Below the pieces are notes generated by a model. The model did no database searches and was not told the DNA's origin. It saw only the letters and a program-made list of their open reading frames with translations. From Crenobacter luteus (GTDB lineage: Bacteria; Pseudomonadota; Gammaproteobacteria; Burkholderiales; Chromobacteriaceae), in NCBI RefSeq assembly GCF_004345725.1, contig NZ_SLXG01000002.1, forward strand, positions 1-64,000: DNA of 64,000 nt, in the 5' to 3' direction. The translations under genes were made by a program, and so were the position numbers. Every line of letters begins with the position of its first letter. Position 1 is the first letter of the stretch. This document shows, in pieces, positions 1-64,000 of this stretch.

Positions 1-330
1 GCGGCCAGGGGCTTGAGCGGTGCCGAGCTCGAGGCGCTGGTGCCGCACCGGGTGTTCGGCGGCAACCGGCCCTCCAACACGCTGCTGCTGACGCGTCTGG
101 ACCCGCGCCACCTCGGCGCGCTGATCGCGCTGTACGAGCACAAGATTTTCGTGCAGGGCGCGGTGTGGCAGATCAACTCGTTCGACCAGTGGGGGGTGGA
201 GCTGGGCAAGCAGCTGGCCAAGACCATCCACGGCGAGCTGACCGGCCAGCTCGGCGCCGCCGAGCACGACAGCTCGACATCAAGGCTGATCGCGCTGTAC
301 CAGAAGGTCAACGGCGGGCGCGGCGGCTGA
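1..330 (+). CDS. pgi: glucose-6-phosphate isomerase, C-terminal part (cut by window edge)
   Basis: Phosphoglucose isomerase interconverts glucose-6-phosphate and fructose-6-phosphate in the cytoplasm. Only the last 109 codons are inside the window; the frame is open from base 1, so the start lies upstream. The residues [13 protein letters not shown] and YEHKIFVQG match the C-terminal region of PGI, including the PGI signature segment and the conserved catalytic lysine/histidine area (SSTSRLI near the end corresponds to the C-terminal SSTNGLI of the E. coli enzyme). It is followed after 66 bp by a yehS-like gene on the same strand. The function is secure; only the upstream part is unseen. Confidence 0.95.
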
Positions 331-335
331 GCCGC

Positions 336-341
336 TACAAT
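336..341 (+). promoter_or_regulatory. possible -10 element for the yehS-like gene
   Basis: TACAAT directly after the pgi stop, preceded by GC. It resembles the usual betaproteobacterial -10, but no -35 match was found at 16-18 bp. It lies 56 bp before the chosen start of the downstream gene. Confidence 0.3.
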
Positions 342-396
342 GGCGGCCCCGGCCGCCGCTCGTGGCGCGCCGGCGCAACGACCTGGAACGACAACG

Positions 397-858
397 ATGA
401 TGAACAACGATGTGCTGCGCAGCGTGCGCTACATGCTCGACCTGAGCGAGGTCAGGTTGGCCGAGATCGTCGCCCTGGTCGGCGGCGCGGTGAGCCGCGA
501 GGACGTCGCCGCCTTCCTGAAGAAGGACGACGAGGAGGGCTACCGCGACTGCCCCGACGCGGTGATGGCGGCGTTTCTCGACGGGCTGATCGTCTACCGG
601 CGCGGCCGCGACGAGAGCCGGCCGGCGCCGCCGCCGGAGACGGTCGTGAGCAACAACGTCATCCTGAAAAAGCTGCGCGTCGCCTTCGAGCTGAGGGAGG
701 ACGACATCCTCGCGCTGCTCGAGTCGACCGGTTTCAAGGTCGGCAAGCCGGAGCTGAGCGCGCTGTTCCGCAAGCCCGGGCACGCGAACTACCGCCGCTG
801 CGGCGACCAGTTGCTGCGCTACTTCCTGAAGGGGCTGACGCAGCGGCTGCGCGGCTGA
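397..858 (+). CDS. DUF1456 family protein, YehS-like
   Basis: A 153-residue cytoplasmic protein of unknown function. It has the two tandem DUF1456 repeats of E. coli YehS: MMNNDVLRSVRYMLDLSE at the N-terminus and NNVILKKLRVAFELREDDI in the second half, each followed by a lysine-rich DEEGY / PGHANYRRCGDQ segment. The ATG at 397 was chosen because it aligns with the YehS N-terminus; an in-frame ATG at 340 would add 19 Ala/Arg-rich residues without a family match. The gene stands alone between pgi and a bidirectional terminator. One copy of the TTGGCCGAG repeat (457-465) is read here as LAE. The family is recognised; the biochemical role is unknown. Confidence 0.85.
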   Translation: MMNNDVLRSVRYMLDLSEVRLAEIVALVGGAVSREDVAAFLKKDDEEGYRDCPDAVMAAFLDGLIVYRRGRDESRPAPPPETVVSNNVILKKLRVAFELREDDILALLESTGFKVGKPELSALFRKPGHANYRRCGDQLLRYFLKGLTQRLRG

Positions 859-890
859 ACGCATCCCGATCGGCTCCCGCCGCATCGGCA

Positions 891-922
891 CGACAAAGGC
901 CCGCGAATGCGGGCCTTTGTCG
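891..922. terminator. bidirectional hairpin terminator
   Basis: A 14-bp perfect stem, CGACAAAGGCCCGC with its complement, closed by GAAT. It lies between the convergent yehS-like gene (+) and the alkyltransferase-like gene (-). The A and T runs inside the arms (AAA/TTT) fit termination in both directions. Confidence 0.8.
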
Positions 923-931
923 TCGGCGGGC

Positions 932-1252
932 TCAGCGCTCCGGCCGCCAGCGCGCCCGCGCGATGTCGACGCGGCCGTCGGCCCGGAACGGCACGCCTTC
1001 CTCCTCGAGCAGCAGGCGCTGCCAGTCGGCGCGGCCTTCGCCGCGTTCGGGGATGGCGCCGTCGGCGGCGATTACGCGTTGCCAAGGCAGGCCGCTGCCG
1101 TCGGGCAGCAGCTTGAGCCAGCGGCCGACGTGGCGCGCGTGGCGCGGCTGGCCGGCGAGCTCGGCCAACTGGCCGTAGCTGACGACGCGGCCTTCGGGGA
1201 CGGCGGCGAGCTGGGCGGCGAGCTGGGCGGCGAAGTCGTCGGGCAGGGGCAT
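932..1252 (-). CDS. alkyltransferase-like protein (MGMT-fold DNA-binding protein without the acceptor cysteine)
   Basis: A 106-residue protein equal to the C-terminal DNA-binding domain of O6-alkylguanine-DNA alkyltransferase. The helix-turn-helix/arginine-finger part (GRVVSYGQLAELAG) and the active-site loop are present, but the loop reads LPWQRVI where a true methyltransferase has PCHRV. Tryptophan replaces the alkyl-accepting cysteine, as in E. coli YbaZ and yeast Atl1. Such proteins bind O6-alkylguanine lesions and hand them to nucleotide excision repair rather than repairing directly. It starts 7 bp after the stop of the upstream periplasmic binding protein gene and probably shares its transcript. 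Family call secure; repair role is from the family. Confidence 0.88.
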   Translation of the reverse strand: MPLPDDFAAQLAAQLAAVPEGRVVSYGQLAELAGQPRHARHVGRWLKLLPDGSGLPWQRVIAADGAIPERGEGRADWQRLLLEEEGVPFRADGRVDIARARWRPER

Positions 1253-1259
1253 GGCGGGG

Positions 1260-1925
1260 TCAGGGCCGGCGCAGCGCGTCGGTCAGCGCGGGCACGAGCG
1301 CGGCGTGGCGGCGGTTGAGGTAGTGGTAGAGCGGGACGGTCTCGAGCGCGGGTGCGACGACGACGACGCGCTGCGCGAGCCCCAGCCGGCGCAGCTTCGC
1401 CTCCCCGTCGCCGCGCTCGGCGACGACCAGGTCGACGCGGTGCGCCGCCAGCATCGCGAAGGCCTGGTCGACGCTGTCGACCGGCGAGGCGCCGTGCATG
1501 CCGGCGACGCGCTCGGCGATCAGCCGCGTGCCGCGCGCGTAGGCGAACGCGTAGGGGCGCAGCGCCTCCCAGCCCGCATCGGCCCGGAAGGTCGAGCCGC
1601 GCCGCGCGTAGATTCGCGCCTGCATGGCGGCCAGCGCTACCGGCACGCGCACCAGTTGCGGGTGCTCGCGCTCCAGCCCGGCGACGCGCATCAGCTCGCC
1701 GTCGGTCGCGCCGGCCAGCGTCGCGCGCAGCGCGCGTTCGCCGGGCAGCACGACGAACTCGACCCGGCGCCCGAGCTTCGCGTAGGCGGCGGACAGCCGC
1801 GTCTCGACGGCGAGGTCCTGCGGGCCGGGGTCGAACACGGCTATCCGCAGCGGCGTCGCGGCGGCGGGCGTCGTCCACGCCGCGACGCACAGGCTTGCAC
1901 ACAGGATGGCTCGCTGGCGCCACAT
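1260..1925 (-). CDS. periplasmic solute-binding protein-like, family 3 type
   Basis: A 221-residue protein with an N-terminal signal peptide (hydrophobic stretch to about residue 22, AAA before the mature TPLRIAVFD start). The mature part has the layout of amino-acid-binding proteins of ABC systems: PLRIAVF strand, DGELMRVAG near the hinge, an LVRVPVALAAMQARIYARRG segment and a VDLVVAE strand. No ABC permease or ATPase gene is adjacent, so it may be an orphan binding protein or sensor. The closest architectural relatives are short SBP_bac_3-like proteins of unknown ligand in betaproteobacteria. It is co-directional with the alkyltransferase-like gene. Confidence 0.65.
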   Translation of the reverse strand: MWRQRAILCASLCVAAWTTPAAATPLRIAVFDPGPQDLAVETRLSAAYAKLGRRVEFVVLPGERALRATLAGATDGELMRVAGLEREHPQLVRVPVALAAMQARIYARRGSTFRADAGWEALRPYAFAYARGTRLIAERVAGMHGASPVDSVDQAFAMLAAHRVDLVVAERGDGEAKLRRLGLAQRVVVVAPALETVPLYHYLNRRHAALVPALTDALRRP

Positions 1926-1987
1926 GACCGTCTCCGCTGATTGTCTTCAACGAAAGGTAACGGCAAGGCGCGGCGAGGGAAAGTTTT

Positions 1988-2638
1988 TTAACGGTAACGC
2001 GCGTCGGCGACGAAGGGGTTGCTCGCGCGCTCGGCGCCGATGGTGGTGTTCGGGCCGTGGCCGGGGATCACCTCGGTGTCGTCGGGCAGCTTGAACAGCT
2101 TGTCGCGGATCGCGGCGATCAGGTCCTCGTGGCGGCTCATCGGGAAGTCGGTGCGGCCGATCGAGCCGGCGAACAGCACGTCGCCGGCGACGAGCAAGCC
2201 GGCCGACTCGCTGTAGAACACCACGTGGCCCGGCGTGTGGCCCGGGCAGTGGATCACGCGCAGCGTCTCGTCGCCGACGGCGACGGTATCGCCGTCCTCG
2301 AGCCAGCGGTCCGGCGTCAGCGCCGGGCTTGGCGGGAAGCCGAACATGCTGCCCTGCTGCGGCAGCTGGTCGAGCCAGAACGATTCGGCCTTCTGCGGGC
2401 CCTCGATCGGTACGCCGAGTTGGGTGGCCAGCGCCGCCGCGCCGCCGGCGTGGTCGATGTGGCCGTGGGTCAGGAGCAGTTTCTCGACCGTGACGCCCAG
2501 GCGCGCGACGGCCGCCTCGATGCGGGCGAGATCGCCGCCGGCGTCGACGACCGCGGCGCGGCGGGTGACGTCGCACCACAGGATGGAACAGTTCTGCTGG
2601 AAGGGGGTGACCGGGACGATCTGATAGCGGAGGGCCAT
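1988..2638 (-). CDS. metallo-beta-lactamase-fold hydrolase, glyoxalase II-like (YcbL type)
   Basis: A 216-residue cytoplasmic hydrolase with the complete metal-binding set: THGHIDHAGG (HxHxDH), HCPGHTPGH, GDVLF and PGHGP. This is the short glyoxalase II-like group (E. coli YcbL/GloC), which hydrolyses S-lactoylglutathione or related thioesters. The ATG at 2638 gives MALRYQIVPVTPFQQNC, matching the conserved family start (QxNC). The frame stays open far upstream across the aminotransferase gene, which is a high-GC artefact. It is divergent from the aminotransferase gene, separated by 141 bp. Confidence 0.88.
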   Translation of the reverse strand: MALRYQIVPVTPFQQNCSILWCDVTRRAAVVDAGGDLARIEAAVARLGVTVEKLLLTHGHIDHAGGAAALATQLGVPIEGPQKAESFWLDQLPQQGSMFGFPPSPALTPDRWLEDGDTVAVGDETLRVIHCPGHTPGHVVFYSESAGLLVAGDVLFAGSIGRTDFPMSRHEDLIAAIRDKLFKLPDDTEVIPGHGPNTTIGAERASNPFVADARYR

Positions 2639-2779
2639 GGCGGTACGGAAAAGCGCGGAATCGGGATGCGCGCATTGTGGCACGCGCGCCGCGGCGCGGC
2701 CAGCGCGCGGCGGTTTCGCTGACCGCGCCGCCCGTGTCAACATAGGGGGTCGCATTTCCCCCAAGAACGGTTCCCCATC

Positions 2780-3979
2780 ATGATGTTCTCGCACGTCGAC
2801 GCCTACCCGGGCGACCCCATCCTGTCCCTCGTCGAAACCTATATGAAGGACGGCAACCCGAACAAGGTCAACCTCGGCATCGGTCTCTACTACGACGAGG
2901 AAGGCCGCATCCCGCTGCTGCCGTCGGTGCAGAAGGCCGAGGCCGCGCGCGCCAAGCTGGCCGCGCCGCGCTCCTACCTGCCGATGGAAGGCGCCGCCAA
3001 CTACCGCCAGGCGGTACAGGAACTGGTGTTCGGCGCCGATCACGAGGCGGTCAAGGCCGGCCGCATCGCCACCATCCAGACCATCGGCGGCTCGGGCGCG
3101 CTCAAGGTCGGCGCCGACTTTCTCAAGCGCTACTTCCCGGATAGCGAGGTGTGGGTCAGCGATCCGACCTGGGACAACCACCGCGCGATGTTCGAGGGCG
3201 CCGGCTTCACCGTCCACGACTATCCCTACTACGACGCGGCGACCGGCGGCGTGCGCTTCGCCGACATGCTGGCCGCGCTGAAAGCGCTGCCGGAGCAGAG
3301 CATCGTGCTCTTGCACCCGTGCTGCCATAACCCGACCGGCGTCGACCTGACCCCGGCGCAGTGGGCCGAGGTGATCCCGGTGGTCAAGGCGCGCCGCCTG
3401 ATCCCGTATCTGGACATCGCCTACCAGGGCTTCGGCGACGGCATCGAGGAAGACGCGCACGCGATCCGCGCGATGGCCGACGCCGGCGTCGCCTGCTTCG
3501 TCAGCAATTCCTTCTCGAAGAACCTGTCGTACTACGGCGAACGCTGCGGCGGCCTGTCGGTGGTGTGCGGCGACCAGGAAGAGGCCGGGCGCGTGCTCGG
3601 CCAACTGAAGGCCACCGTGCGCCGCATCTACTCGAGCCCGCCGACCTTCGGCGGCCAGGTCGCGGCGACCGTGATGCTCGATCCGGCGCTGCGCGCCGAG
3701 TGGGAAGGCGAGGTGACGGCAATGCGCGAGCGCATCAAGGCGATGCGCCAAAAGCTCTACGACGTGCTGAGCGCCAAGGTGCCGGGCCGCGACTTCTCCT
3801 ACTTCCTGAGCCAGCGCGGCATGTTCAGCTACACCGGCCTTTCGCCCGAGCAGGTCGATACGCTGCGCGAGGAATACGCGATCTACCTCGTGCGCTCGGG
3901 CCGCATGTGCGTCGCCGGCCTGAACAATCGCAACGTCGACTACGTCGCCGCGGCGATGGCGGACGTGCTGGCGCGCTAA
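2780..3979 (+). CDS. tyrB: aromatic/aspartate aminotransferase, PLP-dependent
   Basis: A 399-residue fold-type I aminotransferase of the AspC/TyrB family, transferring amino groups between aspartate, glutamate or aromatic amino acids and 2-oxo acids. Visible marks: [12 protein letters not shown] at the N-terminus, [23 protein letters not shown], and the PLP lysine K247 in [17 protein letters not shown]. Arg388-equivalent lies in the C-terminal [12 protein letters not shown]. Two ATGs (2780, 2783) are possible; the first is used. It is a monocistronic gene closed by the TTGGCCGAG-pair hairpin at 4026. tyrB and aspC cannot be told apart by eye, so substrate preference is open. Confidence 0.88.
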
Positions 3980-4025
3980 GGCGCCGAGCGCGCGACGGCC
4001 CGTTCGTCGTTTGGCTTGCAAACAC

Positions 4026-4057
4026 AAGGCTCGGCCAACGTTGGCCGAGCCTTTTTT
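4026..4057 (+). terminator. intrinsic terminator built from an inverted pair of the TTGGCCGAG repeat
   Basis: AAGGCTCGGCCAAC directly abuts its complement GTTGGCCGAGCCTT, followed by a T run. The repeat copies sit at 4030-4038 and 4041-4049. It ends the aminotransferase transcript; the GNAT gene converges from the other side. Confidence 0.88.
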
Positions 4058-4143
4058 GCGTCGCGCCGCGCCGCAGCCGGGGGTGGGTCGCGGGCTGTCG
4101 TCGCCGCGTCATGTCGGTGGCGTATCCTGCGCGAACGGCGCGG

Positions 4144-4857
4144 CTAGCCGCGCGAAGCGGCGATCATCGCCCCGAGCGACTGGCGTTGCCGGCCGGCCTC
4201 GTCGAAGTTGGCCGGGTCCAGCCAGGCCTGGTAGGCGTGGCGCAGCGCCGGCCATTCGCCGTCGAGCATCGCGAACCACGCGGTATCGCGGTTGCGTCCC
4301 TTGTCGACGCGGTGCTGGCGGAACACGCCCTCGAAGGTGAAGCCGAAGCGTTCGGCGGCGCGGCGCGACGCGGCGTTCAGCGCGTCGCACTTCCATTCGA
4401 CGCGGCGGTAGCCGAGCGCGAACGCCTCCTTCAGCAGCAGGTAGACCGCCTCGGTCGCCGGCGTGCTCTTCTGCAGCCGCGGCGAGAACGCGAGGTGGCC
4501 GATCTCGATCGAGCCGGCGTCGGGGTCGACGCGCAGGTAGGCGGCCAGGCCGAGCGCCTCGTGGCTCCGGCTGTCGACGACGGCGAAGAACAGCGGGTCG
4601 TCGTTGCCGACGTAGGCGGTCAGCCAGTCGCGGTAGTCGGCGTAGTGCGCGAACGGGCCGTAGGGCAGGTAGGTCCACATCGCGCCGTCGCGGTCGAGCG
4701 TGTTCGCGGCGAACAGGCTTTCGGCGTGGCGCGCGATCTCGACCGGCTCGAGCCGCACGGTGCGGCCTTCGAGCGGCGCGCGCGACGGGCGCGGCGGTGG
4801 GGTCCAGTCGGGCATCGGCGCGCCCAGAGGTTGGCCGAGGGCATTCAGGTGTTCCAT
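4144..4857 (-). CDS. GNAT family N-acetyltransferase, RimJ/RimL type
   Basis: A 237-residue protein with one GNAT fold. The N-terminal GRTVRLEPVEIARHAESLFAA, the central AGSIEIGHLAFSPRLQKSTPATEAVYLLL (acetyl-CoA-binding strand and loop) and the C-terminal LNAASRRAAERFGFTFEGVFRQHRVDKGRNRDTAWF (split in the text of the family as NxxSxxxxEKxGF) are typical of the RimJ/RimL group that acetylates protein N-termini or small amines. The target is unknown. One repeat copy (4831-4839) falls at the N-terminus and is read antisense as LGQP. The gene is single and convergent with the aminotransferase gene. Confidence 0.82.
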   Translation of the reverse strand: MEHLNALGQPLGAPMPDWTPPPRPSRAPLEGRTVRLEPVEIARHAESLFAANTLDRDGAMWTYLPYGPFAHYADYRDWLTAYVGNDDPLFFAVVDSRSHEALGLAAYLRVDPDAGSIEIGHLAFSPRLQKSTPATEAVYLLLKEAFALGYRRVEWKCDALNAASRRAAERFGFTFEGVFRQHRVDKGRNRDTAWFAMLDGEWPALRHAYQAWLDPANFDEAGRQRQSLGAMIAASRG

Positions 4858-4972
4858 GGTCGTGTCGTCGCCTCGTGTGAAGATGGCGGTGCGCCAACTG
4901 ATAGAAGCATAAACGTTTCGGGGCCGGATTCGCTGCCCGTTTTCGGCCTGTTGTCATCGGGTCGTTGCTACG

Positions 4973-5002
4973 TTGACGCCTTTGACATGAGCTCGTTATG
5001 CT
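4973..5002 (+). promoter_or_regulatory. candidate sigma70 promoter of siaABCD
   Basis: TTGACG (4973-4978) and TATGCT (4997-5002) are separated by 18 bp in a locally AT-richer stretch. The ATG at 4998 lies inside this -10, which argues against using it as the siaA start. Confidence 0.5.
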
Positions 5003-5075
5003 GCCCGACGGGGCCCTTTTGGCTTTCGACAGCATTCGGCATGGTTTAACGAAAACGGCGGCGCATTCCGGCGCG

Positions 5076-7070
5076 ATGGGGGTGGCGGTGAGTCTCAGGT
5101 TCAGGGCAATGCTCGTGCTCGCCGCGCTGTGCGCGCTGCTGCTCGCCGTCGCCGTGTGGCTGGGCGGCGCCGCCGTCGACACCATCCGCCGCAACGACGC
5201 CGCCGCGCTGGCGCGCGAGCACGCGCTGTTCCAGCGCCAGAAGCTGCTGACGCTGATCGAGCGCGAGCTGGCGCTGGCTCAGCGCTTCGCGCAGCTGCAA
5301 ACGACGCGCGCCTGGCTGGCCGCCGAGGCCGATCCCGTCGCGCGCGCGCGCTTCGCCGCCGAGGCCGAGGGCTTCCGCCGCGCCTTCGCCGACCGCGCCT
5401 ACTTCGTCGCCGTCGACGCCAGCGGCCACTACTATTTTGCCGACGACCGGACGTCGGCCGCACAGCCGCGCTACACGCTGTCGCGCGGCAAGCGCGACGA
5501 CGGCTGGTACTACGCGACGCTCGCCACCGTGCGCGACGCCGCGCTGAACGTGAACCGCGACGCGACGCTCGGCCAGACCAAGGTGTGGTTCAACGTCGTC
5601 GTGCGCGACGACGCCGGCCGGCCGCTCGGCCTGGTCGGCTCCGGCCTCGACCTGACGCGCTTTCTGAACGAGTTCGTGTCCGCCGGCCGCGTCGGTGTCG
5701 GCAACCTGATCGTCGACGGCCGGCGCGCGATCCAGGCCCACCCCGACCCGAAACAGATCGAGTACGCGAGCTTCGCCAAGAGCCGGTCCGACAAGACGCT
5801 CGACCGCCTGTTGGCCGAGCCGGCCGAGCGCGCGGCGCTGGCGGCGGCGATGGCGCGGCTGAAGGCCGGCGCGCCGGTGGCGACGCTGCCGTTGACGCTG
5901 TCCGGCGCGCCGCGCGAGGTCGGCGTCGCCTACCTGCCGTCGCTCGACTGGTACGTGTTGAGCGCGGTCGACCCGGTCGCCGCGCGCGTGCTCGACGAGG
6001 CCTTCTTCGGCCGGCTGGCGATGGTCGGGCTGGCGGTGCTCGCGCTGTTCGCGCTGGCCGCCTCGTTCGGCCTCGACCGGCTGGTGCTCCGGCCGCTGGG
6101 CCGGCTGAGCCGCTCGGTCGAGAAAATGGCGGCCGGTGACTATCAAATCGAACTGGCGTCGGCGCGCCGCGACGAGCTGGGCGCGCTGACGCGCGCCTTC
6201 GCGGCGATGGCGGCCGAGGTGCGCCGCCATACCGGCGCGCTGGAGACGCGCGTCGCCGAGCGCACGCGTGAGCTGGCCGAGACGAACGCGCGGCTGGCCG
6301 GCGCGCAGCGCTCGATCGAGGAGAGTCTGCGCTACGCGGCGATGATCCAGTCGGCGATGCTGCCGACCGCGCCGTTGGCCGAGGCCTTCGGCGACGCGCA
6401 CTACCTGATGTGGCTGCCGCGCGACACCGTCGGCGGCGACGCCTGCCTGTACCGCGCGGACGAGACGGGCCGGCTGATCGGCCTGATCGACTGCGCCGGC
6501 CACGGCGTGCCCGGCGCCTTCATGACGCTGGTCGCGCGCGCCGCCTTCGACCTCGCGGTCGCCGAGCTCGGCCTGGCCGACCCGGCGGCGCTGCTGGCCC
6601 GCATCGACGCGATCCTGCGCGCCGAGTTCGCGCGCGCGCCGTCCCGCCTGGCGACCAGCGTCGACGCCGCCTTCTGCTACCTGCCGGCCGACGGCTCGCC
6701 GATGCTGTTCGCCGGCGCCCACCTGTCGCTGTTCGTCGCCGCCGGCGGCCGCTGCGTCGAATACCCGGGCAGTCCGCACGGCCTGGCCGAGCGGCGGACC
6801 GACGCGCACCGCAACCTGGCGGTCGAGCTCGCGCCGGACGCCGTCTGCACGCTGGCGACCGACGGCTTCTTCGACCAGGCCGGCGGCGACAAGGGCTTCG
6901 GCTTCGGCCGTCAGCGCTTCATCGCGCTGTTGGCCGAGCTCGCGCCGCGGCCGTTGGCCGAGCAGCGCGTCGCGCTGCTGGCCGCCCTCGACGCGCACCG
7001 CGGCGACGCGCCGCTGCGCGACGACATCACCGTGCTCGGTTTCCGGCACGCCCTCCCTCCGACACACTGA
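5076..7070 (+). CDS. siaA: SiaA: membrane sensor with periplasmic cache-like domain, HAMP and SpoIIE/PP2C phosphatase
   Basis: A 664-residue inner-membrane protein phosphatase. Order: TM1 (about 12-32), periplasmic dCache-like sensor (about 40-305), TM2 (about 311-335), HAMP (to about 390), short coiled coil, and a C-terminal SpoIIE domain with metal-binding aspartates in VGGDAC, LIDCAGHGVPGAFM, LATDGFFDQ and LRDDITVLGF. In Pseudomonas aeruginosa, SiaA dephosphorylates SiaC and so activates the diguanylate cyclase SiaD. All four genes follow here in the same order, which fixes the assignment. Start: ATG 5076 or the in-frame GTG at 5088, which has GGGGG five bases upstream; both give a short positively charged lead before TM1. 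Four repeat copies lie in the gene. Confidence 0.9.
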   Translation: MGVAVSLRFRAMLVLAALCALLLAVAVWLGGAAVDTIRRNDAAALAREHALFQRQKLLTLIERELALAQRFAQLQTTRAWLAAEADPVARARFAAEAEGFRRAFADRAYFVAVDASGHYYFADDRTSAAQPRYTLSRGKRDDGWYYATLATVRDAALNVNRDATLGQTKVWFNVVVRDDAGRPLGLVGSGLDLTRFLNEFVSAGRVGVGNLIVDGRRAIQAHPDPKQIEYASFAKSRSDKTLDRLLAEPAERAALAAAMARLKAGAPVATLPLTLSGAPREVGVAYLPSLDWYVLSAVDPVAARVLDEAFFGRLAMVGLAVLALFALAASFGLDRLVLRPLGRLSRSVEKMAAGDYQIELASARRDELGALTRAFAAMAAEVRRHTGALETRVAERTRELAETNARLAGAQRSIEESLRYAAMIQSAMLPTAPLAEAFGDAHYLMWLPRDTVGGDACLYRADETGRLIGLIDCAGHGVPGAFMTLVARAAFDLAVAELGLADPAALLARIDAILRAEFARAPSRLATSVDAAFCYLPADGSPMLFAGAHLSLFVAAGGRCVEYPGSPHGLAERRTDAHRNLAVELAPDAVCTLATDGFFDQAGGDKGFGFGRQRFIALLAELAPRPLAEQRVALLAALDAHRGDAPLRDDITVLGFRHALPPTH

Positions 7071-7079
7071 GGAGACTTC

Positions 7080-7622
7080 ATGACAGAAGAAGCGGATGTG
7101 CTGTTCCTGCGCGATGCCTTCACCCGTCAGGGCATCATGCTGTGCTTCAACGGGCCGTTCTCGGCCGAGCTGATCGAGGAGATCGGCAAGGCGCTGCGCC
7201 ACTATCTGGAAGGGATGAAGGAGTCGCCGTCGTCGGTCACCGACGTGTTCGCCGCCTATATCGAGCTGACGCAGAACATTCGTCACTACGTGCGCGAACA
7301 GGGCTTCGAAGGGGCAAACGCCGAGGGGACGGTGGTGGTGTCGCACCGCGACGGCCGTTACATCGTCAGCGCCGGCAACGCGGTACGTCAGGCCGACGGC
7401 GACGCGTTGATGGCGCGCGTCGACGCGCTGTCCGGCCTCGACAAGGCCGCGCTGAAGGCCGCCTACAAGACGCAGCTGCGCGCGCCGCGCGAGCCGGGCG
7501 CCAAGACCGGCGCCGGCCTCGGCCTGATCGACCTCGCGCGCAAGGCCAGCGCGCCGCTGACCGCCACCCTCAAGCCCCTGCCCGACGGACTGGCCTTCTT
7601 CAGTCTGCGGGTCGTGATCTGA
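7080..7622 (+). CDS. siaB: SiaB family protein kinase
   Basis: A 180-residue cytoplasmic protein of the SiaB family (DUF6272), a divergent GHKL-like kinase that phosphorylates SiaC on a threonine in Pseudomonas. The segments YIELTQNIRHYVREQGFEG (N-box-like Asn in QNIRHY) and GAGLGLIDLARKAS (G-box-like) support the fold. The Shine-Dalgarno GAGGAG overlaps the siaA stop, so translation is likely coupled. It sits between siaA and siaC as in the known operon and is the antagonist of SiaA in the partner switch. Confidence 0.88.
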   Translation: MTEEADVLFLRDAFTRQGIMLCFNGPFSAELIEEIGKALRHYLEGMKESPSSVTDVFAAYIELTQNIRHYVREQGFEGANAEGTVVVSHRDGRYIVSAGNAVRQADGDALMARVDALSGLDKAALKAAYKTQLRAPREPGAKTGAGLGLIDLARKASAPLTATLKPLPDGLAFFSLRVVI

Positions 7623-7633
7623 ACGAGACTGAC

Positions 7634-8011
7634 ATGCTGACGCTTGCGATTCCCGCCACCGCTTCCACGCCCGCGATCGCGGCCGACTGGGCCGCCGGTC
7701 TGCTGACCATGAGCGGCGACTCCTACCCGGAAAATTCCTTCGAGCTGTTCCAGCCGGTGATCGACTGGGTCGACGCCTACCTCGGCGACAGCGACCGTCC
7801 GCTGACGCTGTCGCTGTCGCTGCTCTACCTCAATACCAGCAGCATCCGCGCGATGATGGACATCCTCGACCTGCTGCAGGGCGCGCACGACGCCGGCCGT
7901 CGCGTGCGCGTCGAGTGGCTGTACGACCCGGACAACGAGCGCGTCGCCGAGCTGGCCGCCGAGTTCCGCGAGGACTACAGCTTCCCCTTCGACATCCTGG
8001 CGCGCGCCTGA
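7634..8011 (+). CDS. siaC: SiaC: phosphorylatable partner-switch protein (DUF1987)
   Basis: A 125-residue cytoplasmic regulator. In Pseudomonas aeruginosa the unphosphorylated form binds and activates SiaD, and phosphorylation at Thr68 blocks this. Here residue 68 is also threonine, in SLLYLNTSSIRAMMDILDLL, and the preceding FELFQPVIDWV segment matches the family. The conserved switch residue at the same number indicates that the control logic is intact. It lies 11 bp after siaB and 11 bp before siaD, with a weak ribosome-binding site (GAGA). Confidence 0.9.
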   Translation: MLTLAIPATASTPAIAADWAAGLLTMSGDSYPENSFELFQPVIDWVDAYLGDSDRPLTLSLSLLYLNTSSIRAMMDILDLLQGAHDAGRRVRVEWLYDPDNERVAELAAEFREDYSFPFDILARA

Positions 8012-8022
8012 GGGAGGCGACC

Positions 8023-8811
8023 ATGAACGGCGACGACGGACTCGAGACGCGCGTCGAGGCGCTGCTGGCCGCGCCGGCGCACGACGCGGCGGCGCTGCAC
8101 GTGGCGCTGGCGGCGCTGTACGCGCGCTACCGCGACCTCGCGGCGCAGATCGAGCGGGTGACGCGCATCGCCGACCGCTACCAGGGCGCCGAGCGCGAGC
8201 GCGGCCGCAGCTACGCGGTGCGCTACGAGAAGCAGTTGCGGCAGATCGAGAAGATCATGCGCATCAGCGACCGCTACCAGAGCATGCTGCGCGACCTCAA
8301 CGACCGCTTGCACTGGCTGTCGCTGCGCGACGTCGTCACCGGCCTGCCCAACCGCCGCCACATGCTGGGGCGGCTGGACGACGCCGTGGCCGACGCGAAG
8401 GAGGGCGGCGCGCCGCTGGCGCTGGCGATCGCCGACGTCGACCACTTCAAGCGCATCAACGACGGCTTCGGCCACGACACCGGCGACAAGGCGCTGGCCG
8501 CGCTCGGCCACGCGCTGTGCGGCCTGCTGCCCGACGGCGACGCGGCGCGCTGGGGCGGCGAGGAGTTCCTGCTGCTGTTTCCCGCGCACGACCTCGCGGC
8601 CGCGCGGCGCCGGCTGGACGCGCTGCGCGCCGCCCTGCCGGGCGCGATGGCGCCCTTGTGGCCCGACGGCGTGCCGACGCTGACGCTGTCCTGCGGCCTG
8701 ACCGCGTGGCGCGGCGACGACGACGCGCTGTCGGCGCTGCTCAGCCGCGCCGACGAGGCGCTCTACGTCGCTAAGCGCGGCGGGCGCGACCGTCTGGTCG
8801 TCGCCGACTAG
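8023..8811 (+). CDS. siaD: SiaD: diguanylate cyclase
   Basis: A 262-residue soluble protein with an N-terminal helical/coiled-coil region (about 1-100, RQIEKIMRISDRYQSMLRDL) and a GGDEF domain. The active-site motif is GGEEF at residues 178-182, functional in many cyclases. The position of the RxxD inhibitory site reads LPDG, so product inhibition through the I-site is not expected, which fits control by SiaC binding instead. The ribosome-binding site GGGAGG precedes the ATG at 8023. Its stop codon overlaps that of the convergent GIY-YIG gene. c-di-GMP made here would favour aggregation or biofilm, as in the Pseudomonas system. Confidence 0.9.
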   Translation: MNGDDGLETRVEALLAAPAHDAAALHVALAALYARYRDLAAQIERVTRIADRYQGAERERGRSYAVRYEKQLRQIEKIMRISDRYQSMLRDLNDRLHWLSLRDVVTGLPNRRHMLGRLDDAVADAKEGGAPLALAIADVDHFKRINDGFGHDTGDKALAALGHALCGLLPDGDAARWGGEEFLLLFPAHDLAAARRRLDALRAALPGAMAPLWPDGVPTLTLSCGLTAWRGDDDALSALLSRADEALYVAKRGGRDRLVVAD

Positions 8812-9077
8812 CCTTCCCCGCCTTCCGCGGCGGCGTAGCGCGCGCACCACGCGCGCTTGGCCGCCGCCGTCATCTGCTTGAGCGCCCATTCGGCCTTCAG
8901 CGCCGCCGACTTGTCGGGAAACTCCACCGTCAGCACCAGCCGCTCGGGCGGATGGGCGCGCGTGAAGCGCGCGCCGCGGCCGCTCGCGTGCTGCCGGTAG
9001 CGGCGCGCGACGTCGGTGCTGACGCCGGTGTAGAGCCGGCCGCCGGCGCATTCGAGCACGTAGAGATACCAGGGCAT
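8808..9077 (-). CDS. GIY-YIG nuclease superfamily protein
   Basis: An 89-residue single-domain protein starting MPWYLYVLECAGGRLYTGVS, the GIY-YIG core (WYLYVL...YTG), followed by the conserved Arg of TDVARRYRQHASGRGARFTR and a catalytic Glu in LKAEWALKQ. It is the YhbQ/UPF0213 group of small nuclease-like proteins; cleavage activity in this group is reported for some members but the role is unclear. Its TAG stop overlaps the siaD TAG by 4 bp in convergent orientation, leaving no room for a terminator between them. Upstream lies a large TTGGCCGAG-pair hairpin that separates it from ccsB. Confidence 0.85.
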   Translation of the reverse strand: MPWYLYVLECAGGRLYTGVSTDVARRYRQHASGRGARFTRAHPPERLVLTVEFPDKSAALKAEWALKQMTAAAKRAWCARYAAAEGGEG

Positions 9078-9115
9078 GATGGCGACGGGGCGATCGCGGT
9101 GGCGGGCGCGCAAGA

Positions 9116-9197
9116 AAAGGTTGGCCGAGTCTTCGCTCGCGACGCGGCCTCGCTCGGTCGCCCTCGCGGCGTTGCGCGCGGGCTCGGCCAACCTTTT
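9116..9197 (-). terminator. long hairpin from a TTGGCCGAG inverted pair, end of ccsB transcript
   Basis: AAAAGGTTGGCCGAG (from 9116) pairs with CTCGGCCAACCTTTT (to 9197) around a 50-odd-base GC-rich loop. On the minus strand the second arm ends in AAAA/TTTT-rich sequence. It lies just after the ccsB stop, so it probably ends the resB-ccsB transcript. The loop is much longer than in the other pairs. Confidence 0.6.
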
Positions 9198-9211
9198 GAC
9201 GGGGGCGGGGT

Positions 9212-10354
9212 TTACAGGCTGCCGTAGGAGTGCAGGCCCGACAGGAACATGTTGACGCCGATGAAGGCGAAGGTGGTGACGAACAGGCCGATCACCGCCC
9301 ACCACGCCAAGGGCGCGCCGCGCCAGCCCTTGACGAGGCGGATGTGCAGCCAGGCGGCGTAGTTCAGCCAGACGATCAGCGCCCAGGTTTCCTTCGGGTC
9401 CCAGCTCCAGTAGCCGCCCCAGGCGTCGGCCGCCCACATCGCGCCGAGGATGGTCGCGATGGTGAAGAACAAAAAGCCGACCGCGATCGCCTTGTACATC
9501 ACCTCGTCGAGCACCTCGGGCGCCGGCAGCTTGCCCGCCAGCCAGCCCTTGAGCGCCATCAGCTCGGCGACGCCGAGCATCGCCGCCAGCGCGAAGGCGC
9601 CGTAGCCGACGAAGTTGGCCGGCACGTGGATCTTCATCCACCACGACTGCAGCGCCGGGATCAGCGGCTGGATCTCGTGCGCCTGGCGGTCGAAGGTGTA
9701 CCACAGGATGAAGCCGACCGCGGCCGAGATCACCAAGAGCACGAAGGCGCCCATCTGGCGTGCGGCGAACTTGGCCTCGTAGTACAGGTACATCAGCGCG
9801 GTGATCAGGCAGAACAGCACGAACACTTCGTAAAGGTTCGACACCGGGATGTGGCCGACGTCGGGGGCGATCAGGTAGCTCTCGTACCAGCGCACGAACA
9901 GGCCGGTCAGGCCCATCACCGCGGCCGACCAGGTCAGGCCCGAGGCGATGCGGGTCAGCAGGTCCGAGCGCTTCAACAGGCCCAGCCAGTACACGGCGGT
10001 GGCGAGGAAGAACAGCGTGCACATCCACATGATCGCCGACTGGCTCGACAGCAGGTACTTGAGCCCGAAGGCGCTTTGCGCGCGCGCCAGGTCCTGCTCG
10101 TACAGGCCGATGCCGGCCAGCGCCAGCGCGCCGCTGAGCGGGAAATACCAGCGGAAGGCCTTCCAGAACCAGCCCTGCGCGATCAGGCCCAGCGTCGAGC
10201 CGGCGAGGATCGCGTCCTCGTAGACGTCCATCGCGTCGCCGTAGCGCGCGAAGGCGACGCCGGCGGCGGCCAGCACGACGAGTGCGTACAGCCAGTCGCC
10301 CGGCGTCAGTTTTTTCAGCGGATGGGTCGTGCCCAGCGAATCCGACAGTTCCAT
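9212..10354 (-). CDS. ccsB: cytochrome c biogenesis protein, CcsA/ResC-type haem-handling subunit (annotated as CcsB in many genomes)
   Basis: A 380-residue polytopic inner-membrane protein of system II cytochrome c maturation. The tryptophan-rich WWD signature is present as WGGYWSWDPKETWA, which presents haem to apocytochrome on the periplasmic side with ResB. Around eight membrane segments are visible, ending in the conserved FIGVNMFLSGLHSYG tail. Start: ATG 10354 with GAGGGG six bases upstream, preferred over a TTG at 10360. The resB stop lies 2 bp before, so the two are translationally coupled. Naming of this subunit differs between databases (CcsA or CcsB); the family is certain. Confidence 0.92.
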   Translation of the reverse strand: MELSDSLGTTHPLKKLTPGDWLYALVVLAAAGVAFARYGDAMDVYEDAILAGSTLGLIAQGWFWKAFRWYFPLSGALALAGIGLYEQDLARAQSAFGLKYLLSSQSAIMWMCTLFFLATAVYWLGLLKRSDLLTRIASGLTWSAAVMGLTGLFVRWYESYLIAPDVGHIPVSNLYEVFVLFCLITALMYLYYEAKFAARQMGAFVLLVISAAVGFILWYTFDRQAHEIQPLIPALQSWWMKIHVPANFVGYGAFALAAMLGVAELMALKGWLAGKLPAPEVLDEVMYKAIAVGFLFFTIATILGAMWAADAWGGYWSWDPKETWALIVWLNYAAWLHIRLVKGWRGAPLAWWAVIGLFVTTFAFIGVNMFLSGLHSYGSL

Positions 10355-10356
10355 CG

Positions 10357-12372
10357 TCAACCCCTCGATACTTGCTCGAGCGCGTCGCGGTGACGCGCAA
10401 ACTCTTGATCCAGTTCGCGATTATGCCTGTTCGAGGCCATCGCGACACGCACTTTGCCGTCGCGCAGCAGGAACCACATCCGCAGCTCGCGCACGTAGAA
10501 CATCAGGATGATGCCGATCACCAGCAGCAGCGAACCGAGGTAGACCAGGTTCTTGCCCGGCGAGCGCGTCAGCTGCAGGCCGGACGCCTGCACCTGCGTG
10601 AAGTCGGTCAGCTGCAAAAAGACCGGCGCGCGGTAGTCGGCCATCGCGCTGGTGGCGACCAGGCCGTCCAGCAGCATGCGGTAGTGCGCGCCGTCCTTCG
10701 GCCACGGCGCGAGGCCGGCCTTTTCCTGCGCGACGTCCATCACGTCGATCACCGCACCCTGCAGGATCTTCACGTAGGTCTGCGCGACCGCGGCGCGCTT
10801 GTCCGCGGGCACGCGTTCGTCGAGGAAGCTTTCCAGCCCCTTGAAGCCGCCTTCGCCGAAGCGCGCGAGGATCCACTTCACGCTGTTCTCGAACTGCTGC
10901 TGCATGTCCGCGCTGATCACGCCGCCGGCGGCGGCCTTTTGCGCGGTGCGCCGGGCGATCTCGTCGTACAGCGCCGGATTCTTCAGCGTAGCGTATAGGC
11001 GCATGAAGCTGTCGATCTTGTCGTCATCGTCGAGCGGCAGGCGCAGGTAGGCGAACGGCTCGGACACCTGGCTTCTGACGCCGGCGATCAGGTAGCGCGC
11101 GCCGTCCTGCTCGATCGGGCTCATGTAGTGCATGTACTCGCGCGCCTGGCCCTGCGCGTCGCGCAGCTTGAAGGCAATGCTCGGGCCGAGGTTCTTCATG
11201 AATTTGGCGTCCTGCCTGACCTCGCGCGCGTCCTTCATGCGCGCTTCGAAGTCCTTGGCCGCCAGCTCCTCGCCGCTGCGGGTGTCCTCGATGTTGAACA
11301 GGCGGAACTCGCCGAGTTCGAGCGTGTAGCGCGCGCCGCCCGCCTCCAGCGGCTGGCTGGCCAGCGACACGCCCTTGACGGTGGCAGGGGGCTGCGACGG
11401 TTGGCCGAGGTTCCACGCCTTGAAGGTGACCGGCGAGCCGCCGTCGCCGAAGCTGGCCTGGTAGATGGCGACGCCGTCGACGATCAGCGGGTGGTTGACC
11501 TTGACCGTGGCCGGCGTCTCGCGGCCGCTGGCCTTGTCGGTGACGACGATGTCGCTGGCGAACAGCTTGGGCATGCCGTTGCTGTAGTAGTCGACGTGGA
11601 ACTTCTTCAGCGTGACGATGAACGGCAGCTCCTGTACCAGGTAACCCTTGCCGGCGTTGAGGAAGATCACGTCGGCGCTCTTGTTCTCGGCGATGGTCAC
11701 GTTGCCGCGGTAGGAGAGGTTGGCCGGCGACAGCCGGCTTTCGTCGGGCACCTGCGACTGCGGCACGTCGCGCGTTTCGGGCACGATGCGGCCGAGCAGC
11801 TCGCCGATCTTCAGCGGCAGGTTGCCGTCGAGCAGGCCGCCGATGCAGATCACCACCAGCGCGATGTGGGCGAAGAAGTAGCCGAGCTTGTTGGCCGAGC
11901 CCTTCTTGGCGGCGATCACGACGCTGCCGTCGTCGCGCTCGTGGCGCTTGTGGCGGAAGCCGTGGCGCGCGAGGTAGGCCGACAGCGTCGCCGCGTCGGG
12001 CGAGCCGGACAGCTCGGCGCTGTGCTTCATCGCGGCCAGCGAGTTGTCGCCGGCCTTCTCGCGGAAGGCCTTCATGTCCTTGATGAAGCCCGGGCCGTTG
12101 CGCACGATGCACAGCGTGGTCGAGATCACCAGGAAGGCGAGGATGGTCAGGAACCAGCCCGAGTGGTAGACGTCGTACAGCCCCAGCGTCTCGAACACCT
12201 CGAACCAGAACGGGCCGAATTCGAAGGCGTAGTTGGGGTAGGGCTCGTTCTGCTTGAGAACGGTGCCGACCACCGAGGCGATCGCGAGGATGGTCAGAAG
12301 CCCGATGGCGAAGCGCATCGAGCTCAATAGCTCGTACAGGGCGTGGCGGAAGGATGTCTGGCGAACGGTCAT
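10357..12372 (-). CDS. resB: cytochrome c biogenesis protein ResB/Ccs1
   Basis: A 671-residue membrane protein, the partner of the CcsA-type subunit in system II. Membrane segments lie at about 20-38, 72-90, 163-181 and near 625-645, with a large periplasmic domain (about 185-620) between the third and fourth. The N-terminal SSMRFAIGLLTILAIASVVGT and the YYSNGMPKLFASDI segment are family-typical. ResB chaperones apocytochrome and keeps its cysteines available for haem attachment. It is encoded next to cytochrome c4, an obvious client, but a terminator lies between them, so it may have its own promoter. Two repeat copies (11401, 11891) are read antisense. Confidence 0.93.
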   Translation of the reverse strand: MTVRQTSFRHALYELLSSMRFAIGLLTILAIASVVGTVLKQNEPYPNYAFEFGPFWFEVFETLGLYDVYHSGWFLTILAFLVISTTLCIVRNGPGFIKDMKAFREKAGDNSLAAMKHSAELSGSPDAATLSAYLARHGFRHKRHERDDGSVVIAAKKGSANKLGYFFAHIALVVICIGGLLDGNLPLKIGELLGRIVPETRDVPQSQVPDESRLSPANLSYRGNVTIAENKSADVIFLNAGKGYLVQELPFIVTLKKFHVDYYSNGMPKLFASDIVVTDKASGRETPATVKVNHPLIVDGVAIYQASFGDGGSPVTFKAWNLGQPSQPPATVKGVSLASQPLEAGGARYTLELGEFRLFNIEDTRSGEELAAKDFEARMKDAREVRQDAKFMKNLGPSIAFKLRDAQGQAREYMHYMSPIEQDGARYLIAGVRSQVSEPFAYLRLPLDDDDKIDSFMRLYATLKNPALYDEIARRTAQKAAAGGVISADMQQQFENSVKWILARFGEGGFKGLESFLDERVPADKRAAVAQTYVKILQGAVIDVMDVAQEKAGLAPWPKDGAHYRMLLDGLVATSAMADYRAPVFLQLTDFTQVQASGLQLTRSPGKNLVYLGSLLLVIGIILMFYVRELRMWFLLRDGKVRVAMASNRHNRELDQEFARHRDALEQVSRG

Positions 12373-12385
12373 ATTATTGGAATGC

Positions 12386-12413
12386 GAAAAAGGGAAGCCC
12401 GATTCGAGGCTTC
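12386..12413 (-). terminator. intrinsic terminator of the cytochrome c4 gene
   Basis: On the minus strand GGGAAGCC pairs with GGCTTCCC around an 8-base loop, followed directly by TTTTT. It is placed 48 bp after the cytochrome c4 stop and 14 bp before the resB start codon. Confidence 0.85.
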
Positions 12414-12460
12414 CCCTTTGAACCCGGTCGTGCCGGAAAGTTGCCGCACGCGCGGGCGGC

Positions 12461-13075
12461 TTAACGCAGGCCCGAGATGTACTCGGCCACCGCCTTCATC
12501 TCGGCGTCGCTCATGCGCGACGCGATGTCGGCCATGGTCTGGTTCTGGCGGTCGGCGCCGGCCTTGAAGTCGTTCAGCTGCTTGACGATGTAGGGCGCGT
12601 GCTGTGCGGTCAGGCGCGGGTAGCGGTCCGGCATGCCGGCGCCGGCCGGGCCGTGGCAGGCCATACAGGCGGGCACCTTGGTGCCGAAGTTGCCGGCGGT
12701 GTAGACCTTCTTGCCCAGCGGCATCTGCGTCTTGTCGGCGGCTTCGCGCGGCTTGACCTTCTGCTGGCTGAAGTAGGCGGCGACGTTCCACATGTCGTCG
12801 TCCGACAGCGGGGAGGCCATGCCCATCATGGTCGGGTTCTTGCGCGTGCCGGCCTTGAACGCCTTGAGCTGTTCGTACAGGTACTTCTGGTGCTGGCCGG
12901 CCAGCGTCGGGTTGGCCGAGGCCGCGCTGTTGCCGTCCGCGCCGTGGCAGGCGGCACATACCTGGTCGACGATCAGCTTGCCTTTGGCCGGGTCGCCCTT
13001 GTAGACCGGGCTGGCCGCAAACGCGCCCCCGGCGAGGGCCGCAGCCGCGATCGCCAACAGCATCTTACCTTTCAT
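12461..13075 (-). CDS. cytochrome c4, dihaem periplasmic electron carrier
   Basis: A 204-residue periplasmic protein: signal peptide (about 1-20, cleavage after AFA), then two class I cytochrome c domains with haem motifs CAACH (40-44) and CMACH (137-141). Axial methionines lie in [11 protein letters not shown] and [10 protein letters not shown]. Cytochrome c4 passes electrons from the bc1 complex to terminal oxidases, and in Neisseriales it is a main donor to cbb3 oxidase. A strong ribosome-binding site (GAGGAG) precedes the ATG. It is divergent from engB across a 92-bp AT-rich gap and sits next to the maturation genes resB-ccsB. Confidence 0.94.
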
Positions 13076-13167
13076 GGTCGCTCCTCGAGAAAGAATGCGT
13101 AACTATCTGTATAGGTGGCAATTTCAAACCTGCTATTCTATACCAACCGTTTGTACCCTTACTACTT

Positions 13168-13812
13168 ATGTCGATTTTCCAGAACGCCAGGTTTTTCACC
13201 ACCGTCAACCACCTGAAAGACCTGCCGCCGACGCGCGCCGAAATCGCCTTCGTCGGCCGCTCGAATGCCGGCAAATCGAGCGCGATCAACACGCTGGCCA
13301 ACCATGTCCGGCTCGCCTACGTGTCGAAGACGCCGGGCCGCACGCAGCACATCAACTTCTTCACGCTCGACAAGACCGAGGAGTGCTATCTGGTCGACCT
13401 GCCCGGCTACGGCTACGCCGAGGTGCCCGAGGCGGTGCGCGCGCACTGGGTGCAGCTTCTGGGTCGCTACCTGCAGACGCGCCAGAGCCTGATCGGGCTG
13501 TTGATGATCATGGACGTGCGCCATCCGCTCAAGGATCTGGACCGCCAGATGCTCGACTTCTTCCGCGACACCGGCAAGCCGGTGCACATCCTGTTGTCGA
13601 AGGCCGACAAGCTGTCGCGCCAGGAGCAGAACAAGTCGCTGGCGGCGGTGAAGCAGGCGCTGGCCGACTACCCCGGCGTGTCGGTGCAGCTGTTCTCCAG
13701 CCTGAAGAAGCAGGGCGTCGAGACGGTGGAGGGCGTGGTCGGCGCATGGCTCGCGCCCTACACCGCGGCGGCGCCGGACCTGCTCGAGGGTCTCGACGAC
13801 GACGGGGCCTGA
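13168..13812 (+). CDS. engB: ribosome biogenesis GTP-binding protein EngB/YsxC
   Basis: A 214-residue GTPase needed for assembly of the large ribosomal subunit. G1 is GRSNAGKSS (30-38), the switch region [13 protein letters not shown]3 DLPGYGYA and G4 SKADK are all present and in order, and the length is normal. The ATG at 13168 gives the usual short N-terminal extension ([12 protein letters not shown]). The upstream gap to cytochrome c4 is AT-rich (TATTCTATACC on this strand) and probably holds promoters for both genes. A TTGGCCGAG-pair hairpin follows the stop. Confidence 0.96.
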
Positions 13813-13829
13813 TCGCGTCGGTGCGCGGC

Positions 13830-13867
13830 GAGGGCTCGGCCAACCCGGTTAGCTTGGCCGAGCCCTC
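13830..13867 (+). terminator. hairpin from a TTGGCCGAG inverted pair after engB
   Basis: GAGGGCTCGGCCAA pairs perfectly (14 bp) with TTGGCCGAGCCCTC around a 10-base loop. There is no following T run, so it may only pause or protect the RNA; a stronger terminator lies at 13993-14026. Confidence 0.6.
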
Positions 13868-13904
13868 GTCGTTGCTGGCCTGACCGGCGTGGGAACTTTG
13901 CGCG

Positions 13905-14026
13905 GGGTGCGCCGACAAAACCCACAGGTGTTACGCACCTCCCGCTTTCCCTCCCTGAGCGGGTGCCTTGGTGCTGACCATCGAGGCCTTTCGCCCCGGC
14001 GCATCCTCCTTGAGCCGGGGCTTTTT
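13905..14026 (+). ncRNA. possible structured RNA or long 3' leader/trailer after engB
   Basis: The 200 bp between engB and the Anbu gene hold no gene. On the plus strand several stems follow each other: GGTGCG/CGCACC (13906-13939), which competes with AGGTG/CACCT (13926-13940), then CCCGCT/AGCGGG (13941-13963), GCCT..GGT/ACC..AGGC (13965-13987), and an intrinsic terminator (13993-14026). The mutually exclusive first stems resemble a switch or a small RNA. I do not recognise a known RNA family, so this is a structure-based guess. Confidence 0.3.
13993..14026 (+). terminator. intrinsic terminator
   Basis: GCCCCGGC (13993-14000) pairs with GCCGGGGC (14014-14021) around a 13-base loop, followed by TTTTT. 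It stops plus-strand transcripts coming from engB or from a small RNA in the gap. Confidence 0.85.
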
Positions 14027-14071
14027 ATCGCGCGCGCCGCGCGCTTTCCTCTCCCTATCCATAAATATCCC

Positions 14072-14803
14072 TCAGTCCGCCAGCCAGTCCGGTTCCGGCA
14101 ACGTCGCGAACGCCTGCCGCAGCCCCCGTCCCCACTGTTCGCGCAGGCCGGCCAGGTAGGGGTCGTGCTCGGCCAGCCGGGTCGGTTCGCGCGCGGCGAA
14201 GTCGTCGCGCGGATGCCAGAACAGGTCGAGCGGCGCGCCGACCGACAGGTTGGAGCGCATGGTCGAGTCGAAAGAGATCAGCGTGCACTTGATCGCCTCG
14301 TCGCGCGGGGTGTCGTAGTCGAGCACGCGGTCGAGGATGGGCTTGCCGTACTTGGCCTCGCCGATCTGGAAGTAGGGCGTGTCGCGCGTCGCCTCGATGA
14401 AGTTGCCCTGCGGGTAGACGTGGAACAGCCGCGGCGGCTCGCCGGCGACCTGGCCGCCGAGCAGAAAGTGCGAGGAGAAGTCGGTGCCCTCGTCCGGGCG
14501 GGCGTCGCGCGCGATCACCTCGCGCAGCGTCGCGCCGAGGCGAACCGCCGCGTCGTATAGCGAGTCGACGGCGAGGATGTTCGTCGCCGGGTCGCCGCCG
14601 CGGACGCCGAGCTCCAAGAGGCTGGCGACGCTCTGGCTGGTGGCGAGGTTGCCGGAACTCAAGAGCACCAGCCGGATGCGGCCGGGCTCGGCCAACTGGC
14701 GCATCTTGCCGAAGGTGGCGACGTGGTCGACGCCGGCGTTGGTGCGGGTGTCGGACGCGAACAGCAGGCCGTCGCGCAGCTTGATGGCGACGCAATAGGT
14801 CAT
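14072..14803 (-). CDS. Anbu, proteasome-like peptidase subunit
   Basis: A 243-residue Ntn-hydrolase of the Anbu (ancestral beta subunit, also BPH) group, a relative of HslV and proteasome beta subunits. The chain starts MTYCVAIKLRDGLLFASDTRTNAG: after removal of Met the nucleophile would be Thr2, with the typical DGLLFASDTRTNAG following, and FHVYPQGNFI and LISFDSTMRSNLSVG further on. Anbu assembles into helical or ring-like particles; its substrates are unknown. It is the last gene of a four-gene cluster with transglutaminase, alpha-E and ATP-grasp proteins, the classical context of this family, which suggests processing of a peptide tag or peptide conjugate. Confidence 0.92.
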   Translation of the reverse strand: MTYCVAIKLRDGLLFASDTRTNAGVDHVATFGKMRQLAEPGRIRLVLLSSGNLATSQSVASLLELGVRGGDPATNILAVDSLYDAAVRLGATLREVIARDARPDEGTDFSSHFLLGGQVAGEPPRLFHVYPQGNFIEATRDTPYFQIGEAKYGKPILDRVLDYDTPRDEAIKCTLISFDSTMRSNLSVGAPLDLFWHPRDDFAAREPTRLAEHDPYLAGLREQWGRGLRQAFATLPEPDWLAD

Positions 14804-14819
14804 CGCGGGCTCGCTTTCT

Positions 14820-15614
14820 TCATTGTTCCAGCGGGCGCACGTCGGCGCGCGCGGCGAGCCGTTCGCCGTCGCCGCCGAGGCGCACGCCGCGCACCGGGCA
14901 GGCGTCGAGGTAGTCGAGGCCGACGGCCAGCTTCAGGTGGTGTGCGTCCGGCGCACGCTGGTTGCTGATGTCGAAGCCGTGCCAGGCGCCGTCCTGCCAG
15001 ACTTCGGCCCAGGCGTGGCTGGCGGCGTGGTCGGCGTCGTCGTTGAGCAGGTAGCCGCTGACGTAGCGCGCCGGGTGGCCGAGCGCGCGGCAGGCGGCGA
15101 GAAAGACCTGGGTGTGGTCCTGGCAGACGCCAGCGCCGAGCGCGAGCGCGGCGGCGGCGCCGGTGGCGGCGTCGGTGCGGCCCGGGGTGTACGGCATCGC
15201 GGCCAGCACGGCGGCCGACAGCGCGGCGAGCGCGTCGAGCGGCGCGGCCGGGTGCGCGTCCGCGGCGGCGCGCGCGAGCGCGCGGATCGCGTCGTCGGGA
15301 CGGGTCAGCGCGGTCGCGCGGCAGAACACGCGCGGGTCGAGCCGGCCGGCGTCGTCGTGCCAGCCGCCGCCCTGCGTTTCGACCACCCCCTCGGCCAACA
15401 GGCGGATCTCCTCGTGCGGCGCGTCCAGCGTCATCAGGTGCACCGCGTTGCCGAAGCCGTCGACGTGGGCCGACGCCGGGCCGGGCAGCGTCAGCCGCCA
15501 CGACGCGATGCGCTGGTGGGCGCTGTCGCGCGGCGTCATGCGCAGCGTCTGCGTGCTGCGCCGCGCTGGGCTGTCGTAGCGGTACACCGTTTCGTGGCGG
15601 ATGGCGAGCTTCAT
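14820..15614 (-). CDS. transglutaminase-like cysteine protease of the Anbu cluster
   Basis: A 264-residue cytoplasmic protein with an N-terminal beta domain (MKLAIRHETVYRYDSPARRS, the Bact_transglu_N type) and a transglutaminase-like core. The triad is visible: Cys164 in GAGVCQDHTQVF, His200 in ASHAWAEVW and the Asp in GFDISNQ. Bacterial members act mostly as peptidases or amidases. The ATG overlaps the stop of the upstream alpha-E gene by one base, so translation is coupled. In this operon it may remove or transfer the peptide made by the ATP-grasp protein; that is inference from context. Confidence 0.9.
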   Translation of the reverse strand: MKLAIRHETVYRYDSPARRSTQTLRMTPRDSAHQRIASWRLTLPGPASAHVDGFGNAVHLMTLDAPHEEIRLLAEGVVETQGGGWHDDAGRLDPRVFCRATALTRPDDAIRALARAAADAHPAAPLDALAALSAAVLAAMPYTPGRTDAATGAAAALALGAGVCQDHTQVFLAACRALGHPARYVSGYLLNDDADHAASHAWAEVWQDGAWHGFDISNQRAPDAHHLKLAVGLDYLDACPVRGVRLGGDGERLAARADVRPLEQ

Positions 15615-16537
15615 CAGGCGGCCTCCAGATAGGCGCGCTGCACCGTGCCGCCGAGCCGGTCGATGTCGCCGAGCATGCGCGTCAGGTAGGGGTGCAGGCC
15701 CTCGGCGAAGATTTCGTCGACGGTGCTGTAGGCGAGCGCCGCCTGCAGCTCGGTCGCCAGCCGCTTGGCCGGGCGGCCGTTGTCGCTCTCGAGCCGTTCG
15801 AGCCACTTGCGGATCTCGTCGAAGCAGGCCCTGAGGCTTCTGGGCATGTCCGGGCGCAGCAGCAAGAGCTCGGCGACGCGGCGGCCGGACAGCGCGTCGC
15901 GGTAGAGCGCGTGGTAGGCCTCGAAGGCGCCGACCGCGCGCAGCAGCGCGCTCCACGCGTGGTAGTCGGGGCTGTCGTCGTCCTCGCGGCCGAGCAGCTG
16001 GCTTTTCACGTCCAGAAGCCGCGCGGTGTTGTCGGCGCGCTCGAGGTAGGTGCCGAGCCGGATGAAGGAGAACGCGTCGGTGCGCTGGCAAGTGCCGTGG
16101 GTGGCGCCGCGAAACAGGTGCGAGCGTTCCTTCACCCAGTCGAAGAAGCCCTGGAAGTCGCCGCCGGCGGCCGCCAGCTCGCGCGCCTCCAGCCAGGTGG
16201 CGTTGATCGACATCCACATCTCGGCGGTGATCTTGCCGCGCACGGCGTGCGCGTTGTCGCGGGCGGCCTTCAGGCTGGACAGGATGGAGGCCGGGTTGGC
16301 CGAGTCGTAGGCCATGAAGTGCAGCACGCGGCGGGCGTCGATCGCGTCGTGGCGGTCGAGATAGGTCTCGAGCATGCCGGTGAGCGCCAAGGGCGCGGCG
16401 ATGTCGGCCGAGCCGCCGCGCGACTGCGGCAGCATCGACACGGCGAGGCTCACGTCGAGCAGCCGGGCGAGGTTCTCGGCCCGTTCCATCTGCCGGGCCA
16501 TCCAGAACAGGTGATCGGCGGTGCGCGATAGCATCAT
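15614..16537 (-). CDS. alpha-E domain protein of the Anbu cluster
   Basis: A 307-residue all-helical protein (DUF403, alpha-E superfamily) with the family start MMLSRTADHLFWMARQMERAENLARLLD, kept under the limit here as SRTADHLFWMARQMERAEN. The function is unknown; it always travels with circularly permuted ATP-grasp and transglutaminase-like proteins and may hold the substrate or form part of the ligase. A good ribosome-binding site (GGAGGA, 7 bases before the ATG at 16537) overlaps the end of the ATP-grasp gene. One repeat copy (16296) is read as SANP. Confidence 0.9.
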   Translation of the reverse strand: MMLSRTADHLFWMARQMERAENLARLLDVSLAVSMLPQSRGGSADIAAPLALTGMLETYLDRHDAIDARRVLHFMAYDSANPASILSSLKAARDNAHAVRGKITAEMWMSINATWLEARELAAAGGDFQGFFDWVKERSHLFRGATHGTCQRTDAFSFIRLGTYLERADNTARLLDVKSQLLGREDDDSPDYHAWSALLRAVGAFEAYHALYRDALSGRRVAELLLLRPDMPRSLRACFDEIRKWLERLESDNGRPAKRLATELQAALAYSTVDEIFAEGLHPYLTRMLGDIDRLGGTVQRAYLEAA

Positions 16538-16540
16538 GAT

Positions 16541-17971
16541 TCAGTCCTCCAGAACCCAGGTGTCCTTGGTGCCGCCGCCCTGCGACGAGTTGACCACCAG
16601 CGAGCCGGCCTTGAGCGCGACGCGCGTGAGCCCGCCGGCGACCAGCTTGATGTCCTGCCCGCTCGACAGCACGAAGGGGCGCAGGTCGATGTGGCGCGGC
16701 GCGATGCCGCCCTCGACGAAGGTCGGGCACGACGACAGGCACAGCGTCGGCTGCGCGATGTAGCCGGCCGGGTCGGCGATCAGCCGCGCGCGGAAGGCGT
16801 CGATCTCGGCACGCGTCGCCGCCGGGCCGATCAGCATGCCGTAGCCGCCGGCGCCGTGGACTTCCTTGACCACCAGCTCGGGAAGGTGCCGCAGCACGTA
16901 GTCGAGCTGCTCGGGTTCGCGGCACAGCCAGGTCTCGACGTTGGACAGGATCGGTTCCTCGTCGAGGTAGAAGCGGATCATCGCCGGCACGTAGGGGTAG
17001 ATCGACTTGTCGTCGGCGACGCCGGTGCCGATCGCGTTGGTCAGCACCACCTTGCCCTGGCGGTAGACCGACATCAGGCCGGGCACCCCCAGCAGCGAAT
17101 CGGGCCGGAACGCCAGCGGGTCGAGGAAGGTGTCGTCGATGCGGCGGTAGATCACGTCGACCCGCTTGTGACCGGCGGTGGTGCGCATGTAGACGTGGTC
17201 GTCGCGCACGAACAGGTCGCGGCCTTCGACCAGCTCGACGCCCATCTGCTGCGCGAGGAAGGCGTGCTCGAAGTAGGCGCTGTTGAAGTGGCCGGGGGTC
17301 AGCACGACGACGGTCGGGTTGGCGACGCGGCTGGCCTTGCGCAGCGTGTCCAGGAGCAGCGCCGGGTAGTGGTCGACCGGCGCGACCGCGTGGCGCGCGA
17401 ACAGCTCGGGGAACAGCCGCATCATCATCTTGCGGTTTTCCAGCATGTAGGACACGCCGGACGGCACCCGAAGGTTGTCCTCGAGCACGTAGCAGCCGCC
17501 GTCGGCGTGGCGGATGATGTCGACGCCGGCGATGTGGGCGTAGATGCGGTCCGGCAGGTCGACGTCCTGCATCATCGGCTGGTACTGCGCGTTGCCGAAC
17601 ACCGGCCCGGCCGGGATCACGCCGGCCTTGACGATCTCGTGGTCGTGGTAGATGTCGTGCAGGAAGGCGTTGAGCGCGCGCACGCGCTGCTTGAGACCGA
17701 CCTCGAGCGTTTGCCATTCGGCGGCCGGTACGATGCGCGGGATGGTGTCGAACGGGATCAGCCGCTCGGCGCCGGCATCGTCGCCGTAGACGGAAAAGGT
17801 GATGCCGACGCGGTGGAACAGCTGGTTGGCTTCCTCGCGCTTGCGGTGCAGCACCTCGGGCGACTGCGCCTGCAGCCATTCGGAGAAGCCCTGGTACTGG
17901 GATCGGACGGCGCCGCTTTGCAGCAGCATCTCGTCGAAGTGGCCGCGCTCGGGCAGGGTCAGGGCATGCAT
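16541..17971 (-). CDS. circularly permuted ATP-grasp ligase of the Anbu cluster
   Basis: A 476-residue protein of the circularly permuted ATP-grasp type (CP_ATPgrasp_1/DUF404-DUF407). Marks: VFGNAQYQPMMQDVDLPDRI, the Asn-containing YVLEDNLRVPSGVSYMLENR, TPGHFNSAYFEH, VYRRIDDTFLDP, NAIGTGVADDKSIYPYVP, VKEVHGAGGYGM and the final VVNSSQGGGTKDTWVLED. Members are predicted amide or peptide ligases that use ATP. ATG 17971 was chosen for its AGGAGG site; in-frame codons upstream give only charged residues. It is the first gene of the cluster and probably starts the transcript. Peptide synthesis is predicted for the family, not shown here. Confidence 0.9.
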   Translation of the reverse strand: MHALTLPERGHFDEMLLQSGAVRSQYQGFSEWLQAQSPEVLHRKREEANQLFHRVGITFSVYGDDAGAERLIPFDTIPRIVPAAEWQTLEVGLKQRVRALNAFLHDIYHDHEIVKAGVIPAGPVFGNAQYQPMMQDVDLPDRIYAHIAGVDIIRHADGGCYVLEDNLRVPSGVSYMLENRKMMMRLFPELFARHAVAPVDHYPALLLDTLRKASRVANPTVVVLTPGHFNSAYFEHAFLAQQMGVELVEGRDLFVRDDHVYMRTTAGHKRVDVIYRRIDDTFLDPLAFRPDSLLGVPGLMSVYRQGKVVLTNAIGTGVADDKSIYPYVPAMIRFYLDEEPILSNVETWLCREPEQLDYVLRHLPELVVKEVHGAGGYGMLIGPAATRAEIDAFRARLIADPAGYIAQPTLCLSSCPTFVEGGIAPRHIDLRPFVLSSGQDIKLVAGGLTRVALKAGSLVVNSSQGGGTKDTWVLED

Positions 17972-18049
17972 GGGACGGTCCTCCTGAAGCCGGCGTCGTT
18001 GCCGGCGCTCGACGGGGGACGCAGCAAGGTCCATGCCAGCGTATTGGTG

Positions 18050-18080
18050 GGCAAAACCGCGTTCGCTGCCCGGTTTTGCC
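18050..18080 (-). promoter_or_regulatory. inverted repeat upstream of the ATP-grasp/Anbu operon
   Basis: GGCAAAACC (18050-18058) and GGTTTTGCC (18072-18080) form a perfect 9-bp inverted repeat with a 13-base centre, about 80-110 bp before the operon start. It could be an operator or a 5' leader hairpin. The rest of the gap 17972-18165 shows no gene. Confidence 0.35.
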
Positions 18081-18165
18081 GGCCGCGCGCACCACGACGG
18101 GGCGCGGCGGCGGCCGTTCTGGTGCGCTGCGGCATCCGGCGCACCGTTGCGGTGGTAAAGGCATG

Positions 18166-18192
18166 AAAAAGGCCAGGGACATGCCCTGGCCT
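18166..18192 (-). terminator. intrinsic terminator of rlpA
   Basis: On the minus strand AGGCCAGGG pairs with CCCTGGCCT around a short loop, followed by TTTT. It lies 24 bp after the rlpA stop. Confidence 0.88.
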
Positions 18193-18215
18193 GCGGTTCA
18201 AAGGTGGCGGGTCGC

Positions 18216-19082
18216 TTACAGCGCCAGCACCGGGTTGACCTTGATCGCCTGCGCCGCTTCGTTGGCGGCCGACTTGCTGTCGAACGGGCCGAGGCGGACG
18301 CGGTAGGCGCCTTCCTGGTTGACGATGCGCAGCTTGCGCTCGAGCCTGTCGTCGAGCTTGTCCTGCATCTGCGACAGCTTGGCCTCGGCGCTGGAGAGCT
18401 TGGTGTAGCTGCCCAGTTGCAGGAAGACCGGCTGCGCCTTGGCTTCCTGGATGCGGTTCGGCTGGGTGACGACGTCGTCGCCGTTGCTGCCCGGCCAGAC
18501 GCGCTCGACGATCATGTCGGCGCTGCCGGCGTTGATAAAGCCGAGACGATGCGCGGCGGCGTACGACAGGTCCATCAGCCGGCCCTTGTGGAAGGGGCCG
18601 CGGTCGTTGATGCGCACGACGACCGATTTGCCGTTCTTCGGGTTGGTGACCCGGGCGTAGCTCGGAATCGGCAGCGTCGGGTGGGCGGCGGTCATCGCGA
18701 ACATGTCGTAGCGTTCGCCCGACGTGGTCTTGCGACCGTGGAACTGCTTGCCGTACCAGGACACGCGGCCGTGGGCCTTGTAGGGCCTCGCGTCGGTGAC
18801 CGGGGTAAAGCTCATGCCCAGTGCGGAGTAGGGGCGATTGGCCGCCTTGATCAGCGGCTCGTTTTGCGGAATGGCGTCCGGGACCAGATCCAGATTGACG
18901 GGGATATGGTCGGCGGGGCCGTCGTTTTGGAAGTAAGCACCGCCCTTGGACTTCTTGACGGCGACTTTCTTCGGCGACTTGGTCGAAGATTGATTGCTAG
19001 CGCTGGCGGGTTTCACGGTGGAACAGGCCACCAGCACAATACTGACGAGCACAAGCCACAGCCATCGGAAAACAGGTTGCAT
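18216..19082 (-). CDS. rlpA: septal ring lytic transglycosylase-like lipoprotein RlpA
   Basis: A 288-residue outer-membrane lipoprotein. The lipobox VLVAC gives lipidation at Cys20. A linker (about 21-100) leads to the double-psi beta-barrel domain (GRVSWYGKQFHGRKTTSGE, VVRINDRGPF with the catalytic Asp) and a C-terminal SPOR domain (PVFLQLGSYTKLSSAEA to the end), which binds denuded glycans at the septum. In Pseudomonas RlpA cleaves such glycans. It is a single gene with its own terminator. In Neisseria rlpA follows the mre/rodA genes; here it is 18 kb away from them. Confidence 0.92.
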   Translation of the reverse strand: MQPVFRWLWLVLVSIVLVACSTVKPASASNQSSTKSPKKVAVKKSKGGAYFQNDGPADHIPVNLDLVPDAIPQNEPLIKAANRPYSALGMSFTPVTDARPYKAHGRVSWYGKQFHGRKTTSGERYDMFAMTAAHPTLPIPSYARVTNPKNGKSVVVRINDRGPFHKGRLMDLSYAAAHRLGFINAGSADMIVERVWPGSNGDDVVTQPNRIQEAKAQPVFLQLGSYTKLSSAEAKLSQMQDKLDDRLERKLRIVNQEGAYRVRLGPFDSKSAANEAAQAIKVNPVLAL

Positions 19083-19123
19083 GAGACCTCCCTTATGCTG
19101 TTGCGCTCAACCTGCGAACTGTC

Positions 19124-19588
19124 TCACCTCCCGTTGGCGAACCCCTGCTGACGCCATGCCTCGAACACCGTCACCGCGACGGCATTGGACAGGTTCATGC
19201 TCCGTGAGCTCGGCTGCATCGGCAGCCTGATCCGGCGCTCGGCGGGAAAACGTGCGAGCACGTCGTCCGGCAGTCCGCGCGATTCCGGACCGAAAAGCAG
19301 CACATCGCCGGGGTGGAAGGCGACCTGGTCGTACCGGGTGGCCCCCTTGGTGGTGGCGGCGAAAATCCGTCGCCCCGCCAAGGCGGTCAAACAGGCGTCC
19401 CAGTCTTCGTGCACCGTGAGCGTGGCGTACTCGTGGTAGTCGAGTCCGGCGCGTCTCAACTTGGCGTCGTCGAGCGGGAAACCGAGTGGTTTGACCAGGT
19501 GCAGTTCACAGCCGGTGTTGGCGCATAAACGAATCACATTGCCCGTGTTGGGCGGTATTTCCGGCTGAAAAAGAACAACTGTGAACAT
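19124..19588 (-). CDS. trmL: tRNA (cytidine(34)-2'-O)-methyltransferase TrmL
   Basis: A 154-residue SPOUT-class methyltransferase that modifies the wobble ribose of leucine tRNAs using S-adenosylmethionine. The short length (no RNA-binding extension), the start MFTVVLFQPEIPPNTGN, the knot motifs LLFGPESRGLP and LPMQPSSRSMNLSNAVAVT are diagnostic. ATG 19588 was chosen because the family begins exactly here, although the frame is open further upstream. It lies between rlpA and comF, all on the minus strand, with short gaps. Confidence 0.93.
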   Translation of the reverse strand: MFTVVLFQPEIPPNTGNVIRLCANTGCELHLVKPLGFPLDDAKLRRAGLDYHEYATLTVHEDWDACLTALAGRRIFAATTKGATRYDQVAFHPGDVLLFGPESRGLPDDVLARFPAERRIRLPMQPSSRSMNLSNAVAVTVFEAWRQQGFANGR

Positions 19589-19628
19589 CGTTGGCGGGAT
19601 GGATTGTTCCAAGTAATCAAAAACTTGG

Positions 19629-20360
19629 TCAAGTTTTAGGGAAAATCGCCCTCGCGAGCACCCAGGCGTCGACCCGTTTCGCCCCCCTTTTTTTGAGGGC
19701 CGAGGCGAGCGCCGAGAGGGTCGAGCCGCTGCTGGCGACGTCGTCGACGATGGCGACACAAAGCCCGTGGAGTCCGGGCTCTACGCCAAAAGCATCGGCG
19801 AGATTGCGGCGTCTTGCGGCAAGGTCGAGCGAGGCCTGGCGGGCGGTGTTGCGTTTTCGCCAACACAGTCGTGGCGAAAAAGTGCCGCCGATTATAGCAG
19901 CCAGCGTGCGGGCCAGCGCGTCGCTCTGGTTGAAGCCGCGTTCGGCAAGCCGTTCTTTTGCCAGCGGAACCGGGATCACGAGGTCGGCCGAGCCGCCGGT
20001 CCGGCCGGCGAATTCGGCCAGCAGCGAGGCCAGCAAGGCGCCGTCGCCGAGCGCCCTGCCGTACTTGTAATGATGGATGAGCTCGGCGAGCGGATAGTCG
20101 TAGCGGTAGGGCGCGAACAGCGCGTCGAAGGCCGGCCGCTGCCGCTGGCAGCGGCCGCAGGGCGCGCCGTCGGGCAGCGCGACGGCCTGCGGTTCGGCGC
20201 ATACCGGGCACAAGGGGCCGGCGAGCGCCGGCAGCATCGCGCGGCAGCCGTCGCACAGGCCGTCCCGGCCACGGTAGCGGCCGCACAGGCGGCAGTCCTG
20301 TTGAAAAAACGGGCGCTTGTTCAGCAACTGGCCCTCCCAATTTGACAGCGCGGCAGGCAT
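19629..20360 (-). CDS. comF: ComF family competence protein / phosphoribosyltransferase-like
   Basis: A 243-residue cytoplasmic protein. The N-terminal zinc-ribbon region carries four CxxC-type pairs (CRLCG, CDGC, CPVC, CGRC), followed by a PRTase-fold domain with [19 protein letters not shown] and the PRPP-type loop [11 protein letters not shown]. ComF homologues are needed for natural transformation in Haemophilus and in Gram-positives, acting with ssDNA after uptake. This is the one competence-linked gene in the window, notable beside the DNA-uptake-like repeat. The start at ATG 20360 is likely; a TTG at about 20323 behind GGGAGGG is an alternative. Divergent from bioB. Confidence 0.88.
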
Positions 20361-20410
20361 CGCTCAGCATTGGCCGCACTCGCGTTCGTCCTTCAGGTTA
20401 TGTGAACATC

Positions 20411-21394
20411 ATGGAACAGGCTACCGTCCAGTTTTACCGTCCGCCGACGCTGCACCCGGAAACCCCGCGCTGGAGCGTCGAGGAAGTCGAGGCGCTGTTT
20501 GCGCTGCCTTTCATGGAGCTCGTCTACCGCGCCGCCGAGGTGCACCGCATGCACTTCGACCCGACCCGCGTCCAGCTGTCGACGCTGCTGTCGATCAAGA
20601 CCGGCGGCTGTCCGGAGGACTGCGGCTACTGCCCGCAGTCGGTGCATCACGACACGCCGGTCGAGAACGAGCCGATGCTGAGCGTCGAGCAGGTGGTCGC
20701 CGCCGCGCGCGCGGCCAAGGAGAACGGCGCCAGCCGCTTCTGCATGGGGGCCGCCTGGCGCGGCCCGAAGGACGAGGACCTGTCCAAGGCGATCGAGATG
20801 GTCGAGGCGGTCAAGGCGCTCGGTCTGGAGACCTGCGGCACCTTCGGCCTGTTGAAGGACGGCCAGGCGGAGCGGCTCAAGGAAGCCGGCCTCGACTACT
20901 ACAACCACAACCTCGACACCGCGCCCGACAAGTACGGCGACATCATCCACACGCGCGACTACGAGGACCGCCTCGATACGCTGGGCAAGGTGCGCCGCGC
21001 CGGCCTGAACGTCTGCTGCGGCGGCATCGTCGGCATGGACGAGACGCAGAACGACCGCGCCGGCCTGATCGCGCAGCTGGCCAACCTCGACCCGCAGCCG
21101 GAGTCGGTGCCGATCAACAACCTCGTCAAGGTCGACGGCACGCCGCTCGAGGACGCCGAGGCGCTCGACTGGACCGAGTTCGTGCGTACCATCGCGGTCG
21201 CGCGGCTGACGATGCCGCAAAGCTTCGTGCGCCTGTCGGCCGGCCGCCGTGCGATGCCGGAGGCGATGCAGGCGCTGTGCTTCCTCGCCGGCGCGAACTC
21301 GATCTTCTACGGCGACAAGCTGCTGACCACCGAGAACCCGGAAGAGAACTTCGACCGCGCGCTGCTGGCCAAGCTCGACATCACGCCGCTGTAG
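20411..21394 (+). CDS. bioB: biotin synthase
   Basis: A 327-residue radical SAM enzyme that inserts sulfur into dethiobiotin. The cluster-binding cysteines are C67, C71 and C74 in [32 protein letters not shown] (second-cluster cysteines) and [12 protein letters not shown] are conserved. ATG 20411 gives [12 protein letters not shown]; an upstream TTG would add unrelated residues. It is 50 bp from the divergent comF. A long AT-rich hairpin separates it from bioF, so the two biotin genes are probably not simply co-transcribed. Confidence 0.96.
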
Positions 21395-21433
21395 GCGCCG
21401 GCGCGACACTTATTTAGTTGTTCTTATATACCA

Positions 21434-21482
21434 GGCGATTTATCTGATAGCATCTCCTAATATGCTGTCTTGATAAATCGCC
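21434..21482. promoter_or_regulatory. 49-nt AT-rich hairpin between bioB and bioF
   Basis: GGCGATTTATC (21434-21444) and GATAAATCGCC (21472-21482) are perfect complements. Inside, GATAGCAT and ATGCTGTC pair with one G-U, leaving an 8-base loop. TTTCATTTT follows on the plus strand. It may be the bioB terminator, an attenuator in front of bioF, or an operator. The region is sharply AT-richer than its surroundings. Confidence 0.6.
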
Positions 21483-21503
21483 TTTCATTTTGATCCTGAT
21501 GAA

Positions 21504-22673
21504 ATGAATTCGAGACAGATCGCCGCGGCGTTGGCCGCGTTGGCCGACCAGCACCGCTTGCGTCGTCGTCCCGTCGTCGACACGCCGCAGGGTCCGCACG
21601 TCGTCGTCGACGGCGTGCGCTACCTCGCGTTCGCCAGCAACGACTATCTGGGGCTGGCCAATCACCCGGCCTTGGCCGAGGCGATGGCCGACGGCGTGGC
21701 GCGCTGGGGTACGGGTTCGGGCGCGTCGCATCTGGTCGCCGGCCATCACGCGGCGCACGAGGCGCTGGAGGACGAACTGGCCGTCTGGCTGGGGCTGCCG
21801 GCGGCGCTGACCTTCGGTTCGGGCTACTCGGCCAACCTCGCGGTGGTGACCAGCCTGGTCGGTCGCGGCGACGCGGTGTTCGCCGACCGGCTGAACCACG
21901 CGTCGTTGAACGACGCCTGCCAGCTGTCGCGCGCGACGTTCAGGCGCTTTGTCCACAACGACCTCGACCATCTGGAACGCCTGCTGGCGACGACGCCGGC
22001 GGCGACCCGGCTCATCGCGGTCGACGCGGTCTACAGCATGGACGGCGACGAGGCGCCGCTCGACGGGTTGCTGACCTTGGCCGAGCGCTACGACGCCTGG
22101 CTGTACCTGGACGACGCGCACGGTTTCGGTGTGCTCGGCGACGGGCGCGGCAGCCTTCACGAGCATCCGCGCCTGCTGGGCCATCCGCTGGTGGTCTACA
22201 TGGCGACGCTGGGCAAGGCGGCGGGCGTCGCCGGCGCCTGCGTCGCCGGTTCGCGCGAGCTGGTCGACTGGCTGGTCAACCGCGCGCGACCCTATATCTA
22301 CACCACGGCGCAGCCGCCGGCGGTGGCCGAGGCCTGCCGTGCGGCGCTGCGGGTGATGGCCGCCGAGCCGGCGCGCCGGGCGAGGCTGGCGGCGCACATT
22401 GTGCGCCTGCGGCGGGCGGCCGATGCAAAAGTATGGCCTTTGACTGCTTCCCGAACGCCGATTCAGCCCATTATCATTGGTCGTAACGAAGCTGTTCTAC
22501 AGTGTGCCGCCCGGCTGCGCGAGGCGGGGCTGTGGGTACCGGCGATCCGGCCGCCTACCGTGCCCGAGGGCGGCGCCAGATTGCGGGTGTCGTTGACCGC
22601 GGCCCACGAGGGGGCCGATATCGATCGTCTGATCGATGCCTTGGACAGCATCGACTGGGAGGAGAAGCCGTAG
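21504..22673 (+). CDS. bioF: 8-amino-7-oxononanoate synthase
   Basis: A 389-residue PLP enzyme of the alpha-oxoamine synthase family that joins pimeloyl-ACP and alanine in biotin synthesis. Conserved segments: YLAFASNDYLGLANHP, GTGSGASHLVAGHH, VYSMDGDEAPL, YLDDAHGFGVLG and the PLP lysine K238 in MATLGKAAGVAG. Length is normal. ATG 21504 has only a weak ribosome-binding site and follows the bioB/bioF hairpin by 21 bp. Repeat copies at 21672 and 22077 are read as LAE. Confidence 0.95.
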   Translation: MNSRQIAAALAALADQHRLRRRPVVDTPQGPHVVVDGVRYLAFASNDYLGLANHPALAEAMADGVARWGTGSGASHLVAGHHAAHEALEDELAVWLGLPAALTFGSGYSANLAVVTSLVGRGDAVFADRLNHASLNDACQLSRATFRRFVHNDLDHLERLLATTPAATRLIAVDAVYSMDGDEAPLDGLLTLAERYDAWLYLDDAHGFGVLGDGRGSLHEHPRLLGHPLVVYMATLGKAAGVAGACVAGSRELVDWLVNRARPYIYTTAQPPAVAEACRAALRVMAAEPARRARLAAHIVRLRRAADAKVWPLTASRTPIQPIIIGRNEAVLQCAARLREAGLWVPAIRPPTVPEGGARLRVSLTAAHEGADIDRLIDALDSIDWEEKP

Positions 22674-22730
22674 ACCGCGCGCCCGCGCCGCCCCCGAGGG
22701 AGGACGGAGAAAGCCGGCTACCATCACGCT

Positions 22731-25562
22731 ATGAAAAGCACGGCTGAATACCTGTTTTCCCCTGAGCAGGCGGCACGGACCGCGCTGACGCTCCTGGAGC
22801 AGTGGGGCGGGCTCGCCGCCGCCGCCGTCTGGTCGCGCGAGGACGGGCGCTGGCTGCGCATCGCAAAGACCGGCGCCGCCGACGCGCTGGTCGGGCCGGA
22901 CGAGCTCGCGCAGGGCCGCCAGCCCGGTCCGCAGGGCGGCGCGCTGGCGCTGGTGTCCGACGACGCCGAACTCGGCTGGCTGATCTGGCGCGGCGTGCCC
23001 GACCGCGACATCGGCGAGCTCGCGTCGCTGTTGACCGGTCACCTCGTCTGCGCGCGGCTGCGCGCCGAGCTGGCCGTCTCCCGCCTGACCCACGCGACCT
23101 TGCTCGACATCAGCCAGCTCGCCGACGAGGGGGCCTCGCTCGACGCCTTCCTGCCGCAGTTGCACCGACGCGTTTCCCGCCTGCTCGACCTGCGCAACTT
23201 CCAGCTCGCGCTGTACGACGAGGACGCCGGCACGCTGCGCTTTCCGTTCTTCTGCGACAGCCATGAGCCGGCGCCGGCGCCGAGCGCCGGCATTGCGCTC
23301 GGCGAGCGCCGCGTCGCGCTGATCGCCCACCTGATCCGCCACGGTCGTCCGCTGGTGCTCTCGCGCGACAATCTTGGCGCACTCGCCGAGCAGGCCGGTT
23401 TCGACGCCGGCCGCCTGCCGCGTTTCTGGCTCGGCGTGCCGCTGTTCAACGCCGGCGGCGGCGTGCTCGGCGCGGTGGTGGCGCAAGGCTACGACGAGCA
23501 GCGCCCGTTCTCCGTCGCCGAGCAGTCGCTGTTCCTGTTCGTCGCCCGCCACATCGGCTTCGCGCTCAGCAAGCTGTTGTACCGCACGCACCTGGAGCGC
23601 CAGGTCTGGGCGCGCACCTGCGAGCTCGAGGGCGCCAACGCGCGTCTGCGCGCCGAGATCGCCGAGCGCCAGCGCGCCGAGCGCCTGCAGGGCATGCTGT
23701 TCCGCATCGCCGAGCTGTCGAATACCAGCCTGTCGCTCGAAGCCTTCCTCGCCGGCCTGCACCGCCTGTTGGCCGAGGTGTTGCCGGCGGCCAACTGCCT
23801 AGTCGCGCTCTACGACATGGACGCCGACCTCTTGAGCTTCCCCTACTGCGCCGACGAGTACGCGCCGCAGCGCCGCGCGCGCCGTCCCGGGCGCGGCCTG
23901 ATCGAGAAGGTGCTGCACAGCGGGCGCGCGGTGCTCGAGCACGACGCCGAGCCGGACGGCGACCTGGCCGGGATTACGCCGCGGCTGGCTGCCTGGCTCG
24001 GCGTGCCGCTCTATTGCGAGCACCGGCTGATGGGCGTGCTGTCGGTGCACAGCTACGACGAGACCGCCCGCTATACCCTGCGCGACCGCGAGGTACTCGA
24101 GTTCGTCGCCAACCACATCGGCGCCGCGCTCTCGCGTGTCCGCGCGCTCGAGGCGTTGCAACTGGCGTACGGCGAGCTCGAGGAGCGCGTGCGCGAGCGC
24201 ACCAGCGCGCTCGACGCGGCCAACGCCCAGCTCGAGTTCGACAGCCTGCACGACCCGCTGACGCGGCTGCCCAACCGTACCTACTTCGGCAAGGCGCTCA
24301 AGCGCGCCTGGGATCACTACCGCAACGGCGGCGAGCGCTTCGCGGTGATGTTCATCGACCTGGACCGTTTCAAGCTGGTCAACGACACGCTCGGCCACCT
24401 GGCCGGCGACCACATGCTGTACGAGGCCGGCTCGCGCATCCGCGGCTGCCTGCGTCATTACGACTTCCTCGCCCGCCTCGGCGGCGACGAGTTCGCCGTG
24501 CTGCTGTTCGGCGCCGCCAGCTTCGAGGGCTGCGAGCCGATGGCGCGGCGCATCGTCGCCGAGTTCGAGACGCCGATCATGCTGTCCGGTCGCGAGGTGT
24601 TCACCTCGGCCAGCGTCGGCGTGGTGCTGGCCGACGCCGAGCACTACCTGCACGCCGAGGACCTGCTGCGCGACGCCGACCACGCGATGTACCGCACCAA
24701 GCAGCAGGGCCGCCAGGGCTACACGCTGTTCAACCACGAGCTGCGCCGCAACCAGGCCGACCAGCTCGCGCTCGAGTCGGAGCTGCGTCGCGCGCTCGAC
24801 GAGGACGGCCAGCTCGTCCCCTATTTCCAGCCCTTCGTCGACGCGCAAAGCGGCGCGCTGGTCGGCTTCGAGGCGCTGGTGCGCTGGCGCCACCCCGTGC
24901 GCGGCCTGATCCCGCCGGCGCTGTTCCTGCCGTTGGCCGAGGAGAGCGGGCTGGTCTCGCGGCTCGACCGCTACATGATCACGCAGGCCTGCCGCCAGTT
25001 CGCCGCCTGGCGCGCCGAGGGGCGGCCCGTCGAGCGGCTGTCGCTGCACCTGAACCTGTCCTCGGCCAACTTCCACGACCCCGGGCTGGTCGACTGGCTC
25101 GGCGCGCTGGTCGACGACTACGCGCTGCCGCCGGGCACGCTGCACCTCGAAGTCACCGAGAGCGCGCTGATCGACGTGCCCGACATCGCGGTCACCGTGA
25201 TGCAGGCGCTGACGCGGCTCGGCGTGCGCTTCGCGCTCGACGACTTCGGCACCGGCTACTCGGCGCTGTCCTACCTGCACCGCTACCGCTTCGACCTGCT
25301 GAAGATCGACCAGGCCTTCGTCGCCGAGGTCGACCGCAAGGAGGAATCGCAGGCCATCGTGCGCGCCATCCTCGCGCTGGCGGCGGCGCTCGGCCTCGAC
25401 GTGGTCGCCGAAGGCGTCGAGACCGCGTCGCAGCGCGACAAGCTCTGCGAGATGGGCTGCGCCAGGCTGCAGGGCTTCCACTTCGCACCGCCGGCGCCGG
25501 CGGCGGCGATCGACTGGGCGCGGCTCGGCGGTGAGGCCGAAACGGCGCTCGGCGTCGCCTGA
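22731..25562 (+). CDS. GAF-GAF-GGDEF-EAL c-di-GMP signalling protein
   Basis: A 943-residue soluble protein. After about 110 unassigned residues come two GAF-like domains (about 120-290 and 330-480, the repeated PLFNAGGGVLGAVVAQGYDE and PLYCEHRLMGVLSVHSYDE strands), a linker helix, GGDEF (584-588) and EAL (714-716). The GGDEF site is intact with an RxxD (RHYD) inhibitory site five residues before it, and the EAL domain keeps GFEALVRW, DDFGTGYSALSYL and AEGVET. It may therefore make and break c-di-GMP, controlled by ligands of the GAF domains. It splits the biotin gene group. Confidence 0.9.
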   Translation: MKSTAEYLFSPEQAARTALTLLEQWGGLAAAAVWSREDGRWLRIAKTGAADALVGPDELAQGRQPGPQGGALALVSDDAELGWLIWRGVPDRDIGELASLLTGHLVCARLRAELAVSRLTHATLLDISQLADEGASLDAFLPQLHRRVSRLLDLRNFQLALYDEDAGTLRFPFFCDSHEPAPAPSAGIALGERRVALIAHLIRHGRPLVLSRDNLGALAEQAGFDAGRLPRFWLGVPLFNAGGGVLGAVVAQGYDEQRPFSVAEQSLFLFVARHIGFALSKLLYRTHLERQVWARTCELEGANARLRAEIAERQRAERLQGMLFRIAELSNTSLSLEAFLAGLHRLLAEVLPAANCLVALYDMDADLLSFPYCADEYAPQRRARRPGRGLIEKVLHSGRAVLEHDAEPDGDLAGITPRLAAWLGVPLYCEHRLMGVLSVHSYDETARYTLRDREVLEFVANHIGAALSRVRALEALQLAYGELEERVRERTSALDAANAQLEFDSLHDPLTRLPNRTYFGKALKRAWDHYRNGGERFAVMFIDLDRFKLVNDTLGHLAGDHMLYEAGSRIRGCLRHYDFLARLGGDEFAVLLFGAASFEGCEPMARRIVAEFETPIMLSGREVFTSASVGVVLADAEHYLHAEDLLRDADHAMYRTKQQGRQGYTLFNHELRRNQADQLALESELRRALDEDGQLVPYFQPFVDAQSGALVGFEALVRWRHPVRGLIPPALFLPLAEESGLVSRLDRYMITQACRQFAAWRAEGRPVERLSLHLNLSSANFHDPGLVDWLGALVDDYALPPGTLHLEVTESALIDVPDIAVTVMQALTRLGVRFALDDFGTGYSALSYLHRYRFDLLKIDQAFVAEVDRKEESQAIVRAILALAAALGLDVVAEGVETASQRDKLCEMGCARLQGFHFAPPAPAAAIDWARLGGEAETALGVA

Positions 25563-25572
25563 GGGGCGGACG

Positions 25573-26196
25573 ATGGCGCCGCTCCACCCGTTGCTGACCC
25601 GCCTCAACCGCTGGCGCTACACGCTGTACGCGCCGATCTACGACCGCGTCGCCGGCGCGTTCGCGCGCCAGCGGCGCCGCGCGATCGCGCTGTTGGCGCC
25701 GCAGCCCGACGAGCGCGTGCTGATCGTCGGCGCCGGCACCGGGCTCGACCTCGACTACCTGCTGGCGCAGCGCGCGCTGACCGCGATCGACCTGACGCCG
25801 GCGATGGTCGACGCGCTGGCCGCGCGCGCCGCGCACCTCGGCCTCGCCGTCGACGCGCGCGTGATGGACGCCGAGGCGCTGGCCTTCCCCGACGAGAGCT
25901 TCGACGCCGTGGTGCTGCACCTGATCCTCGCCGTGGTGCCCGACCCGGTCGCCTGCCTGTCCGAGGTCGAGCGGGTGCTCAAGCCCGGCGGCCGCGTCGT
26001 GGTGTTCGACAAGTTCCTGCCCGACGGCGCGCGCCCGGGCCTCGCGCGCCGGCTGCTCAACCTGATCGCCCGCCTCGTCGCGACCGACATCAACCGGCGG
26101 CTCGGCGATATTCTCGCGGCAACGCGTCTGACGAAAATTCATGACGAAGACGCCGGCTTTGGCGGTTTCTTTCGCATCGCGCTCTTGCGAAAATAG
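25573..26196 (+). CDS. SAM-dependent class I methyltransferase
   Basis: A 207-residue protein with the Rossmann methyltransferase signature ERVLIVGAGTGLDLDYL (motif I), MDAEALAFPDESFDAVVLHL (post-I/motif II) and LKPGGRVVVFDKF. It resembles UbiE/phospholipid N-methyltransferase-like enzymes; the substrate cannot be read from the sequence. ATG 25573 has GAGGGG upstream and lies 10 bp after the GGDEF-EAL stop, so the two are probably co-transcribed with bioH-bioC downstream. Confidence 0.82.
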   Translation: MAPLHPLLTRLNRWRYTLYAPIYDRVAGAFARQRRRAIALLAPQPDERVLIVGAGTGLDLDYLLAQRALTAIDLTPAMVDALAARAAHLGLAVDARVMDAEALAFPDESFDAVVLHLILAVVPDPVACLSEVERVLKPGGRVVVFDKFLPDGARPGLARRLLNLIARLVATDINRRLGDILAATRLTKIHDEDAGFGGFFRIALLRK

Positions 26197-26220
26197 CCTT
26201 TTTCCCCCACCTGCCCACCC

Positions 26221-26985
26221 ATGAGCGTTTTCATCGAGACCACCGGCCGCGGGCCGGACGTGGTCTTCCTGCACGGCTGGGGCCTGCACGGCGGCGTGTT
26301 CGAACGCCAGGCCGAGCGGCTGGCCGACCGCTTCACCGTCCACCGGGTCGACCTGCCCGGCCACGGCCACAGCCCCTTGGACGGGGCCGCCGGCCCGGCC
26401 GACGTCGCCGACCGTCTGGCCGGCCACTTCCCGTTGCCGGTGCAGCTGGTCGGCTGGTCGCTCGGCGGCCTGATCGCGCAGCACTGGGCCGCGCGGCACC
26501 CCGAGCGCGTCAAGAGCGTCGCGCTGGTGGCGAGCAGCCCGCGCTTCGTGCGCGACGACGGCTGGCCGCACGCGCAGAGCCGCGAGGCGATCGAGACCGT
26601 CGGCGCCAACCTGGCCGGCGCGTTCGAGCTGACGCTGCAGCGTTTCCTCGGCCTGCAGCTTCTGGGCGCGCCCGACGCGCGCGACACGCTGAAGGCCTTG
26701 AAGGACACGCTGTTCGCGCACGGCCGTCCGGTCGGCCTTGCGGCGGCGCTGTCGTGGCTGCTCGACGACGACGCGCGGCCGCTGGCGCGCGATATCGGTT
26801 GCCCGGTCGAACTCTTTTACGGCGCGCGCGACATGATCACGCCGCTGTCCGCCGGCCGCTGGTTGGCCGAGGCGCTGCCCGACGCGACGCTGACGGTGTT
26901 CGAGCAGGCCTCGCACGCGCCCTTCCTGTCGCACGAATCCGACTTTGCCGTGGCGCTGGTGCGCCACCTGGAACAACACGCATGA
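26221..26985 (+). CDS. bioH: pimeloyl-ACP methyl ester esterase
   Basis: A 254-residue alpha/beta hydrolase that removes the methyl group from pimeloyl-ACP methyl ester and so ends pimeloyl synthesis. The triad is Ser80 in GWSLGG, Asp in GARDMITP and His in ASHAPFLS; the oxyanion HGWG is at 19-22. The bioC ATG overlaps the stop codon (ATGA), the usual bioH-bioC pairing, which supports BioH over other hydrolases of this fold. Repeat copy at 26863. Confidence 0.93.
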   Translation: MSVFIETTGRGPDVVFLHGWGLHGGVFERQAERLADRFTVHRVDLPGHGHSPLDGAAGPADVADRLAGHFPLPVQLVGWSLGGLIAQHWAARHPERVKSVALVASSPRFVRDDGWPHAQSREAIETVGANLAGAFELTLQRFLGLQLLGAPDARDTLKALKDTLFAHGRPVGLAAALSWLLDDDARPLARDIGCPVELFYGARDMITPLSAGRWLAEALPDATLTVFEQASHAPFLSHESDFAVALVRHLEQHA

Positions 26986-27887
26986 GCGAACCGTTTTACA
27001 CCGACAAGGCGCAGGTGCGCGCCGCCTTCGAGCGCGCCGCGACCCGCTACGACTCCGCCGCCGTGCTGCAGCGCGAGGTGTCCGACCGCATGGCCGAGCG
27101 CCTCGACTACATCAAGGTCGCGCCGCCGGTGATCCTCGACGCCGGCAGCGGTACCGGCTACGGCGCCGCCGCGCTGAAGGCGCGCTACCCGGACGCGCGC
27201 GTCGTCGAGCTCGACCTCGCGCACGCGATGCTCGCCGCCAGCCGCGAGAAGCAGAAGGACGGCGCCGGCTTTCTGGGGCGCTTGCTGAAGAAGGCGCCGT
27301 GGCAGGTGTGCGCCGACATCGAGCGGCTGCCGCTGGCCGACGAGAGCGTCGACATGATCTGGTCCAACCTCGCGATCCAGTGGGTCAACGTGCCGGACGG
27401 CGTGTTCGCCGAGTTCCGCCGCGTATTGAAGCCGGACGGGCTGTTGATGTTCTCGACGCTCGGCCCGGACACGCTGTGCGAGCTGCGCGGCGCCTTCGCC
27501 GGTGTCGACGGCGCGACCCACGTCAACCAGTTCATCGACATGCACGACCTCGGCGACGCGCTGCTCTCGGGCGGCTTCGCGACGCCGGTGATGGACATGG
27601 AGAAGATCGTGCTGACCTACGACGACGCGCGCGGCGTGATGCAGGACCTCAAGGCGATCGGCGCGCACAACGTCACCGACGGCCGCCGCCGCGGCCTGTT
27701 GGGCAAGCACGCCTGGCAGGGCGTGGTCGAGCGCTACGAGGCGCACCGTCGCGACGGGAAACTCCCGGCCACCTACGAGGTCGTATACGGCCACGCCTGG
27801 AAGGGCAGCCCGAAACCCAAGGGCAACGCGCTGCCCGACGGGCGCCAGGTGATCGAGTTCGTCAGGCGCGGCGACGCTTCGCGCTGA
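26982..27887 (+). CDS. bioC: malonyl-ACP O-methyltransferase
   Basis: A 301-residue SAM-dependent enzyme that methylates malonyl-ACP to disguise it for the fatty-acid elongation cycle in pimeloyl synthesis. Marks: FERAATRYDSAAVLQREVSDRM (the family N-terminus), ILDAGSGTGYGAAAL, SNLAIQWVNVPDGVFAEFRRVLK and LMFSTLGPDTLCELR, and KAIGAHNVTDGRRRGLLG. Coupled to bioH by a 4-bp overlap. Followed by a repeat-pair hairpin. Confidence 0.95.
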   Translation: MSEPFYTDKAQVRAAFERAATRYDSAAVLQREVSDRMAERLDYIKVAPPVILDAGSGTGYGAAALKARYPDARVVELDLAHAMLAASREKQKDGAGFLGRLLKKAPWQVCADIERLPLADESVDMIWSNLAIQWVNVPDGVFAEFRRVLKPDGLLMFSTLGPDTLCELRGAFAGVDGATHVNQFIDMHDLGDALLSGGFATPVMDMEKIVLTYDDARGVMQDLKAIGAHNVTDGRRRGLLGKHAWQGVVERYEAHRRDGKLPATYEVVYGHAWKGSPKPKGNALPDGRQVIEFVRRGDASR

Positions 27888-27899
27888 GTCCGCATCCCC

Positions 27900-27938
27900 A
27901 AGGTTGGCCGAGACGACACGTGCGCTCGGCCAACGTCT
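27900..27938 (+). terminator. hairpin from a TTGGCCGAG inverted pair after bioC
   Basis: AAGGTTGGCCGAG and CTCGGCCAACGTCTTT (copies at 27904-27912 and 27925-27933) form a 10-bp stem with a 12-base loop; GTCTTT follows. It separates bioC from the patatin-like gene. Confidence 0.65.
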
Positions 27939-27952
27939 TTCATGGATACCGC

Positions 27953-28858
27953 ATGCTTTCCCGATTGAATCTCAAGCGTAGTCTTGCCCTCGCCGGCCTC
28001 GTGTTCGTCGCCGCCTGCACCACCCCGACCGCGCCGGTCAAGCCCGCCGAAGTCAAGCCGCCGCCGAAACTCAAGGTCGCGCTGGCGCTCGGCGGCGGCG
28101 CCGCCAAGGGCTTCGCCCACATCGGCGTGATCAAGGTGCTCGAGCAGGCCGGCATCCCGGTCGACATCGTCACCGGCACCAGCGCCGGCAGCGTGGTCGG
28201 CAGCCTGTACGCGTCGGGGCTTTCCGGCATCGAACTGCAGAAGAAGGCGATCGAGCTCGACGAGAAGCAGCTGGCCGACGTGACGCTGTCGACCAGCGGC
28301 TTCATCAAGGGCGAGGCGCTGGCCGGCTTCGTCAACCAGATGGTCGGCAACCGGCCGATCGAGAAGCTCGCGCGCCCGTTCGGCGCGGTCGCGACCGACC
28401 TCGACTCCGGCGAGAAGAAGGTGTTCCGCAGCGGCAACACCGGCCAGGCGGTGCGCGCCTCGGCCAGCATCCCGAACGTGTTCCAGCCGGTGGCGATCGG
28501 CGGCCGCCGCTACGTCGACGGCGGGCTGGTGTCGCCGGTGCCGGTCAGCGCCGCGCGCGAGATGGGCGCCGACTTCGTGATCGCGGTCGACATCTCGGCG
28601 CGGCCGCAGGGCGGCGCCGGCGGCTTCCTCGCGATGTTCGACCAGAGCATCAACATCATGAACAAGGTCGCGCTGGCGCAGGAGCTCAAGCAGGCCGACG
28701 TGATCATCCGCCCGCAGGTGCAGAAGCTCGGCGGCACCGCGTTCGCGGCGCGCAACCAGACCATCCTCGAGGGCGAGCGCGTCGCGCTGCTGGCGGTGCC
28801 GGTGATCAAGAAGGCGCTGGCGCAAAAGGCGGGGCTGATCGACGCCAAACGCAGCTGA
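27953..28858 (+). CDS. patatin-like phospholipase lipoprotein
   Basis: A 301-residue predicted lipoprotein (signal peptide with VAAC, lipidated Cys22) with a patatin domain. The oxyanion loop GGGAAKGFAHIGV, nucleophile Ser77 in GTSAGS and the catalytic Asp in YVDGGLVSPVPVSAA form the Ser-Asp dyad of patatin/RssA-like serine hydrolases. It probably hydrolyses acyl chains of envelope lipids. ATG 27953 gives the positively charged signal-peptide start MLSRLNLKRSLALAG. Single gene downstream of the bioC terminator. Confidence 0.88.
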   Translation: MLSRLNLKRSLALAGLVFVAACTTPTAPVKPAEVKPPPKLKVALALGGGAAKGFAHIGVIKVLEQAGIPVDIVTGTSAGSVVGSLYASGLSGIELQKKAIELDEKQLADVTLSTSGFIKGEALAGFVNQMVGNRPIEKLARPFGAVATDLDSGEKKVFRSGNTGQAVRASASIPNVFQPVAIGGRRYVDGGLVSPVPVSAAREMGADFVIAVDISARPQGGAGGFLAMFDQSINIMNKVALAQELKQADVIIRPQVQKLGGTAFAARNQTILEGERVALLAVPVIKKALAQKAGLIDAKRS

Positions 28859-28924
28859 CGCGGCGCACAATCCGGGCTATACCGTGCGGGGAAGCCGTCC
28901 ACTTCAGCCCGCAAGGAGAGTCGC

Positions 28925-29584
28925 ATGATCACGCTGTACGGCGCTGCGCTGTCGCCGCATTACACCAAGGTCAGGATCGCGCTGATCGAGAAGGGGGTGA
29001 ATTACCGCGAAGTCCCCACCTCGCCGAGCCAGAGCGAGGCCTTCCTCGCCAAAAGCCCGCTGGGCAAGATCCCGTGCGTCGAGATCAACGGCCAGCCGCT
29101 GGCCGAGTCGGGCGCCATCGTCGAATGGCTCGAGGACGCCTACCCGACCGCGGCGCTGCTGCCCGACTCGCCCCTGGCGCGCGCGCAGGTGCGCGAGCTG
29201 GCCGGCTTTCTCGAGTACGGCCTCTTGGAGGCGGCGCGGCCCTTGATGAGCGAGTGGCTGTGGGGCCACCACCAGAACGAGGCGCAGCGCGCGCACGCGA
29301 CCGACCGCATCGAGCGCGGTCTCGCCGCGGTGCTGCTGCGCGCGCGCTTTGCGCCGTGGCTGGCCGGGGAGGCGTTCACGCTGGCCGACGTGGTCGCCGC
29401 GGCGGTGCTGCCCGTCGTCGCGCGCTCGACGCAGGCGGTGCTCGGCCGCGACCTGGTCGCCGAGGTGCCGGACCTGGTCGATTACCTCGACCGGCTCGCC
29501 GTGCGGCCCAGCGTCGCCGATACCTGGGCCGCGCGCGACGCGATGCTGGACGACATCCGCGAAGGGCGGCTCGAACTGCTGTAA
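28925..29584 (+). CDS. glutathione S-transferase family protein
   Basis: A 219-residue cytoplasmic protein. The N-terminal thioredoxin-like domain has SPHYTKVRIALIEKG (glutathione thiol-activating Ser/Tyr/Cys position occupied by Ser-Pro-His), SPLGKIPCVEI (cis-Pro) and LAESGAIVEWLE (gamma-glutamyl-binding ESxAI). The C-terminal half is helical with FTLADVVAAAVLP. It may conjugate or reduce using glutathione; the substrate is unknown. Good ribosome-binding site AAGGAG. It is closed by a strong repeat-pair terminator. Confidence 0.85.
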   Translation: MITLYGAALSPHYTKVRIALIEKGVNYREVPTSPSQSEAFLAKSPLGKIPCVEINGQPLAESGAIVEWLEDAYPTAALLPDSPLARAQVRELAGFLEYGLLEAARPLMSEWLWGHHQNEAQRAHATDRIERGLAAVLLRARFAPWLAGEAFTLADVVAAAVLPVVARSTQAVLGRDLVAEVPDLVDYLDRLAVRPSVADTWAARDAMLDDIREGRLELL

Positions 29585-29593
29585 ACGAAGAAG

Positions 29594-29634
29594 AAACAGG
29601 CTCGGCCAACCGTGACGGTTGGCCGAGCCTGTTT
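29594..29634. terminator. terminator from a TTGGCCGAG inverted pair, between GST and Nudix genes
   Basis: A 19-bp perfect stem (29594-29612 with 29616-29634) closed by TGA, containing copies at 29601-29609 and 29619-29627. AAACAGG and CCTGTTT flank it, so it works for the plus-strand GST and the convergent minus-strand Nudix gene. Confidence 0.88.
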
Positions 29635-29643
29635 GCGTCGGGC

Positions 29644-30048
29644 TCAGAAGCGCGCGCTCCGGACCGCGCCGTCGTAGTTCAGGCAGTCGTCGACGCGGCG
29701 GCGTTGCACCGCCGACAGCTCCGACAACGCGAAGTAGCGCCACGCGCTGTGCTCGTCGCCGAGCGTGATGACGGCGCCTTCGGGCAGCGCGCAGTGGAAG
29801 ATGAAGGCTTGCGAGGCGTAGGCGGCGTGGTAGTAGACGCCGGTCAGCCGGTGCACGACGACGTCGACGCCGAGCTCCTCGCGGCACTCGCGCACGAGCG
29901 CCTCGTGGATGGTCTCGCCCGGCTCGAGCGCGCCGCCGGGCAGGCCCCAGCCGAAGTCGCCGTAGTTCGCTTTCAGCTGCAGCACGCGGCCGGCGGCGTC
30001 GACGATGACGGCGTGCGCGCTGAGGCGGAAGCGGTCGTCGAAGGCCAT
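29644..30048 (-). CDS. Nudix hydrolase
   Basis: A 134-residue protein with the complete Nudix box GGALEPGETIHEALVRECREELGV cited here by its ends: GGALEPGE at about residue 38 and REELGV-like CREELGVDV. Members cleave nucleoside diphosphates linked to another moiety with Mg2+. The N-terminal RLSAHAVIVDAAGRVLQLK is usual for this fold. Substrate unknown. It starts 12 bp after the SelT/W-like gene, probably one transcript. Confidence 0.88.
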   Translation of the reverse strand: MAFDDRFRLSAHAVIVDAAGRVLQLKANYGDFGWGLPGGALEPGETIHEALVRECREELGVDVVVHRLTGVYYHAAYASQAFIFHCALPEGAVITLGDEHSAWRYFALSELSAVQRRRVDDCLNYDGAVRSARF

Positions 30049-30060
30049 CGGCGCTTCCGC

Positions 30061-30354
30061 TCAGGCGAGCGGGCGCTCGCTGTGACCGAGCGGTTTGTCG
30101 GGCGCGACCGCGTCGCGCACGCGCTGCTTGAGCTCGCGCAGCTCAGGAAAGCCGCCGTCGCGCTTGCGGTCCCACAGCAGCGCGTCGTCGGCCCAGACCT
30201 GGAACACGCCGCCGCTGCCGGGGATCAGCGCCACTTCGCCGAGCTCGGCCTCGAAGGTGGTCAGCAGCTCCTGCGCGGTCCAGGCGGCGCGCATCAGCCA
30301 GCGGCAGCCGGTGCAGTAATGGATGGCGAGGCGGGGGCGGACGGGGTCGTTCAT
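30061..30354 (-). CDS. SelT/SelW/SelH (Rdx) family thioredoxin-like protein
   Basis: A 97-residue protein with the redox motif CTGC in LAIHYCTGCRWLMRAAWTAQE and the conserved GSGGVFQVWADDALLWDRKRDGG strand-turn region (SGxFEV...W). It is the cysteine form of the selenoprotein W-like Rdx family, of unknown redox partner. It is the first gene of a pair with the Nudix gene. Confidence 0.85.
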   Translation of the reverse strand: MNDPVRPRLAIHYCTGCRWLMRAAWTAQELLTTFEAELGEVALIPGSGGVFQVWADDALLWDRKRDGGFPELRELKQRVRDAVAPDKPLGHSERPLA

Positions 30355-30363
30355 GGCGGGCTC

Positions 30364-30390
30364 GGGAAAAAAGAAGGCGCCGCAGGCGCC
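30364..30390 (-). terminator. intrinsic terminator downstream of the EAL phosphodiesterase
   Basis: On the minus strand GGCGCC-TGC-GGCGCC is followed by TTCTTTTTT. It ends transcription from the phosphodiesterase gene before the SelT/W-like gene. The gap 30391-30600 shows no gene; GGACCGTGGGCGGTCC there is a minor palindrome. Confidence 0.75.
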
Positions 30391-30600
30391 CTGTTGCTAT
30401 TGTCGTTCGGGACCGTGGGCGGTCCGCTCCTCCATCGTCGCGAGTCGTATCTTGGCGTGAACTTGGCGTCTCTGTCTGATGGGGCCTGCGGCGGGGGACA
30501 AGGCCGGACGGCGTCCGATTGTTGAACAATCCCCGCGCCAGAGTCTGCCGCAAGCGCACCAGGCGAACAAGGACGGGATGCATGCGGGTGCCGCGGTGTT

Positions 30601-33348
30601 TCATTGCCGCAACGTCTCGTCGCCGGCGCGCGCGGCCCACGGCGCGTCGAGGAAGCGGTCCATCGCGTCGGCGTCCAGCGGGCGCGACAGGAAAAAGCCC
30701 TGCGCGAAGTCGCAGCCGACCTCGGCGAGGAAGGCGAGCTGGCGCGCGTTCTCGACGCCCTCGCCGGTCACCTTGGCGCCCAGCGCGTGGCCCATCGCGA
30801 CGATCATGCGCACCAGGCTCGCGGCCTGCGCGTTGTCGGGCACGTGCAGCAGGAAGTCGCGGTCTATCTTCAGCTTTTCGGCCGGGAAGCGGCGCAGGTA
30901 GCTGAACGAGGCGTAACCGGTGCCGAAGTCGTCGATCGCCAAGCGTATGCCCTGCGCGCGCAGCGCGGCGACGTTGCGGTCTATCGTCGCCGAGTGGCTG
31001 AGCGCGAGGCTTTCGGTCACCTCGAGTTCGAGCGCCTCCGCCGGCAGCCGGTGCGCGTCGAGCAGCGCGGCGGTGCGCGCGGCGAACGATTCGTTCTCCA
31101 GTTGCACCAGCGAGACGTTGACCGACACGGTGAAGCCGCCGTGGCCGGCGGCGCGCCAGCGTGCCGCCTGCGCGCAGGCGGTCGCGAGCGCCCATTCGCC
31201 GACGTCGACGATCAACCCGGTCTCCTCGGCCAACGGGATGAAGTCGGCCGGCGGGATCATGCCGCGCTCCGGGTGCTGCCAGCGCAGCAGCGCCTCTGCG
31301 CCGGCGACGCGGCGGCCGTCCGGCGTCAGGTAGGGCTGGTAGTGGAGCGCGAGCTGGCCGGCCTCGGCCGCGCCGCGCAGGTCGTGCGCCAGCTGCTGGC
31401 GGCGCAGCCATTCGTCGCTCATGCTCAGGTCGAAGCGCCGCCAGCCGTTGCCCGGCTGCGCGCGTGCGGTCTGCAGCGCCAGTTCGGCGTGGTCGACCAG
31501 CTTGCGCGCGGCGCGCGCGTCGTGCAGGTCGTAGGGGTAGATCGCCAGGCCGCCGCGCAGCACCGGCTGCGGCGTCGCCGGCCCCTCGCCGCGCGCGGGC
31601 AGCGTGGCGGCGCGCGTCAGCTCGTCGGCGCGCCGCTCGATCGCCGCCGCGTCGCGGCCGGCCAGCGTCAGGCAGAAGCGGTTGTCGGCCGAGCGCGCCA
31701 GCATCTCGCCGGTCTGCAAGAAGCGTTCGAGCCGCTCGCCGAGCGCCGCGATCAGCTGGTCGCCGTGCTCGCGGCCGTACAGGCCGTTGATGCTGGCCAG
31801 CCCCTCGATCGCGATCAGGAAGCAGCCGAACGGCCGACCTTCGCCCTGCGCGATCTGCTCGTCCAGCTGCATCATCAGCCGCGCGCGGTTGGGCAGGCCG
31901 GTGAAGCGGTCGTAGTAGAACTGGCGGTAGAGCTCGCCCTCGGCCTCGAGGCGGGCGCCCGATTCGAGCACCAGCGCGACCACGTCGGCGGCCGAGCTGA
32001 CGAAGTTGACCTCGTCCTGGTGCCAGACGCGCCCGGCGCGGCGGTCTTCGACGCAGATCACGCCATACTCGCGGCCGCCCAGCACGATGGCGGCGTCCAG
32101 CATCGACTCGATGCGGTGCGGGAACAGGTAGCCGCGCAGGCTGACCAGCCGGGGGTCGCGGCGCGCCTGCGAGGCGACCAGCACGCGCGAGCGGCCGAGC
32201 GCGGCGAAATAGTCGGGGTGTTCGGCCACCGTCAGCCGCGCGCCGCGCAGCGGGGCCGGGCCCTGGTCGACGCCGGCCAGGCATTCGAGCTCGCGCTTGT
32301 CGGCCGAGAAGCGCCACAGGCTGACGCGCGGCGCGTCGAGGGTGCTAGCGATCGCCGCCACCAGCGCGTCGAGGTAGTCGGGTAGCGCGTCGGCGTCCTC
32401 GCGGCGGCCGACCACCAGCTCGCGCAGCGTCGCGCCCTGGCGGGCCAGTCGCTCGGTGACCGCGCGGTGCGCGCGCTCGCTACGGCGCGCGCGGCGCAGG
32501 ATGAAGGCGGCGAGCGCCGCCAGCAGCAGGAACAGGCCGGCAAAGCGCGGCAGCAGTTCGGCGCGCAGTCCGCCGCCGGGCGTCGCCTCGCTCCAGCTCA
32601 GCCAGCCTATCGCCTCGCCGTTGACGTCGTTCAGCCGCAGGCCGACGCGCGGCGGCTCGGGCGCAGCGAAGCCCAGACGCATCGCGTGGACCGCGCGGTT
32701 TCGGGCCAGTTGTTCGAGCAGCGCCGGGCCGAATTCGCGCGCGAACAGCAGGTAGCGGCGCGGCGCGGCGCGCTCCGGCGTGCGGCTCTCCGGCACCACG
32801 CGCTGCAGCGCGGTGAGCAAGAAGCGCGGCCGGCCGCCGGGGCCGTCGACGCGCACCAGCGTGCTCGGGTAGCCCTGGCTGCCGTAGGGGTCGTAGCGGT
32901 CGACGCTGCGGCGCAGGCTTTGCCACTGCGCCGCGGTGAACAGCTCGCGCCGGTCGGCCCCGCTCGCGATGCGGCCGTCGCGCACCGTGTAGAGCGGCGT
33001 GCCGTCGGCGTCGAGCAACTGGGCGAGGCCGATGTCGAAGTTGCGCTGGATCGAGCCGGTCAGGTTGTCGCGCAGCCAGGCCGCGTCGACGGCCGGCTGC
33101 GCGGTCGCGTCGTACATCGCGTCCCAGACGGTGTAGTCGGCCAGGCGCATGTTCAGCGCGTCGCGCTGCATGTCGATCTCGTGCGCCATCTGCGCGACGG
33201 AGAAGCGGCGGTGGCGGGCGTCGGCCTCGCGGCTGGCGAACTCGATCATCAGCCAGCAGCCGGCGACGCCGGTCAGCATGAGCAGCGCCAGCAGCCAGGC
33301 GGGCTGGGTCAGCCGGCGCAGCGGCGACAGGGGCGGGCTTGAGCTCAT
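30601..33348 (-). CDS. membrane CHASE4-GAF-(degenerate GGDEF)-EAL c-di-GMP phosphodiesterase
   Basis: A 915-residue inner-membrane protein: TM1 (about 15-35), periplasmic CHASE4-type sensor (about 40-255, with DYTVWDAMYDAT and NFDIGLAQLLDADG), TM2 (about 265-285), GAF domain (about 310-460), a GGDEF domain and an EAL domain. The cyclase motif is lost: SADNRF stands at about residues 552-557. The EAL domain is complete (GAEALLRW with E685, DDFGTGYASFSYL, TGEGVEN), so the protein should only degrade c-di-GMP, the GGDEF part perhaps binding GTP. It is divergent from the glycerophosphodiesterase gene. Confidence 0.9.
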   Translation of the reverse strand: MSSSPPLSPLRRLTQPAWLLALLMLTGVAGCWLMIEFASREADARHRRFSVAQMAHEIDMQRDALNMRLADYTVWDAMYDATAQPAVDAAWLRDNLTGSIQRNFDIGLAQLLDADGTPLYTVRDGRIASGADRRELFTAAQWQSLRRSVDRYDPYGSQGYPSTLVRVDGPGGRPRFLLTALQRVVPESRTPERAAPRRYLLFAREFGPALLEQLARNRAVHAMRLGFAAPEPPRVGLRLNDVNGEAIGWLSWSEATPGGGLRAELLPRFAGLFLLLAALAAFILRRARRSERAHRAVTERLARQGATLRELVVGRREDADALPDYLDALVAAIASTLDAPRVSLWRFSADKRELECLAGVDQGPAPLRGARLTVAEHPDYFAALGRSRVLVASQARRDPRLVSLRGYLFPHRIESMLDAAIVLGGREYGVICVEDRRAGRVWHQDEVNFVSSAADVVALVLESGARLEAEGELYRQFYYDRFTGLPNRARLMMQLDEQIAQGEGRPFGCFLIAIEGLASINGLYGREHGDQLIAALGERLERFLQTGEMLARSADNRFCLTLAGRDAAAIERRADELTRAATLPARGEGPATPQPVLRGGLAIYPYDLHDARAARKLVDHAELALQTARAQPGNGWRRFDLSMSDEWLRRQQLAHDLRGAAEAGQLALHYQPYLTPDGRRVAGAEALLRWQHPERGMIPPADFIPLAEETGLIVDVGEWALATACAQAARWRAAGHGGFTVSVNVSLVQLENESFAARTAALLDAHRLPAEALELEVTESLALSHSATIDRNVAALRAQGIRLAIDDFGTGYASFSYLRRFPAEKLKIDRDFLLHVPDNAQAASLVRMIVAMGHALGAKVTGEGVENARQLAFLAEVGCDFAQGFFLSRPLDADAMDRFLDAPWAARAGDETLRQ

Positions 33349-33496
33349 CTAGGGGGACGGCGCGGTAATCGGAATGCAAACATGATAGCGGTTCGGCGTG
33401 CCATGTGGAAAACCTGTCGGCGCGCCGGCGCGGGCGTGCGCCCGCCGTCCATAATGCCAGGGAGCCGGCCGCTGCCGGGCCGGCGAGGAGGTGCCG

Positions 33497-34546
33497 ATGT
33501 TTCCGACCCTGGACGGCGCGCCGCCGCTGGTGATCGCGCACCGCGGCGCCTCGGGCGCGCTGCCCGAGCACACGCTCGAGGCCTACGCGCGCGCGGCCTT
33601 GCTGGGCGCCGACTATCTCGAGCCCGACCTGGTCGCGACGCGCGACGGCGCGCTGATCGCGCGCCACGAGCCCGACCTGACCGACAGTACCGACGTCGCG
33701 TCGCGGCCGGAGTTCGCCGCGCGCCGGCGCACCGCCGTCATCGACGGGCGCGCGCGCGAGGGCTGGTTCGCCTGCGACTTCACGTTGGCCGAGGTCGCCA
33801 CGCTGTGCGCGGTACAGCCGTGGCCGGAGCGGCCGCAGCGCTTCAACGGCCGCTTCGCGATCCCGACCTTCGACGCCGTGCTCGCGCTGCGCGCGCGGCT
33901 GTCGCGCCGGCTCGGCCGCGCGATCGGCGTCTACCCCGAGACCAAGCACCCGAGCTGGCACGCGGCCATCGGCCTGCCGCTCGAGGGCGCGCTGGTGGCG
34001 GCGCTGGCGCGCCACGGCCTGAACGCGCGCGCCGCGCCGGTGTTCATCCAGAGCTTCGAGACCGCCAATCTGAAGGCGCTCGCCGCGCGCACTCCGGTGC
34101 GGAAGGTGCTGCTGATCGACGGCGACGCGGTGCGGCCGGACGGCGGCGTCGACGCCGGGTCGCCGTACGACTTCGTGCTGGCCGGCGATCCGCGCCGCTA
34201 CGGCGAGCTCGTCACGCCCGAGGGCCTGGCCGAGGTGCGGCGCTTCGCCGACGCGATCGGGCCGTGGAAGGCCTACATCGTGCCGGCGTTTCCCGACCCG
34301 GCCGGCGGCCCGGCGCGGCTCCTGGCGCCGACCTCGCTGATCGGCGACGCGCACGCCGCCGGCCTCGCGGTGCACGCCTTCACCTTCCGCGACGAGCCGC
34401 GCTGGCTCGCCGCCGACTACCGGGGCGATCCGGCCGCCGAGTACCGGCTGTTCTATTCGCTCGGCGTCGACGGCGTGTTCAGCGACTTCGCCGGCACCGC
34501 GCTGGCCGCGCGCCGCGCGATGGCGGCCGGCGTCGTCGTCCGCTAG
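33497..34546 (+). CDS. glycerophosphodiester phosphodiesterase, GlpQ-like
   Basis: A 349-residue GDPD-family TIM-barrel enzyme that splits glycerophosphodiesters into glycerol-3-phosphate and an alcohol. The catalytic His15 in IAHRGASG, metal ligands E42 and D44 in YLEPDL and His57 in ARHEPDL are present, with [10 protein letters not shown] and FIQSFE further on. No signal peptide, so it is likely cytoplasmic, unlike periplasmic GlpQ of E. coli. ATG 33497 was preferred over GTG 33491 because GAGGAGG is correctly spaced from it. Confidence 0.9.
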
Positions 34547-34557
34547 CGCCGGAAACG

Positions 34558-34589
34558 GCCCGGCCGACCCGAGATCGGGTCGGCCGGGC
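34558..34589. terminator. bidirectional hairpin terminator
   Basis: GCCCGGCCGACCC pairs perfectly (13 bp) with GGGTCGGCCGGGC around GAGATC, between convergent glycerophosphodiesterase and PCu(A)C genes. There is no T run. Confidence 0.7.
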
Positions 34590-34598
34590 GCGGGGGGC

Positions 34599-35075
34599 TC
34601 AGTGGCCGTGGTGGGCGGGGGAGGCCGGCTGGCCCTTGCCGTCGTCGACGGCGACCTCGACGTCGACCGCGCCGGCCCTGGCGAAGCGCAGCGTCAGCGG
34701 GAAGCGCTCGCCGGCCTTGAGCGGCGCCTTCAGCCGCATCAGCATCAGGTGGTAGCCGCCCGGCTCGAAGCGCACCGTCTTGCCGGGCTCGACCGTCACG
34801 CCGCCGTCGACGCGGCGCATCCGCATCACGCCGCCGTCGTGCTCGTGGCGGTGGATCTCGACGCGGCCGGCGCGCGGGCTGCTCGCGCCGACCAGCGTGT
34901 CGGCGCTGTCGCCGCGGTTGTCGAGCACCAGGTAGGCGGCGCCGCTGGGCGCGCCGGGTGCGGTGCTGCGGCTCCACGGGTGGTCGATGTGCAGGTCCTT
35001 GAGCGCGTAGTCGTGCGCGAGCGCGGCGACGGGCAGGATCAGGGCGAGGGCGGCGAGGGCGATACGGCGCGGCAT
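34599..35075 (-). CDS. periplasmic copper chaperone PCu(A)C
   Basis: A 158-residue periplasmic protein with a cleavable signal peptide (to about residue 20, ALAHDY). The copper site HxnMx21-23HxM is visible as EIHRHEHDGGVMRM and GGYHLMLM. PCu(A)C delivers Cu(I) to the CuA/CuB centres of haem-copper oxidases; the His-rich tail (PAHHGH) may add metal binding. No ScoI-type partner is adjacent. It is divergent from the AraC-type gene. Confidence 0.92.
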   Translation of the reverse strand: MPRRIALAALALILPVAALAHDYALKDLHIDHPWSRSTAPGAPSGAAYLVLDNRGDSADTLVGASSPRAGRVEIHRHEHDGGVMRMRRVDGGVTVEPGKTVRFEPGGYHLMLMRLKAPLKAGERFPLTLRFARAGAVDVEVAVDDGKGQPASPAHHGH

Positions 35076-35213
35076 GGGCAGGCTCCGGATGTAGAGGGTC
35101 GGATCACGAGCTTAGCATCGCGCCGCGCGCTTGGTGTGCGGCGTCTTGTCGCACCCCGGCTTGGCAGCGCGCCCGCGCGCGCCGACAATGGCGTGCCACC
35201 CTGCGCTTTGCCG

Positions 35214-36035
35214 ATGAACGATACCGAATACGCCCGCTTCTTCCGCGCCGACGACGTCGCGCCGCTCGAATGCCTCGACGCGCGCTACGTCGAGCACGCG
35301 TTCGCGCCGCACCTGCACGACGAGTACGTCGTCGCGGTGCTGACCGGCGGCGTCGAGACCTACCGCTACCGCGGCCAGCTGTGCCGCGCCGGCCCCGGCA
35401 CGATCGCGGTGATCAACCCGCAGGAGGTGCACACCGGCGAGGCCGGCGCGGCCGACGGCTGGGCCTACCGCGTGTTCTACCCGTCGCTCGACTTCGTCGC
35501 GCGCGTCGCCGGCGAGGTCGGCGGCCGCCCGGGGCCGCTGCCGGTGTTCGACGCCAGCGTGCTCGCCGACGCGGCGCTCGCCGCGCGCTTGGCGGCGCTG
35601 CACCGTTTGCTCGAGCGCGAGACCGACGCGCTGGTGCGCGAATCGGCCTTGCTCGACGGTTTTGCCGCGTTGATGCTGCGCCACATGCGCGTCGTCGCGG
35701 CGCCGGCGCCCGACCATCCGGCTGCGCTGGCGCGCGCGAAGGAAAGGTTGGCCGAGGCGCTCGACGAGAAGCTGACGCTGTCCGAACTCGCCGCCGAGGT
35801 CGCGCTGTCGCCCTTTCATCTGTCGCGGCTGTTCCGGCGCGCCTACGGCCTGCCGCCGGCCGCGTGGCGGACGCAGCTGCGCATCGCGCGCGCGCGCGGC
35901 CTGCTCGCGCAGGGCGTCGCGCCGGCCGAGGTCGCGCAGCGGCTCGGCTTTGCCGACCAGAGCCACCTGACGCGCGCCTTCGGCCGCGCGCTCGGCGTCA
36001 CGCCGGCCGCCTACCAGAAGGCGCTGCGCGGCTGA
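35214..36035 (+). CDS. AraC family transcriptional regulator next to azlCD
   Basis: A 273-residue regulator: N-terminal cupin-like ligand domain (HLHDEYVVAVLTGGVETYRYRG, NPQEVHTGEAG) and C-terminal double helix-turn-helix (LTLSELAAEVALSPFHLSRLFRRAYG and VAQRLGFADQSHLTRAFGRALGVTPAAY; only parts are needed to see the family). The cupin plus AzlCD neighbourhood is common, so it probably controls azlC-azlD from 110 bp upstream. The ATG at 35214 has no clear ribosome-binding site, so the start is less certain. Confidence 0.87.
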   Translation: MNDTEYARFFRADDVAPLECLDARYVEHAFAPHLHDEYVVAVLTGGVETYRYRGQLCRAGPGTIAVINPQEVHTGEAGAADGWAYRVFYPSLDFVARVAGEVGGRPGPLPVFDASVLADAALAARLAALHRLLERETDALVRESALLDGFAALMLRHMRVVAAPAPDHPAALARAKERLAEALDEKLTLSELAAEVALSPFHLSRLFRRAYGLPPAAWRTQLRIARARGLLAQGVAPAEVAQRLGFADQSHLTRAFGRALGVTPAAYQKALRG

Positions 36036-36144
36036 GGCGCGGCCGCCGCCGGTCGGCGTGCCGGGCCGCAAGATCGTTCAAGCCGCGCGCCGCGCGGGCC
36101 GCTAGGCTGGAGGGCGTGACGCTTTTCCCGAAGGTTCCTTGGCG

Positions 36145-36849
36145 ATGAAACCCGCTTCCCCCTGGCTGGCCGGCGTGCGCGATACGGTGCCGATGCTGGT
36201 CGGCGCCGCGCCGTTCGGCGTGATTTTCGGCGCGCTGGCGGTCGGCGCCGGCCTGTCGCCGGTCGCGACGCTGGCGATGTCGGCCTGCGTGTTCGCCGGC
36301 TCGTCGCAGTTCGTCGCCGTATCGCTGATCGGCGCCGGCGCCGCGCTGCCGGTGATCTGGCTGACCACGCTGGTGGTCAACCTGCGCCACGCGCTCTACA
36401 GCGCGTCGCTGCTGCCGTACGCGCAAGGCTGGCCGCTGGCGGCGCGCCTGCCGCTGTCGTTCTGGCTGACCGACGAGAGCTACGCGGTGGTCGAGCACCG
36501 GCTGCGCACCGGCCTGGCCGACGGCGGCCTCGCCTACGCCTTCGGCTCCTCGCTGGCGATGTACCTGAACTGGCTGGCCTTCACCGCCGTCGGCGTGCTG
36601 CTCGGGCGCGAGGCGCCGGGGCTGGCCGACTGGGGGCTGGACTTCGCGATGCTGGCGACCTTCGCCGCCATCGTCGCGCCGCAGCTCAAACACCGGCCGT
36701 CACTGGCGGCGGCGGTCGCGGCCAGCGCGGTCGCCCTGCTCGGCCACGGCTGGCCGTACAAGCTCGGCCTGATGGCGGCGGCGGTCGCCGGCGTCGCCGC
36801 CGGGCTCGCGGCCGAGGCGGCGAGCGCGCGCAAGGAGGGCGCGGCATGA
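36145..36849 (+). CDS. azlC: AzlC family branched-chain amino acid exporter, large subunit
   Basis: A 234-residue membrane protein with five to six membrane helices. The family segment [34 protein letters not shown] and [15 protein letters not shown] identify AzlC, the large subunit of a two-component exporter of branched-chain amino acids or their analogues. ATG 36145 is preferred to a TTG two codons before. The azlD start overlaps its stop by 4 bp. Confidence 0.92.
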
Positions 36850-37166
36850 AGGATGCGCTGTGGCTGATCGCCGGCATGACGGCGGTGACCTTCCTGACGC
36901 GCGCCAGCTTCCTCGTGTTCGCGCGCACGCTGCGCTTTCCGCCGGCGGTACGCCGCGCGCTGCGCTACGTGCCGGTCGCGGTGCTGCCGGCGCTGGTGGT
37001 GCCGATGGCGCTGCTGCCGGGCGGGGCCTGGTCGCCGACGCCGGCCAACCCCTATCTGGTCGGCACCGTCGTCGCGGCGGCGGTGGCGATCAGGACGAAG
37101 AAGACGCTGCTGGCGATCGTGCTCAGCTTCGTGGTGTACCTCGTCTGGCGGCTGTTGTTCGCCTGA
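36846..37166 (+). CDS. azlD: AzlD family small exporter subunit
   Basis: A 106-residue membrane protein with about four helices, the small subunit paired with Azl[17 protein letters not shown] and the two proline-containing helices are family-typical. Coupled to azlC by ATGA. A strong repeat-pair terminator follows within 20 bp. Confidence 0.92.
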
Positions 37167-37183
37167 GCCTGCCGTCGCCATGA

Positions 37184-37224
37184 AAAAGCTCGGCCAACCT
37201 TCGACAAGGTTGGCCGAGCTTTTT
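37184..37224. terminator. bidirectional terminator from a TTGGCCGAG inverted pair
   Basis: AAAAAGCTCGGCCAACCTT pairs with AAGGTTGGCCGAGCTTTTT around a short CGAC loop; copies at 37189-37197 and 37210-37218. It separates azlD (+) from the convergent rodA (-), with A/T runs for both directions. Confidence 0.92.
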
Positions 37225-37239
37225 TCTGGGGCGGTGCCG

Positions 37240-38334
37240 TCAGCGCCGCTGGCTGGCGATGCTCATCAGCATGCCCATCGCGATCAGGATGGTCAGCGTC
37301 GCGGTGCCGCCGTAGGAGACCAGCGGCAGCGGTACGCCGACCACCGGCAGGATGCCGGCGACCATGCCCATGTTGACGAAGGCGTAGGTGAAGAAGGTCA
37401 GCGTCAGCGCGCCGGCCATCAGCCGGCCGTACAGCGTCGGCGCGCGCAGCGTGATCATCAGCCCGCGGCTGATCACCAGCAGATACAGCGCCAGCAGCAC
37501 GAGGTTGCCGATCAGGCCGAACTCCTCCGAGTAGACGGCGAAGATGAAGTCGGTGGTGCGCTCGGGGATATAGTCGAGGTGGGTCTGCGTGCCGTTCAGC
37601 CAGCCCTTGCCCCACGGCCCGCCCGAGCCGATCGCGATCATCGACTGGATGATGTGATAGCCGTCGCCGAGCGGGTCCTGCGTCGGGTCGAGCAGCGTCA
37701 GCACGCGGCGGCGCTGGTAGTCGTGCATCAGGTTCCACACCACCGGCAGGCTGGCGCCGAACAGCGCGAGGCCGCCGAAGATCACCTTCCACGACAGGCC
37801 GGCGAAGAACAGCACGAAGAAGCCGGACGCCATCACCAGCGTCGCCGAGCCGAGGTCGGGCTGCTTGAGGATCAGCGCGCCGGGCACGGCGATCAGCGCC
37901 GCGGCGACGATGTAGTGCCACCAGCGCAGCGACAGCTCGTTCTTCTGGAAGTACCAGGCCAGCATCATCGGCAGCGCGATCTTCATGATCTCGGACGGCT
38001 GGATGCGCGTCACGCCGACGTTCAGCCAGCGTGTCGAGCCGTTGACGGTGATGCCGAAGAAGTGGACGCCCAGCAGCAAGAGCACGCCGGCCGCGTAGAT
38101 CGGCGGCGCGAAGTGCATCAGCGTCTGCGGCCGCAGGTAGGCCAGCCCCCACATCACGACCAGGCCGATCGCGGTGTAGACGAATTTGTCGTCGAGCCGG
38201 TAGAACGACTGGTTCGACGCCGAGTACAGCACCACCAGGCTGAGCGCGTAGATGATGGCGAGGAACAGCATCAGCGGGCCGTCGAGCGGCGTCTTGACGA
38301 AGCTCCACAGCCGCTTAAGGGGATGGGGTTGCAT
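37240..38334 (-). CDS. rodA: rod shape-determining peptidoglycan glycosyltransferase RodA
   Basis: A 364-residue SEDS-family membrane glycosyltransferase that polymerises lipid II during cell elongation with PBP2. About ten membrane helices; conserved KQPDLGSATL with the catalytic Asp of the SEDS family, DFIFAVYSEEFGL and GVPLPLVSYGGT. It is the last gene of mreB-mreC-mreD-mrdA-rodA, overlapping mrdA by 20 bp, and ends at the repeat-pair terminator. Confidence 0.95.
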   Translation of the reverse strand: MQPHPLKRLWSFVKTPLDGPLMLFLAIIYALSLVVLYSASNQSFYRLDDKFVYTAIGLVVMWGLAYLRPQTLMHFAPPIYAAGVLLLLGVHFFGITVNGSTRWLNVGVTRIQPSEIMKIALPMMLAWYFQKNELSLRWWHYIVAAALIAVPGALILKQPDLGSATLVMASGFFVLFFAGLSWKVIFGGLALFGASLPVVWNLMHDYQRRRVLTLLDPTQDPLGDGYHIIQSMIAIGSGGPWGKGWLNGTQTHLDYIPERTTDFIFAVYSEEFGLIGNLVLLALYLLVISRGLMITLRAPTLYGRLMAGALTLTFFTYAFVNMGMVAGILPVVGVPLPLVSYGGTATLTILIAMGMLMSIASQRR

Positions 38335-40309
38335 CGCTGCCCTCCTGTTCGGCGGCGGCGCGCTCGGCCTGGGCCTGCGACGCCTCGCTGGCGCTGACGG
38401 TCGCCGTCCGTATCGTCCTGAGCTGGCCGGCGAGGTCGGCCGGCACCTTGCCGGTCAGGTGATAGTCGAACAGCGCGCGGGTGATCGGCGCGGCGGCGGC
38501 GGCGCCGAAGCCGGCGTTCTCGACGATCACCGCGACGGCGATCACCGGTTTCTCCACCGGCGCGAAGGCGACGAACCACGAGTGGTCGCGGTGGCGCTCG
38601 GCCAGCGCGGCGGCGTTGTACTTGGCGCCCTGGCGGATCTGCACCACCTGCGCGGTGCCGGTCTTGCCGGCCATCGTGTACGGCAGGTTCTGGCCGACGC
38701 GCCACGCGGTGCCGCCCGGCTTGAGCACGCCTTCCATCGAGCGCTTCACGTAGGCGAAGTTGTCGTCGCGAAAAGGCAGGCGGCGCACCGGGTCGGGCTC
38801 GATCAGGCGCGCCTTGCCGCTTCTGGCGTCGACGACCTCGCGCACCAAGTGCGGCTTGAACACCACGCCGTTGTTGGCGAGGATGGCGGTGGCGTTGGCC
38901 ATCTGCAGCGGCGTGTAGGCGTTGTAGCCCTGGCCGATGCCGATGCTGACCACGTCGGCCGGGTACCAGCGGCGCACATTTTCCGGATACTTGGCGAAGC
39001 GGCGCGCCTTCCACTCCTTGGACGGCAGCACGCCGATGGCCTCGCCGTCGAGGTCGATGCCGGTCTTGCGGCCGAGGCCGAACTGCGCGAGGTAGGGGTG
39101 GATGCGGTCTATGCCCATCTCCCAGGCGAGCTTGTAGAAAAAGGTGTCGCTGGAAACCACCACCGCGCGCGCGAGGTTGGCCGAGCCGTTGCCGGACGGT
39201 TTCGAGTCGCGGAAGCGGTGGCTGGAGCCGGGCAGCGTGAAGAAGCCGGGCGCCGGGCGCACCTCGGTCTGGCTGATCGCGCCGGCCTCGAGCGCCGCCA
39301 TCGCCATGAAGGGCTTGAAGGTCGAGCCCGGCGGGTAGACGCCGCGCAGCGCGCGGTTGACCAGCGGCGTTTCCCAGTCCTCGTTCAGCGCCTTCCAGGT
39401 CGCGCTGTCGATGCCGTCGATGAACAGCGACGGGTCGAAGCCGGGTTTGGAGACGAAGGCGAGCACGCCGCCGTCGCGCGGGTCGATCGCGACCAGCGCG
39501 CCGCGGCGCTGGCCGAACAGCTTGTCGGCCAGCTCCTGCAGCCGGATGTCGAGCGCGAGCCGGAGATTGTTGCCGTGCACCGGCGGCGTGCGGCGCAAGG
39601 AGCGCACCGCGCGCCCGCCGGCGTCGGTCTCGACCTCCTCGAAGCCCGCCGTGCCGTGCAGGTCGTCCTCGTAGACCTTCTCGAGGCCGAGCTTGCCGAT
39701 GTAGTCGGCGCCGCGGTAGTTGGACGACTTGCCCTCCTCGGCCAGCCGCTCCTTGTCCTTCTGGTTGATGCGGCCGATGTAGCCGACCACGTGGCTGGTC
39801 ATCTCGCGGAACGGGTAGTCGCGGAACAGCCGCGCCTTGACCTCGATGCCGGGAAAGCGCCAGGCGTGGGCGGCGACGCGCGCCGCCTCCTCGTCGCTGA
39901 GCTTCATCTTCAGCGGCACCGGCTCGAAGTCCTTGCTCTCGGCGAGGAATTTCTTGAAGCGTCGCAGGTCGCGCGGCGTCAGCTCGACCAGTTGCGACAG
40001 CGCCGCGACCGTCTGGTCGAGGTTGCCGGTCTTGGACGGCGTGACCTCGAGCGTGTACGCCGAGTAGTTCTGCGCCAGCACCACGCCGTTGCGGTCGAGG
40101 ATCAGGCCGCGGTTGGGCAGGATGGGCACCAGCGTGATGCGGTTGTTTTGCGCCAGCGTCGAGAAATGCTCGTGCTGGATGACCTGCAGCCACACGAAAC
40201 GCGCCGCGAGCACGAGGAACATCAGGATCATGAAGACGTAGGCGACGACCAGCCGCAATTGCAGCTGGCTCTCCTCGGCCTGGGCGTTCTTGAAGCGGGT
40301 GGGGCGCAT
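38315..40309 (-). CDS. mrdA: penicillin-binding protein 2, elongasome transpeptidase
   Basis: A 664-residue class B PBP: one N-terminal membrane helix (about 20-42), a dimerisation/pedestal region (NRGLILDRNGVVLAQN) and the transpeptidase domain with nucleophile S329 in GSTFKPF, SSD in VVSSDTFFYK and KTGTAQV. It cross-links peptidoglycan for side-wall growth and works with RodA and MreC. One repeat copy (39177) is read as SAN. It lies between mreD and rodA in the elongasome operon. Confidence 0.95.
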   Translation of the reverse strand: MRPTRFKNAQAEESQLQLRLVVAYVFMILMFLVLAARFVWLQVIQHEHFSTLAQNNRITLVPILPNRGLILDRNGVVLAQNYSAYTLEVTPSKTGNLDQTVAALSQLVELTPRDLRRFKKFLAESKDFEPVPLKMKLSDEEAARVAAHAWRFPGIEVKARLFRDYPFREMTSHVVGYIGRINQKDKERLAEEGKSSNYRGADYIGKLGLEKVYEDDLHGTAGFEEVETDAGGRAVRSLRRTPPVHGNNLRLALDIRLQELADKLFGQRRGALVAIDPRDGGVLAFVSKPGFDPSLFIDGIDSATWKALNEDWETPLVNRALRGVYPPGSTFKPFMAMAALEAGAISQTEVRPAPGFFTLPGSSHRFRDSKPSGNGSANLARAVVVSSDTFFYKLAWEMGIDRIHPYLAQFGLGRKTGIDLDGEAIGVLPSKEWKARRFAKYPENVRRWYPADVVSIGIGQGYNAYTPLQMANATAILANNGVVFKPHLVREVVDARSGKARLIEPDPVRRLPFRDDNFAYVKRSMEGVLKPGGTAWRVGQNLPYTMAGKTGTAQVVQIRQGAKYNAAALAERHRDHSWFVAFAPVEKPVIAVAVIVENAGFGAAAAAPITRALFDYHLTGKVPADLAGQLRTIRTATVSASEASQAQAERAAAEQEGSDATPSP

Positions 40310-40318
40310 GGCGAAGCC

Positions 40319-40819
40319 TTACAGCAGCGAGTGGCGTCGGTACGGCAGCACGAGCAGCTTGGTCAGCAGCGGCCACAGCAGCGCGCCGATCAAGGGCGGC
40401 AGGAAGTAGCCCCAGCCGACGAAGGCGGCGCCGGTGACCATGCGGACCATGACCATGATCGCCTGGTTGGCCAGCAGCAGGCCGAGCACCGCGAGCGCCT
40501 GCTGGCCGAGGTTGAACATCACCAGCTGGCGCTGGCGCGACAGCGCCAGATAGGCCGTGACCGAATAGGCGAGCGCGTGCTGGCCGAACAGGCCGGCGGT
40601 GGCGACGTCGGCGATCAGGCCGAGCGCGAACGCGGTGCCGACGTTGACGCGGCTGGGCAGGTTGATCACCCAGTAGAGGATCAACAGGCCGACGAAGTCC
40701 GGCAGCCAGCGCATCGAGTCTTGCGGCAGCGGCACCAGCTCGACCAGGATCGCCAGCGCGAAGGTGAAATAGATGAAGCGGCGCTTGACCGGCTTCAGGA
40801 GTTCCTGGGGTCGATCCAT
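40319..40819 (-). CDS. mreD: rod shape-determining protein MreD
   Basis: A 166-residue membrane protein with about five to six helices, linking MreC to the elongation complex. DSMRWLPDFVGLLILYWVIN and VGTAFALGLIADVATAGLFGQHALAYS (in part) are typical of MreD. It starts 4 bp after mreC. Confidence 0.92.
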   Translation of the reverse strand: MDRPQELLKPVKRRFIYFTFALAILVELVPLPQDSMRWLPDFVGLLILYWVINLPSRVNVGTAFALGLIADVATAGLFGQHALAYSVTAYLALSRQRQLVMFNLGQQALAVLGLLLANQAIMVMVRMVTGAAFVGWGYFLPPLIGALLWPLLTKLLVLPYRRHSLL

Positions 40820-40823
40820 GTCT

Positions 40824-41684
40824 TTACGGTTGCGGTTGCGTGACCGGCGGACGATTCGCGCCGGTCTCGAGCGCCAGCACGAAGCGCTGGCGGTAGACGC
40901 CGTCGACCGGCAGGCTGGACGCGCTCAGGAAGGCCGCGCCGGCGCGCCGCTCGACGTGGGTGACGCGCGACACCGGCAGCCCGGCCGGGTAGACGCCGTC
41001 GATGCCCGAGGTGACGAGGGTGTCGCCGGCCTTCAGGTCGGCGTGCACCGGCAGATAGCGCAGCTCGACGCCGCCGCCGTAGCCGTACAGGATCGCGCGT
41101 ACGCCGGTGCGTTCGACCATCACCGGCACCATCTGGCCCTTGTTGATCACCAGCGTCACCTCGGCGGTCAGCGGTTGCACGCGGGTGACCTGGCCGATCA
41201 GCCCGCTGTCGCCGACCACCGGCTGCCCCTCGACCAGGCCGGCGTTCTGGCCCTTGTCGATGATCAGCTTGTACGAAAACGGGTCGCGGCCGGTGTACAG
41301 CACCTCGGCCAGCACGCTCTTTTCGGCGCGCTGGCTGCGTAAGGCGTGCATCGCCTTCAGCTCGGCCAGCTCGTTCTTCACGGTGGTCAGCTCGGCCAGC
41401 TTGGCGGACAGTTGCAGCTCGCGCGTCTTGAGCGCGGCGTTTTCCTGCTTTAGACGCGCCTGGTCGACGAAGAATTCACTCGCGTGCTGCGCGGCCGAGA
41501 TCGGCGCGTTGACCAGCCACTGCAAGGGGTAGAGCGCGACCGACAGCGCCTCGCGCGCCGGGCCCATCAGGCCGAGGCGGGCGTCGCCGACCAGGAGCGC
41601 GACCGAGGCCGCGACCGCGAGCGTCAGGCGCAGGCCGGGGCGCGGCCCGTGGCTGATGAAACTGGGCGTATTGGAGAAGTTCAT
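40824..41684 (-). CDS. mreC: rod shape-determining protein MreC
   Basis: A 286-residue bitopic membrane protein: N-terminal membrane helix (about 18-40), coiled coil (about 65-110, LKQENAALKTRELQLSAKLA) and two beta-barrel domains in the periplasm with RDPFSYKLIIDKGQNAGL, GVEGxxVV-like LVEGQPVVGDSGLIGQV and DTLVTSGIDGVYPAGLP. It activates PBP2-RodA through direct binding. It follows mreB by 43 bp. Confidence 0.94.
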   Translation of the reverse strand: MNFSNTPSFISHGPRPGLRLTLAVAASVALLVGDARLGLMGPAREALSVALYPLQWLVNAPISAAQHASEFFVDQARLKQENAALKTRELQLSAKLAELTTVKNELAELKAMHALRSQRAEKSVLAEVLYTGRDPFSYKLIIDKGQNAGLVEGQPVVGDSGLIGQVTRVQPLTAEVTLVINKGQMVPVMVERTGVRAILYGYGGGVELRYLPVHADLKAGDTLVTSGIDGVYPAGLPVSRVTHVERRAGAAFLSASSLPVDGVYRQRFVLALETGANRPPVTQPQP

Positions 41685-41727
41685 ACACGAAGACGCCGCC
41701 CGGTCGGGCGGCGCGAGCGTTCAGCGG

Positions 41728-43287
<1,560 letters not shown>

Positions 43288-43289
43288 TC

Positions 43290-44747
43290 ATGAACAGCAC
43301 GAACCACACCCTGACCTCGCTGGCGAGCCTGCTCGCCGCCGGCGAGGCGTCGGCCGTCGAACTGGCCACCGACTACCTCGCGCGCATAGCCGCGCTCAAC
43401 CCGTCGCTCAACGCCTACGTCAGCGTCGACGCGGCCAAAACCTTGGCCGAGGCCGCCGCGGCCGACGCGGCGCGCGCCGCCGGCGCCGCCGGCTTCCTGA
43501 CAGGCGTGCCCTTGGCGTACAAGGACATCTTCTGCCAGCAAGGCTGGAAGACCAGCTGCGGCTCGAAGATGCTCGACAACTTCGTCGCCCCGTACGACGC
43601 GCACGTGGTCGAAAAGTGCCGCGCCGCCGGCCTGGTGTCGCTCGGCCGCACCAATATGGACGAGTTCGCGATGGGCTCGTCGAACGAGAACAGCTTCTAC
43701 GGCGCGGTGAAGAACCCGTGGGACCTGGCCGCGATCCCGGGCGGCAGCTCGGGCGGCTCGGCCGCCGCGGTCGCCGCGCGCCTCGCGCCGGCCGCGCTGG
43801 GTACCGACACCGGCGGCTCGATCCGCCAGCCGGCCAGCCACTGCGGCATCACCGGCATCAAGCCGACCTACGGCGTGGTGTCGCGCTTCGGCATGGTCGC
43901 CTACGCGAGCTCGCTGGATCAGGGCGGCCCGATGGCGCAGACCGCCGAGGACTGCGCGCAGCTGATGAACGTGATCGCCGGCTTCGACGAGCGCGACTCG
44001 ACCAGCCTCGAGCGCGCCGCCGAGGACTACACCCGCGAGCTCGGCCAACCCCTGGGCGGCCTGAAGGTCGGCCTGCCGCGCGAGTACTTCGCCGACGGCC
44101 TGTCGGGCGACGTCGCCTCGGTGATCGAGAACGCGGTCAATGAGCTCAAGAAGCTGGGCGCCGAGGTGGTCGAGGTCAGCCTGCCGAATACCGAGCTCTC
44201 CATCCCGGCCTACTACGTGATCGCGCCGGCCGAGGCGAGCTCGAACCTGTCCCGCTACGACGGCGTGCGCTACGGCCACCGCGCCGCCGAGTACGGCGAC
44301 CTGACCGAGATGTACGAGAAGACGCGCGCCGAGGGCTTCGGCAGCGAGGTCAAGCGCCGCATCCTGGTCGGCACCTACGTGCTCAGCCACGGCTACTACG
44401 ACGCCTACTACCTGAAGGCGCAGAAGATCCGCCGCCTGATCGCCGGCGACTTCCAGCGCGCCTTCGGCGATTGCGACGTGATCCTCGGCCCGGTGGCGCC
44501 GACCGCGGCGTTCAACCTCGGCGAGAAGTCGGGCGACCCGGTCCAGATGTACCTGTCGGACGTCTACACGCTGTCGGTCAACCTCGCCGGCCTGCCGGCG
44601 ATGAGCGTGCCGGCCGGCTTCGCCGCCAACGGCCGCCCGGTCGGCCTGCAGATCATCGGCAACTATTTCAGCGAAGCGAAGATGCTCAACGTCGCGCACC
44701 AGTTCCAGCTGGCGACCGACTGGCACACCCGCGCGCCGGCGCTCTGA
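43290..44747 (+). CDS. gatA: glutamyl/aspartyl-tRNA amidotransferase subunit A
   Basis: A 485-residue amidase-signature enzyme that releases ammonia from glutamine for the amidotransferase. The Ser-cisSer-Lys triad is in place: Lys in [19 protein letters not shown] and [16 protein letters not shown] 43290 gives the normal family N-terminus ([19 protein letters not shown]); an ATG at 43230 overlapping the gatC stop would add 20 unrelated residues. Repeat copies at 43443 and 44040. Confidence 0.96.
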
Positions 44748-44827
44748 GCCGGGCGCACGCTCATCGACAGTCACCAGCTTGGCCGAGGCCCGGCCAAGCG
44801 CGAATGCATGAAAAGGATTTTCCGACG

Positions 44828-46255
44828 ATGAAATGGGAAGTCGTGATCGGTCTGGAAGTGCACGTGCAACTTTCAACTAAATCGAAAATCTTCTCCGGCG
44901 CCAGCACCGCCTTCGGCGCGGCGCCGAACACGCAGACCGCCGTGGTCGACATCGCCTTGCCCGGCGCGCTGCCGGTGATGAACCGCGCGGCGGTCGACAA
45001 GGCGGTGCGCCTCGGTCTCGCGCTGGACGCGACCGTCAACCGCAAGTCGATCTTCGCGCGCAAGAATTACTTCTACCCTGACCTGCCTAAGGGCTACCAG
45101 ATCAGCCAGTTCGAGCTGCCGATCGTCGAGCACGGCAAGCTCTCGATCCAGGTCGGCGACGCCGAGAAGGTGATCCGCGTCACCCGCGCCCACCTCGAGG
45201 AAGACGCCGGCAAGAGCCTGCACGAGGACTTCCACGGCGCCACCGGCATCGACCTGAACCGCGCCGGCACGCCGCTCCTGGAGGTCGTTTCCGAGCCCGA
45301 CATGCGCAGCCCGGAAGAGGCGGTCGCCTACGCCCGCGCGCTCTACACGCTGGTGACCTGGCTGGGCATCTGCGACGGCAACATGCAGGAAGGCAGCTTC
45401 CGCGTCGACGCCAACGTGTCGGTTCGTCCCGAGGGCCAGACCGAGTTCGGCACCCGCCGCGAGATCAAGAACCTCAACTCCTTCCGCTTCCTGCAGCAGG
45501 CGATCGAGGCCGAGATCCAGTGGCAGATCGAGACGCTCGAGGACGGCGGCCGCGTGCAGCAGGCTACCGTGCTGTTCGACCCTGACCGGGGCGAAACGCG
45601 CGCGATGCGCAGCAAGGAAGACGCGCACGACTACCGCTACTTCCCCGACCCGGATCTGTTGCCGCTGGTGGTGTCCGAGGCGCTGATCGAGTCGATCAAG
45701 GCCGACATGCCCGAGCTGCCGGGTCAGATGAAGGCGCGCTTTATCGCCGACTACGGCCTGTCCGCCTACGACGCGAGCTTGCTCACCGCCGGCCGCGCGA
45801 TCGCCGCCTACTTCGAGGCGGTCGCGAAGGCGACCGGCCAGGGCAAGCTCGCCGCCAACTGGGTCAACGGCGAACTGGCCGCGCGGCTGAACCGCGACGG
45901 CCTCGACATCGCCGCCTGCCCGATCTCGGCCGAGCGTCTGGCCGGCCTGGTCGCGCGCATCGCCGACAATACGCTGTCGAGCAAGCTGGCCAAGCAGGTG
46001 TTCGACGCGCTGTGGGAGTCCGAGCTGTCGGCCGACGCGATCATCGAGCGCGACGGCCTCAAGCAGGTGTCGGACGTCGGCGCGATCGAGAAGATGGTCG
46101 AGGAGGCGATCGCCGCCAACCCGAAGGCGGTCGAAGAGTTCCGCGCCGGCAAGGAAAAGGCGCTCAACGCGCTGGCCGGGCAGGTGATGAAGGCGTCCAG
46201 GGGCAAGGCCAACCCGGCCCAGGTGCAGGAGATCCTGCGCGCCAAGCTCGCGTAA
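44828..46255 (+). CDS. gatB: glutamyl/aspartyl-tRNA amidotransferase subunit B
   Basis: A 475-residue kinase-like subunit that activates the tRNA-bound Glu or Asp with ATP and transfers ammonia. [54 protein letters not shown] (in part), [11 protein letters not shown] and the C-terminal YqeY-like helical tail are conserved. ATG 44828 fits the family start; an ATG at 44804 is possible. The 80-bp gap before it holds one repeat copy (44779). Confidence 0.96.
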
Positions 46256-46273
46256 TTACATCTGCATGAAAAT

Positions 46274-46308
46274 GGGGCGGCACCTTCGGGTGCCGCCCCG
46301 TGTTTTTT
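46274..46308 (+). terminator. intrinsic terminator of gatCAB
   Basis: GGGGCGGCACC pairs with GGTGCCGCCCC around a stable TTCG tetraloop, followed by GTGTTTTTT. It isolates gatCAB from the dcw cluster. Confidence 0.95.
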
Positions 46309-46360
46309 GCGCGTTCAGGCCGTGAATCGCTGTGCATTGTGCGGTTGTGGTGCGGGTTTC

Positions 46361-46389
46361 TTGACATTGTACTTTTAATGGCTTGGTTA
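46361..46389 (+). promoter_or_regulatory. possible upstream promoter in the AT-rich gatB-mraZ gap
   Basis: A perfect -35 TTGACA at 46361 with only weak -10 candidates (TGGTTA or TTGGTT) 16-17 bp downstream. The 276-bp gap 46309-46584 is clearly AT-richer than the coding DNA and holds no gene. Confidence 0.3.
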
Positions 46390-46471
46390 ACGCTCTGATT
46401 TGTCTCGCTTATCGCCATGTTTTGCCCCGATAAGTCTTTGTCGGAAAAGAAGAATAAGGGCATACCGACGA

Positions 46472-46500
46472 TTGACCCTGTTGGCCTTCTTCCCTATAGT
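46472..46500 (+). promoter_or_regulatory. main sigma70 promoter of the dcw cluster (Pmra)
   Basis: TTGACC (46472-46477), a 17-bp spacer and TATAGT (46495-46500) form a near-consensus promoter 85 bp before the mraZ ATG. Confidence 0.88.
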
Positions 46501-46534
46501 GGCGGCACGTGGGCGGAAGTGGGGAAAAGTGGGG
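46500..46534 (+). promoter_or_regulatory. MraZ-binding boxes (direct repeats, 10-bp period)
   Basis: TGGCG at 46500, TGGGC at 46510, TGGGG at 46520 and TGGGG at 46530, each starting exactly ten bases apart. MraZ of E. coli represses its own promoter through TGGGN repeats with the same period. The boxes overlap the transcription start region, which fits autorepression. The first is degenerate. Confidence 0.88.
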
Positions 46535-46584
46535 TAAAAGCCCCCCCTTGTTCAGGCGAATCAAACGGTCGGCAATCCAAAACA

Positions 46585-47031
46585 ATGTTCGGCGGCGTCA
46601 GCATCGTGTCTCTCGACAGCAAGGGGCGTTTGGCCATTCCGGCCAGGCACCGCGAGAGCCTGCTGTCCGCTTTCGGCCGGCGGCTGACCGTCACGCTCGA
46701 CGCCCCCGACCACCTGCTGATCTACCCCGAGCCCAACTGGCGCGAGGTCGAGGCGCGCCTGCTGAAGCTGCCGACGACGAACCCGGCGGTGAAGGCCTAC
46801 CAGCGCGTCGTGCTCGGCCACGCCGAGCCGCTCGACATGGACGGCAACGGCCGCGTGCTGCTGCCGTCGCGCCTGCGCGAGCGCGCGCGGCTCGACAAGG
46901 AGGTCGCGCTGGTCGGCATGGGTAACCGTTTCGAGCTGTGGAACGCGGCCGACTGGGAGCGCGTGACCGACGAAGCCCTTTCCATCGACCCGGCTGACCT
47001 CGAGCAGCATCTTGGAGATTTCTCGCTGTGA
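46585..47031 (+). CDS. mraZ: transcriptional regulator MraZ
   Basis: A 148-residue protein with two AbrB/SpoVT-like DNA-binding domains, one per half ([15 protein letters not shown] at about 12-26 and [17 protein letters not shown] at about 84-100). It forms a ring and represses the dcw promoter through the repeats at 46500-46534. ATG 46585 starts [11 protein letters not shown], matching family members; an upstream open extension is ignored because it runs through the promoter. Its stop overlaps the rsmH GTG. Confidence 0.95.
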
Positions 47032-47987
47032 GCGCCGGTTTTCAACACGTCACCGTCCTTCTGAACGAGGCGGTCGCCGCCTTGGCGATCCGCCCGGACG
47101 GCGTTTACGTGGATTGCACCTTCGGGCGCGGCGGCCACAGCCGCGCCATCCTGGCGCAGCTGGGCCCTTCGGGCCGGCTGATCGCCTTCGACAAGGACCC
47201 GCAGGCGGTCGCCGAGGCCGAGCGCCTCGCCGCCGCCGAGCCCCGTTTCACCATCGTGCACGAGGGTTTCGAGACCTTCGCGCGCCAACTCGACCGCCTT
47301 GGCGTCGGGATGGTCGACGGCGTCTTGATGGATCTGGGCGTGTCGTCGCCGCAGATCGACGACGGCTCGCGCGGGTTCAGTTTCCGATTCGACGCGCCGC
47401 TGGACATGCGCATGGACACCACGCGCGGCCTCACCGCCGCCGAGTGGTTGGCCGAGGCGTCCGAGGCCGATATCCGAGAGGTGATCAAAACCTATGGTGA
47501 AGAGCGGTTTGCTCGCCAGATTGCAGCAGCCATTGTTGCGACAAGGGCTGAATCCCCGATCACGACCACGCGCGAGCTCGCCGGGCTCGTCGCGAAAAAC
47601 GTCCGTACTCGCGAACCGGGTCAGGACCCCGCGACGCGCACCTTCCAGGCGATCCGCATCTACATCAACCGCGAACTCGACGAGCTGAAGGCGGTGCTGC
47701 CGCAGGCGGCGCGCCGTCTCGCGGCCGGCGGCCGGCTGGCGGTGATCGCCTTCCACTCGCTCGAGGACCGCATCGTCAAGCACTACCTGAAGGATGTGTC
47801 GAGCGCCGACGAGCTGCCGTCGTGGGTCGCGGTGCGCGCGGCCGACATCCCCGCGGCGCCGATGCAGCTGGTCGGCAAGGCGGTCAAGGCCGGCGAGGAG
47901 GAGGTGCGCGCCAATCCGCGCTCGCGCAGCGCCATCCTGCGCGTCGCCGCGCGCACCGACGCGCCGTGGCGAGAGGGCGACGCATGA
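47028..47987 (+). CDS. rsmH: 16S rRNA (cytosine(1402)-N4)-methyltransferase
   Basis: A 319-residue SAM methyltransferase acting on C1402 of 16S r[30 protein letters not shown] (SAM binding), [18 protein letters not shown] and the final [11 protein letters not shown] are conserved. It starts with GTG overlapping the mraZ stop by 4 bp, and the ribosome-binding site GGAG lies in mraZ. Repeat copy at 47448. Confidence 0.95.
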
Positions 47988-48256
47988 ACCGGCTCAACGC
48001 CACCCTGCTCGCGCTGATCGTGCTGTCGTCCTGGTCGGTGGTCACCGCCCAGTACGAGGCGCGCAAGCGCTACAGCGAGCTGGAGAAGGCGCAGAAGCTC
48101 GCCCGCACGCTCGAGGTCGACTACGGCCGCCTGCTGCTCGAGCAGAGCACCTGGGGCGCGCACGCGCGCATCGAGAAGGCGGTCGCCAGCCGCTTGCAGA
48201 TGCACACGCCCGACCCGCGCGAGGTGCAGATCGTCAAGCCCGAGGGGGACGCCTGA
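47984..48256 (+). CDS. ftsL: cell division protein FtsL
   Basis: A 90-residue bitopic membrane protein: short cytoplasmic lead, one membrane helix (about 3-22, [19 protein letters not shown]) and a periplasmic coiled coil ([25 protein letters not shown] in part). FtsL joins FtsB and FtsQ and activates FtsWI. It overlaps both neighbours (ATGA with rsmH, TGATG with ftsI), so translation is coupled. Confidence 0.93.
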
Positions 48257-50004
48257 TGCGCCAGCCCCAGTCCTTCGCTCGTCGCAACGCGCCGCGCCCG
48301 GGGCTCATCATGGCGCCGGGCCGCGTCCGCTTCGTCCTGTGGAGCCTTGGGGCGTTGTTCTTCTTGCTGATCGTCCGCGCGCTCTACCTGCAGACCGTCC
48401 AGCAGGACTTCCTGCAGAACCAGGGCGAAGCGCGCTTCCGGCGCACGCTGGTGCTGGAGGCCAACCGCGGCGTGATCACCGACCGCAACGGCCAGCCGCT
48501 GGCGATCAGCACGCCGGTGCAGTCGATCTGGGCCAGCCCCGAGGACATGCCGCCGGTGCCGCCGGACAAGCTCGCCGCGCTGGCGCGCCTGCTCGAAATG
48601 CCCGTCGGCGACGTCGCCGCCAAGCTCGCGGACAAGAAACGCGAGTTCGTGTTTTTGAAGCGCCAGATCAGCCCCGAACTGGCCGCCGAGGTGATGGCGC
48701 TCGGCATCCCGGGCGTCGCGCGCCAGCAGGAGTTCCGCCGCTACTACCCGGCCGGCGAGGTGATGGCGCACGTGGTCGGCTTCACCGGCGTCGACGGCCG
48801 CGGCCAGGAGGGTCTGGAGCTGGCGCGCGAGAAGATGCTCGCCGGCAAGAACGGCAGCCGCGTGGTGCTCAAGGACCGCCGCGGTCACATCATCGAGGAC
48901 CTCGCGGCGATCGAGCGGCCGCGCGACGGCCAGACGCTGACCCTGTCGATCGACCAGCGTATCCAGTACCTCGCCTTCCGCGAGCTCAGGAACGCGGTCG
49001 AGCTCAACAAGGCCAGGGCCGGCGGCGTGGTGGTGCTCGACGGCAAGACCGGCGAGGTGCTCGCGCTGGCGAACTACCCGTCGTACAACCCGAACAACCG
49101 CAGCGCGCTCGAGCCGGAGATGCGTCGCAACCGCGCGGTGGTCGACCTGTTCGAGCCGGGCTCGACGATGAAGCCCTTCCCGGTGTCGATGGCGATCGAG
49201 GCCGGCAAGGTCAGGCCGGACACCTGGATGGACACCAAGCCGTACATGATCGGCCCGGCGACGGTGCGCGACTCGCATCCGAAACCGGCGATGACGGTGA
49301 CCGAGGTGATCCAGAAGTCGAGCAACGTCGGCTCGTCGAAGATGGCGCTGATGTTCGCGCCCGAACAGATGTGGACCTTCTACGACCAGCTCGGCTTCGG
49401 CCGCTCGACGCGCTCGGGCTTTCCGGGCGAGGCCAGCGGCCGCCTGCGCAACTGGCAGGGCTGGCGCCCGATCGAGCAGGCGACCATGTCGTTTGGCTAC
49501 GGCGTGTCGGTCAGCCTGATCCAGCTCGCGCGCGCCTACACCATCTTCACCAACGACGGCGGCCTGCTGCCGGTGTCGTTCACGCGCCTTGCCTCGCCGT
49601 TGCCGGCCCGGCCGGTGCTCAAGCCCGACACCGCGCGCAAAATGCGCGAGATGATGATGTCGGTGACGCAGGAAGGCGGCACCGCCGTGCGCGCGCAGGT
49701 GCTCGGCTACCACGTCGCCGGCAAGACCGGCACCTCGCGCAAGCTCGAGGGCGGCCGCTACGCGGCGAACAAGCACATCGGCCTGTTCGTCGGTTTCGCG
49801 CCGGCGACCGCGCCGCGCCTGATCGTCGCGGTGATGATCGACGAGCCCAGGGGCGGCAGCTATTACGGCGGCACCGTCGCCGGCCCGGCGTTCTCGGCGA
49901 TCACCGCCGGCAGCCTGCGCATCCTCGGCGTCAAGCCGGATGCGCCGTCCAACAACACCCTGATTCCGCTGGACCAGATCCCGGAAATTCGAGAAGACGC
50001 ATGA
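48256..50004 (+). CDS. ftsI: penicillin-binding protein 3, septal transpeptidase
   Basis: A 582-residue class B PBP: membrane helix at about 25-45, pedestal domain (RGVITDRNGQPLAIS) and transpeptidase domain with nucleophile S303 in GSTMKPF, SSN in KSSNVGSSK and K490 in KTGTS. It cross-links septal peptidoglycan with FtsW. The length is usual and no inserted Asp (as in penicillin-resistant strains) is apparent. Confidence 0.96.
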   Translation: MRQPQSFARRNAPRPGLIMAPGRVRFVLWSLGALFFLLIVRALYLQTVQQDFLQNQGEARFRRTLVLEANRGVITDRNGQPLAISTPVQSIWASPEDMPPVPPDKLAALARLLEMPVGDVAAKLADKKREFVFLKRQISPELAAEVMALGIPGVARQQEFRRYYPAGEVMAHVVGFTGVDGRGQEGLELAREKMLAGKNGSRVVLKDRRGHIIEDLAAIERPRDGQTLTLSIDQRIQYLAFRELRNAVELNKARAGGVVVLDGKTGEVLALANYPSYNPNNRSALEPEMRRNRAVVDLFEPGSTMKPFPVSMAIEAGKVRPDTWMDTKPYMIGPATVRDSHPKPAMTVTEVIQKSSNVGSSKMALMFAPEQMWTFYDQLGFGRSTRSGFPGEASGRLRNWQGWRPIEQATMSFGYGVSVSLIQLARAYTIFTNDGGLLPVSFTRLASPLPARPVLKPDTARKMREMMMSVTQEGGTAVRAQVLGYHVAGKTGTSRKLEGGRYAANKHIGLFVGFAPATAPRLIVAVMIDEPRGGSYYGGTVAGPAFSAITAGSLRILGVKPDAPSNNTLIPLDQIPEIREDA

Positions 50005-51491
50005 AAAGCCGCGTAACGCCGCTGTCCGACTGGGACCCGGCGCAACTGACCACCCTCGGCGTGAACCCGCGCCGCATCGAGTCCGACAGCCGCCGCGTGC
50101 TGCCGGGCGACCTCTTTCTGGCCTGTCGCGGCGAGTACAGCGACGGCCGCGACTTCATCCCGGCCGCGCTCGCCAAGGGGGCGGCGGCGGTGCTGTGGGA
50201 CGACGCCGACGGCTTCGCCTGGAACCCCGACTGGCAGGTGCCGAACCTGCCGGTGCCGCAGCTGCGCGAACGCGCCGGCATCGTCGCCGCGCACGTGCTC
50301 GGCCAACCCAGCCTGAAGATGACGGTGGTCGGCATCACCGGCACCAACGGCAAGACCTCGATCTCGCACTGGCTGGCGCAGGCCTTCTCGCTGCTGGGCC
50401 GCAAGGCGGCGCTGATCGGCACCGTCGGCAACGGCTTCTACGGCGAGCTGACCGAGACCAGCCACACCACGCCCGACCCGGTCACCGTGCAGCAAAGGTT
50501 GGCCGAGTACCAGCGCCAGGGCGCGCGCGTCGTCACGATGGAGGTATCCAGCCACGGCCTCGACCAGAGCCGCGTCAACGGCGTCAGCTTCGCGACCGCG
50601 GTGTTCACCAACCTGACGCGCGACCACCTCGACTACCACGGCAGCATGGCGGAATACGGCGCGGCCAAGGCCAAGCTGTTCCACTGGGAAGGTCTCAAGC
50701 ACGCGGTGATCAACGCCGACGACGCCTTCGGCCGCGAGCTGATCGCGCAGATCGACCCGGCGCTGACCCAGGTGGTCAGCTACGGCCTCGAACAAGGCGA
50801 CGTGCGCCCGCTCAAGCTTGCCGCCAGCCTCGACGGTCTCGCGCTCGTGGTGGGCACGCCGTGGGGCGAGGCCACGATCAAGACCGCGCTCCTGGGCCGC
50901 TTCAACGCGTCCAACCTGCTGGCTTGTCTTGCGACGCTGTGCGTGAACGGCGTGCCGTTGGCCGAGGCGGCCAAGGTGCTGTCGCGCATCCAGCCGGCGC
51001 GCGGCCGCATGCAGCGCGTCGGCGGCGCGCGCGAACCGCTGGTCGTGATCGACTACGCGCACACGCCCGACGCGCTCGAGAAGGCGCTCTCGACGCTGGC
51101 CGAGATCCGGCCGGCCGGCAGCAAGCTCTACTGCGTGTTCGGCTGCGGCGGCGACCGCGACAAGGGCAAGCGCCCGATGATGGGCGCGATCGCCGAAAAG
51201 TACGCCGACGTCGCCGTCGTCACCAGCGACAACCCGCGCACCGAGGAGCCGCAGGCCATCATCGAGGACATCCTCGCCGGCATGGAGCAGGCCGGCCACG
51301 TCGACCAGGACCGCGCGCAGGCGATCGGCTGGGCGGTGCAGTCGGCGCGGCCGGGCGACATCGTGCTGGTCGCCGGCAAGGGCCACGAGGAGTACCAGGA
51401 AATCGACAAGGTCAAGCATCCGTTTTCCGACTTCCGCGTCGCCGAGGCGGCGCTCACCGCCTGGGGGGAGCAGCATGCTGACGACGTATGA
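50001..51491 (+). CDS. murE: UDP-MurNAc-L-Ala-D-Glu:meso-diaminopimelate ligase
   Basis: A 496-residue Mur ligase. The ATP-binding loop is GITGTNGKTS (111-120); VFTNLTRDHLDYHG and the meso-DAP-specific DNPR at 410-413 (TSDNPRTEEP) show that diaminopimelate is the third residue of the stem peptide. Coupled to ftsI by ATGA; it overlaps murF by 17 bp. Repeat copies at 50298, 50499 and 50958. Confidence 0.96.
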   Translation: MKSRVTPLSDWDPAQLTTLGVNPRRIESDSRRVLPGDLFLACRGEYSDGRDFIPAALAKGAAAVLWDDADGFAWNPDWQVPNLPVPQLRERAGIVAAHVLGQPSLKMTVVGITGTNGKTSISHWLAQAFSLLGRKAALIGTVGNGFYGELTETSHTTPDPVTVQQRLAEYQRQGARVVTMEVSSHGLDQSRVNGVSFATAVFTNLTRDHLDYHGSMAEYGAAKAKLFHWEGLKHAVINADDAFGRELIAQIDPALTQVVSYGLEQGDVRPLKLAASLDGLALVVGTPWGEATIKTALLGRFNASNLLACLATLCVNGVPLAEAAKVLSRIQPARGRMQRVGGAREPLVVIDYAHTPDALEKALSTLAEIRPAGSKLYCVFGCGGDRDKGKRPMMGAIAEKYADVAVVTSDNPRTEEPQAIIEDILAGMEQAGHVDQDRAQAIGWAVQSARPGDIVLVAGKGHEEYQEIDKVKHPFSDFRVAEAALTAWGEQHADDV

Positions 51492-52845
51492 GGCCGCAAG
51501 CCTGATCGGCGCCGAAGCGCGCGGCGAGAACGTCGCGTTCGCGCGCGTCACCACCGACAGCCGCGCGGTGAAACCCGGTGACCTGTTCGTCGCGCTGAAG
51601 GGCGAGCGCTTCGACGCGCACGACTTCGTCGCGCAGGCGCTGGCCGACGGCGCCGCCGCCGCGCTGGTCGACCGCGGCTTCGCGCTCGAGGGCGCGAACC
51701 TGATCGCGGTCGACGACACCCGCCTCGCGCTCGGCCGTCTGGCCGCCGCCTGGCGCGACCGTTTCGGCGGTCGCGTGGTCGGCATCACCGGCTCGAACGG
51801 CAAGACCACGGTCAAGGAGATGCTGGCCGCGATCCTCGCCGCGCACGCCGGTGCGGACGCGGTGCTCGCCACCGCCGGCAACCTCAACAACGACATCGGC
51901 CTGCCGCTGACGCTGCTGAAGCTGAGCGCCGCGCACCGCTACGCGGTGATCGAGATGGGCATGAACCACCCGGGCGAGATCGCCTACCTGACGCGGCTGG
52001 CGCGGCCGCACGTCGCGCTGGTCAACAACGCGCTGCGCGCGCACCTCGGCGGCTTTAGCGGCGTCGAGGGCATCGCGCGCGCCAAGGCCGAGATCTACGA
52101 GGGTCTGGTCGCGGACGGCGTCGCCGTGGTGCCGGCCGAGGACGCGCACGTCGAGCTGTTCCGCGCCGCCGCCGCCGGCCACGAAACGCTCGCCTTCGGC
52201 CTCGCGGCCGGCGACGTGTTCGCGCGCGACGTCGCGCTCGAGTCGGCCGGCAGCCGCTTCACGCTGGTTTCGCCCCAGGGCGATATCGCCGTCGCGCTGC
52301 CGGCGCCGGGCGAGCACAACGTCAAGAACGCGCTGGCTGCCGCCGCGCTGGCCTTGTCGCTGGCCGTGCCGCTGTCGACCATCGCCGCCGGCCTCGCCGC
52401 CTTCGGCGGCGTCAAGGGCCGGCTGCAGCGCAAGGCAGGCCGAGACGGCCGCGTCGTCATCGACGACAGCTACAACGCGAACCCTGACTCGATGAAGGCC
52501 GGGCTCGACGTGCTGGCGGCGATGCCGGCGCCGCGCGTGTTCGTGATGGGCGACATCGGCGAGCTGGGCGACACCGCGCCCATGCTCCACGCCGAGGTCG
52601 GCGCCTACGCGAAGGAAAAGGGCATCGAGGCGCTGGTGACGCTCGGCCCGCTGAGCCGCCACGCTGCCGACGCCTTCGGCGCCGGCGCGGTCGCCTTCGA
52701 CGAGCGCGCGGCGCTCTTGGCGCACCTGGACGCGACCTTGCCCGCCGGCGCGACGGTGCTGGTCAAGGGCTCGCGTTTCATGAAGATGGAAACCGTGGTC
52801 GAGCATCTGACCGCGGCCGCAACGAACAACGCAGGGGAGAAGTAA
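51475..52845 (+). CDS. murF: UDP-MurNAc-tripeptide:D-Ala-D-Ala ligase
   Basis: A 456-residue Mur ligase that adds D-Ala-D-Ala. The ATP loop is GITGSNGKTT (103-112); ATAGNLNNDIGLPLTLL, EMGMNHPGEIAYL and DDSYNANPDSMKAGL are specific for MurF. The ATG lies inside murE. mraY begins at the base after its stop. Confidence 0.96.
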   Translation: MLTTYEAASLIGAEARGENVAFARVTTDSRAVKPGDLFVALKGERFDAHDFVAQALADGAAAALVDRGFALEGANLIAVDDTRLALGRLAAAWRDRFGGRVVGITGSNGKTTVKEMLAAILAAHAGADAVLATAGNLNNDIGLPLTLLKLSAAHRYAVIEMGMNHPGEIAYLTRLARPHVALVNNALRAHLGGFSGVEGIARAKAEIYEGLVADGVAVVPAEDAHVELFRAAAAGHETLAFGLAAGDVFARDVALESAGSRFTLVSPQGDIAVALPAPGEHNVKNALAAAALALSLAVPLSTIAAGLAAFGGVKGRLQRKAGRDGRVVIDDSYNANPDSMKAGLDVLAAMPAPRVFVMGDIGELGDTAPMLHAEVGAYAKEKGIEALVTLGPLSRHAADAFGAGAVAFDERAALLAHLDATLPAGATVLVKGSRFMKMETVVEHLTAAATNNAGEK

Positions 52846-53931
52846 GTGCTGGTCTGGTTGGCCGAATGGCTGAGTGAATACATCCGCGCGTTCAGCGTGT
52901 TCAACTACGTGACGCTGCGCGCGGTGCTGGCGTGCCTGACGGCGCTCGGCATCTCGCTGCTGATGGGGCCGTGGGTGATCCGGAAGCTCACCGAGCTGAA
53001 GGTCGGTCAGGCGGTGCGCAGCGACGGCCCGCAGACCCACCTCGTCAAGGCGGGTACGCCGACCATGGGCGGTTCGCTGATCCTGCTGGCGATCGGCATC
53101 ACCACGCTGTTGTGGGCCGACCTTGCCAACGTCTACGTGTGGCTGCTGCTGGTGGTGATGTTCGGCACCGGCGCGCTCGGTTTCTACGACGACTGGCGCA
53201 AGGTGGTCTACAAGGACCCGAAGGGCGTGTCGGCGCGCTTCAAGATGGTGTGCCAGTCGACGATCGCGATCGCCGCCGGCGTCTACCTGATCACCACCGC
53301 CCAGCTGCCGGCGTCGACCGAGTTCATCGTGCCCTTCTTCAAGAACGTGGTGTACCCGATGGGCGCGATCGGCTTCTGCGTGCTGACCTACTTCGTCATC
53401 GTCGGCACCTCGAACGCGGTGAACCTGACCGACGGCCTCGACGGCTTGGCGGCGCTGCCGACGGTGCTGGTCGCCTCGGCGCTGGCGATCTTCGCCTACG
53501 TCGCCGGCAACGCGGTGTTCGCCAAATACCTCGGCCTGCCCTTCATCCCGGGCGCGCACGAGGTGGTGGTGTTCTGCGCGGCGATGGCCGGCGCCTGCCT
53601 GGGTTTCCTGTGGTTCAACGCCTACCCGGCGCAGGTGTTCATGGGCGACGTCGGCGCGCTGGCGCTCGGCGCCGCGCTCGGCACCGTCGCGGTGATCGTG
53701 CGCCAGGAGATCGTGCTGTTCATCATGGGCGGCCTGTTCGTGATGGAGGCGCTGTCGGTGATGATCCAGGTCGCGTCGTTCAAGCTGACCGGCAAGCGCG
53801 TGTTCCGCATGGCGCCCTTGCATCACCATTACGAACTGAAGGGCTGGAAGGAGACGCAGGTCGTGGTCCGTTTCTGGATCATCACGATGATGCTGGTGCT
53901 CGCCGGCCTCGCCACGCTGAAGCTGCGCTAA
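52846..53931 (+). CDS. mraY: phospho-N-acetylmuramoyl-pentapeptide transferase MraY
   Basis: A 361-residue membrane enzyme with ten helices that makes lipid I from UDP-MurNAc-pentapeptide and undecaprenyl phosphate. [30 protein letters not shown] (catalytic Asp) and [12 protein letters not shown] are conserved. It starts with GTG directly after the murF stop; GGGGAG lies at the end of murF. Confidence 0.96.
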
Positions 53932-53941
53932 GGAGCCGCCG

Positions 53942-55306
53942 GTGAACTTCAAGGGACAACATATCGTCGTCGTCGGCCTCGGCGACACCGGCCTGGCCGC
54001 CGCGCGCTGGCTGGTCGCCCACGGCGCGCGCGTCACCGTCGCCGACAGCCGGAAGGCGCCGCCGAACGCGCAGACCTTGGCCGAGCAACTGCCCAAGGTC
54101 GAACTGCGCGCCGGCCCCTTCGACAGCCTGACCTTTGCCGACGCCGACCTCCTGGTCGTCAGCCCCGGCGTGCCGGTGTCGACGCCGGCGATCGCCGCCT
54201 TCGAGGTCGACGGCGGCGAGGTGCTCGGCGACGTCGAGCTGTTCGCGCGCGCGATCGAGGGGCAGGGCGCCAAGGTGATCGCGATCACCGGCTCGAACGG
54301 CAAGAGCACCGTCACCAGCCTGGTCGGCCACCTGTGCGCGGTCGGCGGCCTCGATACCGTGGTCGCCGGCAACATCGGCCTGCCGGTGCTGGCGGCGCTG
54401 CTGGAGCGCGAACAGAGCGGCAAGCTGCCGGACGTCTGGGTGCTCGAGTTGTCGAGCTTCCAGCTCGAGACCACCTGGTCGCTCGAGCCGGACGCGGCCA
54501 CGGTGCTGAACATTTCCGAGGACCACCTCGACCGCTACGCCGATCTCCTCGACTACGCGCACGCCAAGACCGCGGTGTTCAACGGCGAGGGCGTGCAGGT
54601 GCTCAACCGCGACGATCCGTTGACGCGCGCGATGAGCCGCGCCGGCCGCACGGTCAAGTGGTTCTCGCTGAAGGGCCCGGCCGACTACGGCCTGGTCGAA
54701 AAGGACGGCGGCCACTGGCTGACCGTCGCCGGCGAGGCGGTGTTCGACATCGCCGACCTGAGTCTGCAGGGCCTGCACAACGCCGCCAACGCGCTGGCCG
54801 CGCTGGCGCTGACCGAGGCGGTCGGCCTGCCGCGCGCCGCGCTGCTCGACGGACTGAAAACCTTCCGCGGCCTGCCGCACCGCGTCGAGCTGGTCGACGA
54901 GTTCGACGGCGTCGCCTACATCGACGACTCGAAAGGCACCAACGTCGGCGCGACCGAGGCGGCGCTCGACGGCATGACGCGCCGCGTGGTGCTGATCGCC
55001 GGCGGCGACGGCAAGGGTCAGGACTTTTCGCCGCTCAAGCCGGCGCTGGCGCGCATCGGCCGCGCGGTGGTGCTGATCGGCCGCGACGCCGGCAAGATCC
55101 GCGCCGCGCTCGAAGGTCTCGCGCTGCCGCTGCACGACTGCACGACGCTGGAAGAGGCGACGCGCGCGGCGGCGAAGCTGGCCGAGCCGGGCGACGTGGT
55201 GCTGCTGTCGCCGGCGTGCGCCAGCCTCGACATGTTCCGCAACTACGCGCACCGCGCCGAGGTGTTCGTCGACACCGTCGCCGCGATCAAGGCGGAGCGC
55301 GCGTAA
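53942..55306 (+). CDS. murD: UDP-MurNAc-L-Ala:D-glutamate ligase
   Basis: A 454-residue Mur ligase that adds D-Glu. N-terminal Rossmann GLGDTGLAAARWL, ATP loop AITGSNGKST (114-123), LSSFQLE and DDSKGTNVGAT are conserved. GTG start at 53942 with AAGGAG correctly spaced. ftsW begins at the base after its stop. Confidence 0.96.
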   Translation: MNFKGQHIVVVGLGDTGLAAARWLVAHGARVTVADSRKAPPNAQTLAEQLPKVELRAGPFDSLTFADADLLVVSPGVPVSTPAIAAFEVDGGEVLGDVELFARAIEGQGAKVIAITGSNGKSTVTSLVGHLCAVGGLDTVVAGNIGLPVLAALLEREQSGKLPDVWVLELSSFQLETTWSLEPDAATVLNISEDHLDRYADLLDYAHAKTAVFNGEGVQVLNRDDPLTRAMSRAGRTVKWFSLKGPADYGLVEKDGGHWLTVAGEAVFDIADLSLQGLHNAANALAALALTEAVGLPRAALLDGLKTFRGLPHRVELVDEFDGVAYIDDSKGTNVGATEAALDGMTRRVVLIAGGDGKGQDFSPLKPALARIGRAVVLIGRDAGKIRAALEGLALPLHDCTTLEEATRAAAKLAEPGDVVLLSPACASLDMFRNYAHRAEVFVDTVAAIKAERA

Positions 55307-56464
55307 ATGATCGTCTCCGGCGCGCGGCGCTTCTCGCCCGTCACGGCCTTCGACGAAGCGCTGCTGTGGGCGCTCGCGCTCTTGCTGTCGATCAGCCTGG
55401 TGATGGTGTACTCGGCGTCGATCGCCTACGCCGAGGCCGACCCGGCGACCAACAGCCGCTTCTTCTTCCTGACGCGGCACCTGCTCTTCCTCGGCATCGG
55501 CCTCGTCGGCGCCGGCGCGGTGTTCACGCGGCCGACCGCCTGGTGGCAGAAGCACGCCGGGCGGCTGTTCCTGATCGGACTGGTGCTGCTGGTCGCGGTG
55601 CTGATCCCGGGCATCGGCAAGGTGGTGAACGGTTCGCGGCGCTGGATCTCGCTGGTGGTGCTGAACTTCCAGCCGTCCGAGCTGATGAAGTTCGCGACGG
55701 TGATCTACGCCGCCGACTACACGGTGCGCAAGAGCGCCAAGATGCACAGCGTCACCGAGGGCTTTTTGCCGATGCTCTCGGCCATCGTGGTGGTCGCCTT
55801 CCTCTTGCTGATGGAGCCGGATTTCGGCGCGCTGATGGTGGTGATGGCGATCGCGATGGGCATCCTGTTCCTCGGCGGCATCAATCTGCGCATCTTCGGC
55901 GGCCTCGCGGTGATGGCGGCGGCGGCGATCGTGCTGTTGATCGTCACCTCGCCGTACCGCCTCAAGCGCGTGCTCGGCTTCATGGATCCGTGGGAGGACC
56001 CGTACGGCAAGGGTTATCAGCTATCGCACTCGCTGATCGCGATCGGCCGCGGCGAATGGTTCGGCGTCGGCCTCGGCGGCAGCGTCGAGAAGCTGTTCTA
56101 CCTGCCCGAGGCGCATACCGACTTCATCATGGCGGTGATCTCGGAAGAGTTCGGCTTTGTCGGCATCCTGGTGGTGATCGGCCTGTACGTGTGGATCGTG
56201 CGGCGCGCCTTCCACATCGGCGTCGAGGCCAAGAAGCTCGAGCGCTACTACCCGGCGCTGCTCGCGCAGGGCGTCGGCATCTGGCTCGGCATCCAGAGCT
56301 TCTTCAACATCGGCGTGAACATGGGGCTGTTGCCGACCAAGGGCCTGACGCTGCCGCTGATGTCCTTCGGCGGCTCGGCGATGCTGATGAACCTGGTCGC
56401 CGTCGCGGTGCTGGTCCGCGTCGACTGGGAAAATCGACGGATCATGCGTGGCTACAAAGTGTAG
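55307..56464 (+). CDS. ftsW: septal peptidoglycan glycosyltransferase FtsW
   Basis: A 385-residue SEDS membrane protein, partner of FtsI. About ten helices; [11 protein letters not shown] with the catalytic Asp, [26 protein letters not shown] (in part), ISEEFGF and [10 protein letters not shown] are typical of FtsW rather than RodA. It ends MRGYKV, and the codons for these residues are part of a perfect inverted repeat. Confidence 0.95.
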
Positions 56465-56474
56465 CCACGCATGA
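56442..56474 (+). repeat. perfect inverted repeat spanning the ftsW stop codon
   Basis: TCATGCGTGGCTAC (56442-56455) and GTAGCCACGCATGA (56461-56474) are exact complements (14 bp) with loop AAAGT; the ftsW TAG lies in the second arm. There is no T run. It could be a processing or RNA-stability hairpin between ftsW and murG. Confidence 0.75.
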
Positions 56475-56593
56475 CAAGTCCCGAAGGGGCAAAAGGGCGA
56501 AGCTAAAACAGACGGATCGTGCGCGCTTCTAAGGTTTGCCCCTCCCCCGGGGCGCTGCGCGCGGCGACAAGGCGCAGACGGCCGCGGTGGCGC

Positions 56594-56599
56594 TAGAAT
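56594..56599 (+). promoter_or_regulatory. possible -10 of an internal murG promoter
   Basis: GCTAGAATCG, with TAGAAT as the -10, matches the element before lpxC (63455-63464 region). It lies in the only sizeable gap of the dcw cluster (56465-56687), which otherwise holds a near-copy of the repeat (TTGGCCGAA at 56669) and no gene. No convincing -35. Confidence 0.35.
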
Positions 56600-56687
56600 C
56601 GACGGTCCGGGTCATCCGGCGGCCTGTTGCCGTCCTGTAACAAAGATTAACGCGGTCGACCGGCAGGGTTGGCCGAAGGCAAGGAAA

Positions 56688-57758
56688 ATGGCGAAGCGAA
56701 CCATCATGGTCATGGCCGGCGGCACCGGCGGGCATATCTTCCCCGGCCTCGCGGTCGCGAAGGAGCTGACCGCGCGCGGCTGGAAGGTCGTCTGGCTGGG
56801 CGCCGAGGGCGGCATGGAGACGCGTCTGGTGCCCGAGCACGGCTTCGCGATCGAGACGGTCAGGATCCGCGGCGTGCGCGGCAACGGCGTCGCGCGCAAG
56901 CTCGCGCTGCCGTTCGTGATGGCCGGCGCGCTCGTCAAGAGCGCGGCGGTGATCTTCCGCCACCGCCCCGACATCGCGATCGGCTTCGGCGGCTACACCG
57001 GCTTTCCCGGCGGTCTGATGACGCGCTTCTTCTGGAAGCCGCTGGTGGTGCACGAGCAGAACTCGGTCGCCGGCCTGACCAACCGGCTGCTGTCGCGGGT
57101 CGCCAGCCGCACGCTGTTCGCGTTCCCGGGCGCCTTTCCGGGCCGCGACGGCCTGGTCGGCAACCCGGTGCGCGCCGACATCGCCGGCATCGCGCCGCCG
57201 GCGGCGCGCTTCGCGAACCGCAGCGGCCCTTTGCGCGTGCTGGTGGTCGGCGGCAGCCTCGGCGCCAAGGTGTTCAACGACACCGTGCCGGCGGCGCTGG
57301 CGCGGATCCCGGCCGGCCAGCGCCCGCTCGTCGTCCACCAGGCCGGCGCGAAGGCGATAGCCGAATTGCAGGCGAACTACGCCAAGGCCGGCGTGACGGC
57401 CGACTGCCGCGCCTTCATCGCCGACATGGCGGCCGAGTACGCCGCCGCCGACGTGGTGATCTGCCGCGCCGGCGCGCTGACGGTGGCCGAGTTGGCCGCC
57501 GCCGGCGTCGGCAGCCTCTTGGTGCCCTACCCGCACGCGGTGGACGACCACCAGACCGGCAACGCGCGCTTTCTCGCCGACGCCGGCGCGGCGACGCTGC
57601 TGCCGCAGACCGATTTCAACGCCGAGGGGCTGGCCGCGTGGCTGGCGACGCTCTCGCGCGACGATTGCCTCGCGATGGCCGAAAAGGCCCGCGCGCTGGC
57701 GCTGACCGACGCGGCGGCCCGGGTGGCCGACGTGTGCGAGGCGCTGACCCAGGAATAA
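56688..57758 (+). CDS. murG: UDP-GlcNAc:lipid I N-acetylglucosaminyltransferase MurG
   Basis: A 356-residue peripheral membrane glycosyltransferase that makes lipid [12 protein letters not shown] (11-20), [12 protein letters not shown] (in GFGGY), [24 protein letters not shown] and the donor-site [15 protein letters not shown] are conserved. ATG 56688 follows AAGGAAA. The preceding 223-bp gap makes a separate promoter possible. Confidence 0.96.
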
Positions 57759-57789
57759 GCGCCGGCGCTGGCCGGCGGAGACGGAAACG

Positions 57790-59181
57790 ATGAAACACAA
57801 GGTCAAACACATTCATTTTGTCGGCATCGGCGGCGTCGGCATGTGCGGCATCGCCGAGGTGCTGCTCAACCTCGGCTACACCGTGTCCGGCTCCGACATG
57901 GCCGACGGCGCGGCGACCAAAAGGTTGGCCGAGCAGGGCGCGCGCGTGTTCTTCGGCCACGACGCGACCTATATCGAGGGCGCCGACGTGGTGGTGACCT
58001 CGACCGCGGTGAAGGCCGACAACCCCGAGGTGGCCGCCGCGCGCGACAAGCACATCCCGGTGATCCCGCGCGCGATGATGTTGGCCGAGCTGATGCGCTT
58101 CAAGCAGGGCATCGCGATCGCCGGCACGCACGGCAAGACCACCACCACCAGCCTGACCGCGTCGGTGCTGGCCGCCGCCGGCCTCGACCCGACCTTCGTG
58201 ATCGGCGGCAAGCTGACCGCCGCCGGCGCCAACGCCCGGCTCGGCTCGGGCGAGTTCCTGGTCGCTGAGGCCGACGAGTCGGACGCGTCCTTCCTGCACC
58301 TGGCGCCGGTGATGGCGGTCGTGACCAATATCGACGCCGACCACATGGACACCTACGAGCACAGCTTCGACAAGCTCAAGCAGGCCTTCGTCGACTTCCT
58401 GCACCGGCTGCCGTTCTACGGCCGTGCGGTGCTGTGCGTCGACGATGCGCACGTGCGCGCGATCCTGCCGCAGGTGAAGAAGCCGGTGACCACCTACGGC
58501 TTCACCGACGACGCGGATATCTACGCCGAGAACGTCGTCGCCGCCGCCGGCCAGATGCACTTCGACTGCGTGGTCAGGAACGGCACGGTCACGCGCTTCC
58601 CGGTGGTGCTGAACCTGCCGGGCCGCCACAACGTGCTCAACGCCTTGTCGGCGATCGCGATCGGCCTCGAGTGCGGCGCCGACATCGCCGCGATCCAGCA
58701 GGGCCTGGCCGAGTTCGCCGGCGTCGGCCGCCGCTTCCAGCGCTACGGCGAGGTCGCACTCGCGTCGGGCGGCAGCTTCACGCTGGTCGACGACTACGGC
58801 CACCACCCGGTCGAGATGGCCGCGACGCTCGAGGCGGTGCGCGGCGCCTTCCCGGAAAAGCGCCTGGTGCTGGCCTTCCAGCCGCACCGCTACAGCCGCA
58901 CCCGCGACCTGTTCGAGGACTTCGTCAGGGTGCTCTCGACCGTCGACGCGTTGCTGCTGACCGAGGTGTACGCCGCCGGCGAGGCGCCGATCGTCGCCGC
59001 CGACGGCCGCTCGCTGGCGCGCGCGGTGCGCGTGGTGGGCCGCGTCGAGCCGGTGTTCGTCGAGGACATCGCCGAATTGCCGGCCACGGCGCTGGCCGCG
59101 CTGCGCGACGGCGACGTGCTGGTCACCATGGGCGCGGGCAGCATCGGCGCGGTGCCGGGCAAGCTGGTCGCGGGCAAGTAA
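57790..59181 (+). CDS. murC: UDP-MurNAc:L-alanine ligase
   Basis: A 463-residue Mur ligase, the first of the amino-acid-adding series. N-terminal [18 protein letters not shown] loop [11 protein letters not shown] (110-120) and [10 protein letters not shown] identify MurC. Repeat copies at 57925 and 58081 are read as LAE. Confidence 0.96.
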
Positions 59182-59229
59182 GGATTCAGGGTTGGCCGAG
59201 GGCCGGCCCGGAGCAGAAAGACAGAGAAG

Positions 59230-60141
59230 ATGCAGCAGTTTGGCAAAGTGGCAGTGATGATGGGCGGCACCTCGGCGGAGCGCGAGGTGTCGCTGATGAG
59301 CGGCGGCGGCGTGCTGGCCGCGCTGCAGGCGCAGGGCGTCGACGCGCACGCCTTCGACCCGGCGGAAAAACCGCTGTCGGCGCTGAAGGACGAGGGCTTC
59401 GAGCGCGTGTTCATCGCGCTGCACGGCCCGTTCGGCGAGGACGGTACGCTGCAGGGCGCGCTCGAGACCATGGGCATCCCGTACACCGGCTGCGGCGTGA
59501 TGGCGTCGGCGATCGGCATGGACAAGTGGCGCACCAAGCTGGTGTGGCAGGGCGCCGGTCTGCCGGTACCGGCCTTCCGCCTCTTGGACGACGCGACCGA
59601 CTTCGACGCGGTCGAAAAAGAACTCGGCCTGCCGCTGTTCGTCAAACCGGCCACCGAGGGTTCGAGCATCGGCGTGACCAAGGTGAAGTCGCACGGCGAA
59701 TTGCGCGCGGCGTTCGAAGAGGCGAAGCGCTACGACCCGATCGTGATCGCCGAAGCTTTCGTTGGCGGCGGCGAGTTCACCTGCGCCATCGTCGGCGACA
59801 CGGTGCTGCCGACGATCAAGATCGAACCGGCGACCGAATTCTACGATTACGAGGCCAAATACTTCCGCGACGACACCGTTTACCGCTGTCCGAGCGGCCT
59901 GCCCGACGCGGTCGAACAAGAGGCGCGCGAGCTGGCGCGCAGCGCGTTCAAGGTGCTCGGCGGTCGCGGCTGGGGCCGGGTCGACTTCCTGATGGACGAA
60001 GCCGGCAAGATCTACCTGTTGGAGGTGAACACCGCACCGGGCATGACCAGCCACAGCCTGGTGCCGATGGCGGCGCGCGTCGCCGGCCTCAGCTACGAGG
60101 AGCTGTGCCTGACCATTCTCGGCATGGCCCATGTGGGATAA
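59230..60141 (+). CDS. ddlB: D-alanine:D-alanine ligase
   Basis: A 303-residue ATP-grasp ligase that makes D-Ala-D-Ala. [47 protein letters not shown] and [16 protein letters not shown] are conserved, and the DdlB-type short form fits the dcw location. The spacer to murC carries one repeat copy (59192). It overlaps ftsQ by 11 bp. Confidence 0.96.
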
Positions 60142-60877
60142 CCATCGCGCGCTCGGGAGCCTGGCGAATTTCCTGCTGCTGGCGTCGCTGTTCATGCTGC
60201 TGTACGCCGGCGGCGTGTGGCTGGTGCACTCGCCGTGGTTTCCGGTGAAGAAGATCCAGATCGACGGCGCGCTCAGGAAGGTGACGCCGGAGCAGTTGAA
60301 GTACATCGCCGCGCACGAGCTGTCGGGCACCTTCTTCACGCTCGACATCGACAAGACCCGCGCGGCGTTCGAGAAGCTGCCGTGGGTGCGCGAGGCGCAG
60401 GTGCGGCGGCGCTGGCCGGACACGCTGGAGATCAGCGTCGTCGAGCACGAGGCGATGGCGCGCTGGGGCGGCAGCGGGTTGATCAGCACGCAGAGCGTGT
60501 GGTTCGACGCCGCCAGCGACGCGAAGCTGCCGGTGTTCTACGGGCCGCCCGGCAGCGAAAAGGAGATGGGCGCCATGCTCGGCCAACTGCGCGCGGCGCT
60601 GGCGCCGTCGGGCCTCAAGCCCGAGGTGCTGACGCTGTCGGCGCGGCGCGCGTGGCGCGTCGAGCTGGACAACGGCGTGAAGCTGGAATTGGGACGCGGC
60701 GACGTGCTGGCGCGCGCCGAGCGCTTCGCCCGCCACTGGAAGGGCTCGCTGGCGGCCCTGGGCTACCGCATCGAAACGGTGGACATGCGCTACCCGAACG
60801 GATTTGCCGTGCGGATCCCCGACTACAAGGGTGCTGCCGGCAAGAGGACACAAATAACGGCTGGAGCTACACGGTGA
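60131..60877 (+). CDS. ftsQ: cell division protein FtsQ
   Basis: A 248-residue bitopic protein: membrane helix at about 8-32, POTRA domain ([21 protein letters not shown] in part) and the beta domain that binds FtsBL. The start MWDNHRALG matches Neisseria FtsQ (MWDN), which supports both the start codon and the Neisseriales assignment. Its stop overlaps the ftsA GTG by 4 bp. Confidence 0.93.
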
Positions 60878-62112
60878 GCAAACCGAAGGAAAGCAAGAAC
60901 ATGCTGGTCGGGCTCGACATCGGCACGTCGAAGATCGTCGCGATCGTCGCCGAGGTACTCGACGAGGGCCGGCTCAACATCATCGGCATGGGGCAGACCG
61001 CGTCGCGCGGCCTCAAGCGTGGCATGGTGGTCAACATCGAATCGACGGTGCAGGCGATCCAGCGCGCGCTGGAAGAGGCCGAGCTGATGGCCGACTGCAA
61101 GATCAACGAGGTGTATACCGGCATCGCCGGCAGCCACATCAAGAGCACCAACTCGCACGGCATGGTCGCGATCAAGGACCGCGAGGTGACGCAGGCCGAC
61201 ATCGACCGCGTGATCGAGACCGCGCGCGCGGTGACCATTCCGCCCGACCACCAGGTGCTGCACATCCTGACGCAGGAATACAGCATCGACGGCCAGGAAG
61301 GCGTGCGCGAGCCGCTCGGCATGAGCGGCGTCAGGCTCGAGGCCCGCGTGCACATCGTCACCGGCGCGGTGTCCGCCGCGCAGAACGTCGCCAAGTGCGT
61401 GCGTCGCTGCGGCCTCGAGGTGTCCGACCTGGTGCTGCAGCCGATGGCGTCGGCGGTCGCGGTGCTGTCCGAGGACGAGAAGGATCTGGGCGTGTGCCTG
61501 ATCGACATCGGCGGCGGCACGACCGACATCGCGGTCTACGTCGGCGGCGCGATCCGCCACACGGCGGTGATCCCGATCGCCGGCGACCAGATCACCAACG
61601 ACATCGCGATGGCCTTGCGCACCCCGACCAAGGAGGCCGAGGACATCAAGATCCAGCACGGCGTCGCGTTGACCGCGCTGGCCGAGCCGAGCCAGATGAT
61701 CGAGGTGCCGGGTGTCGGCGAGCGCGGCCCGCGCCAGATGTCGCGCGTCACGTTGGCCGAGGTGATCGAGCCGCGTGTCGAGGAGCTGTTCCAGCTGGTG
61801 CAGCAGGAGCTGCGCCGCTCCGGCTTCGAGGACATGCTGTCGTCGGGCATCGTGCTGACCGGCGGCGCCAGCCTGATGCCGGGCATGATGGAGCTGGCCG
61901 AGGAGGTGTTCCACATGCCGGTGCGCATCGGCGTGCCCAAGTACGTCGGCGGCCTGTCCGAGGTGGTGAAGAACCCGCGTTTCTCGACCGGCGTCGGCCT
62001 CTTGCTGTACGGTAAGGATCAATTGCAGACCCCGGTCGGCCACAAGGCCGAAGCCGGCAGCATCGGCTCGATGTTCGGCCGCATGAAGGCCTGGTTCGTC
62101 GGCAACTTCTGA
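60874..62112 (+). CDS. ftsA: cell division protein FtsA
   Basis: A 412-residue actin-like protein that ties FtsZ to the membrane. LVGLDIGTSKIVAIVAEV, LIDIGGGTTDIAVY and VLTGGASLMPGM bind ATP; the 1C domain lies between about 85 and 165; the C-terminal MFGRMKAWFVGNF is the amphipathic membrane helix. GTG 60874 overlaps the ftsQ stop and gives the usual leader length; ATG 60901 is an alternative. Repeat copy at 61753. Confidence 0.95.
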   Translation: MSKPKESKNMLVGLDIGTSKIVAIVAEVLDEGRLNIIGMGQTASRGLKRGMVVNIESTVQAIQRALEEAELMADCKINEVYTGIAGSHIKSTNSHGMVAIKDREVTQADIDRVIETARAVTIPPDHQVLHILTQEYSIDGQEGVREPLGMSGVRLEARVHIVTGAVSAAQNVAKCVRRCGLEVSDLVLQPMASAVAVLSEDEKDLGVCLIDIGGGTTDIAVYVGGAIRHTAVIPIAGDQITNDIAMALRTPTKEAEDIKIQHGVALTALAEPSQMIEVPGVGERGPRQMSRVTLAEVIEPRVEELFQLVQQELRRSGFEDMLSSGIVLTGGASLMPGMMELAEEVFHMPVRIGVPKYVGGLSEVVKNPRFSTGVGLLLYGKDQLQTPVGHKAEAGSIGSMFGRMKAWFVGNF

Positions 62113-62212
62113 TCGCGCCGGCGGGCGTGGCCGGGCGCGGTGCCCGGCCGGCGGCGGCGTGTGTTCGCGTGATATCGGTAATTGAAGCAAGCTCGTCTTT
62201 GAGGAGAGAGAA

Positions 62213-63397
62213 ATGAGCATGGTGTTCGAAGTGATGCAGGAGACGGCTTCCGAGGCCGTCATCAAGGTGATCGGCGTCGGCGGCGGTGGCTGCAACGCGA
62301 TCGACAACATGGTCGAGGGCCACGTCGCCGGCGTCGAGTTCATCTGCGCCAACACCGACGCGCAGTCGCTCAAGCGCAACCGCGCGCCGATCCGTCTGCA
62401 ACTGGGCCAGAACCTGACGCGCGGCCTCGGCGCCGGCGCCAACCCGGAGGTCGGTCGCAACGCCGCGCTCGAAGACCGCGAGCGCATCGCCGACGCGCTG
62501 CGCGGCGCGAACATGGTGTTCCTGACCGCCGGCATGGGCGGCGGCACCGGCACCGGCGCCGCGCCGGTCGTCGCCGAGGTGGCCAAGGAGCTGGGCATCC
62601 TGACCGTCGGCGTCGTCACCCGTCCGTTCGCGCACGAAGGCAAGCGCATGAAGGTCGCGCAGGCCGGCATCGACGAGCTGAAGAAGCACGTCGACTCGCT
62701 GATCGTGATCCCGAACGAGAAGCTGATGGAGGTGCTCGGCGAAGACGTCACCATGCGCGAAGCCTTCCGCGCCGCCGACGACGTGCTGCGCGGCGCCGTG
62801 GCCGGCATCGCCGAGGTGATCACCTGCCCGGGCCTGATCAACGTCGACTTCGCCGACGTGCGCACCGTGATGAGCGAGATGGGCCTGGCGATGATGGGCT
62901 CGTCGCACGCGGCCGGCATCGACCGCGCGCGCGTCGCCGCCGAACAGGCGGTGGCCAGCCCGCTGTTGGACAACATCACGCTGGACGGCGCGCGCGGCGT
63001 GCTGGTCAACATCTCGACCGCGCCGGGCTGCCTGAAGATGAGCGAGTACCGCGAGATCATGGGCATCATCCGCCAGTACGCCGACGAGGACGCGCAGATC
63101 AAGTTCGGCACCGCCGAGGTCGAGGGCATGTCCGAAGACACCATCCGCGTCACGCTGATCGCGACCGGCCTGGGCACCAAGAAGCCGCAGCGCGAGGAAC
63201 GCCCGGAGTACATCAAGATCGTCAAGACCGGTACCGACGACCGCCCGGTCGACGTGCTGAACTACGACGAGTTCGAGGCGCCGGCGGTGGTGCGCCGCGC
63301 GCGCGGCGGCCGTCCGAGTGGCCCGGTCGACTTCTCCAACCCGGAGGTCAGCGACAGTTACGACATCCCGGCCTTCCTGCGCAAGCAGGCAGACTGA
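62213..63397 (+). CDS. ftsZ: cell division GTPase FtsZ
   Basis: A 394-residue tubulin homologue forming the Z-ring. The tubulin signature GGGTGTG is at 109-115, VIGVGGGGCNAID near the N-terminus, and the C-terminal peptide DIPAFLRKQAD binds FtsA and ZipA. The linker before it is short. Ribosome-binding site GAGGAG. The 100-bp gap after ftsA is GC-rich then AT-richer, and could hold a promoter. Confidence 0.98.
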   Translation: MSMVFEVMQETASEAVIKVIGVGGGGCNAIDNMVEGHVAGVEFICANTDAQSLKRNRAPIRLQLGQNLTRGLGAGANPEVGRNAALEDRERIADALRGANMVFLTAGMGGGTGTGAAPVVAEVAKELGILTVGVVTRPFAHEGKRMKVAQAGIDELKKHVDSLIVIPNEKLMEVLGEDVTMREAFRAADDVLRGAVAGIAEVITCPGLINVDFADVRTVMSEMGLAMMGSSHAAGIDRARVAAEQAVASPLLDNITLDGARGVLVNISTAPGCLKMSEYREIMGIIRQYADEDAQIKFGTAEVEGMSEDTIRVTLIATGLGTKKPQREERPEYIKIVKTGTDDRPVDVLNYDEFEAPAVVRRARGGRPSGPVDFSNPEVSDSYDIPAFLRKQAD

Positions 63398-63412
63398 TAG
63401 CGTAACGCTATA
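63398..63412 (+). repeat. short inverted repeat after ftsZ
   Basis: ATAGCG-TAA-CGCTAT directly behind the ftsZ stop; a 6-bp stem in an AT-richer stretch, too weak to be a sure terminator. Confidence 0.35.
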
Positions 63413-63452
63413 AACATTAACGGTTTAATCGATCAGGCGCGGTGGTGGCGTG

Positions 63453-63461
63453 TGCTAGAAT
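63453..63461 (+). promoter_or_regulatory. candidate extended -10 promoter of lpxC
   Basis: TGCTAGAAT, an extended -10 (TGn before TAGAAT), 34 bp before the lpxC ATG. No good -35, as expected for extended -10 promoters. Confidence 0.5.
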
Positions 63462-63495
63462 CGGCGTCGACGACCTTGACCCGAACAGGTGGACC

Positions 63496-64000
63496 ATGAT
63501 CCTGCAGCGCACGCTGAAACAGCCGATCACGGCGACCGGAGTGGGACTGCATTCCGGCGAGCGGGTGAAACTCACCCTCTTGCCGGCGCCGCCCGACACC
63601 GGCATCGTGTTTCGCCGCACCGACCTGCCCGAAGCGGTGGATGTGAAAGTGCATCCGGCGCTCGTGAACGACACGCGACTCTCCTCCACGCTGGTGACCG
63701 ACGCCGGCGTGCGCGTGGGCACGATCGAGCACCTGATGTCGGCGTTCGCCGGGCTGGGGCTGGACAACCTGATCGTCGAGGTGACGGCGGCGGAGATCCC
63801 GATCATGGACGGCTCCGCCGCGCCGTTCATTTTCCTGTTGCAGTCGGCCGGCATCGTCGAGCAGCCGGTGCCCAAGGCCTTCATCCGCGTGCTCAAACCG
63901 GTCGAGGTAGTCGAGGGCGACAAGTGGGTGCGGCTGGTGCCGCACGAGGGTTTCAAGGTCACGCTGTCGATCGAGTTCAACCACCCGGCGTTCAACCTCG
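63496..64000 (+). CDS. lpxC: UDP-3-O-acyl-GlcNAc deacetylase LpxC, N-terminal part (cut by window edge)
   Basis: LpxC is the zinc deacetylase that commits lipid A synthesis. 168 codons are in the window, open at the right edge. [20 protein letters not shown] is the family start, and the zinc ligand His79 lies in [13 protein letters not shown], the same number as in E. coli; NHPAF near the edge is also conserved. It closes the dcw cluster in the usual place after ftsZ. Confidence 0.96.

Follow-up and report, generated by a model that had tools for sequence, protein, structure and literature searches.

The stretch of DNA analysed here, hereafter called the window, comprises 64,000 nucleotides (64 kb) and carries the biotin genes bioB and bioF on the same strand, with the bioB stop codon at 21392–21394, the start of bioF at 21504, and a gap of 109 nt between the two (Table 1). 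The genes bioH and bioC are located farther along (NCBIfam), with a gene for a GAF-GGDEF-EAL protein and another reading frame intervening. The GAF-GGDEF-EAL gene (22731–25562) directly follows bioF, and the start of a similar protein can be recognized by eye after bioF in locus L056; this neighbourhood may be conserved.

Table 1 Features of the bioB–bioF region and of an inverted repeat upstream of bioB in other genomes
Feature	Position	Strand	Remarks
bioB, biotin synthase	20411..21394	+	TIGR00433, 402.9 bits, cut-off 225 (NCBIfam)
bioF, 8-amino-7-oxononanoate synthase	21504..22673	+	TIGR00858, 464.1 bits, cut-off 426.45 (NCBIfam)
Hairpin	21433..21483	+	in the 109-nt bioB–bioF gap; 49-nt core 21434–21482
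5' outer arm AGGCGATTTATC	21433..21444	+	
Extended -10-like word TGATAGCAT	21445..21453	+	overlaps the 5' inner arm (21446–21453)
Loop CTCCTAAT	21454..21461	+	8 nt
3' inner arm ATGCTGTC	21462..21469	+	
3' outer arm GATAAATCGCCT	21472..21483	+	
T-rich tail TTTCATTTT	21483..21491	+	ATTTTTTTT in the sister species
TATATA	21425..21430	+	just 5' of the hairpin; sole copy in the window; recurs in the bioB–bioF gap of family members
Speculative pairing stretch	21465..21473	+	would pair with bioF codons 3–5 (21510–21518) if the 5' arm is absent
TTGTYAA-N17-TTTGACA inverted repeat	upstream of bioB		loci L131–L134 and L136–L138 of other genomes; absent from the present genus

The outer stem of the hairpin in the gap consists of 11 perfect pairs between GGCGATTTATC (21434–21444) and GATAAATCGCC (21472–21482), to which a twelfth, basal pair (A21433–T21483) can be added, and the inner stem of 8 bp, including one G-U, is formed by GATAGCAT (21446–21453) and ATGCTGTC (21462–21469). 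A 1x2 internal loop separates the two stems. The preliminary description of this DNA had claimed an AT-rich hairpin with just these stems between bioB and bioF, and its sequence, coordinates and pairing were all confirmed, as was its composition (41% GC for the 49 nt against 69.7% for the window). The base of the hairpin is GC-rich (GGCG/CGCC) and is immediately followed on the 3' side by the tail TTTCATTTT, which has 7 T in 9 nt and is interrupted. The distance from the bioB stop codon to the hairpin is about 38–39 nt, and that from the GC-closed stem to the bioF ATG is 21 nt.

The predicted fold is far more stable than expected from its composition. A 62-nt stretch gave −27.9 kcal/mol, whereas shuffled sequences averaged −8.75 (sd 2.43; z −7.9; none of 200 shuffles as stable), and in a 108-nt context the z value was −4.9. 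In a scan of the 64 kb with 52-nt windows at steps of 6 bases (10,659 rows, with the hairpin's own row present twice, and 20 shuffles each), an equal gain over shuffles was found for only four other rows, representing two loci, at about 29.6 and 37.2 kb, that are both inverted pairs of the repeat TTGGCCGAG, which makes the hairpin the third strongest locus by this measure. Its raw energy is unremarkable, since the window is GC-rich: 618 of the 10,659 rows are at least as stable, its own two included. The stem had a probability of about 1 in every context folded (five, then four contexts), with the basal A-U pair at 0.81–0.87, and no competing antiterminator structure was seen in these contexts. 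A terminator scan of both strands ranked the hairpin 5th among 116 non-overlapping candidates, tied with the 6th to one decimal; a simpler terminator scan missed it, perhaps because of the interrupted stem, and found no terminators at all where 1.5 were expected in shuffles.

The hairpin occurs once in the genome and is conserved in the one other genome of its genus that was compared. The 121-base stretch 21400–21520 has a single match in its own 2.86-Mb genome (G000), and when positions 21370–21560 were compared with 60 other genomes only G001, a sister species in the same genus, matched over nearly the whole query, at 72%. Twelve further genomes gave matches of just 22–37 bases, located in or next to the coding ends of bioB and bioF, and the hairpin sequence was not found outside the genus among the 60. 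In the alignment, G001 shares CTTATATAC, both stems and the T tail, and differs in the 5' flank, the loop and the internal loop. Nineteen of the 20 pairs are retained, 17 of them unchanged, one by a replacement of A-U by G-C on both sides and one with U-G in place of U-A; the twentieth, basal pair is gone, one G-U pair is kept in both species, and the tail of G001, ATTTTTTTT, has 8 T in 9 positions. Since the genus comparison involves only the two genomes G000 and G001, a compensatory change rests on a single pair, and a covariation control with two sequences is uninformative (240 of 500 shuffles equalled the observed value).

For comparison across the family, 41 bioB–bioF gaps were read with one scoring for all and 60 shuffles per gap. 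A first source of 30 loci, 24 of them from the family, contributed 12 gaps after the removal of the 6 loci of other families and of 12 loci whose contigs, by their equal lengths, were also represented among the named loci of the second source; a second source of 80 loci contributed 29, the other 51 lying outside the family as judged by title and identity (four of these 51, including two of Chitinimonas, had no bioB in the locus). One kept row is titled Xenophilus sp. AP218F, and genome G010, which belongs to the family and has a split bioB match, is outside the set. The starts of bioF were set by alignment to the BioF of the window, with extrapolation where the match began later. The rows are related and thus not independent. 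In 15 of the 41 gaps a terminator-like hairpin was equalled by at most one of 60 shuffles of the same gap; in 18 a candidate was equalled by 3 to 21 shuffles, and 8 had no candidate. The 15 include three of four Pseudogulbenkiania rows, both rows of the genus of Crenobacter oryzisoli, G022, two of seven Vogesella rows and three rows with Vogesella-like gaps, as well as G017 and Paludibacterium purpuratum, whose hairpins, on visual inspection, are unconvincing as terminators. All ten Chromobacterium rows and the other five Vogesella rows are among the 26 with a weak hairpin or none.

The strong gap hairpins are unrelated in sequence between genera. They are AT-rich in the present genus and have GC stems plus T runs in the Vogesella-type rows; those of three Pseudogulbenkiania rows and of the genus of C. 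oryzisoli consist of an inverted TTGGCCGAA. Nine of the 15 end 20 or 21 nt before the start of bioF, namely those of the present genus (2), Pseudogulbenkiania (3), the genus of C. oryzisoli (2), G022 (1) and, as the ninth, P. purpuratum, with a spacing of 20 and a weak hairpin. The distance is 30–36 nt in the Vogesella-type rows, 26–33 nt in the nine Chromobacterium rows with a candidate, and 54–82 nt in five others. Many Thiobacillus-type rows have a bioB–bioF spacing of 5 or 22 nt, which is too short for such a hairpin, so that bioB–bioF pairs can manage without it.

A repeat of another kind is common in this DNA. The word GTTGGCCGAG occurs 44 times in the 64 kb, with 0.28 expected from base composition, and sites of the repeat are found throughout the window (e.g. 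4027–4052, 13835–13862, 29597–29631 and 37188–37219). The repeat TTGGCCGAG is hugely over-represented in G000 and several relatives, as appears from the genome-wide counts of its core TTGGCCGA, with those of the reversed control word in brackets: G000 2192 (156), G001 2701 (163), G003 3176 (253), G002 1489 (201), G005 1699 (192) and G006 1737 (286), and furthermore G007 330 (191), G009 289 (201), G008 220 (220) and G004 175 (167). We take G002 to be the same strain as Lutiella nitroferrum 2002. Judged from its sequence, the repeat looks like a DNA uptake sequence, and its inverted pairs are predicted to form strong terminators. According to PMC3630211, inverted pairs of DNA uptake sequences provide terminators in Neisseriaceae, and no obvious uptake sequence is present in L. 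nitroferrum 2002, Pseudogulbenkiania NH8B, Laribacter and two Chromobacterium genomes. The two stronger hairpin loci of the window, being inverted pairs of the TTGGCCGA type, resemble these terminators of Neisseriaceae, and so do the gap hairpins of the three Pseudogulbenkiania rows and the genus of C. oryzisoli. The bioB–bioF hairpin of the present genus is unlike them in that it has no copy of the repeat: an inverted TTGGCCGA(G) pair was looked for, and TTGGCCGA is absent from the window between 16296 and 21540.

The best explanation for the hairpin, to which we assign a probability of roughly 0.6 from sequence evidence, is a partly efficient intrinsic terminator inside the operon that sets the ratio of bioB to bioF expression. 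It has two sequence features of an intrinsic terminator, a stable RNA hairpin with a GC-rich base and a T-rich tract directly 3' of it. Polymerase coming from bioB would meet the hairpin about 39 nt past the stop codon, followed by the T-rich tail; some polymerases would stop and the remainder would read through into bioF. At the 3' end of the bioB message the hairpin would in addition serve as a protective cap, and the net result would be more BioB than BioF from a single promoter. We infer co-transcription of the two genes, actual termination, its efficiency and its effect on the protein ratio from the arrangement described above. A further promoter could not fit into the 21 nt between hairpin and bioF. 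With complete termination, and with no promoter ahead of or within the hairpin, bioF would not be expressed; hence, either read-through is substantial or a promoter overlaps the hairpin. The preliminary description had proposed a control point for the biotin genes in the form of a terminator, an attenuator or an operator. The first of these is well supported by sequence, through the stability, the T tail, the rank in the terminator scan, the conservation in G001 and the gap hairpins of other genera; neither a biotin-responsive attenuator nor an operator is favoured by the results given below.

Internal terminators are an already known kind of element. Internal terminators of the stem-loop type, in which the stem is longer and Us are fewer, have been described in clostridial ABC operons, where they lower the expression of downstream genes (PMC9045158). 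The hairpin shares with those in the ABC-importer operons of Ruminiclostridium cellulolyticum (PMC9045158) the same-strand intergenic stem-loop, the long stem, a T tract that is poorer than in ordinary terminators, and a close downstream gene. It differs from that case in that biotin genes of a GC-rich betaproteobacterium are involved, that termination is predicted, and that a promoter-like word lies within the hairpin, the last being what is unusual here. Searches of the literature for bioB–bioF terminators and Chromobacterium bioB operons gave nothing on this gap among the matches listed.

A tentative alternative, clearly less probable than a terminator, is that polymerase reads through and that the stem-loop acts on the message as a processing or stability element, by blocking 3' exonucleases or by marking a cleavage site, so that within one message the bioB portion and the bioF portion would decay at different rates. 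Programmed differential decay in operons has been described (PMC5927463), and the position behind bioB, shortly before the presumed ribosome site of bioF, the spacing of 20–21 nt before bioF in several genera and the poor T tail of the Chromobacterium gap hairpins would suit such a role. A T tail would not be needed for it, however, and the tail is near-perfect in the sister species.

About as unlikely as that alternative, on present sequence evidence, is a scenario in which the bioB terminator contains the bioF promoter and the resulting shorter RNA can refold over the bioF start and alter translation. In this scenario the extended -10-like word TGATAGCATC in the 5' inner arm would direct transcription from the loop, near 21459–21460. 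The new RNA would lack the 5' arm and would therefore escape the hairpin at which bioB transcripts end; its freed 3' arm would cover the bioF start, so that the two transcripts would be translated differently. In the full-length RNA the terminator fold prevails with a probability of 0.999. In an RNA starting at 21460 the stretch 21465–21473 folds onto bioF codons 3–5 and covers the start, which counts against a promoter at this position; the pairing is partly kept in G001 and uses AGA, which accounts for 3 of 270 arginine codons in the eight genes counted. TATATA lies exactly 17 nt upstream of the TGATAGCATC hexamer and matches the -35 consensus at only 3 of 6 positions, and no consensus sigma-70 promoter was found in 20000–23000. 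Any TGNTANNNT occurs in 25% of gap shuffles and the exact TGNTAGCAT in 0.5%; when the whole window is shuffled, 24 of 100 versions contain at least one TGNTAGCAT, as does the real one. The extended -10-like word is thus weak evidence for a promoter. A consensus TATAAT is present inside the unrelated terminator-like hairpin of the same gap in the genus of C. oryzisoli, but a promoter word within the hairpin is not a family-wide trait, as only 4 of the 33 hairpin-bearing rows have one, two from the present genus and two from that of C. oryzisoli.

The two words were also followed outside the hairpin. TATATA, which the 64-kb window contains only at 21425, is present in 21 of the 41 gaps, with 2.1 expected from shuffles (the rows being non-independent), and of the 19 sites counted over the 203,560 bases of 29 named loci, 15 fall within the gap (2,809 bases). 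Outside the present genus it can often be read as a -10 element (TATAGT, TATAAG, TATAAT). It is unlike a biotin box because none of the 13 bioA loci read holds it, and TATATA as a box of the biotin regulon is therefore unsupported. Three copies of TATATATAAGGAA are present in G015, two of them beside genes that by eye have no relation to biotin. The pattern TGNTAGCATC has three sites in G000 (in the hairpin, ahead of bioA, and ahead of trmO at 16 bases from its start) and five in G001, including bioA and a gene judged trmO-like by eye; the others in G001 lie before a chemotaxis-type gene (by eye) and inside a reading frame, with one unassigned. The reversed control word has one site in G000 and four in G001. 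By eye, the pattern is found upstream of bioA in nine of 13 bioA loci. Its counts in G014, G006 and G015 are 9, 4 and 16 against 3, 2 and 5 for the reversed control, a small enrichment.

An operator, at which a repressor would bind the palindrome as DNA and control a bioF promoter inside it, is quite improbable. The -10-like word does lie within the palindrome, and the two-sided change that preserves pairing in G001 preserves palindromic symmetry as well. Yet the U-G pair of the sister species and the shared G-U pair suit RNA pairing and break DNA symmetry, and no regulon is seen because the element is single in the genome. Since gene pairs can lack such a hairpin and its sequence differs by genus, a simple role such as a partial polymerase stop fits better than a site read by one particular protein. 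The BirA operator has the consensus TTGTAAACC-N15-GGTTTACAA, of which the window has no match with up to 3 mismatches at spacing 15; the hairpin is like the BirA operator of bio genes in being an inverted repeat at a biotin locus and unlike it in sequence, as the preliminary description had remarked. The BioR box (TTATMKATAA) is matched best with 2 mismatches at 21424, one of 12 such sites in the window, and a BioR-type box at the hairpin was rejected for this reason.

A 2016 survey (PMC5343134) states that the BirA of beta- and alphaproteobacteria has lost its DNA-binding domain. The BirA of G000 (C6:127273–127962, L130) has an N-terminal HTH_11 match of 28.6 bits (cut-off 25), and BirA control is therefore possible in this family; by eye, the N-termini of BirA in G001, G003 and G015 look alike. 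The inverted repeat TTGTYAA-N{15,21}-TTTGACA is present upstream of bioB in seven of 13 genomes searched, with one site each and 17 nt between the halves. In an eighth genome the one match lies at another place, two genomes contain the reversed control a single time, and the repeat is absent from the present genus. The repeat overlaps the start of a divergent comF gene and is possibly a BirA-type operator or a coding constraint of comF. Several bioA upstream regions (L139–L151) contain, by eye, palindromes like TGAC-N7-GTCA, such as TGACAATTTGCGTCA in G001.

A biotin-responsive attenuator or riboswitch, as also suggested in the preliminary description, is very improbable. It would suit a terminator-like hairpin within a vitamin gene pair, but the stem has a probability of about 1 in the contexts folded, no competing structure was seen there, and the bioB stop codon is only 38 nt away; moreover, an Rfam search of 21300–21600 gave no match up to E = 1, and the hairpin sequence does not extend beyond the genus in the 60 other genomes searched. 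Biotin control of the hairpin, as far as the sequence can tell, is unsupported. Finally, the chance that this AT-rich island in a GC-rich genome is a dispersed repeat or a remnant of a mobile element, for which many copies elsewhere had been named as the sign, is close to nil, as there is one copy in the G000 assembly and the sister species carries it at the corresponding position.

The hairpin, most probably as an internal terminator, suggests a way in which unequal amounts of BioB and BioF may be set without a regulator. If a promoter inside the hairpin were real, it would provide a compact separation of the transcription of two genes, within about 100 bases. Terminator-like hairpins without sequence relationship occupy this gap in several genera of one family, in some cases at a near-equal distance from bioF.
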